Positions 1 through 30,353 are shown, counted from the stretch's first letter. The stretch is DNA of 30,353 nt from a virus (IMGVR_UViG_3300032163_001982:1-30353), one strand, 5' to 3'. A program made the numbers and translations. The notes: generated from the sequence alone by a model not told the origin.

Positions 1-1446
1 TCATGTTTCCTTGCGTTCTCTGCTCCATGTGAGGTAGACTTTGGTCTGCGCTAGGAAACTCAGCCGTTTCAACACGGCGGCGAGGTCGTCGATGCGGAGC
101 GTGGCGAGCTTCTGGACGAAGTCTTCGTGTGTGGGATATGCTTGACTGAGGGAGAGCAGCCGTTTTCTCAGTGAGGATTGTCTTCTGGAGAGGTTCTCGA
201 GCGCGGCGAGCACTTCTGGCGTGGCGGCGTGTTGGAGGACCCGAGCGTTGTGGGCGGTTGATCCTAGCATGTGCAGGTCGAATCCCGCTTGCTGTAGCTG
301 GCTGAGGGCGTCTTGCACGTGTCTGCTTGGGGTGCTTTCGGCCACGCGTTGCATTCCTGCCTTCTCGAAGAAGGGGTTGTACTTTGCCATGACGGCCAGC
401 GTCTCCACGTGGGGGGTGCCGGCGAGCGGGAGAGTTTCGCGGACGAGTTTTGCGCCTAGTCCTATGGTGCGGTATTTTGGGTGGATGATTATTCTTGATA
501 TGGTGCTGAAGTTTTTTTGCAGTTGGCTGAGTGTTCCCTGCCACGTTTTGTTTCGGCCGAACGTGACTGGTGGCGAGTAGCTGTAGACGATTGCGCCGCA
601 GAGTTCGTCGTTGCGTTTGAGCGTGAATATTGCGCGTGGGGGAGGGCATCGTTTGGACCTGTAGTGGAGGTGGCTCAGTTTCTTGTAATGTTCCGTTGTG
701 CCTTTTTCTATGCGCATTTCTTTGGTGAGGCTGCACTCGCTTTTGGCGGCGTTCTGCTGATAGTTCACGGTGATTTCTTGGCCGAAGCGTTTGTGGACGT
801 GGACGCTTGGGTTGAAGTCTTCGAGGAGGTCCGCGTGCGTGGTGGCTGCTATGACTGCTTTGCCTGCTTGTCTTGCGAGTTTTTGCACGTTGAAGGCCAC
901 GATCTTGGCCGTGTCGCGGTCGAGCAGTGAGCAGAACTCGTCGATCATCCACCACTGCTTTTTTGTTTCGGCCAGTTTGGCGAGTCGGTACCGGTATTTT
1001 TGTCCGTCGCTGAGTTCTCGGTAGCGTCTGAGGAAGAGGAAGGCGTCGTTTAGGCCTACTTTGCTGAGCAACTCGATGGCTTCGTTGAGTGTGGCGCCGA
1101 GGGTTTCGACTATGGGCTTGTCCTGTTCTATTGTGAGGTCTGCCACGTCGGCCGCGTGCGGGTGGAGGTCGCTTTCTATGGCTTTTAGGAGGACGCTTTT
1201 GCCTGATCCGCTGTCGCCGGTTATGAGGACGACGTCGGTTGGGCCTATTTTGAGCTGGATGTTGTCGTACAGGGTGAATTTTTGTGTTTCGTCTATGCCT
1301 AGGCCGAAGGCTTCTGCCACCGCGAGCGTTCGTGGGGTGGGGTCGGTGGCGGTTTCGTAGGCTATGCTGAAGGTGAACTTGCCTGTTCCTCGGTCGTAGC
1401 GTTTGCGGAGTTTGTTGATGTGGAAGTGTTCGTGTCTTTGTTTCAT
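1..1446 (-). CDS. ABC-type ATPase fused to GNAT acetyltransferase (COG2401-like)
   Basis: 481-residue fusion of an ABC-class ATPase and a GNAT-type acetyltransferase, the architecture of COG2401. Visible motifs: Walker A GDSGSGKS (about residues 77-84), signature-like LSDGQ (145-149), Walker B WWMIDE (165-170), and an H-loop in TTHADL (202-207). The GNAT part follows, with RIIIHPKYRTIGLGAKLV (about 318-334) carrying the R-x-x-G-x-G acetyl-CoA loop. The C-terminal ~110 residues are helical and unassigned. The frame is open upstream to 1713, but the ATG at 1446 overlaps the terminase stop (ATGA), so I start there; the upstream extension is Arg/Pro-rich shadow sequence. Being last in the terminase block suggests a role tied to packaging or to modifying viral DNA or protein; the acetyl acceptor is unknown. 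The stop codon is the first three bases of the window. Confidence 0.85.
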   Translation of the reverse strand: MKQRHEHFHINKLRKRYDRGTGKFTFSIAYETATDPTPRTLAVAEAFGLGIDETQKFTLYDNIQLKIGPTDVVLITGDSGSGKSVLLKAIESDLHPHAADVADLTIEQDKPIVETLGATLNEAIELLSKVGLNDAFLFLRRYRELSDGQKYRYRLAKLAETKKQWWMIDEFCSLLDRDTAKIVAFNVQKLARQAGKAVIAATTHADLLEDFNPSVHVHKRFGQEITVNYQQNAAKSECSLTKEMRIEKGTTEHYKKLSHLHYRSKRCPPPRAIFTLKRNDELCGAIVYSYSPPVTFGRNKTWQGTLSQLQKNFSTISRIIIHPKYRTIGLGAKLVRETLPLAGTPHVETLAVMAKYNPFFEKAGMQRVAESTPSRHVQDALSQLQQAGFDLHMLGSTAHNARVLQHAATPEVLAALENLSRRQSSLRKRLLSLSQAYPTHEDFVQKLATLRIDDLAAVLKRLSFLAQTKVYLTWSRERKET

Positions 1447-4367
1447 CTTGTTACGCCTGTTGCTTGGTGCTTTCTGGCTGTGTCGAGTTTTGTTTTTGCC
1501 TTGTCTGCTCGTCTGGCGATCCAGAGTTTTGGGGCTGGTTCGGTGCGGGTTGCGTAGCAGGCGAGTGCCAGTGCCCAGAAACGGTCGTCGTGGGTGTTTT
1601 CGGGGTGGTTGAGTTTCAGTTTTCCGTCTTTTGCGAGTTCGAAGCGTTCGGTGTTGAGTTCGGATATGAGGTCGCTGTCGTAGGGGATTTTCAGTTTGTT
1701 TTCTATCATGCACTGTTTTAGGTGGGTGGCCATTTTCTCCTTTGTTTCTTGGGTGAATTTTGCGCCTTCAGTTTCGGCTATGCCCGTGTTTGTCATGTCT
1801 TCGGTGACGTAGTCTCCGACTCCGCTGACGTCGACCAGGATTTTGTGTATGGTTTGCCAGCGGTCGCGTATGGTTTTCACGTAGCCGATTACGCTTGCAT
1901 AGGATGTTTGGAGCGGAAAAGTGCGGAGGTGGACGAGTTTTGCTGTTGTGTCTTCGGTTTCGAGGATGGCGAGCACGCTGTGGTCTTGGTGTTTGCCTAG
2001 ATCAAGTCCGGCAAAGAACGAGCCCTTGGGGTTTTCTTCGAAGCCGGTGTATTCGAGCGTGTGGTCTATGCAGCTTGTTATAAGTGCTTGTGGGAGCCAT
2101 GCGTTTTCGTTTTCGGCCCATTCGGCTTCCATTTCTCGTTTCCAGCGGCAGGGGTCGCCTTCGAGCTGTCTGCGTATGCGTTCGATGATTTGTTGCTTGA
2201 GCGGGCCGTTGGGTTCGAGGGCTTGTTGCCATGTGACGTGGCTTTTGGCGTAGTCGGCGTACGCGGCGTCGTGGAAGATTTTGTGGAAGGTGCTGTCGGT
2301 GCTCCATGGGGTGCTGGTGCAGACGAATTTGCCGTTTGTCGTGCCGAGTGTGAAGAGTATTGCGTCGTACATTTCGGCGTCGTTTGGAATGAAGTTGAAC
2401 TCATCACAGTTGGAGACTAAGATGCCATCTGCAAAGAAATTGTGGTTGCCCTCAACTTCTAGGTTGTAGACAATTTCATTTTGCTCTTTTTTCTGAAATA
2501 GTGCTGTCTTTCCCGACATTCTACACTGCAATATTTCTGTCTTGCTAACGGAGGATGAAAAACGCTGCCGCAATGCATGCAATGCTTTGGATATGAAGGG
2601 ATTTTCCAGTATTTTCTGTGTCTTTCTTTGCGGCATTTTGCGCTGCAGATTCTCTGGTGCCCATTTCTGGGAATGAACGGGCTGTCGCATTGTAAACATT
2701 GTCGTGGCAATAACGGTTTCTTGTTCTCCAGTCTCCGAAGTCTTTTTTGTTGAATTTTCCATGTCCTCCGACAAGTGGACGAACACGTTTTTGTTTTGTC
2801 TTGTGTCGGTACGAAGATCCTTCCACAGGATGCGCAGGCTCTTGGCTGTTTTGGTTGCCAATTTTTGTTTAATTTTGCCAAGAGTTTCTTGCATTTCGGA
2901 TCTGAGCAAACAACTTTCTTTTTCGCTGAGAGGACTGCTCTCTTGGGAAGAACTGGCTTGCCGCATATTATGCAGGGGACTGGCTTCAGTTCCGGCAAGA
3001 TTTTGTATTGCATGGGAGGTATGACCTGTGATCTGATTAGATCGAAGAATAAGTCTCTGTCCTTTGCTAAGAGCCGCAAAAAGTATCCTCTGTCTCTCGA
3101 GTCTTTCGCTATTTTTGAGTCTATTTTCCAACGATTTTTCAGCCATTGTTGAAGAAGCAGATTTTCCTGTTTGGAGAATCTGTGAGTGCTGAATTGAACT
3201 GCCGATTTTGAAAGACTTCCATCGTCCATGTACCATGTTGCCAATGCTAGTGGAGAGTCGATTTTTTCGAGCCATTCGGACGAAATTGTTTTTCGCCCAT
3301 CTGGATAGCATATGCGATAGATCTGTGTGAATGATGGATGTGACAGAGTGCTGAATCTTATTAGTTGTTTTCCCCAGCCTTTGTTTGGGCATAGTTTGGG
3401 TGGTTTTCTTACGAGATTTGCTAGAATTGAATATTTGAATTGAACGTATTCTGCTTGTTTTGAGGAGTGGCTTATGACGACGTGGACGTTTCTTTTCTCG
3501 TTTTTTGGTTTTGGTATGCATAGGTCGCCTAAGAGCCCGCCATAAATTAGTTGTTTTTGAATTTCTGTCAGTTTCAGCTTGTAGTGTGGCTTTATTTTTG
3601 GCACCTGTTTCGTGATTTGGTGTGCCTGCAAGATATAAGATTTGATCGTTAATGGTGAGCTGAGAAGCTGGAACGTATCCTCTCTTCAACGTGAAAATCT
3701 TGTGTTCAGCTGTGCAGTCGAGATGCCCGAATGAATGGAAAACGCGAACAATGTTTCGATCATCAAGCGGATTTGGAAAGATTCTCAAGACTTTTTTTGG
3801 TTCAACTTGTCTTGTGAGTGGATTATATGAGAGAACGTGCTGACCTGCGTTTAGTCTGCTTATTGGAATTCCATTTCCGTCTGGTAGAACAATGTTTACG
3901 TGGCGGGGTAGGCAATATACAATATGTAGTGTTGGGCCTCGTATTGTTTCGGGGTTGTTTGGGTATGCTTCTATTGTGCTGTTGTTTGTGAGGGTGACTG
4001 TTGTTCTTTGTGGTTTCTGGTACGTGCCTTTTGGGAGTTTGTGGAGGAGGCCGTTTACGCGTTTGATGATGAGTTTTGTTTGTCGCCAGCTTGGGCCGAC
4101 GATGGCCGTGTTCGTGTTTGGGTTTGTAAGAGCGTAATGCAGTAGCAGTGCGGAGATGGTGTGGCTTTTGCCTGTTTGTCTTGCCCATCGTGCGGCGACG
4201 AACTGGTTTTGCTGAAAAAGCTGCATCAGGTGCTTCTGGTAGTCTGTGGGGGTGAAGCCGAGTGTTGTTTGGCAGAATTCTGCTGGGTCGGCTGGGAAGG
4301 TGGTGGTTTGGGTTTCAGCTAGTTTCTGCTGGAGCTTGTTGAGTTTTGTTTTTTGCCGCGGCTTCAT
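1443..4367 (-). CDS. terL: terminase large subunit precursor, interrupted by an intein
   Basis: DNA-packaging motor ATPase/nuclease. The 974-residue ORF comprises 472 extein residues plus a 502-residue intein. N-terminal ATPase: Walker A-like ARQTGKSHT (about 62-70) and a Walker B strand LHIVY-CDEF that is split by the intein between Tyr151 and the following CDE. C-terminal RNase H-fold nuclease: acidic motifs in FFAGLDLGK, KILVDVSGVGD and NTHDDRFWAL. The spliced length of 472 residues is normal for the family. The ATG at 4367 has GGAG about 10 nt upstream and overlaps the preceding small gene by about 50 nt; the stop overlaps the next gene's ATG. Packaging needs intein splicing because the catalytic Walker B carboxylates lie immediately after the insertion. 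Confidence 0.93.
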   Translation of the reverse strand: MKPRQKTKLNKLQQKLAETQTTTFPADPAEFCQTTLGFTPTDYQKHLMQLFQQNQFVAARWARQTGKSHTISALLLHYALTNPNTNTAIVGPSWRQTKLIIKRVNGLLHKLPKGTYQKPQRTTVTLTNNSTIEAYPNNPETIRGPTLHIVYCLPRHVNIVLPDGNGIPISRLNAGQHVLSYNPLTRQVEPKKVLRIFPNPLDDRNIVRVFHSFGHLDCTAEHKIFTLKRGYVPASQLTINDQILYLAGTPNHETGAKNKATLQAETDRNSKTTNLWRALRRPMHTKTKKREKKRPRRHKPLLKTSRIRSIQIFNSSKSRKKTTQTMPKQRLGKTTNKIQHSVTSIIHTDLSHMLSRWAKNNFVRMARKNRLSTSIGNMVHGRWKSFKIGSSIQHSQILQTGKSASSTMAEKSLENRLKNSERLERQRILFAALSKGQRLILRSNQITGHTSHAIQNLAGTEASPLHNMRQASSSQESSPLSEKESCLLRSEMQETLGKIKQKLATKTAKSLRILWKDLRTDTRQNKNVFVHLSEDMENSTKKTSETGEQETVIATTMFTMRQPVHSQKWAPENLQRKMPQRKTQKILENPFISKALHALRQRFSSSVSKTEILQCRMSGKTALFQKKEQNEIVYNLEVEGNHNFFADGILVSNCDEFNFIPNDAEMYDAILFTLGTTNGKFVCTSTPWSTDSTFHKIFHDAAYADYAKSHVTWQQALEPNGPLKQQIIERIRRQLEGDPCRWKREMEAEWAENENAWLPQALITSCIDHTLEYTGFEENPKGSFFAGLDLGKHQDHSVLAILETEDTTAKLVHLRTFPLQTSYASVIGYVKTIRDRWQTIHKILVDVSGVGDYVTEDMTNTGIAETEGAKFTQETKEKMATHLKQCMIENKLKIPYDSDLISELNTERFELAKDGKLKLNHPENTHDDRFWALALACYATRTEPAPKLWIARRADKAKTKLDTARKHQATGVTR
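2459..3631 (-). CDS. LAGLIDADG homing endonuclease with four zinc fingers, out of frame inside the intein
   Basis: 390-residue endonuclease read one nucleotide forward of the intein frame. LAGLIDADG motif 1 is IYGGLLGDLCI (about 29-39) and motif 2 is LALATWYMDDGS (about 128-139), the pattern of intron/intein-type LAGLIDADG enzymes, which cut the empty allele to spread the element. The C-terminus carries four CxxC...CxxxxC or CxxC...CxxxC modules (C220-C247, C266-C287, C312-C333, C351-C372), probably zinc-binding DNA-contact fingers. The first available start is TTG at 3631, or GTG at 3604; neither has a Shine-Dalgarno site, and the frame is closed by TGA at 3686-3688. Expression may therefore need frameshifting from the intein frame. 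Alternatively, paired indels made an originally in-frame domain look out of frame. Confidence 0.85.
   Translation of the reverse strand: MQAHQITKQVPKIKPHYKLKLTEIQKQLIYGGLLGDLCIPKPKNEKRNVHVVISHSSKQAEYVQFKYSILANLVRKPPKLCPNKGWGKQLIRFSTLSHPSFTQIYRICYPDGRKTISSEWLEKIDSPLALATWYMDDGSLSKSAVQFSTHRFSKQENLLLQQWLKNRWKIDSKIAKDSRDRGYFLRLLAKDRDLFFDLIRSQVIPPMQYKILPELKPVPCIICGKPVLPKRAVLSAKKKVVCSDPKCKKLLAKLNKNWQPKQPRACASCGRIFVPTQDKTKTCSSTCRRTWKIQQKRLRRLENKKPLLPRQCLQCDSPFIPRNGHQRICSAKCRKERHRKYWKIPSYPKHCMHCGSVFHPPLARQKYCSVECRERQHYFRKKSKMKLSTT
2486..2492 (-). promoter_or_regulatory. A_AAA_AAG -1 frameshift heptamer at endonuclease/intein junction
   Basis: On the minus strand the endonuclease frame reads AGA AAA AAG AGC, an exact X_XXY_YYZ heptamer in the endonuclease zero frame. 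A -1 slip continues as GAG CAA AAT GAA ATT, which is the intein C-terminal splicing frame (EQNEIVYNLEV). The endonuclease frame ends nine codons later at the TAG at 2459. The site is thus exactly where a translating ribosome could pass from endonuclease to splicing domain. A homopolymer sequencing error would look the same. Confidence 0.5.
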
Positions 4368-4650
4368 CTACGAGTTTCTCCAGGTTTTGGAGGTCTTCGT
4401 CTATCTGTCGGTTGTCGAGGGCTGCTGCGATGGTGTTCATGATCTGGGTGATGTAGGCTGCTGCCCGGGTCCACTTCTGTTTTTGGGGCGGTTTGAGGTT
4501 GGGGTTTGTGGCTTGGCTTTTGGCCATGGCGAAGAGTTCTTGTAGGCTTTGGATTGCTTCGTTTCGGAGTTTCTGGGTGTCGAGTTTGACTTCTGTTCGG
4601 AGCTTCTGTATTCTTCGTGTGATCATGGCATTGCGTGGAATTTTCACCAA
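4315..4650 (-). CDS. small helical protein, candidate terminase small subunit
   Basis: 111-residue, almost wholly alpha-helical, charged protein immediately upstream of and overlapping terL by about 50 nt. Position and size fit a small terminase subunit, which recognises viral DNA and loads the large subunit, but I see no clear helix-turn-helix signature, so the assignment rests on context. The start is TTG at 4650 (or GTG at 4647): an AGAGGGGGG stretch lies 9-12 nt upstream, whereas the first ATG (4626) has no ribosome-binding site. Residues from KWTRAAAYITQIM onward look like a helical hairpin or coiled coil. The tail is Ala/Lys/Gln-rich. Confidence 0.6.
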   Translation of the reverse strand: MVKIPRNAMITRRIQKLRTEVKLDTQKLRNEAIQSLQELFAMAKSQATNPNLKPPQKQKWTRAAAYITQIMNTIAAALDNRQIDEDLQNLEKLVDEAAAKNKTQQAPAETS

Positions 4651-4666
4651 TACGGAGTACCCCCCT

Positions 4667-4921
4667 CTAGGTTTTTTGCGCGATCATGATGCCCGTGAGC
4701 GTGCCTGTTAAGCCTGTTATCGCTGCGAATATTTCGCTGTTCCACCTGCCGAGCAGTGCCATGTGGGCGATTTCGGTGGCTGTCAGGCTGATGGTCATTG
4801 CTATGGCGAATTTGACGCCGAGGACGAGCCGGTCGCTGGGTGGGACTTCGATCTGCTGGCTTGTTCGGGCGGTCTTGCGCGTGGCCGTGCGTGTTAGTGC
4901 TTTTCTAATCCAGTCGGTCAT
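4667..4921 (-). CDS. two-helix membrane protein, possible holin-like
   Basis: 84-residue protein with a basic N-terminus and two hydrophobic segments (about residues 32-56 and 64-81) joined by a short loop containing GRWNSE. The size and two-helix hairpin are those of holin-like or small virion-assembly membrane proteins, but no family-specific motif is visible and archaeal viruses rarely have recognisable holins. The ATG at 4921 has a GGTGAG site about 5-8 nt upstream and overlaps the end of the preceding gene by 17 nt; the next gene starts 17 nt downstream. It is co-transcribed with the terminase block. Confidence 0.7.
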   Translation of the reverse strand: MTDWIRKALTRTATRKTARTSQQIEVPPSDRLVLGVKFAIAMTISLTATEIAHMALLGRWNSEIFAAITGLTGTLTGIMIAQKT

Positions 4922-5300
4922 GGTTTCTCACCGTCTGCTGTTTGGTGCGTCTGGCGCAGTTGTTTTTTCCGCCCATGAGGAAGCTGTTCAGAAGCTGTTT
5001 AGTCTCCTCAGGCGACACGTGTGCTGGGGCGACGACCGTGACGTTTGTGGTCCACGCCGTGGGCACGGCAATATAGTCAATGTCGTAGACGCCGTCGGCG
5101 TAACGGAAGTTGTTCTGGGCGAGGATGATGTGCTTGTTCTTTTCGCCGAGGACGCCGATGAATATGCCCCAACTGCAGACGGGAACGTCTATGCCTGAGA
5201 GTCCGCCGCTGAGGCTTTTGCCGATGCTGGCGTCGAACCACTCGACCCTGCACAGGTCGCCAGCGGCCAAGTCACGAATCTGCTTACATAATTGTTTCAT
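4905..5300 (-). CDS. unknown beta-rich protein heading the terminase block
   Basis: 131-residue protein of unknown function. The sequence alternates short hydrophobic strands (GDLCRVEWFD, SWGIFIGVLG, KHIILAQNNF, YDIDYIAVPTAW, TNVTVVAPAHV), suggesting a small beta-barrel or SH3-like fold, followed by a helix (SPEETKQLLNSFLMGG) and a basic tail. It is the first gene of the minus-strand packaging block and has its own TATA-type promoter about 38 nt upstream, giving a predicted leader of about 12 nt. The ATG at 5300 is the only sensible start. I do not recognise the family; a DNA-contact or packaging accessory role is only an inference from location. Confidence 0.75.
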   Translation of the reverse strand: MKQLCKQIRDLAAGDLCRVEWFDASIGKSLSGGLSGIDVPVCSWGIFIGVLGEKNKHIILAQNNFRYADGVYDIDYIAVPTAWTTNVTVVAPAHVSPEETKQLLNSFLMGGKNNCARRTKQQTVRNHDRLD

Positions 5301-5687
5301 GGTTGATCAGCACGAAAGGACGAGAGAGCGACAGGTTATAAGCAGTCGCGAAATTTACCAATTCACAACTGCGACAACGACAAAACTGGTTTCTGTAAAC
5401 TGATGGATAATTCCAGAGCCGTCATGCTATATGCGAGCGTGAAAGAACCCCGAAAACATGAATCTCCGATTCAGAAGGAAAATGGTTCAATTCAGTTAGA
5501 ACCGTGCACTGTTAGGATTAGCGTCTTGGGTTCTGCCGTTGCCGTCTTACGCTTTATGTTTCAGTTTTCAACGGTTCATATTGGGGGGATGCTTGCTTTC
5601 CGTTCCAGAGTGGCATACGCAGGCAATGGATAGTCAAAATGTTTGGGAGAAGAAAAAAGTGGATGGTCTGTGCGTGTCGTTCGAAGT
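5301..5687. other. intergenic region
   Basis: 387 bases between the terminase-block promoter and the stop of the secreted helical protein. Apart from the promoter at 5335-5342 I see no RNA gene or strong repeat. A 76-codon plus-strand frame (5403-5633) has no ribosome-binding site or recognisable sequence and was not accepted. Confidence 0.5.
5335..5342 (-). promoter_or_regulatory. archaeal promoter of the terminase block
   Basis: On the minus strand CTTATAAC is preceded by CGCGACTG. The centre lies about 38 nt before the ATG at 5300, placing transcription start about 12 nt upstream of the start codon, the usual archaeal geometry. Confidence 0.55.
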
Positions 5688-6338
5688 TTATGGTCGTGCT
5701 ACTAAGCCGTTTCTGATGAACATGTTGGGAAACTGTTTGATGACACCGTTGCTGAAGAAGTCTGCCATCATTAGAGCCAAGTCGTGGACTTTGTCAAAGG
5801 CCGTGACGTCCTTTGCCCAGTCCTTGTTGAAGTGTGCCAAGGCCTCTTCCATAGTGAGGTCCAGATGCTCTTTCCACATCTTCTTTGCCTCGGCAAGCTT
5901 CCAATACTTGGGGTTCATCTCGTTCATTTTCATGACGATGTCGTCAGCGTTCTTATACCAAGCGGCAATGGATGAGGTTGCGTTTTGTCCGTTCTTGACC
6001 TTCACAAGAATGTCGGCCGCTATCAAGAGGTGCTGCTGGAGAAGGTCTCCAAGTTCTTCTGCTTCATCACCGTAGAAGGGTTTCAGAGCGTCTTCCATGT
6101 CTCCGTAGTTTCTGATGAGCCTCGCAGTGTAGTTTCCAGTTCCGCCGAGGTCATCAAAGACTCCGATGATGACCATTCGGGTCCACCAGACGTGGTCTTC
6201 CCATAGCTTTCGCCAAGTGTCATGATAGGCCAGTGCTGAAGTTTTGTGCCTGTTTTGCATCGATGCGAACGCAGTGGCTGATGCGGTTGCAGTCAACACA
6301 ATGGCTACGGCAGCAATTGCTAGAAATTCAGTTTTCAT
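5688..6338 (-). CDS. secreted four-helix-bundle protein of unknown function
   Basis: 216-residue protein with an N-terminal signal peptide or membrane anchor (FLAIAAVAIVLTATASATAF) and a helical exported domain. Motifs such as WEDHVWWTRMVII, LKPFYGDEA, LLQQHLLIA, WYKNADDI, EHLDLTMEEA and YDKVHD-like FDKVHDLALMMADFF match a widespread family of small exported helical proteins found in bacilli and methanogens, sometimes misannotated as glycosyltransferases; its function is unknown. The ATG at 6338 follows GGAGAGAGG at good spacing and a TATA box about 53 nt upstream; the longer open frame to 6713 is not coding. It is a host-type cargo gene in a viral context, possibly acting at the cell surface. 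Confidence 0.85.
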   Translation of the reverse strand: MKTEFLAIAAVAIVLTATASATAFASMQNRHKTSALAYHDTWRKLWEDHVWWTRMVIIGVFDDLGGTGNYTARLIRNYGDMEDALKPFYGDEAEELGDLLQQHLLIAADILVKVKNGQNATSSIAAWYKNADDIVMKMNEMNPKYWKLAEAKKMWKEHLDLTMEEALAHFNKDWAKDVTAFDKVHDLALMMADFFSNGVIKQFPNMFIRNGLVARP

Positions 6339-6386
6339 ATCCAACCCTCTCTCCAGGTCTGGACAACGAAGGACTCCCGCACTGAA

Positions 6387-6396
6387 GGATATAACC
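6387..6396 (-). promoter_or_regulatory. archaeal promoter of the secreted helical protein
   Basis: The minus-strand GGTTATATCC lies about 53 nt before the ATG at 6338. Start of transcription near 6365 would give a leader of about 27 nt containing the GGAGAGAGG ribosome-binding site. Confidence 0.6.
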
Positions 6397-6400
6397 GATT

Positions 6401-6422
6401 GTGACTGTGACGCTACAGTCAC
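6401..6422. repeat. inverted repeat abutting the TATA box, candidate operator
   Basis: Perfect 8-bp arms GTGACTGT (6401-6408) and ACAGTCAC (6415-6422) separated by 6 bp, ending 5 bp upstream of the TATA element of the secreted-protein gene. The position over the upstream promoter element fits a regulator-binding site. Confidence 0.5.
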
Positions 6423-6514
6423 GCTCTCTCTTCCACAATAATCTTCAATCAGCCGTTTGAAGCGTTTCTGGTTTAGAAAGAGCCGTGCGTGAGTCAGTGG
6501 CGCGTGTGACTGGG

Positions 6515-6706
6515 TTATTGTGTGGTTTTCTTTTTGCGGTCTTGCAGGTACTGGTGGGTGATCATTGACAAAGGTATGAGGAAACCCGCCAGAAACAGGG
6601 TCAGCATGGGCACGTTGGCTGTCGCCGCATAGTAGAGGATTGCCAGTATCCAGTAGGCGATCCACGTCAGAAGGATGAACCTGACCACGTCGCCTGTGAA
6701 GCCCAC
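6515..6706 (-). CDS. small two-helix membrane protein
   Basis: 63-residue protein made almost entirely of two hydrophobic helices (about 8-29 and 33-52) with a basic C-terminal tail (QDRKKKTTQ) that would stay in the cytoplasm. No family is recognised. The start is GTG at 6706 or the in-frame GTG six codons later; neither has a clear ribosome-binding site. It lies in the same direction as, and about 175 nt upstream of, the secreted helical protein, which has its own promoter. Short length and lack of motifs leave function open. Confidence 0.5.
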   Translation of the reverse strand: MGFTGDVVRFILLTWIAYWILAILYYAATANVPMLTLFLAGFLIPLSMITHQYLQDRKKKTTQ

Positions 6707-6805
6707 GCCACACGCCGACTCACAGTTGGTCCCCAGTATTGATAGATGTTACGTCCCTCCAATCTGAATTAACAATCTACTTTATCACGCGTTACTTGGT
6801 TCACG

Positions 6806-7033
6806 ATGATGGCGAGAAACCTCAAATGGATGAGCCAGAAACTGGATGACACAAGAATACTTCTGCTCATAATTGCATTATCAACGATAACAGGCTTGGC
6901 TATGATCGTCATCATGCTGCTAGGTTTGAAGGGTTTAGGCCATAAGCAGACAAGACTCGTTGGCTCTCGCCAAACCCCCAACGATCCGAGCAAAGGCCGT
7001 TCGCCGAAAGTTTGTTTTACCGACACATCATAG
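6806..7033 (+). CDS. possible single-helix membrane protein
   Basis: 75-residue frame with one strong hydrophobic segment (ILLLIIALSTITGLAMIVIM, about residues 18-37) followed by a basic, polar tail. It starts with tandem ATG codons at 6806/6809 but lacks a clear ribosome-binding site, and the opposite strand is also open (6769-7071). The membrane helix is the main argument for it being real. It precedes the Alba/RNase-H-like pair on the same strand, which has its own promoter. Confidence 0.35.
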   Translation: MMARNLKWMSQKLDDTRILLLIIALSTITGLAMIVIMLLGLKGLGHKQTRLVGSRQTPNDPSKGRSPKVCFTDTS

Positions 7034-7060
7034 TTGCGTTGATTCGGCATAACTAATGAA

Positions 7061-7077
7061 CGAAAACGCATATTAAA
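7061..7077 (+). promoter_or_regulatory. archaeal promoter of the Alba-like operon
   Basis: A purine-rich BRE-like CGAAAACGC (7061-7069) is followed by TATA element ATATTAAA (7070-7077). The predicted start of transcription near 7099 leaves about 11 nt before the ATG at 7110. This is one of the cleanest promoters in the window. Confidence 0.65.
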
Positions 7078-7109
7078 CGCACAGCTGGAATAATCCTCAG
7101 TGAGACACT

Positions 7110-7769
7110 ATGGAAATTCTGGTTATCCGCCCTGATGACGTAGGAAAAGGAAAAGTGAACGTATTCTCAGATGTGATTATCAACAAAATGGCTAAAGTTG
7201 ATGAGTTGGATGTTATCGGAATAAGCAATGGACTATCATTGGCATGCTCTGCAACACGTATGTCGTCAGAATTCGCGAGGGTTCATATCAAGGAAGTTTT
7301 CCTAGATTACCTCGACATTCCGATTCTTGGAAAAATAGCAGGTATCTTTTTTACTCTTACTGGAGAGCAGACCGTTGATTGGGATTCTGAAAAGGCTAGC
7401 CTCGAAAAGGAAATGAAACTCACTTTTGCAGCTGATGGTCAGCTTGTCGTTATTTCACAAAACTTGCCAGTTGAGCAGATGATTCCTCTCTGCCTAAGAA
7501 AGCTATGGAAGAATGATACTATAAAGATTCAGGCTTGTGGAGCCGCGATTAACCGTGCAGCTAATCTTGCCCTTGAAATAACGAAAGGAAAGATTTCCAA
7601 AGAAGTTGTCGGGATTGCTCTTATGGCCCTCTCAACGATACGGGGAACTTACGAAGGGAAAGAGACAGCAATGACTGGTCTCGAGATATTTCTCAGAAAA
7701 GGTAGTGAAACCAAGTATAGCAAACACCATGAGACTATCCTGGATAGTTTGCGAAAAGCCAATCCTTAA
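7110..7769 (+). CDS. tandem Alba-like nucleic-acid-binding protein
   Basis: 219 residues that I read as two Alba-type domains. The C-terminal half is the clearer: a helix (LPVEQMIPLCLRKLWKND), a strand with the Alba-style pattern IKIQACGAAINRAANLALEI, and a terminal hairpin ending GLEIFLRKG. The N-terminal half repeats the plan (VFSDVIINKMAKVDELDVIG, ISNGLSLACSATRMSSEFAR). Alba proteins bind DNA or RNA and coat archaeal chromatin; single-domain Alba is about 90-100 residues, so a tandem form is unusual. The typical acetylated basic loop is not obvious. It has a strong promoter and is followed 22 nt later by an RNase-H-like gene, suggesting joint action on nucleic acid. An Alba-like fold is inference from pattern, not from a search. 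Confidence 0.6.
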   Translation: MEILVIRPDDVGKGKVNVFSDVIINKMAKVDELDVIGISNGLSLACSATRMSSEFARVHIKEVFLDYLDIPILGKIAGIFFTLTGEQTVDWDSEKASLEKEMKLTFAADGQLVVISQNLPVEQMIPLCLRKLWKNDTIKIQACGAAINRAANLALEITKGKISKEVVGIALMALSTIRGTYEGKETAMTGLEIFLRKGSETKYSKHHETILDSLRKANP

Positions 7770-7791
7770 ACAGCTCAAGGGATGAGCGCAA

Positions 7792-8304
7792 TTGAGCAAC
7801 CGATTCATCGGTGTTGACATCGGCGGACAACTCAAACGATATCCCGATCATGTCTATTGTGTTGCGACACGGAATTCCGACAGGGGGCAAAGCAAACGAG
7901 TCGTGTGTTTAACGAGAGAAAAGGTGGAAGAACTCCGGAAGACAGTTCCAGATTGGGAAGAGAAACTAGCTGCGATTTTGTATTTTGTTAGCATCAATCA
8001 TAGAGATATTCTCCAAGAGAACTACGCCATTCTCATAGACAAAGACTTCCAAGGAACTACGCTCACAAAAGTGGAAAGATATCTTAAGAGGCTTTTCGGG
8101 GTTGTCAATTATGGGAAAGATTACCGTGCGGACCCTCCTTTTACTTTCATCCCGAAGATTGCGGATCGCACTAATAGTGTCAGGCACGCTGACCTCAAAG
8201 CCCAACGAGCTAGAGGAAAAGATCTCCCGCCTGACGAGACGGATCCTTCAATAGACAAACTCCTCGAAATACTAGAAGATGCGCGAAGGAAAAAAATCGT
8301 GTGA
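7792..8304 (+). CDS. unknown protein, possible RNase H-like fold
   Basis: 170 residues starting at TTG 7792, with GGGATGAG about 8 nt upstream and 22 nt after the Alba-like gene, so probably translated from the same transcript. The N-terminal FIGVDIGG strand-turn, a second Asp in YAILIDKDFQG, and a third acidic site in VRHADLKAQRARGKD resemble the spacing of acidic residues in RNase H/RuvC-fold nucleases. No catalytic set can be proved from one sequence. The C-terminus is a charged helix. Alternative: a non-catalytic RNase-H-fold scaffold or an unrelated alpha/beta protein. Confidence 0.6.
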   Translation: MSNRFIGVDIGGQLKRYPDHVYCVATRNSDRGQSKRVVCLTREKVEELRKTVPDWEEKLAAILYFVSINHRDILQENYAILIDKDFQGTTLTKVERYLKRLFGVVNYGKDYRADPPFTFIPKIADRTNSVRHADLKAQRARGKDLPPDETDPSIDKLLEILEDARRKKIV

Positions 8305-8389
8305 TGCCATTCGGCCTATGGGACCTGATTCACCGCGCACTCCTCAGGCTGCACCATAGACACCATCTAGGGAAGATTCACCAAACATA

Positions 8390-8403
8390 AGGGATTTATC
8401 CCT
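8390..8403. repeat. palindrome AGGGAT-TT-ATCCCT
   Basis: 6-bp perfect arms with a 2-bp centre in the non-coding region after the Alba-like operon. Size is typical of a dimeric repressor site; no adjacent start codon. Confidence 0.4.
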
Positions 8404-8487
8404 ATAAGATTGTCGTGATGAATAGATAACCATGATTATACCGGCAAACAAGCCGGCCCACATTCATTAGTGTTGATTTTCCCGTAA

Positions 8488-8507
8488 TATACACTATAGT
8501 GCATATA
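8488..8507. repeat. palindrome CACTATAGTG in TATA-rich flanks
   Basis: A perfect 10-bp palindrome at 8492-8501, flanked by TATA on the left and ATATA on the right so that the near-symmetry extends to about 20 bp. Candidate operator or bidirectional promoter core, but no gene begins within 200 bp. Confidence 0.4.
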
Positions 8508-8865
8508 GATTTGGCTAGTCCTCAAAATTAGATTCTCAAACCAGCGATATAAGACTTCTGGATTCAAATTCTACTTCGCAAGCCGGAAGCCAACGAATGG
8601 TCCAGAGACCTGACCACACATCCAATAGTTAACCCAATGAGCCATGCATTGAACAATGAGCACGGAAGAACAATACTTGTTTACGAGTATGCTTTCATTC
8701 TAGATGGTATATCAAACGTGTTGAGAACCCAATTAATCGTTGGGACTTCGGGATACATCTTCATTTATAGTTAAGGCAAGAGCTAACCTGGTATTTCCGG
8801 AGGTAACATTACCGTATGTGGTCTTCCCTTTTGCAGAAAATCGGCGCATTCTTTTGCGTATCCGT

Positions 8866-9673
8866 TCAGCCCTCTTCAATAAGCCAGGAAACCGCCTTTT
8901 GCATCATGTCCCACTCAGAACCTTCGTCATTGAATTCGTCCCCGAAAGTCACCCCGTCACGACTACTGTCTTCCTCAATTTCCGGATGCCCACCTACAAG
9001 GAAGACCCGTCCTTGAGAGTATTCAAAAGCCACCATCGCCGTCTGGTTCCCTATGTCATAATCCCCTAGAATGGTTGCGTTGGCATCAGCATTCGGCATC
9101 AGAGCAGGACCCCAATAATAAAGCATCGTTTCAGAGTCCTCTTCAGACTGGGTAATTGGATGCACATGATTAACGATGTTCACTCTACACATAGTATGGT
9201 CTGGGTAAGGCATGATTTCGTCGATGGGACCAGTAGCTGCGCCAGCAAACAATCCCAGTGGCGTCATACCCAGTTGGCTGCTTAGCCAAGAGACTCTCAG
9301 CGGCGAAGTAGGCTCCCCCACAAATTCCGACGTAGCCACCACCGTCGCGAACGAAAGCCCTCATGTTCTCTTTGCCCTTTGAAGAAATGTCCTGAGCATA
9401 ATCATACATGCTTCCGCCCGGAACGCACAATATGCGGAAGCCCTCAAGTCCATTGTCATTAATGAATTCCGCACTCACAAGCTCAACAGTCAGATTCATC
9501 CAGCGAAACATGTTCTGAGCAGCACGGACTGAATCTTCCCAAGTGCCCCTCCCAGCGTAAATGGCCACGTCAGCCTTTCCGGGCGGCCGCATGTACGTGC
9601 CCGTGAAAAGAACCAGTAGCAAAAAAGCAACCGCGACAACGGCAAACACAACAGCCCACTTGCTCTTTGACAT
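8866..9673 (-). pseudogene. membrane-anchored BPL_N-like (class I amidotransferase-like) protein, frameshifted
   Basis: Two frames together encode one protein of about 268 residues. The first (from ATG 9673) has an N-terminal membrane helix (WAVVFAVVAVAFLLLVLF), then the biotin-ligase-N-terminal-like, amidotransferase-type core: VAIYAGRGTWEDS, FRILCVPGG and the nucleophile elbow VGICGGAYFAA. The second frame (to 8866) continues with LGLFAGAATGPID, a His-containing VEFS-type region and GRVFLVGGHPEIEEDS. The frames differ by one nucleotide; the switch lies in about 9265-9290. The start is supported by a TATA box about 32 nt upstream. It is either a real inactivating mutation or a sequence error. 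The family's catalytic Cys is retained. Confidence 0.75.
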
Positions 9674-9700
9674 CTGACTCAATGCTAACTTGCCAATTCC

Positions 9701-9710
9701 AATATAATAC
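9701..9710 (-). promoter_or_regulatory. archaeal promoter of the BPL_N-like gene
   Basis: Minus-strand GTATTATATT is centred about 32 nt before the ATG at 9673, giving a leader of only a few nucleotides. Confidence 0.5.
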
Positions 9711-10209
9711 GCTGTTCGCTTACACACTTTGCCAAGAAGACGCGATTCCGGGAGCAAACGGAACGATTCCGTAACCTATCTCGCATCTGAATCAGAGCTT
9801 CATAAGCCACTTTTCCGAGGAGATGAAAAGAATGAATATGGCGACACGAGCAACAAACATTAAGCCAATTCGGCAAGAATGAGTAGAGCATTCTTCTATC
9901 AGTCTTTTGTTTGGGGAAAGTCTTATCCCAAACACGAAGAGCCTATTTCTTTCCGTTCAAATGCTTCGCGGGAAGCGAAATTTGTCTTTTCTGTTTTCTC
10001 TTCTGGTCTCTTTCTCTCTGTAGTTTCTTATGCTGCTCTAAACCAGCCTTCTTTTCCCTTCTCGACAAAAACTCATCACCTTGCCAAGCAATAGAAACAT
10101 GCGCATTCTAAAGCGTTGTCCTTCTGTCTACAACTGAAGCCCATTTCAGCTCGCATTTGCGGCTTCTGAAGCAATCCCCTATTAGCCCTTTAAAGCCAGT
10201 TACTGGTTT
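9711..10209. other. non-coding region
   Basis: About 500 bases between the BPL_N-like promoter and the first copy of the 26-bp repeat. Overlapping plus-strand frames (9879-10111) lack ribosome-binding sites and recognisable sequence. A small palindrome CCAG-TTA-CTGG occurs at about 10197-10207. Nothing else was identified. Confidence 0.45.
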
Positions 10210-10235
10210 TGCGGAAAAGTTATAGCTGAACCGAA
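10210..10235 (+). repeat. 26-bp direct repeat, copy 1
   Basis: Identical to 11400-11425; core aaaagttatagctgaacc. The two copies flank 1.16 kb holding a membrane-protein gene and a non-coding region. The repeat includes an archaeal-type BRE/TATA (GGAAAAGTTATAG). Confidence 0.75.
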
Positions 10236-10244
10236 TCGAAAGAA

Positions 10245-10829
10245 CTAATCAGAATTCTTAAGACGGAAAAGAAAACAAAAGATAAGAAATAGGAAAAACC
10301 CCAATAATAAAAAAAGATTGAATGGATATGAAAACATGAGTAGTGGTGTCGCTATAAGAAAATAGGTCAGAAAGAATGTAGCTAAGGATATCCAGTCGGG
10401 AACCTCTTCTTCGCTCACATCCCATGACTGTTTGTGACGATAGCATGTTGTTCCATCTCTTCTTGTCCAGCTTCCTTTTCGTTTGTGTGCAACATACCCA
10501 CTTCTACCTCTAGATGCTATACTTGCAACGAAAGCACTAAAGCCCGATATTATCAAGACTATGAGAAAGCCACCAAGACCACTCAAAGCCACAAAGGCGG
10601 TTACAGTAATCAAGAAGACACCTATGACAACAAAGTAAATTTCTTCCCTATTAGTAAGAGGCTGAGCGGTTTTGTTCCTTATGAGAAGACCTACTCCAAT
10701 AGTCAAGATGGCTGATGCAGTTATTGCCATCGCCCAGAGTGCCGCATCGAACCCAAACACTAAAGCAACGACTATTGAGAACACAAACTGAACTATACCA
10801 CATGCATAGAAGTGACTATGCTGTCGCAT
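10245..10829 (-). CDS. polytopic membrane protein of unknown function
   Basis: About 194 residues with roughly six hydrophobic helices: two near the N-terminus (residues ~8-26 and ~30-50), two in the middle (~65-85, ~87-105) and two at the C-terminus (~147-167, ~169-192). A basic, polar loop (about residues 107-140) containing RKGSWTRRDGTTC separates the second and third pairs. No known family is recognised. The open frame begins at GTG 10841, but a TATA-like CGCTATATC at 10846-10854 leaves room only for a nearly leaderless start at the ATG at 10829, which I prefer. It lies between the two copies of the 26-bp repeat, which suggests it could have moved as a unit. Confidence 0.65.
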   Translation of the reverse strand: MRQHSHFYACGIVQFVFSIVVALVFGFDAALWAMAITASAILTIGVGLLIRNKTAQPLTNREEIYFVVIGVFLITVTAFVALSGLGGFLIVLIISGFSAFVASIASRGRSGYVAHKRKGSWTRRDGTTCYRHKQSWDVSEEEVPDWISLATFFLTYFLIATPLLMFSYPFNLFLLLGFFLFLIFCFLFRLKNSD

Positions 10830-10921
10830 TTTCACTTTCACTATCAGATATAGCGAAGGACTCGACTAATAAGCTAGCTGACTTCAACTAGAGCTTTCTT
10901 CTGTCGGTCCTTTTAAGCCAG

Positions 10922-10939
10922 TTTAATCAATTGATTAAA
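10922..10939. repeat. perfect 18-bp palindrome
   Basis: tttaatcaattgattaaa is identical to its reverse complement. It sits about 95 bp upstream of the membrane-protein start and is a strong candidate for a dimeric regulator or recombinase-binding site. Confidence 0.6.
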
Positions 10940-10955
10940 TGGAAGAAAGCGAAAT

Positions 10956-11015
10956 CAGAACTTAGAGTTCCGTTTGCGGGAGACATCTCCACTTTTGAGA
11001 GGGTTCAAGTCCCAC
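10956..11015 (+). other. tRNA-Leu-like 3' fragment (degenerate)
   Basis: An anticodon-arm-like stretch (stem cagaa/ttccg with one mismatch around loop CTTAGAG, anticodon UAG) is followed by a short GGAG-ACAT-CTCC hairpin like a type II variable arm and a T-arm-like GAGGG-TTCAAGT-CCCAC with one mismatch. No D-arm or acceptor stem can be found upstream, and the spacer is too long for an intact tRNA. It could be the remnant of a tRNA used as an integration site, or chance. Confidence 0.25.
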
Positions 11016-11290
11016 ATGGTCATCAGCATCGCCTGTAAGTCTGCGTTTGCTATCTTCCGTTTTCTGAATAGGTTAACCTCGTTAACGGCGTAGCAGATGA
11101 ACGACGAAAACCAGTATGGAAAAATATGTAATCTGCGTTACTTCCCGATTTTTTCCTCATGTTTTTTCTTCTTTTGAACATTCTTCTTCTTCAATGAAGG
11201 CATAAACTGGTCTCCACGGAGCAATATTCGCTATAGTGGGCTTTAAAACTTTTCACCAGTTGGAACTCAATGAGCCAAAAGAAGCGGTGT

Positions 11291-11308
11291 CACGGAGCTT
11301 TTTCCGTG
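11291..11308. repeat. hairpin CACGGA-gctttt-TCCGTG
   Basis: Perfect 6-bp arms with a T-rich 6-nt loop in non-coding DNA. Possible small structured RNA or binding site. Confidence 0.35.
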
Positions 11309-11399
11309 CGTTCAAACGTGGACTCCAACCTAAGCGACCCCATCAACCCCAATTCTGACCTATATTGGAAAACAGACCGTTTTCACAGGTGCGTGTAAA

Positions 11400-11425
11400 T
11401 GCGGAAAAGTTATAGCTGAACCGAA
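11400..11425 (+). repeat. 26-bp direct repeat, copy 2, with promoter-like core
   Basis: Exact second copy of 10210-10235. Here the GGAAAAGTTATAG core lies about 46 nt upstream of the ATG of the DUF4760-type gene, and is correctly oriented and spaced to act as its promoter. Confidence 0.75.
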
Positions 11426-11458
11426 GTAGACTAAGCTATTTGGCAATTCGGGTGTTAG

Positions 11459-12032
11459 ATGATGGTTGACATACAGACTGTTTCGATAGCTATTGCTTCT
11501 GGGGGTGTGTTCGCCGCGGCTGTTTACTACATTCTTCAGATTCGACACCAGACAAGAACAAGACAAACAGACCTCATAATGAGACTGTACTCAAATTTCG
11601 GTAGCAGAGAATTCCAAGAAGCACTTTGGAAACTCATGGCTAGGGAATACAAGGATTTCGATGATTATGGCAGACAGTATGGTTGGGCAGAAGCAGTGGA
11701 AATCGGCACATTCTTTGAAGGAATAGGCATTCTCTTGAAGAGAAAACTTGTGGACATTCAACTTGTTGACGACCTTTTCACTACTCCAGTCAAAATGGCA
11801 TGGGGAAAAAGTGAAGCCTTTAGTGGAAGACAGCAGAAAACACTGGAATTCTCCAGCAATCTATGAGTGGTTCGAATACCTCTACAATGAAATGAAAAAA
11901 AGAGCAACGACAATAGAGGTTCCTCTAACACTGTTATTGAGCCAGTTTGACTCTATCATTCTTGGCGATATCCATGTTAGACGGGAATTCGGGAGAAATC
12001 GCTGTTGTCCTCCACCTTGGCGACCCGTTTGA
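11459..12032 (+). pseudogene. DUF4760-type membrane-anchored protein, frameshifted
   Basis: N-terminal membrane helix (IAIASGGVFAAAVYYILQI), then a helical domain with RLYSNFGSREFQEALWKLM, the characteristic FFEGIGILLKRKLVDIQLVDDLF, and, after a change of frame, VKPLVEDSRKHW and YEWFEYLYNEMKKR. These are the hallmarks of the DUF4760 family, whose function is unknown. The frame changes by one nucleotide in the run TGGGGAAAAAG at about 11801-11811; restoring the frame gives WEKVKPLVEDS as expected. Either a genuine homopolymer mutation or an assembly error. The first start is ATG 11459 (tandem ATG). Confidence 0.75.
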
Positions 12033-12042
12033 GGCCGGGTCG
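12021..12042. terminator. strong hairpin at end of the DUF4760-type gene
   Basis: CGACCCG (12021-12027) and CGGGTCG (12036-12042) form a perfect 7-bp GC-rich stem with an 8-nt loop, spanning the stop codon; a pyrimidine tract rich in T follows at 12067-12078. It may act as a plus-strand 3' end, though archaeal termination relies mainly on T-tracts. Confidence 0.35.
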
Positions 12043-12146
12043 GACAAGCTGAGTGGCTCCTGCTGGAATCTTTCTTTTTCAAGTTCGAATCGAATCATGA
12101 CGCGGTTCACGCGACATCACAGGACGGACTCGAGCTTGTGCTGGAC

Positions 12147-12166
12147 AGGCTTCATCGTTGAAGCCT
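12147..12166. repeat. hairpin AGGCTTCA-tcgt-TGAAGCCT at operon end
   Basis: Perfect 8-bp arms with a 4-nt loop. It overlaps the stop of the last gene of the morphogenesis operon, so it could stabilise or end that transcript. No T-tract follows on the minus strand. Confidence 0.4.
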
Positions 12167-12337
12167 AAGCCTCTTAACGAGCGTCTTCATTTTCTCATTG
12201 TCTTTTAAGCCGTCCTCCAGAACTGCGTTCGCCAGCTCGTAAATCCGCAGGTCATTCAGCAACGCCACCTTCCGTATTTCCCGGTGCAAATCCTCCCGCA
12301 CCTCAACCACCGTCCTCCTGCTCCTATCCACACTCAC
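12152..12337 (-). CDS. ribbon-helix-helix-type DNA-binding protein
   Basis: 61 residues: a basic N-terminus (RSRR), a strand-like TVVEVREDL and two helices (HREIRKVALLND, RIYELANAVLEDGL), the plan of small ribbon-helix-helix repressors, then a charged tail. Such proteins bind DNA as dimers through the paired strands. The start is GTG at 12337 or 12331; GGGGAG upstream fits the second better. It is the last gene of the long minus-strand operon, 30 nt after the tail-tip gene, so it would be made late, an unusual place for a repressor. Confidence 0.65.
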   Translation of the reverse strand: MSVDRSRRTVVEVREDLHREIRKVALLNDLRIYELANAVLEDGLKDNEKMKTLVKRLRLQR

Positions 12338-12367
12338 ACACTCCCCGCCGGCTCCGCAGCGTAGCGG

Positions 12368-15300
12368 TTACTGGTTGACTGCAACCCCAACCTCTCCGGT
12401 ACGCAGCTCCACCACAACACCGCCCAAAACAAGAAACAACCTCGTCACCCTCGCCTCGCCCTCCTCAACAGCGATTACCTCCGCCAACACCTTCACAACC
12501 GCATCCGGCCACAGCCCAAGAACCGAATGCACAAGAGGCGTCGAAACACTCACCACCGCAGCCTCCCTGCCGATGCCTAACATGTGAAAAACGTCTGCTT
12601 GGCCCTCAAGAACGGCGGCCTTGCCAACCGGGTAAACTGCCCGAACACAGTACTGGGACGACGGAACGGTCAAGGCACCTTTCACAACGCCGAAGACCAG
12701 CTCTTCATCCAGTCCGGCCTGAGTTGCCGCGAGAGGCTGCCGAACAACATTCATCACTACAGAAGCCTGAGGCTCGGCTGCCGATAGAGCGGACGTGTCT
12801 CTGTGAAGATTCAGCGCGGACTGAGGAACGGACGCGGCATCAGACGCCGCGACCGCGGTCGCGAAGATCTCGAAGACTCTTGAAACCAACTCGGCAAGAA
12901 CGCCCGCCAGAGCCTGCGAAACCGCATCTTCTGAAACCATGAAAGCGGCCTCCGCGCCATGCGGACTGCGAGAAGACGCCAACGCTTCTTTGGCCACGCC
13001 GAACTGTGCCCTCTCGGAAGCGCCAACAGAGGCCGAGGCCGCCGCGTCTCGAGACAATCCAAGCCCTAGACTATACGTGCCCAGAGCATGTGCCACTGCT
13101 TCCTCCACGAGTCCAAGGACACACTCTAAAGCAGTGACGCCGACTGTCTCAGCCGAAGCGTGGTTCCGGAGCAGATACTCTCCCAGCAGCCCTTCCTCAG
13201 CCAACACCCGCGCAACAGAACAGACAAAGACGCCGTACACGAACTCACGCTCAGTGCTGGCGAGACCGCGCACTGCCGCGTATGCGTTGACTGCGGCGTT
13301 GAGTGCGCCGGCTTCTGATGAGGATGGTGAGGCGGCCGCCGATTTCTGAAAAGCGTAGCTGGACACGTGCGCTGTGCCGGCTGAACTGCGAGTCGCAGCG
13401 TTCACTGCCACGTCGACGTTCTGGAACCCGAGGTACTTGCGGTTTGAAGGGAGACCGCTGCTTCTTGTGACGCTTGTGATGCTGTTCCAGTCCGCCGCGA
13501 ACGTCACCTCAAAAACGCCTGACTGCGTGAAGCCGTATGAAGCCGGCTGGTTGCCGAAGAGGAACTTGACCGTTCCCGGCGAGTAGACTGACACCGTGAC
13601 TTTCCGGTTCGCTATGTCAATGGCGAACAGGTCTGGGTCAATGACGTTGTAGACGTACTCGTAGTGAAGCTCCTCAAGCGTGACGGCAAGCATGCCCGAG
13701 TCCGGAACCACGCCCATCATGAACATCAACGCCGCAGCCCTAGCAGTGTTCAGGTTCGACGGCGACGAGTCCGTGCTAACGCCTTTCCACTTGTCCTGAG
13801 AAGCAACGTACAATCCGCCCTTCTCGCTCATGAACAGCAACCAAGCCGGACGCCACCTGTAACCGCCGCCGGTAGCGTAGCCTTCGAGAAGGGCCTTGAC
13901 GTCGGTTTGGCTGTCGCTGCTCTGGTGAATCCACGTTCCCATGATCGCCGCCCAGATCATGAGCGTGTTCTGTAGCCGCCGTTGACTGTTCGTGTCCCAA
14001 GCGTGAATCATGGCTGCGGCAGAAGAGCATTTCGTGGCCGGGTTCATCCAGATCGGCGCAAACCACCGGTTCCTGTTAGTGCGGTTCCGAAGGTCGGCGT
14101 AAAGCCTGCCGATGTTGCCGAGGCTTCTGTTGTAGAACTCAAGATAGGCTATTGCTGATAGAAAGCCTCCGCCCTCGCATTCCCAGTTCACGTCCACGTC
14201 CCGATAGCCAAAATGGGAATTCTCGCACCAGTGATGGCTGTTCAGGTAGGTCCAGACGTCCTCGGCCTTCGACTGAGCATCGCCGTAGCCGAAAAACTCG
14301 CGAAAGAGCAGAATGTTCCGGAGACACTGGCCGTTTTCGTCATAGAACCGGTTAGTTGCGAGATCGTAGCTCGCGGTGCTGTAGTACTTGAGGAAGCCTC
14401 GCCCAGCGTTTGCCAACGCGGTCTTGAGGTTGTCCTTGCCGGTGAGCTTGTTCCATTTGCCGGTCTGGTAACTCCATTTGTCAGCCCAGTAGAAGCCGTA
14501 TAGAAGCTCCGCGTCGTAACTGTGAAAGTAGTCGCTGCCATCGTTGCCGCTTTTGGGAAGACCATTAACCATCATGCTGCTGTCTAACGCGCCCTTGATT
14601 GCAGTTTCTCGCTCAACACCGAGTTTCGCGCAGCGTGCGGACCACGTTAAGACATCCTTCCAATCAGACAGGCTGTCAATGGCATTTTCCAAATCGGTCT
14701 TGGACTTCTTCTTGAACATGACTCCGACGTACTTCGTCTCGACGCTTTCACCCCAGTCAACCACGTTGTCAACCACTCTGGCCAAATCGTCGATCAAGCG
14801 CGGCTCAGCAATGTCGACGCAGAACGGGTCTCCGGCGCTTCCGAAGCGCCACTCAACAACATACAACTGCGAGTCATTGTCAAAGTAGCAGCGGAGACGA
14901 TAGCTGAACGTCCAGTCACCCTTGAAGCTGATGTTCTTCTCAGCGTCGGCAGCCGCGCAGCAGAAAGCCCTCCTGAAAGTCGTAGGCGGATTAGTCCCCA
15001 AGTCGGCGTAGACCCTGACAACAAGAACGTCGTCAGAATTGATCTTCGGATGCGTCACAGACACTGTTGCGCCAGCCTTGGTGACGGTGCCCGTGGCTGA
15101 AAACACGTGCGATGCGAGGCCAGAGACGCCGCCAGTCAACTCTGTCTCGGCTCCGCTGGGCTGGCGACGAAAGAGCTTGACGCCGACGCAGGCAGTGACC
15201 GGAAGCGAAGCATTGCTTCCAAGCTCATCCAGCAAAAGAGCGCTGCTGTTCGCCGGACTAAGCTTGTATGCCGTGAGGCCGTTCTGAGCGTGCGTATCGC

Positions 15301-15796
15301 TTCTGCCATACCACTTCTTCACGGCTTCATCACCGACGTCCTTGCTCACGGTCACGTAGATGCTGCACTTCTTGTCCTCGCTCGCAGGGCTCCATGGATC
15401 AGGAAACCCGTCGAAAGTCCGGTTCTGAAAAGCGCCCTTTCCAGATTCAGCCGCGTAGCGGATGCAGTTTGCCGTCTCACTGCTCCACGCCACGAAACAG
15501 TACTCCGTGTTCGGAGAAAGCTTTGCAAGCGGCGCCGGAAAAGTGCACGTCAACCAGCCAGTGACCTGAATGACCGCGCCATAGGATTCTGCAACTTTGC
15601 CGTTGTCGCTCGTCTTGTAGACGGCGAACTTCACGTCACCACCAACACCTGTTGTGACGTCAAAATAGGCCGTGATGCTGACTAGGTACCTGTCGACGCC
15701 GTCGCTCGGCGTTGAGAACTTGGACCCGCGGATCACGTTGCCTACGGTGACGTTGCTTGCCGCGACGGTGGTATACCCGATGTTCTCTGTCGGCAT
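12368..15796 (-). CDS. large tail-tip protein with alpha/alpha-toroid domain
   Basis: 1142 residues. N-terminal beta-sandwich (about 1-150; GDVKFAVYKTSDNG, NTEYCFVAWS) like surface-adhesion or carbohydrate-binding domains; more beta domains to about 370; then a helical region (about 380-700) with paired aromatic helices such as DAELLYGFYWADKW, ECEGGGFLSAIAYLEFYN and LMIWAAIMGTWIH, read as an alpha/alpha-toroid typical of glycan-active enzymes; a short beta domain (about 700-785); and an Ala/Val-rich C-terminal third (about 790-1142) of degenerate helical repeats. The ATG at 15796 has AAGGATGG 7 nt upstream; the longer frame to 16060 is not coding. Position after the hub and small tail genes suggests receptor binding or depolymerisation at the tail tip. 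Catalytic residues cannot be assigned. Confidence 0.75.
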   Translation of the reverse strand: MPTENIGYTTVAASNVTVGNVIRGSKFSTPSDGVDRYLVSITAYFDVTTGVGGDVKFAVYKTSDNGKVAESYGAVIQVTGWLTCTFPAPLAKLSPNTEYCFVAWSSETANCIRYAAESGKGAFQNRTFDGFPDPWSPASEDKKCSIYVTVSKDVGDEAVKKWYGRSDTHAQNGLTAYKLSPANSSALLLDELGSNASLPVTACVGVKLFRRQPSGAETELTGGVSGLASHVFSATGTVTKAGATVSVTHPKINSDDVLVVRVYADLGTNPPTTFRRAFCCAAADAEKNISFKGDWTFSYRLRCYFDNDSQLYVVEWRFGSAGDPFCVDIAEPRLIDDLARVVDNVVDWGESVETKYVGVMFKKKSKTDLENAIDSLSDWKDVLTWSARCAKLGVERETAIKGALDSSMMVNGLPKSGNDGSDYFHSYDAELLYGFYWADKWSYQTGKWNKLTGKDNLKTALANAGRGFLKYYSTASYDLATNRFYDENGQCLRNILLFREFFGYGDAQSKAEDVWTYLNSHHWCENSHFGYRDVDVNWECEGGGFLSAIAYLEFYNRSLGNIGRLYADLRNRTNRNRWFAPIWMNPATKCSSAAAMIHAWDTNSQRRLQNTLMIWAAIMGTWIHQSSDSQTDVKALLEGYATGGGYRWRPAWLLFMSEKGGLYVASQDKWKGVSTDSSPSNLNTARAAALMFMMGVVPDSGMLAVTLEELHYEYVYNVIDPDLFAIDIANRKVTVSVYSPGTVKFLFGNQPASYGFTQSGVFEVTFAADWNSITSVTRSSGLPSNRKYLGFQNVDVAVNAATRSSAGTAHVSSYAFQKSAAASPSSSEAGALNAAVNAYAAVRGLASTEREFVYGVFVCSVARVLAEEGLLGEYLLRNHASAETVGVTALECVLGLVEEAVAHALGTYSLGLGLSRDAAASASVGASERAQFGVAKEALASSRSPHGAEAAFMVSEDAVSQALAGVLAELVSRVFEIFATAVAASDAASVPQSALNLHRDTSALSAAEPQASVVMNVVRQPLAATQAGLDEELVFGVVKGALTVPSSQYCVRAVYPVGKAAVLEGQADVFHMLGIGREAAVVSVSTPLVHSVLGLWPDAVVKVLAEVIAVEEGEARVTRLFLVLGGVVVELRTGEVGVAVNQ

Positions 15797-15842
15797 GGGC
15801 GAACCATCCTTGTAACATAGAAAAAACGGGAGAAAGCTTGGC

Positions 15843-16526
15843 CTAGACGGGCCTCTGGAACTTGGGCGTGTAGTAGATTTTGACGGTGTCGCCGCTGACC
15901 ACGTTCTTCGTCGGGTAAGTGTCCCTGCAATACATCGTTCCCGCGCTGCCTGCGTTGAACAAGCCACATTCCTGCAGGGCCAAAGTCGAGACGATGTTGA
16001 ACGTTGCGTCGACGCTGCACTCGCCTGTCGCTGGGTCCTTGCTGTATGCCGCTTGTGCACGCATTGACTCTGCTCCTAACGCCGATTGGCCTGCTGATGG
16101 TGTCGTGCCATCCGTGCCCACCGCAACGTAGCTGAACGGCGCCGGCCTGCCGCCGCTGCCGTCAAAGGCTTGCCCACACAGCGCATCCAGTCCAGCGTCA
16201 ACGACGAGGTCATCAAAATCCAGCAGCCTATCATCGGCCTCAACAAGCGCCATCTGGACGCCGTTCACCTCTGCGACGTCTTGCGCGGTTCTCGTCTCAT
16301 CCTCGGTCAGCCTCTCGACTGGACGCCACACCTCCACGTGGCGGCTTGCACCTGCATAGTTTGCCGGTTTCGGACCTACGCCGACGGCTTCGGTTATGAA
16401 AGCCTTTCGTATGCGCCTGTGAGCATCGTGTCCTAAAGGTCGAGTTGTCACGCGGACTGCCATCCAACGCTTCTTACCACGTTCAAGCCAAGCCACTAGT
16501 CGTCTAACAGTCTCTTTCATGTTCAT
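15843..16526 (-). CDS. tail-fibre-like structural protein
   Basis: 227 residues. A basic helical N-terminus is followed from about residue 130 by a pattern common in phage tail-fibre or tail-appendage proteins: FSYVAVGTDGTTPSAGQSAL, then ALGAESMR, ATFNIVSTLALQECGLFNAG, GTMYCRDTYP and VVSGDTVKIYYTPKFQ. These short beta elements usually form trimeric attachment modules. The ATG at 16526 overlaps the preceding stop (ATGA), and the large tail-tip gene begins about 46 nt downstream. Probably a baseplate or fibre connector between hub and tip. Confidence 0.75.
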   Translation of the reverse strand: MNMKETVRRLVAWLERGKKRWMAVRVTTRPLGHDAHRRIRKAFITEAVGVGPKPANYAGASRHVEVWRPVERLTEDETRTAQDVAEVNGVQMALVEADDRLLDFDDLVVDAGLDALCGQAFDGSGGRPAPFSYVAVGTDGTTPSAGQSALGAESMRAQAAYSKDPATGECSVDATFNIVSTLALQECGLFNAGSAGTMYCRDTYPTKNVVSGDTVKIYYTPKFQRPV

Positions 16527-16759
16527 TTCCCGTTTTCTTCTCCCCTGTCCACACCTGACAGGCTTGAACGCCCTTCAATGTCTGGACGGCGGACAACAGC
16601 TATCCAGCCGACCTCAGCATCAAAATAGATGCGCACGACCTCCACGTTCTCGCCGGTCCTGAAAAGTTTCTTCCCTTCGGACCGTGCCACTGCTAACACG
16701 TCGCCGACGTCTCTGAACTTGTGCTTGTCATCGCGTATGACCAATGCCTTGTCGGCCAT
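16523..16759 (-). CDS. small unknown tail-module protein
   Basis: 78 residues with a beta-rich middle (VLAVARSEGKKLF, VEVVRIYFDAEVGWIAVV) suggesting a small barrel, and a charged tail. No family recognised. The ATG at 16759 is preceded by AAGGAG at 10 nt, and the gene is chained to its neighbours by short gaps and an ATGA overlap with the fibre-like gene, so it is co-translated with the tail-tip set. Probably a minor tail or adaptor component. Confidence 0.7.
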   Translation of the reverse strand: MADKALVIRDDKHKFRDVGDVLAVARSEGKKLFRTGENVEVVRIYFDAEVGWIAVVRRPDIEGRSSLSGVDRGEENGK

Positions 16760-16765
16760 TGCAGT

Positions 16766-16993
16766 CTAGCTCCTTTTCACCGACTTCATTGACCCATCCG
16801 GGTTCCACGAGAACGTGAGCGTAAAGAGCAGGTCGTCACCGTCGAACGTCTTCAGCGACGCAACGGAGCCGTCCGGGTTCCACGAGAAATCCATCCTCGT
16901 GACTTTCTTGCCTGGCGCTGGAGCCATGATGCTGGACAATGCGCTGTGTATTGCCTCAAAGGCTTCTTCGTATCGTCCGTAAGGAACACTCAA
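16766..16993 (-). CDS. small tail-module protein with duplicated FSWNPDGS motif
   Basis: 75 residues. After an N-terminal helix the protein carries two copies of FSWNPDGS followed by (A/K)S(L/V)K, 25 residues apart, recalling single YD/RHS-type beta-hairpin repeats; the underlying DNA is duplicated too. Such mini-repeat proteins occur in tail modules of other tailed viruses. The start is TTG at 16993, supported by GAGGTG 8 nt upstream; no ATG is available earlier. It sits 7 nt after the hub gene. Confidence 0.7.
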   Translation of the reverse strand: MSVPYGRYEEAFEAIHSALSSIMAPAPGKKVTRMDFSWNPDGSVASLKTFDGDDLLFTLTFSWNPDGSMKSVKRS

Positions 16994-17000
16994 GCCAAGC

Positions 17001-18587
17001 TCACCTCGCCTTCTTGTGTCGGCTCAAATGACTCGTCTTGCTCTGAAGAGCAAACAAGTAGTCCGCCAGAGGCGGCCTTTCACGTCCCAGCTCCAGCGTC
17101 AACTCCAACGTCTGTGCTTTCGCGTCAACATCATACTCGACGCTCAAAACACGAAAGTCCGCGTCAACATCCTCGTTAGGCAAGACAATATGCAGCGTTT
17201 GACCCGGCAAGATCGGATCGTTCCCGTAGTCTACCAGCGTGCTCCGCACCGTAAGATGCTCAGCCGGGTCCTTCAGGTATGCTACCGTTGCCTTTGCACG
17301 GTACTCACATTCGGCGTCGCTGCACAGCTCCTCATCGACGTCCACCAGCTCACGCAGCCCATACGCAGTCTGGCTTGCCGCATCCTCATTCACTGAGCTG
17401 CATCGGCGTCCCCCGAAGCATAGACCGTCAACCCAGAAGCTCCCCGTGCCCGTGTTGTCGAACCAGCAGTCAAAACGTATCTTTTTCACGAGGGCCCAGT
17501 TGAAGCCTGCCTGGTGTTCCCATGCATCTGCGTTGTCGGCACCCACTTTGATCTGCTGCTGACTCCACTTGTCGGGGCCGACGTTCACGAGGTGGCTGGC
17601 AAACTTGTCGTTGGCATCGTAGAGAACGACGGATACGTTGCCGTTAAATGGCGTGTCGCGTCTGACCCAGAAGTCCAATGTTGGATACAGGCTTGCGTCC
17701 ACCTGTTTGTCTGGGCTGAGAGTGAACATCGACGACGCGTAGTAGGCCTGCGAGTTGTAGCTTTTGATGCTGGCGGACCCCTTGACTTTCGTCTCCGTGT
17801 CCAAAGTCACAGTGCCCGAGGGAGCGCTCCAGGAACCGTCCTGAGGCGTCAGACTTTCAGTCCACGAGTCCTTGTCAGCCGGGACACTTTTTTCTGCAGC
17901 GCCGTAGAGCACGACCCTGTTTCTGACTCGAGATATGTCTTTGCTGTACTCGATATGCTCTATCTTCTCGGCGAGGCTGAGGCTGTTTGGCTTGCTGTCA
18001 ACAGGGAAGAACTCGAATTTGCCGTCCGGCGCGACGCGGAAGTCGAATCCTATGACGCCGGCCTTGTCTGAGCTTTCCGCAACGTGCCTGAGTATGTCCA
18101 TGACCGGCGTGTTCTCGTACTTCAGCCGCGTGTAGGTCGTGTCCGTGTATTCCACGAGCTCTGTCTGTCCCCGCACGTGGCCCAATCCCACGTAGTTGTC
18201 CATGAGGTCCTTGACTATCTCCTCGCCCCTCTTGCCCTCGTAGGTCTTGGTGACGACGCGGCGGAAGAGCCGTTCTCCCCAGCATCGGCCGCTCACGTTC
18301 AAGTAGCTTTCAGCCGGCGTTGACTCGAACCTGAGGCTTTCCACTCGACACGTGATTATCTGCGGCACGTTCGTGCCCCTTCCTATGCTTATCGACCCGT
18401 CCATTCCAACGTTGATGGGAGAAGCCCCGTTTGCGTTGTACTTTCCATCCCAGTTCTGAAGGGCGCATTCGAAACTGCTGACCTCTTTTGTGCAGCCCAG
18501 ATGCACACTTAGACCGACAACGTCGCCCTGCGACGGCGCAACCGGGCCGAAGGCAATTGCCACTTTCGGGATCTCCATGCTCGCCAA
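17001..18587 (-). CDS. tail hub / baseplate protein with inserted beta-sandwich
   Basis: 528 residues with the layout of gpD/gp44-type hub proteins: an N-terminal beta domain (SSFECALQNWDGKY, ITCRVESLRFES), an adaptor segment (GKRGEEIVKDLMDNY, TPVMDILRHVAESS), a DGKFEFFPV strand and a C-terminal LTVRSTLVDYGNDPILPGQT-type region ending in coiled strands (YDVDAKAQTLELTLELG). Between about 245 and 395 lies an extra beta-sandwich (SWSAPSGTVTLDTETKVKG, TLDFWVRRDTPF, WALVKKIRFDCWFD, GSFWVDGLCFGG) resembling carbohydrate-binding modules. The start is TTG 18587 with GAGGAG 9 nt upstream, one base after the tape-measure stop. It probably closes the tail tube and contacts the cell surface. Confidence 0.8.
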   Translation of the reverse strand: MASMEIPKVAIAFGPVAPSQGDVVGLSVHLGCTKEVSSFECALQNWDGKYNANGASPINVGMDGSISIGRGTNVPQIITCRVESLRFESTPAESYLNVSGRCWGERLFRRVVTKTYEGKRGEEIVKDLMDNYVGLGHVRGQTELVEYTDTTYTRLKYENTPVMDILRHVAESSDKAGVIGFDFRVAPDGKFEFFPVDSKPNSLSLAEKIEHIEYSKDISRVRNRVVLYGAAEKSVPADKDSWTESLTPQDGSWSAPSGTVTLDTETKVKGSASIKSYNSQAYYASSMFTLSPDKQVDASLYPTLDFWVRRDTPFNGNVSVVLYDANDKFASHLVNVGPDKWSQQQIKVGADNADAWEHQAGFNWALVKKIRFDCWFDNTGTGSFWVDGLCFGGRRCSSVNEDAASQTAYGLRELVDVDEELCSDAECEYRAKATVAYLKDPAEHLTVRSTLVDYGNDPILPGQTLHIVLPNEDVDADFRVLSVEYDVDAKAQTLELTLELGRERPPLADYLFALQSKTSHLSRHKKAR

Positions 18588-18588
18588 C

Positions 18589-19131
18589 TTACTCGACTCC
18601 TCGACGATAGAGTTCAGCTTCGCCAGACCTGACTATGCCCTTGGAGGAAGAAGGCACGGACACCGCAGCGTCGTTGAAGCCCTGCACTGCGTCGGTTGCG
18701 GCGTTGACTTGGCTTGCAAACTGCCACATCGCAGCCGCAGCGGTCACCAAAACCGCTATACCGACGCCCGTCAACGCCAGAAATGTGGCGTAGCTGACAT
18801 TGAGAGCATTCTGAGCCGCGGAGGCAACCCAACAGGCGGCGGCGTAGACCTTCTGCGCGACGGCGACTCCCCAGCTCGTCCTCATGAACGCCCCCATCAC
18901 CGACACGACCATCATCGCGCTGCTGAACGTGCGGGCCTGTTCATCGTTGAGCAGCCCGAACTGGTGCGCAATCTGGCCGACGGCAACGCCGCTCGCCCCC
19001 AGTCCCGCTATGACTGAGCCGAGGCTTCTGATCCGCGTGCTCAGAGCTTCAGCATCGCCTTGAACTCTCGTGAACTCGCGGCTGGCATGATTGACGGCGC
19101 GTATTGTCACGGATATCTCTCGAAAGCTCAT
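18589..19131 (-). CDS. short tail tape-measure protein
   Basis: 180 residues: an N-terminal charged helix (MSFREISVTIRAVNHASREF), Gly/Ala-rich helix, then long hydrophobic segments (MMVVSVMGAFM, FLALTGVGIAVLVTAAAAMW) like the membrane-active part of tape-measure proteins. Position between gpG/gpGT and gp10-like genes on one side and the hub on the other supports the call. Tape measures are usually several hundred to over a thousand residues, so this one predicts a very short tail. The ATG at 19131 overlaps the previous stop (ATGA), with GGAGG 9 nt upstream. No frameshift extension was found. Confidence 0.7.
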   Translation of the reverse strand: MSFREISVTIRAVNHASREFTRVQGDAEALSTRIRSLGSVIAGLGASGVAVGQIAHQFGLLNDEQARTFSSAMMVVSVMGAFMRTSWGVAVAQKVYAAACWVASAAQNALNVSYATFLALTGVGIAVLVTAAAAMWQFASQVNAATDAVQGFNDAAVSVPSSSKGIVRSGEAELYRRGVE

Positions 19132-19499
19132 CCCAGTCCCGCCTCCGTCTCGGAATCTTCAATCGCCCTGCAGATCGCCTGTTCGAGGACTGGAAGGTGC
19201 TGTTCAAGTGCCGGCAGAAGATACGGACGTGCGCCTGCATTCCGCGTTCCGAACTCGACGTAGGCCGCGTATGCGGCTTCAGCTCCGATTTCGGCTGTCC
19301 AGCCGAGAGTCTTGACGTATAGCGTTGTCCTGAGGTAGCCCGTCCTAGCAGGGGCAAATCTTTGTGCTGAAGCTTTGACTTGTTCTCCCCACTCTTGCAG
19401 TTTAGCCTGCACGTTGCCTTGCATGTTCCGGTCCAGTTTCTGGACGGCGTTGCAGAATTCTGTGGCTCCTTCAATGTTGCACGCCATGTTGATGGACAT
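19128..19499 (-). CDS. HK97 gp10-like tail-completion protein
   Basis: 123 residues with the family pattern: N-terminal helix, KASAQRFAPARTGYLRTTLY (the conserved AP-x-x-TG-x-L motif), EIGAEAAYAAYVEFGTR and PYLLPALEQH. Members help join head and tail or form tail minor components. The ATG at 19499 has GGGAG about 10 nt upstream and lies 25 nt after the gpGT stop; the 3' end overlaps the tape-measure start. In most tailed phages this gene stands before the tail terminator; here it stands after the chaperones. Confidence 0.85.
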   Translation of the reverse strand: MSINMACNIEGATEFCNAVQKLDRNMQGNVQAKLQEWGEQVKASAQRFAPARTGYLRTTLYVKTLGWTAEIGAEAAYAAYVEFGTRNAGARPYLLPALEQHLPVLEQAICRAIEDSETEAGLG

Positions 19500-19524
19500 T
19501 TCCGTTCGTCTCCCAACTGAGTGT

Positions 19525-20024
19525 TCAGCGTTCGTGCTCGGCCTGTCTGTCTAGCTCGCTGAGGATTGTGATGAACTGTTGGACAGTTTTGGCTGGCTGC
19601 TCGGCGAGTTGTCTGGGGGTCCAGCCGAATTCCTTGCAAAGCCGGAAGTCGGTGAGGACTGGGCTGGGTTTTCGCCTGCGGATTGCTCTGACAAAAAACG
19701 AACCTCACCAGCGTCCAAGCCGTTCAGCCGGGTGACGATCTGGCTGAAAAGCTCACCCAAACCCGTGGGAACGCCCTCTTCGTCGCTCAGAAGCCTCTCC
19801 AACGTTATCGGCTTACTCTGCGGCTGCTCCTTCAGACTGGCCCAGATCGTTTCAGCCTGAACCGCCACGTAGTCGCTACTGACCACCTGCCCGGTCGCTT
19901 GGCTGTACTTGGTGTGCCTCTGGATTATGCGGTTCCGCTTCGCCCACGATATCTCCCTGAACACGTATTCTCCCGCGTATTCCTTCCCGAATCTCTCATC
20001 AATCTCTAAGACCTGACTTTGCAT
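19525..20024 (-). CDS. tail assembly chaperone gpGT, made by -1 frameshift
   Basis: A -1 slip at 19692-19698 joins gpG residues to a 55-residue T domain in a third frame: VRAIRRRKPSPVLTDF, then CKEFGWTPRQLAEQPAKTV, QQFITILSELDRQAEHER, stop at 19525-19527. FGWTPRQLAEQPAKTVQQ is the classic second-chaperone pattern (F-x-W-T-P-x-x-L-x-x-x-P). This domain has no start codon of its own, so it cannot be made except as a fusion. Product length is about 165 residues. The longer open frame at 19049-19708 in the remaining frame is a shadow. Confidence 0.8.
19551..20024 (-). CDS. tail assembly chaperone, gpG-like (zero frame)
   Basis: 157 residues encoded between tail tube and tape measure, the canonical position of gpG. 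The first ~110 residues are a well-formed alpha/beta protein (YVFREISWAKRNRIIQRH, ERLLSDEEGVP, LGELFSQIVTRLNGLD); after the slippery heptamer the zero frame becomes a Ser/Pro/Gln-rich tail with no structure, as expected where a second frame is the one under selection. The ATG at 20024 has GGTGAT about 6 nt upstream, 15 nt after the tube stop. Chaperones of this type hold the tape measure during tail assembly and are absent from the virion. Confidence 0.8.
   Translation of the reverse strand: MQSQVLEIDERFGKEYAGEYVFREISWAKRNRIIQRHTKYSQATGQVVSSDYVAVQAETIWASLKEQPQSKPITLERLLSDEEGVPTGLGELFSQIVTRLNGLDAGEVRFLSEQSAGENPAQSSPTSGFARNSAGPPDNSPSSQPKLSNSSSQSSAS
19692..19698 (-). promoter_or_regulatory. T_TTT_TTG programmed -1 frameshift site (gpG/gpGT)
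   Basis: On the minus strand gpG reads CGT TTT TTG TCA; the heptamer T TTT TTG is an exact X_XXY_YYZ in zero frame. After a -1 slip the next codons are GTC AGA GCA ATC, leading into the T domain without stops. Confidence 0.8.
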
Positions 20025-20039
20025 ACGCGCATCACCATC

Positions 20040-20894
20040 CTAGCTTATGACAAGATCCCTGGCAACGAAGGAAGCCTTCAAGCTGACGAGATCCTCAATT
20101 TTCGTCGGCACCACGACAGCCTCCCACTTGCAGTACTTGAACAAAGCGCTTTTTGGTCCACCCAGTCCAAATTTCAGGCTGAACTCGATGTCGTTGACTA
20201 CGTCGTCGAATTCCTCCCTGCTCTCAAACTCGAAGACCAGTTCACCGCTGAGGCCGCGTTGTCTGGCCGGCAGATGTTTCAGCAGATGCCCGTCTGTCGA
20301 GCGGATGACTGGCACTCTGCTCAAGTTGTTCTCGACCGTGAACTTCCAGTCAGTGACGCGGTCTACTGCCGCGGGGTTTGACCCGTCTGCCGCTCCACGC
20401 TGCACGTAACTCTCGTAGTAGGGAACGGCACCGCCATAGCTCGCGTAGGTCGCGTTGGGCAGCTTCTGCGATGAGGCTTCGGCATTCTGGGCGGCCAACT
20501 CGACATTTGCCTTCACAACGTCTTCCACACTACACTCGACGGAGGCCTTGTCGATTCTGCAGCCTTTGAATAGCAGGTCGATTAGGCCGGACGTTTTTTC
20601 ATAGAAGATCTCGACGCTCAGAGAATTCAGCGTCTGCACGTGCTGAAGCAAGTCTGTTGGCGAGTCGCTCGGCAGAGGATAGCCGATTTTGAGGGAAGCC
20701 TGTCTGACGCCTCTGCGTATTGTCTGCAGATCGCGGCTTCCGATTCCTCTGATCTTGATCAGCCCAGGGTCCACGTATGGCTCGACGCTTTCTGGACTGA
20801 CGCCGATCATCGAAGGGTTGGACGGGGTTTCGCCGTAGTTGGTTTCTTGAACGTAGTAGATTCTTGCCTCATGCGAACCATATGGCATGTCCAT
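20040..20894 (-). CDS. major tail tube protein
   Basis: About 284 residues, beta-rich, placed between the tail terminator and gpG. Patterns fit tail-tube subunits: an N-terminal arm (YYVQETNYGETPSN), SVEIFYEKTSGLIDLLFKGC, a domain of paired strands (ELVFEFESREEFDDVVND) and a C-terminal strand (LVSLKASFVARDLVIS). Insert-like region at about 150-190 may be surface-exposed on the tube. The frame opens at GTG 20903, but GGAGAT lies too close to it; ATG 20894 gets a spacing of 9 and is preferred. Hexamers of this protein would form the tail shaft. Confidence 0.8.
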   Translation of the reverse strand: MDMPYGSHEARIYYVQETNYGETPSNPSMIGVSPESVEPYVDPGLIKIRGIGSRDLQTIRRGVRQASLKIGYPLPSDSPTDLLQHVQTLNSLSVEIFYEKTSGLIDLLFKGCRIDKASVECSVEDVVKANVELAAQNAEASSQKLPNATYASYGGAVPYYESYVQRGAADGSNPAAVDRVTDWKFTVENNLSRVPVIRSTDGHLLKHLPARQRGLSGELVFEFESREEFDDVVNDIEFSLKFGLGGPKSALFKYCKWEAVVVPTKIEDLVSLKASFVARDLVIS

Positions 20895-20921
20895 TCTGTT
20901 CACATCTCCATGTTCTCGGTT

Positions 20922-21896
20922 TCACGGAATTGTTTCGAACGCCCAAGTTCTGACTGCAACTTCCGTGCGCCAGATGAACGGTTTCACGTGTACCTCGTCC
21001 ATCTCGCGAACGCCTATGACATCGGCGTACGTGGCGCCTTTGACAGTGAACTCTATTTCCGCGCAGTCGCAGTGGATTGACGCTTTCGTGGTGCCGTCGC
21101 TTTGCCCGGTGGTTTCTGCAAGAACATGTACGCGCCCTTCCGTGTCCATGTAGTCCTGCGGATTCGAGTTCACGTTGAGCGTCAGCACCTCGTCCTGCTG
21201 GTTGACACCCGAGACGGCACGTTCCCACGCGTGTACGGAAGAGTTCCAGACCTTGACCGTGACGCCGTCTCCGCTCTGAGCCCTACCGTAGCCTTCGAAC
21301 TTGCAGGTCAAGTCTTGAAGAACTCCGCTTTGAGCATCTGTCTTGAAGCGGAAGAGCAGAAACGCCCGCTTCCCGCTGTCGCCCGTCTCAACCAAGACTC
21401 TGTCGTCATCGCTGTACCAGAGCCGCCGGTATTCATCATCGTCCAGCTCAGTCCAAGATGTATCGGTCGGAGAGGGCTCCGAGCCAGCAGCGGCATAGAA
21501 GACCTTGTGAGTGTTAGTCTCTCTTCCAGCTCCGATAAGAGTGTATTCGGCTCTGTTGGGTCGGTCGCGGTTTTCCTTTATCACACGGGCCACTTCCGCC
21601 GTGATTCTGTCCCGCATGCGCCTGCAGGCAATTCCCTGCTCGGGTTTGTCTGGAACCCAGACGTTGACCCGCACCATTCCAGAAGTGCGTCTCAGTTTCC
21701 CATCGAAGCTCAGCTTTTTGTCTTCGGCGCTTTCGAAGCCAACTGTGACCTGCCCGTAGCAGTTCCTGACCAATTCGCGGTCCAGCCACTGTTGGCTCAC
21801 GACGACGTCAGCAAGCGAACCATCCTCTTTCAGCACGTGCAAGGACTGTCTTAGGAGACGTTCAAGCGTGACTGCGGGGTTTTCAGCCGTGCTCAT
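20922..21896 (-). CDS. tail terminator-like protein with inserted beta-sandwich
   Basis: 324 residues. The N-terminal 110 residues (LERLLRQSLHVLKEDGSLAD, FDGKLRRTSGMVRVNVWVP, ACRRMRDRITAEVARVI) and the last 35 (YADVIGVREMDEVHVKPFIWR) look like one tail-terminator/tail-completion fold that caps the tube. Between them (about 150-285) is an added beta-sandwich (SGKRAFLLFRFKTDA, LTCKFEGYGRA, GVTVKVWNSSVHAWE, GRVHVLAETTGQSDG) similar in style to carbohydrate-binding or fibre domains. The ATG at 21896 overlaps the upstream stop (ATGA); the alternative start at 21917 lies inside the previous gene. Confidence 0.7.
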   Translation of the reverse strand: MSTAENPAVTLERLLRQSLHVLKEDGSLADVVVSQQWLDRELVRNCYGQVTVGFESAEDKKLSFDGKLRRTSGMVRVNVWVPDKPEQGIACRRMRDRITAEVARVIKENRDRPNRAEYTLIGAGRETNTHKVFYAAAGSEPSPTDTSWTELDDDEYRRLWYSDDDRVLVETGDSGKRAFLLFRFKTDAQSGVLQDLTCKFEGYGRAQSGDGVTVKVWNSSVHAWERAVSGVNQQDEVLTLNVNSNPQDYMDTEGRVHVLAETTGQSDGTTKASIHCDCAEIEFTVKGATYADVIGVREMDEVHVKPFIWRTEVAVRTWAFETIP

Positions 21897-23314
21897 TGGC
21901 TGATGAGCCTCCTGCATGTAACCTTGTAGTGTGAGGCTTCGGTTCCCAAGCAGAGTGCTTGGACAGAAGTGACCTCGTAGTCCGCGCCCATTCTTCGCAT
22001 CCTGTCATGGGCTCTCACCGGCGTGAACAGGTAGGCAGTAACGTAGTCACTGCTCACGTAGCCCGGCTCCATTACTGTTTCATCTGCACGCGTGGGCGAG
22101 ACGATGGCGCGTGAGTCCACTGCTTCGCCGTACCCGGGCTTTTCGGACGTACCTCTGGTCGGAAACAACGTGACATGTTCACCTCTTGCGTTCAGGATCT
22201 GCGTGAAGCGGGTTGAGGGCCCCTCGAAGTTGAGGAAGAACCGTGACAGCCAAGAGACAGTTACCGTCGCCTGCTTGTTCTCGACTGGAGAGTAGTCCGC
22301 GTGCTTGACTCCCCAGAACATGAACTCGCTCTGGTGCCTGCGCACGGCGTCCATACTGAAGCCGTAGCTGGGCTTGTCGTGGCCTCGGCGGAGCTGCGAC
22401 AGGATGCCACAGGTGACGCCGTCGTAGTAGTCGCATGCTGATGAGCGATTGACCACGTCGATGTAGCCAGACCAGCAGATCGAAGGATCGTATCCGGGAT
22501 GACGTGCGCATGCTCCTATCGAGTTGGCAAGACTGTAAACTCTGCGGACGGTCCCGTCCCAACCCTCGTGGTCATAGAGGCCCAGAAGCGAATAAGCGAT
22601 GGCGTCATCGTACACCTCTGTCTCTTTAGCACCTGTCCTGTGCCAGTCACCGTCGCCGTCCGGAGCAGGGTCGTAGTAGAGGTAAAAGTTGTCGAGGCCT
22701 TGACGCAGAAATCCCACAGAGTCTTTCATCATCGACTCGTATCTGGCATTGTTTTCAGCGTCTTCTTCGCTCAGCATCCTCAGCCCGATCAGACCGTACA
22801 GGCACTCGATGTCCATCTCGCGCAGCCACGCATCGTTCTCCGTGACGGCTCTCGCAAATCCGCCATAGTATTTGTCGTGAATTCCCTCCTGAGCGGGCTT
22901 CTGTTGCATGTTGTATAGAAAGACTGATCCGGCATGCACTGCGCTGCTGAGGTATTGACCGTTGGCTGTCAACTTGTGAGCCTTCAACAGTGCGGGGATA
23001 ACGCGGCAAGCGTCAACACTATAGTAGTACGTGCTGTTCTCGGAGCTTCTGAATCCTCCGAAACTCAGTTGAGCTTCGCTGCCACTTTGCTGTGTCAGAA
23101 TGAAGTCTGCGAGCGCGGTGACTTTGCTGATGATTTCTGCTCTTCGGTCTTCGAACTGGCGGCTTTCGTAGGCTTCGGTGAGGAAGTCAATTGCGAAGGC
23201 AGCGGCGAACGCTGTTCTGCCCTGCTCAGTGTCGGGTATGTCAGGCGGGCTGACGTATGCGTACGGTGCATGGTCCATGATGAATTGGTAGTAGGCTTCC
23301 GGAACCGTGGCCAT
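21893..23314 (-). CDS. alpha/alpha-toroid enzyme-like domain fused to a head-stopper domain
   Basis: 473 residues. Residues 1 to about 330 form repeated helix pairs typical of (alpha/alpha)6 glycan-active enzymes: FAIDFLTEAYESRQF, YYYSVDACRVIPALLKAHKL, WLREMDIECLYGLIGLRML, VYDDAIAYSLLGLYDHEGW. The last ~100 residues (TRFTQILNARGEHVTLFPTRG, DSRAIVSPTRADETVMEPGY, VRAHDRMRRMGADYEVTSVQ) match the beta-barrel of head-closure/stopper proteins. The gene sits exactly where a stopper belongs, between connector and tail terminator. The ATG at 23314 has AGGAG 9 nt upstream and follows the connector stop by 2 nt. The usual stopper is only about 100-120 residues. Confidence 0.75.
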   Translation of the reverse strand: MATVPEAYYQFIMDHAPYAYVSPPDIPDTEQGRTAFAAAFAIDFLTEAYESRQFEDRRAEIISKVTALADFILTQQSGSEAQLSFGGFRSSENSTYYYSVDACRVIPALLKAHKLTANGQYLSSAVHAGSVFLYNMQQKPAQEGIHDKYYGGFARAVTENDAWLREMDIECLYGLIGLRMLSEEDAENNARYESMMKDSVGFLRQGLDNFYLYYDPAPDGDGDWHRTGAKETEVYDDAIAYSLLGLYDHEGWDGTVRRVYSLANSIGACARHPGYDPSICWSGYIDVVNRSSACDYYDGVTCGILSQLRRGHDKPSYGFSMDAVRRHQSEFMFWGVKHADYSPVENKQATVTVSWLSRFFLNFEGPSTRFTQILNARGEHVTLFPTRGTSEKPGYGEAVDSRAIVSPTRADETVMEPGYVSSDYVTAYLFTPVRAHDRMRRMGADYEVTSVQALCLGTEASHYKVTCRRLISQ

Positions 23315-23316
23315 TA

Positions 23317-23670
23317 TCAGATGCTCCTGACGCAAGGCTGTCTCAGCCCAGAGAGAATTCGTTCAAGCTCTGCCTGCAGAACGTCCAGTGGCGGAGCTCT
23401 GCCGAGGACGGAGACGTTCTGGTCTCCGACGCCGAAGCTGAGGCCAACCGCGCTTCCGCCGGTCAAGTAGCAGATAGCGTGAACTGCCGCAAGCATGGTG
23501 ATGAACTCCTTCTCAGCGTCCGTGCAGTCAGCCGAGTCCACTTGCCTACTCAGCTCAAGCTCCAGCGTCACACTTGCTCGCTTTATCATCTTCTCGACCT
23601 TCTCGTCTGGAATGTCGGTCTGAGTCACGTTTATGACGTCGCGGACATCTTGAACGGAGACGCTTGGCAA
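23317..23670 (-). CDS. head-tail connector (gp6/gp15-like adaptor)
   Basis: 117 residues, mainly helical: VQDVRDVINVTQTDIPDEKV, KMIKRASVTLELELSR, DAEKEFITMLAAVHAICYL and LQAELERILSGL, the arrangement of connector proteins that dock as a ring under the portal. The start is TTG 23670; a full GGAGG lies 10 nt upstream, and no ATG is nearby. A TATA element at 23709-23716 could give this gene its own short-leader transcript after the phospholipase-like gene. Confidence 0.8.
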   Translation of the reverse strand: MPSVSVQDVRDVINVTQTDIPDEKVEKMIKRASVTLELELSRQVDSADCTDAEKEFITMLAAVHAICYLTGGSAVGLSFGVGDQNVSVLGRAPPLDVLQAELERILSGLRQPCVRSI

Positions 23671-23708
23671 GTCGGGCTTTCCTCCGGACAGAATTGGGGA
23701 GAAAGACT

Positions 23709-23716
23709 GATTTAAG
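23709..23716 (-). promoter_or_regulatory. promoter for connector and tail genes
   Basis: Minus-strand CTTAAATC preceded by GAAAATCC. It is centred about 42 nt before the TTG at 23670, giving a leader of about 16 nt that starts at the GGAGG site. The same octamer recurs upstream of the phospholipase-like gene. Confidence 0.5.
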
Positions 23717-23941
23717 GGATTTTCACGCGGAAAAAGAACATTTCAGACGCCATTTTGGCAATATGCAGATTTAGAAAGAGTTTTTGTGAGATGCAATTGC
23801 GCAGTTGGCATCTCTTCATTGCCATGCACTGTCACAGTTTGTCATGGTGACGTCAGAGTGGGACATTCCTAATTTCCGACTTCGTGGGAGCAGCACGTTG
23901 CCTGAAGCAAGTCATGCGATTTTGTGATGCGCCAGAACGAG

Positions 23942-24877
23942 TCAAAGACTTCTGCTATGGGAAGGAACCAAACGCCTTTTCAGCAACCGGGCTCCGGTGA
24001 GTTTCTTGGCACAGAGCACAAGAGCAAGACTTGGCAAAATGACCAGTGAGACTGCCAGCAAAGATGGAAACTCCGGAACCATCTGCGCAAGCCAGAACGT
24101 GTGAAGCACGTCCGCAATCACGTTAACCGCCAAATTGAGCGATTCTCCACAACGATCCTCAAACGTCTGGCTGCCCCAGTCGTAGTTTTGGTTCATCCAG
24201 ACGCAGGTCAAGTCCCCGTCCACGTCAAAAGTCGTGTCGTAGGCAATGGCAAGAGCAGCGTCCCGCGCGGTCACGTTCTCCAAGCGGCCGTCGAAGGTGA
24301 GGAAGAGGCTGAACTCGTCATCGTACTGATCCGTTCTGTTGTTCACGTAGGTCTCGTAGCCGCTGTGGTGCTGGTCATCTTCGGCTCCCCAAGCGGTTTC
24401 TGCTCCCATCACGTGACCGAACACGGCAACATCAGCAATGTAATGGCACATTGCTCCAAGTCTCCTGCACACAGCGCCAACGTCGCCAGAAAGCACGGCG
24501 ACAGCCGCGTTTTCGTATTCCTGCTGCGCTCTAGCTCCAGCCGCATCGTCTTTCAGAGCCCCGTCTGAAAAGTAGTAGACGTGGTGTTTCGGCCTGTCGT
24601 TCATTCCGTCAGGCGGCTGGCTGCTGTCAGGCAGCTCGGTGCCCAAGAGGAAGGACGCGAGATTGTCGAGGATGAACTGCTTCTCCTGCTGCGGAAGCCA
24701 GTCCAGAGCGTGCTGCGCTACCCAATCGTGAGTGCCGTACTTCGGGGTGGATGGGTCGGTGCTGAAGCCCCCGTTGCTCCAGCATGAAGCCGGTAAGGCG
24801 TTGCTCAACAAAGCTGCGTTAACAAGCAAAAGTGTGACTAGCGCGAGAGGCACTGTGTTGCTCAAAACGCTCCCCAC
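23942..24877 (-). CDS. secreted zinc-dependent phospholipase C-like enzyme with PEF-CTERM-like tail
   Basis: 311 residues: signal peptide (about 1-32), then a zinc phospholipase C/S1-P1-type helical fold. CWSNGG holds the near-N-terminal Trp of the mature protein; metal ligands are suggested by H50/H56, H98/H99, H145-x3-D149-x5-H155 (CHYIADVAVFGH) and H171-x3-E175 (HHSGYE), closely matching the ligand spacing of Bacillus cereus PLC. The C-terminus reads VPEFPS, a membrane helix and basic residues, like the PEF-CTERM signal cut by archaeosortases. The GTG at 24877 lies 27 nt from a TATA box, implying a leaderless message. It would act outside the membrane, on phospholipids or another phosphodiester, perhaps in entry, exit or exclusion of other viruses. 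Confidence 0.8.
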   Translation of the reverse strand: MGSVLSNTVPLALVTLLLVNAALLSNALPASCWSNGGFSTDPSTPKYGTHDWVAQHALDWLPQQEKQFILDNLASFLLGTELPDSSQPPDGMNDRPKHHVYYFSDGALKDDAAGARAQQEYENAAVAVLSGDVGAVCRRLGAMCHYIADVAVFGHVMGAETAWGAEDDQHHSGYETYVNNRTDQYDDEFSLFLTFDGRLENVTARDAALAIAYDTTFDVDGDLTCVWMNQNYDWGSQTFEDRCGESLNLAVNVIADVLHTFWLAQMVPEFPSLLAVSLVILPSLALVLCAKKLTGARLLKRRLVPSHSRSL

Positions 24878-24899
24878 GCCAGCACATACCCACGATCAA

Positions 24900-24907
24900 G
24901 ATTTAAG
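24900..24907 (-). promoter_or_regulatory. promoter of the phospholipase-like gene (leaderless)
   Basis: Minus-strand CTTAAATC is centred 27 nt upstream of the GTG at 24877, so transcription should start at the start codon. The element lies in a near-palindrome, AAGATTTAAGTCTT. Confidence 0.6.
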
Positions 24908-25057
24908 TCTTGGCCAGAACCAACCGGACAGTTCCCGCGTTTCGGAGCGGGTTCTCCAAGAAGTGGGATGTGGCTGGGAGCCGCGATGTCTGATCTCCCG
25001 CCTCACCGGAAGGCGTAGGGCCGATAGTGAAGAGGGGAAAGGGAAGAAGGGAGAGAG

Positions 25058-26203
25058 TCACTTGCCCCCGCTTTCCGTCGTGGTTTCGGGTTCCTCGCGG
25101 TCCCAGAGCTCCCATCCGAACTTGACCATGTTTTTCCGGAACTCCTCAGGCCGAACAAGTCCCAGCTCCGAAGCTTTGAGGATGTCCGATACAGCAACCT
25201 CGGGAATCTTGGGCGACCCCCAGTTCAGGCGAACCCGCGCTTTCGCCGGCTCCAAGCCGGACTGCGCAAGCACGACGTTGAAGATGGCTCCCTCAACCTG
25301 CCTCTTGATGTACCGCTGAACCGGCCTGATCAGCATGTTCTGAAGTTCAATGGCCGCCGTCGCCGAAGCTTCTGTGAAGCCCGGCGTGCTGAACAGTCTG
25401 GGCAAGGGCGTTTCGCAGCCCAGGTAGAACTGGTTGACCAGATGCTCAATGTAGTATTCGAAGCGGGCTCGGGGATCAAGCGTGACGGGTCTTATGTCGC
25501 CTTTCCCACTGTAGAACAGCCAAGCGCCTTCTTCGGACCGATTCCTAATGGCGTTCTCAAACTTCTGGATCGTGGCATCGTCGGCTCTCTCCAGCAACGT
25601 CAGAACGTCCGGGCCTGCGTACTTCTCGAAGATCTTCGGCATGATCCGCTCTATCTTGGCCTTCATCCAGGCAAATGCTGGTCTCCGGTCTGACTGGATC
25701 GTGAGGGATTGGAGCAGGACCTGAAGCACGCCGGTTCCGAAGCCTGACGCGCTTGTGCAGTTGATTTGCCAATGGAGCACTGATGAGGGGTCTAACGTTG
25801 CGCCGCCATAGACGTTTCGAAGCTTGTAGCCTTCCACCTTGTAGGGCAGCTTTACGCCTGGTTCGGACAACTGGCTTTGCTCGATCTTTTCGATGGAGTC
25901 TATGGGAAGCCGCTTGAAATCTCGGAGTCTCTCGGGGAGAAGCTTGAGCCAGAAATCGTTTCCACAGGCTATAAGCACACGGGCCATGTCGCACAGTAGT
26001 GAATCCAAGCGAGTTTCCTCGTTGAACTGGTCTACGAGGCGTTTTGCTTCTGCGGCCTTTCCGTACTCCTCATTTGCCGTGGTGTAGAAGCCTGCTCCAA
26101 CGGTTGAAGCGGCTAAAAGATCCACGCTGGCCTTGCAGGTGGGGTCCTTCTCGTAGAGCTTGATCACGTCAGTCAAAGGGACAACAGGCGTCTCGAAGAT
26201 CAT
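25058..26203 (-). CDS. portal protein
   Basis: 381 residues of a phage portal: TPVVPLTDVIKLYEKDPTC, KASVDLLAASTVGAGFY, DMARVLIACGNDFWLKLLPE, YGGATLDPSSVLHWQ, GTGVLQVLLQSLTI and TPLPRLFSTPGFTEASA are all characteristic. The portal forms the dodecameric vertex ring for packaging and head-tail joining. The ATG at 26203 has only a close AAGGA (3-4 nt). The frame stays open 26 codons further up to the stop of the wHTH gene with portal-like basic sequence (LKRLLETFQRKTRSGY) but no ATG/GTG/TTG; a strong GGAGG precedes an ACG codon there. The true N-terminus may therefore be longer. Confidence 0.9.
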   Translation of the reverse strand: MIFETPVVPLTDVIKLYEKDPTCKASVDLLAASTVGAGFYTTANEEYGKAAEAKRLVDQFNEETRLDSLLCDMARVLIACGNDFWLKLLPERLRDFKRLPIDSIEKIEQSQLSEPGVKLPYKVEGYKLRNVYGGATLDPSSVLHWQINCTSASGFGTGVLQVLLQSLTIQSDRRPAFAWMKAKIERIMPKIFEKYAGPDVLTLLERADDATIQKFENAIRNRSEEGAWLFYSGKGDIRPVTLDPRARFEYYIEHLVNQFYLGCETPLPRLFSTPGFTEASATAAIELQNMLIRPVQRYIKRQVEGAIFNVVLAQSGLEPAKARVRLNWGSPKIPEVAVSDILKASELGLVRPEEFRKNMVKFGWELWDREEPETTTESGGK

Positions 26204-26281
26204 GGTTCCTTGGGGAGCCGCGTATCCGCTTCTGGTTTTCCGTTGGAAAGTTTCCAGCAGACGCTTGAGGATGTTGTTCGT

Positions 26282-26521
26282 CTAGAGTCCCTCCAGCAAC
26301 TTCAAGCCTTTCTCGGTAATCACGTACGGGGCTCGATGTCTTGCTTCGCTTTTCTTCACATAACCTGCTTGGACCAGATAGGTGAAGATGCCCTCGAAAG
26401 TGGCGTGAGTGCCGCATTTCCTGACGGTCTTCTTCTCGGCATCTGTTCTTCCAAGCGGCCTTTTCCGCAGTTCGGTCAGCACTATTTTTGCCAACAACAG
26501 TCTGTCTTTCAGTCTTCTCAT
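26282..26521 (-). CDS. winged helix-turn-helix protein
   Basis: 79 residues: RLLLAKIVLTELRKRPLG, then ATFEGIFTYLVQAGYVKKSE (recognition-helix region), a wing strand RAPYVITEKG and KLLEGL. This is the archaeal wHTH plan used by small transcription regulators. The ATG at 26521 overlaps the zinc-ribbon stop (ATGA) with GAGGT about 10 nt upstream. It sits between capsid and portal genes in the late operon, so it may regulate late transcription or bind viral DNA during assembly. Confidence 0.8.
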   Translation of the reverse strand: MRRLKDRLLLAKIVLTELRKRPLGRTDAEKKTVRKCGTHATFEGIFTYLVQAGYVKKSEARHRAPYVITEKGLKLLEGL

Positions 26522-26787
26522 AAGCAGACAACCTCAACTGGCTTTCGCGTACTGAAAAAAGGAGGAGAGTGAAGAGTGCACGTTTTCACGATGGTAAGGT
26601 CGCGCTTTCCTTCCAAGGCGTAAAGCCCTGGAGCGAGGTCCGGCGAGTACGGCTGCATCTCGGCTCCGCATATCGGGCACTGAAGCCAGCAGTCACACGT
26701 TGCGATGTCGCCTTTTCGGCTAGAACGGTGTATTCTGCCGCATTCTGGACATCTGCCTTCGAATCCCGCCATAACCGCTCCGACCAT
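26518..26787 (-). CDS. zinc-ribbon protein
   Basis: 89 residues with CPECG (residues 13-17), CDC (31-33) and CPICG (37-41), the cysteine pairs of a zinc ribbon, followed by a short beta region (YALEGKRDLTIVKT). The role is unknown; zinc ribbons of this sort bind nucleic acid or proteins. Starts at ATG 26787 or ATG 26772, the latter with GGAG at short spacing. It lies 17 nt after the major capsid gene and is translationally coupled to the wHTH gene, so the two may work together. Confidence 0.75.
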   Translation of the reverse strand: MVGAVMAGFEGRCPECGRIHRSSRKGDIATCDCWLQCPICGAEMQPYSPDLAPGLYALEGKRDLTIVKTCTLHSPPFFSTRKPVEVVCL

Positions 26788-26804
26788 GCCTTTTGCCGTG
26801 GAAA

Positions 26805-27758
26805 CTACAGAGAAGTGCTTATGTTGGTCATCTTTGCAACCGCTTTGCTACGCAAGACTCCCAGCCCGAACCGGGTTGAGGTTCTGACGCCGAATTTGCC
26901 GCTCTTCGGTTCTTCCCAGTCCTCAACAGTCACGTCGCGTCGAAGAAGCATCACCGTTGCCACTCTCGCGTCCAAGGCGTAGGCGGTTCCATTCGGCACC
27001 AAGGTGCTTGCTTGAACCTGCATTCCGAGAACGCTCGTGACGATTCCATGTTCAATGTCGGTCTGACCTGAGGGAAGGTATTGGGCGTGCACGAATTTGT
27101 CGTCACTCAGCAATTGGTGCAGCTGAGTCTCGTTGAGGACGAGGACGGTCGGTCGCCAGTTCTCGCTGCGAAGAGCGTTGTGAAGTTTCAACACGGCAGT
27201 CCAGTTCATGGCGGCGCTGCCCTGACTTATGGGAGCTCCCCCTGCCAGGTCTGCGTCGGCAATTGACCCGTAGAGACTGATGATGCGTTCTGTTTCATCC
27301 TCCCCCAACGCTCTACCGACTTTCTCAACCATGTTTTCCATGACGTTCCAAGTTGCGTCTTCGAGGAACTCTCTCGTCCACTCCTCTGAGGCTTCGGCCA
27401 GAATGTTGGTGTATATGTCCACCGTGCTAAACTTCTTCCCGCTCAGTCTGGTGACGGCGCCCTCTGCGTAGCGGTAAGCGACTGATTGTTCGTCAAGCGG
27501 AAACCGCTCCGTCGACTCCTCGGTCGTCCGGACCGTGATGACGTTTCTGCCGATCATCTCCGGAAAGGCAAACTCGACCAGCGTGTCGTGCATGCGACCC
27601 AAAGCGCCGGCGGCGTCGCTGAAAAGGCCTTCTCTGATGCCGGATTCGCAGTATCTTTTGAGAAAGGGATGCTGCATGGTTTTCTGTCCAAGACTCTCCA
27701 TGAGATGCTTGAATTCGCCGTCCTTTTGCATTAGGCTTTCGAAAAGCTTGGGTTTCAT
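26805..27758 (-). CDS. major capsid protein (HK97 fold)
   Basis: 317 residues. An N-terminal helical arm (about 1-45) is followed by FPEMIGRNVITVRTTEES, QSVAYRYAEGAVTRLSG, an alpha-rich P-domain-like segment (ASEEWTREFLEDATWNVMENM), WTAVLKLHNALRSENWRPTV, LVLNETQLHQLL, the LGMQVQASTLVPNGTAYALD strand pair, and a C-terminal FGVRTSTRFGLGVL. This order of E-loop, spine helix and A-domain features is that of encapsulin/HK97-fold capsid proteins. Size fits a major capsid protein without a long scaffold domain; the separate protease probably trims the N-arm. The ATG at 27758 lies 6 nt after the decoration gene. Confidence 0.9.
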   Translation of the reverse strand: MKPKLFESLMQKDGEFKHLMESLGQKTMQHPFLKRYCESGIREGLFSDAAGALGRMHDTLVEFAFPEMIGRNVITVRTTEESTERFPLDEQSVAYRYAEGAVTRLSGKKFSTVDIYTNILAEASEEWTREFLEDATWNVMENMVEKVGRALGEDETERIISLYGSIADADLAGGAPISQGSAAMNWTAVLKLHNALRSENWRPTVLVLNETQLHQLLSDDKFVHAQYLPSGQTDIEHGIVTSVLGMQVQASTLVPNGTAYALDARVATVMLLRRDVTVEDWEEPKSGKFGVRTSTRFGLGVLRSKAVAKMTNISTSL

Positions 27759-27764
27759 GGTGAT

Positions 27765-28196
27765 TCACTTCTCCACTAGGACGAAGATGAGGTCGTCCGC
27801 TCCGCCGGCTGATTGAAGGGCCGTGCCCAGTCTGCGGTTGAAGAATATCGTGTACGTTGCGGTGCCGCCCTCGTTGACAGCCTGATCTCCAAGTTGGACC
27901 ACTCTTCGACTCGCGTCGCCGCCGTAAACGGCCTTTCCCCGCGTGATCGACCCGCCGGCCTTTGCTTTGACTCTTCCACGAATCAGAACCGGGCAGGGCT
28001 GATTGGCTGACACTGTTTTGACAGCGATGCCGATGCAGTCTTGTGCAGAAGTCGCTGGGTTGACCGTGTCGTCCGCGCTCAGGTACACTGAGTCGCCTTT
28101 CGTCACTGCAGCGCCGGCCGTGAAGGTTTCGATGACAGCGTTCGGGTCGTCCGTGTCGCCGATGCTCATCCAAGTCTTGCCACTGTTGTCAGTCAT
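27765..28196 (-). CDS. capsid decoration / head-stabilising protein
   Basis: 143 residues, beta-rich: ETFTAGAAVTKGDSVYLSAD, AQDCIGIAVKTVSANQP, PVLIRGRVKAKAGGSITRGK, TIFFNRRLGTALQSAG. This is the DUF2190/decoration-protein plan: a small barrel that binds capsomer surfaces. Location between protease and major capsid protein is typical. The ATG at 28196 has GGAG 9 nt upstream; the longer open frame from 28211 lacks a site. It probably stabilises the expanded head. Confidence 0.8.
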   Translation of the reverse strand: MTDNSGKTWMSIGDTDDPNAVIETFTAGAAVTKGDSVYLSADDTVNPATSAQDCIGIAVKTVSANQPCPVLIRGRVKAKAGGSITRGKAVYGGDASRRVVQLGDQAVNEGGTATYTIFFNRRLGTALQSAGGADDLIFVLVEK

Positions 28197-28282
28197 GAGT
28201 AACCACTCCAAAATCTCCAGTTTCGGTTTCAGCCAGTTCGTCCTGACTTACTTCCCGCGTCACAGAAAGTGACCATGAAGCC

Positions 28283-29548
28283 TCAACGGGCCTGCACATT
28301 TGTCTTCCTCCTCTGCAATCTCGCCACGACGCCGCGCATCTCTTGGCACAGCCGCTGGGGTCCAAGTCCCCAGCTTCGTTCGACCATCGATGGAGGAAGA
28401 GCCTCCTGAATCATCCTTATCGCCTCATCGACACTGACGACATCTTTCGGCTGCTTCAACAGGCTCAATCGGGGGTCATTTTTGGAGCCCTCCGGACTGG
28501 TTGGTTCCTGCGCCGTTGGGTTCGCTCTGATGTTGAGTGATGTCGGCGCCATCTGCGGCGTCGAAAGTCCCTGTGAGTCCATGTACTGCGGGTGCAGAAG
28601 AAGCCAGTCTCTGATTTTCTCGTCGTCCCACATTTCAGCTTTGGCGAAGAATATGCTTTGAATCTTCTCGATCTGCGGGTCCGATCGCAGCCTCCCCACG
28701 AGAGCCAGAACGCCGTTTTCCCTGTCAAGCCAAACCGTGCTGAAATGCTCTGGCATGAAGGGCGTCACATCGCGGTAGAATCCAAGCACGTATTCACCTG
28801 CAATTATCGGCTCAAAGGTTTGCTCCTTCACGTACAATCTCTCTAGCACGTGAATGTTTGCATCGGGCACTCCTGGGACGGCGACGAGGCTCAGCTCCGC
28901 ATTGTGAAGACCATGCGGGACTTTGGCGCCGACCTCGTCGATCCTGTCGTAGTCAGCTCCGACGCTGACATGTCTGATCAGACCCTTCTGGATTTTCTCA
29001 GCTATCTCGTCATCGTAGATTTCGGCTTCATAGCGGAGATTCTGTCCGTCCCATTCTGTCTTGGTGATCTTGCCTATGGCGTTCGACGCCGAAACGTGCT
29101 CCACGTAGACTGGGGCGCTGACGAGTTTTTCTGAGAAATCCTCCAGCTCTTCGGGCGCGTATATGTTGAAGTTGCGGCTTATGCCAGTGGTCAGGGCGAC
29201 TCCGCCTATTCTCAGTGGCTTGTTCACGATTCGCTCCAGAATCTTGAATGGCAACGGCGCCGACATGTGCGCGTGGCTTTTCGGGGCGTTGTCGCCTTTG
29301 CCTTCTGTGATGGATAGGCCTTCCTGATGCTGGCTGAACCAGTCTTTGGCCTTTTCAATGTCCCAGTCTTTGCTCTTGTCAAAGAGGTAACTTTGCACTT
29401 CGGTGGTGTCTTTACCTCTCGGCTTACCAATGATCGCCTTTATCCCCTTCTCACTGCTTATCAAGAGCGTGCGCAGACTTTCCGGCTCGAACTCTTCCGG
29501 CTTCCGGTGTCCGCTGCGTATGAACTGTTCAGTTTCCTCCCATGGCAT
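28283..29548 (-). CDS. prohead maturation protease with duplicated flanking domain
   Basis: 421 residues. The central protease (about 100-235) shows SAPVYVEHVSASNAIGKI with His151 and IRHVSVGADYD with Ser195, followed by HNAELSLVAVPGVPDAN, as in HK97-type prohead serine proteases, which cleave scaffold and capsid N-arms. On both sides lie copies of one ~70-residue domain: VQSYLFDKSKDWDIEKAKDW (51-70) and IQSIFFAKAEMWDDEKIRDW (296-315) share the pattern QS-x2-F-x-K-x3-WD-x-EK-x2-DW. The C-terminus (about 330-421) is Pro/Gln-rich and helical, suitable for a scaffold. The ATG at 29548 has GAGGT 9 nt upstream; it opens the late operon. Confidence 0.88.
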   Translation of the reverse strand: MPWEETEQFIRSGHRKPEEFEPESLRTLLISSEKGIKAIIGKPRGKDTTEVQSYLFDKSKDWDIEKAKDWFSQHQEGLSITEGKGDNAPKSHAHMSAPLPFKILERIVNKPLRIGGVALTTGISRNFNIYAPEELEDFSEKLVSAPVYVEHVSASNAIGKITKTEWDGQNLRYEAEIYDDEIAEKIQKGLIRHVSVGADYDRIDEVGAKVPHGLHNAELSLVAVPGVPDANIHVLERLYVKEQTFEPIIAGEYVLGFYRDVTPFMPEHFSTVWLDRENGVLALVGRLRSDPQIEKIQSIFFAKAEMWDDEKIRDWLLLHPQYMDSQGLSTPQMAPTSLNIRANPTAQEPTSPEGSKNDPRLSLLKQPKDVVSVDEAIRMIQEALPPSMVERSWGLGPQRLCQEMRGVVARLQRRKTNVQAR

Positions 29549-29580
29549 TTTTACATACCTCGCATAACTAACACCATTCT

Positions 29581-29586
29581 AATATA
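29581..29586 (-). promoter_or_regulatory. promoter of the morphogenesis operon
   Basis: Minus-strand TATATT (in CCGTATATTAG) is centred about 35 nt upstream of the protease ATG at 29548. Transcription would start just ahead of the GAGGT ribosome-binding site, giving a leader of about 10-14 nt. Confidence 0.5.
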
Positions 29587-29702
29587 CGGAGGAAATGAAA
29601 AGGCAAACTGTACAGCGCGGAGTCCCGCATATGGGCCAGCGTGTGGGCAGACAGTGGGGGGCAAGACTTGGAAAGTGGTGAAAGACACTGCGAAAGTGCG
29701 TC

Positions 29703-30353: not shown

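What the first reader, a model, noticed from the sequence alone, without database searches (positions are those of the whole stretch)
2409..3914. Homing endonuclease encoded out of frame inside a continuously open intein
Splicing blocks A, B, F and G are in the terminase frame. The LAGLIDADG endonuclease (both catalytic motifs and four zinc fingers) is in a different frame over the middle ~1.17 kb. The terminase/intein frame nevertheless has no stop across it. In about 385 shadow codons there is not one TAN codon (no Tyr either) and seven TGN codons with no TGA. Either the overlap is selected so that both a splicing-competent precursor and an endonuclease can be made, or two indels displaced an in-frame domain and the codon bias against T|A junctions happens to leave the shadow open. 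I know of no described intein with this arrangement.
Basis: partly seen in the sequence, partly recalled or inferred. Interest (0 to 1): 0.9.

Follow-up and report, generated by a model that had tools for sequence, protein, structure and literature searches.

The report
Intein with homing endonuclease out-of-frame
A virus of Bathyarchaeia carries, inside its DNA-packaging gene, a self-splicing protein insert whose DNA-cutting enzyme is written in a different reading frame over the same bases; relatives and even an unrelated cultivated phage show the same layout, so it is a real and repeatedly evolved way of packing two genes into one mobile element.

Summary
In detail: TerL (974 aa, minus strand) contains a 502-aa intein (2409-3914). 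Its splicing motifs are in the TerL frame, while an intact I-SceI-like LAGLIDADG endonuclease (HEN) with four zinc modules lies at TerL frame +1 (2459-3604). The TerL frame has no stop across it. It is neither a sequencing error nor chance. Three divergent TerL inteins (HEN 59-69% identical) have the same layout, with 0, 0 and 1 host-frame stops where permuting synonymous codons gives 16-18 (window 0 vs 14). Three inteins in a second gene, a viral helicase, also have 0 (14-17 expected). Xanthomonas phage FoX3 gp40 has the mirror layout in the other frame. None of 67 control HENs has an open second frame. HEN synonymous sites evolve freely except that stops are avoided, so openness is selected, not the linker sequence. 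A 141-aa mini-intein, sporadic distribution and a co-conversion-like tract support splicing and homing. Best reading: the full-length precursor splices out the intein with its nonsense linker, and HEN starts at its own internal codon. I found no described intein like this in the held literature; the closest is the non-splicing ShiLan element. New variant of a known kind.

The parts
1443..4367 (-). terL: terminase large subunit precursor including the intein (974 aa, one open frame)
   Evidence: ORF; Pfam Terminase_6N 1.5e-11, Intein_splicing 1.5e-9; PHROG terminase large subunit for the C half
3915..4367 (-). TerL N-extein (151 aa), ends ...TLHIVY just before motif II
   Evidence: 76 viral and 36 Bathyarchaeia loci have N half directly joined to C half here
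2409..3914 (-). whole intein, 502 aa in the TerL frame
   Evidence: Pfam PF14890 40.8 bits for this stretch alone; alignment with empty sites
3621..3914 (-). splicing half with blocks A and B (C1; TAEH), about residues 1-98
   Evidence: alignment with seven other inteins and a 141-aa mini-intein; C1 and TxxH invariant
2481..3620 (-). stop-free 'shadow' linker in the TerL frame (about 380 aa), no recognisable domain
   Evidence: 0 stops; low-confidence AF2 (pLDDT 22-39, 3-sequence alignment); sequence not conserved beyond what HEN imposes plus openness
2409..2480 (-). splicing half with blocks F and G (VYNLEVEGNHNFFADGILVSN), +1 Cys follows
   Evidence: alignment; Pfam match to profile end
1443..2408 (-). 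TerL C-extein (321 aa, starts CDEFNFIP = motif II, nuclease domain)
2459..3604 (-). homing endonuclease gene in TerL frame +1, from GTG 3604 (381 aa) to stop 2459
   Evidence: LAGLIDADG_2 3.6e-38; start codon at the homologous place in relatives (ATG, TTG, ATG); AF2 pLDDT 91.2; Foldseek I-WcaI / I-SceI, TM 0.78 by target
3521..3550 (-). first LAGLIDADG motif, LIYGGLLGDL
   Evidence: Gly-Asp invariant in 18 relatives
3218..3247 (-). second LAGLIDADG motif, ALATWYMDDG
   Evidence: Asp-Asp-Gly invariant in 18 relatives
2462..2974 (-). four treble-clef-like zinc modules at the HEN C terminus
   Evidence: CxxC...CxxxC x4 in the alignment; Pfam DUF2116 'probable treble clef' (weak, below cut-off)

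Best explanation
This is a mobile intein whose homing endonuclease gene is nested in an alternate reading frame. Ribosomes starting at the TerL start codon read straight through and make a 974-aa precursor: TerL-N, IntN (blocks A, B), a roughly 380-aa linker with no sequence requirement except no stops, IntC (blocks F, G), TerL-C. The intein splices in cis and restores terminase. From the same mRNA, ribosomes also start internally (GTG 3604 here; ATG or TTG at the same place in relatives) at frame +1 and make a free I-SceI-like endonuclease with a zinc-module array. That enzyme would cut intein-less terL genes at motif II so that repair copies in the whole element. Shown: the anatomy, intact HEN, intact splicing residues, selection for an open host frame, sporadic distribution, and a co-conversion-like tract. 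Inferred: splicing, internal initiation, and DNA cleavage in vivo.
For: Same layout in divergent relatives: L002, L003 (and its near-identical L004) and L005 in TerL. Same layout and same frame offset in a second host gene, an SF2 helicase intein at motif II (L096/L097, L098, L099; HEN 36-41% identical to the window's). Host-frame stops observed/expected: window 0/14.4, L002 0/18.3, L003 1/15.7, L005 0/16.8, L096 0/16.8, L098 0/13.9, L099 0/16.0. 67 control LAGLIDADG_2 HENs show none with an open second frame, median ratio 1.0. HEN frame evolves as a protein gene (position 3 > 1 > 2) while its 4-fold sites are about as diverged as the extein's, so only openness is selected. Splicing residues C1, TxxH, terminal N and +1 C/S are intact in all eight nested inteins, and a 141-aa HEN-less mini-intein sits at the same TerL site in a Bathyarchaeota genome. 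HEN-frame stops lie 1-9 codons upstream of the start in five of seven loci, and the helicase group has SD-like sequence there, favouring independent starts. Mobility: the 4 intein-bearing TerLs fall in 4 separate places on the tree, L005 being 96% identical to empty L027; divergence between L005 and L027 is 30/180 next to the site against 29/840 further away, while 17 empty pairs reach at most 1.6-fold. Independent case: isolated phage FoX3 gp40 has the same nesting in the other frame, with empty near-identical siblings.
Against: No expression data. No Shine-Dalgarno-like signal before the HEN start in the TerL group. The penultimate intein residue is Ser, not the usual His, in all four TerL inteins and the mini-intein. 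L003/L004 has one TGA in the host frame, so that copy cannot make the full precursor without readthrough or trans-splicing. AF2 of the 502-aa intein is uninformative (pLDDT 33, three sequences). The near-site window in the co-conversion test was chosen after seeing the profile. With the window's own TerL codon usage the open frame alone is only P = 0.014.
Confidence: 0.82

Rival explanations
1. Two sequencing or assembly indels displaced a normally in-frame HEN.
For: The record is a single metagenomic contig.
Against: Independent contigs at 59-69% and 36-41% HEN identity have the same frame; the isolated phage FoX3 shows an analogous case.
Confidence: 0.01
2. Codon or dinucleotide bias leaves the second frame open by luck; no selection.
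For: The window's own TerL avoids T-ending codons; with that usage 4.1 stops are expected and 0 has P = 0.014.
Against: Relatives with T-rich usage still have 0 or 1 stops where 14-25 are expected; T-ending codons are common in the same HEN genes except exactly where they would make a stop; 67 control HENs show no deficit.
Confidence: 0.03
3. Programmed frameshifts into and out of the HEN frame make a conventional intein with a built-in HEN.
For: HEN sits exactly between blocks B and F where conventional HEN domains sit; L005 has a CCC-C run just before the HEN start.
Against: Would not need an open host frame, which is the strongest signal; HEN-frame stops lie within a few codons upstream of the start in most loci; slippery sites are not shared.
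Confidence: 0.04
4. The element works as a split intein: N and C parts are made separately and splice in trans, the open frame being incidental.
For: Pectobacterium phages Amona, Ymer and Abuela have exactly this at a helicase motif II: IntN and IntC in one frame separated by 12-13 stops, with the HEN between and a ribosome-site-like sequence before IntC. L003/L004 has one host-frame stop.
Against: In the split case stops are at the chance level (12 vs 12.1); in the nested cases they are absent, so the full-length product matters.
Confidence: 0.05
5. The HEN region is removed as RNA by a self-splicing intron inside the intein.
For: HEN genes often sit in group I introns.
Against: No Rfam match in the window even at E 1, nor at gathering thresholds in seven relatives; an intron would not require the open frame.
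Confidence: 0.02

Closest known systems
Canonical inteins with an in-frame LAGLIDADG endonuclease (e.g. PI-SceI; viral examples here L101, L103)
   Same: Splicing blocks A, B, F, G; endonuclease between B and F; insertion in a conserved motif of an essential ATPase
   Different: Endonuclease is part of the intein polypeptide in one frame; here it is a separate protein in another frame and the intein carries a stop-free nonsense linker instead
ShiLan element: out-of-frame HNH endonuclease in a mycobacteriophage methylase (PMC11855218)
   Same: Insert open in the host frame, endonuclease in another frame, internal GTG start proposed, sporadic distribution
   Different: No splicing domains, so the insert is thought to stay in the protein; HNH not LAGLIDADG; here a splicing domain is present and the host gene is essential
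Split inteins interrupted by a free-standing endonuclease ('fractured genes', Dassa et al. 2009, cited in PMC10448857; Pectobacterium phages Amona/Ymer/Abuela here)
   Same: Endonuclease gene lies between the two splicing halves and has its own start
   Different: There the host frame is closed and the halves are separate proteins; here it is kept open
I-SceI / I-WcaI family (LAGLIDADG_2) homing endonucleases
   Same: Fold (TM 0.78), two motifs with catalytic acids
   Different: Extra C-terminal array of four zinc modules; encoded in an intein out of frame rather than in a group I intron

Membership tests
Intein (protein-splicing element) | HINT splicing domain with blocks A, B, F, G in the host frame | tested here: met
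   PF14890 40.8 bits over cut-off 35.8 for 2409-3914; C1, TAEH, block F and terminal Asn aligned
Intein (protein-splicing element) | +1 Cys/Ser/Thr and precise insertion in a conserved host motif with empty-site relatives | tested here: met
   +1 Cys; 76 viral and 36 genomic empty sites at the same joint
Intein (protein-splicing element) | Penultimate His in block G (usual, not universal) | tested here: not met
   VSN in the TerL group; VHN in helicase inteins and FoX3
Intein (protein-splicing element) | Actual protein splicing | not testable with these tools
   needs expression and mass spectrometry
Canonical intein with nested endonuclease domain | Endonuclease in the same frame as the splicing domain | tested here: not met
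   HEN in TerL frame +1
LAGLIDADG_2 homing endonuclease | Two LAGLIDADG motifs with catalytic acids and I-SceI-like fold | tested here: met
   PF03161 131.6 bits; invariant GD and DDG; AF2 plus Foldseek
LAGLIDADG_2 homing endonuclease | Cuts the intein-less allele | not testable with these tools
   indirect only: co-conversion-like tract
Split intein / fractured gene | Host frame interrupted between the two halves, C half with own start | tested here: not met
   0 stops in the window's host frame; met in Pectobacterium phages
ShiLan-type out-of-frame insertion | No splicing domain in the host frame | tested here: not met
   splicing domain present
Group I/II intron with ORF | Intron RNA structure around the HEN | tested here: not met
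   no Rfam match

The most novel reading that the evidence does not exclude
Alternate-frame nesting is a distinct, recurrently evolved class of mobile intein (two frame offsets; TerL and two kinds of helicase; archaeal-virus and bacteriophage hosts), in which the splicing precursor contains a long nonsense linker kept only stop-free. It may be the evolutionary bridge between canonical inteins and split, 'fractured' ones: L003 with a single stop and the Pectobacterium phages with many would be later stages.
Probability: 0.5. Interest if true: 0.9.

Novelty: new variant of a known kind. Interest (0 to 1): 0.82.

Why it matters
Inteins are described as single polypeptides in which the endonuclease domain is nested in frame. 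Here the two functions are separate proteins written over the same bases, with the clearest signature of dual coding one can ask for: stops purged from one frame while the rest of that frame drifts. It suggests that an intein can carry hundreds of arbitrary residues at its endonuclease insertion point, shows how an endonuclease can be freed from splicing without breaking the host gene, offers a route to split inteins, and warns that annotation hides such endonucleases inside 'helicase' or 'terminase' genes. FoX3 and its empty siblings make homing directly testable.

Tried and rejected
Sequencing error, codon-bias luck, frameshifting, RNA intron and split-intein readings were tested as above. 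A genome-contig scan with the HEN alignment found nothing; the TerL scan gave only Bathyarchaeia. AF2 of the whole intein was uninformative. A Shine-Dalgarno search before the HEN starts was negative for the TerL group. Recoding of TGA in L003 could not be judged: its HEN and TerL stops are TAG and TAA. FoX3/FoX2 mismatches show no clear co-conversion pattern. Plasmid search gave only weak LAGLIDADG relatives. Literature: ten searches found no intein with an out-of-frame endonuclease; the preprint 10.1101/2025.01.02.630785 on actinobacteriophage inteins with 'non-canonical architecture' and Gorbalenya 1998 'Non-canonical inteins' are not held and were not read.

Full report
What is there. The minus-strand ORF 4367..1443 (974 aa) is a terminase large subunit interrupted by an intein. 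The intein is 3914..2409: extein ...TLHIVY, then C1, and ...VSN502 before the +1 Cys of CDEFNF. Pfam's Intein_splicing model matches 2409-3914 at 40.8 bits over a cut-off of 35.8. Between blocks B and F, in TerL frame +1, lies a 381-aa endonuclease (GTG 3604 to stop 2459): LAGLIDADG_2 at 131.6 bits, AF2 pLDDT 91.2, best structural matches I-WcaI and I-SceI at TM 0.78, and four CxxC...CxxxC modules. The TerL frame has no stop in 389 codons, the other sense frame 22.

It is not an error. A viral-contig scan gave three divergent TerL inteins with the same layout: L002 (HEN 69% identical), L003 with its near-identical L004 (62%), and L005 (59%). In all, the HEN is TerL frame +1. L002 and L005 are open end to end (993 and 926 aa); L003/L004 has a single TGA.

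It is not luck. Permuting synonymous codons within each HEN predicts 14-18 host-frame stops; observed are 0, 0, 1, 0. T-ending codons are common in these genes (28-38%) but almost absent before AA, AG or GA, the only places where they would create a host-frame stop (0/85, 0/73, 1/75, 0/70). Among 67 other LAGLIDADG_2 endonucleases, in frame or free-standing, none has a stop-free second frame and the observed/expected ratio centres on 1. The window alone would be weak if its terL codon usage were the yardstick (4.1 expected, P = 0.014), which is why the relatives matter.

What is selected. Pairwise codon comparison shows HEN under protein-level constraint (change at position 3 > 1 > 2), while its four-fold sites are about as diverged as those of the TerL extein. 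The host-frame linker is therefore not conserved as a protein; it is only kept open. That is what a splicing precursor needs and what frameshifting or RNA-splicing models do not. No intron RNA is found.

The layout recurs. A scan with the HEN alignment found the same +1 nesting in inteins of a viral SF2 helicase at motif II, DE|C..N|C/S H (L096/L097, L098, L099; 0 stops vs 14-17 expected), where the HEN start is preceded by SD-like sequence. Among isolates, Xanthomonas phage FoX3 gp40 (annotated 'putative DNA helicase') holds an intein (43.1 bits) with a LAGLIDADG endonuclease in the other alternative frame (0 stops vs 3.3, P = 0.007). The different offset implies a separate origin. FoX2, FoX5, Murka, FoX1 and M29 have the empty helicase at 97-99% identity. 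Pectobacterium phages Amona, Ymer and Abuela show the contrasting state at an equivalent motif-II site: 12-13 host-frame stops, separate IntN and IntC ORFs, HEN between. Their stop count is at the chance level.

Splicing and homing, indirect evidence. C1, TxxH, terminal Asn and a +1 Cys/Ser are kept in all eight nested inteins, and a Bathyarchaeota genome has a 141-aa HEN-less mini-intein at the same TerL site. The penultimate residue is Ser in the TerL group, an unusual but shared feature. Among 80 TerLs the four intein carriers lie in four separate places. L005 and the empty L027 differ at 30 of 180 bases beside the site against 29 of 840 elsewhere (Fisher 1.7e-9), a 4.8-fold excess not approached by 17 empty pairs (maximum 1.6); this is what co-conversion during homing leaves, though the near window was picked after looking. 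All 42 genomic TerL relatives are in Bathyarchaeia, so that is the likely host.

Known or new. [quoted passage not shown] Endonuclease domains within inteins are described as nested at one conserved site (PMC6801210). I found no intein with the endonuclease in another frame, but a preprint on actinobacteriophage inteins cited by the ShiLan paper could not be read. I therefore call it a new variant of a known kind, with high interest.

Open points. Translation of both frames, splicing and cleavage are not shown. How the host frame became stop-free is unknown: an in-frame HEN shifted by two indels, or a split state that later regained an open frame, are both possible. L003's single TGA could be a decaying or a splitting allele.

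Noticed in passing
L003:3359-3361 (also L004): Single TGA in the otherwise open host frame of one TerL intein, present in two metagenomes (99.98% identical contigs); possible first step to a split intein or a decaying allele.
   Followed up: partly
L248:2408-2830: 141-aa HEN-less mini-intein at the same TerL site in Bathyarchaeota MAG palsa_986; possibly a useful small archaeal intein.
   Followed up: partly
L172 (Xanthomonas phage FoX3, MT161383 26902-29268): gp40 is an unannotated intein-containing helicase with a hidden out-of-frame LAGLIDADG gene; RefSeq labels it 'head morphogenesis'.
   Followed up: yes
L207-L209 (Pectobacterium phages Amona, Ymer, Abuela): Helicase split at motif II into IntN and IntC ORFs with a LAGLIDADG gene between; annotated as unrelated hypothetical protein, homing endonuclease and helicase, but looks like a natural split intein.
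   Followed up: partly
L176 (Vibrio phage 1.245.O): terL ORF ends in an intein N half; an HNH/zinc-module ORF and a separate 'hint' ORF ending in a block G-like VVHN|C follow. Probably another fractured terminase intein.
   Followed up: no
1..1713 (-): ABC-type ATPase fused to a GNAT acetyltransferase next to terL, also beside terL in L002 and L253; function unknown, apparently a constant neighbour in these Bathyarchaeia viruses.
   Followed up: no
23942..24877 (-): Protein ending in a PEFPS... hydrophobic tail like archaeal surface proteins; L003 has a similar one.
   Followed up: no
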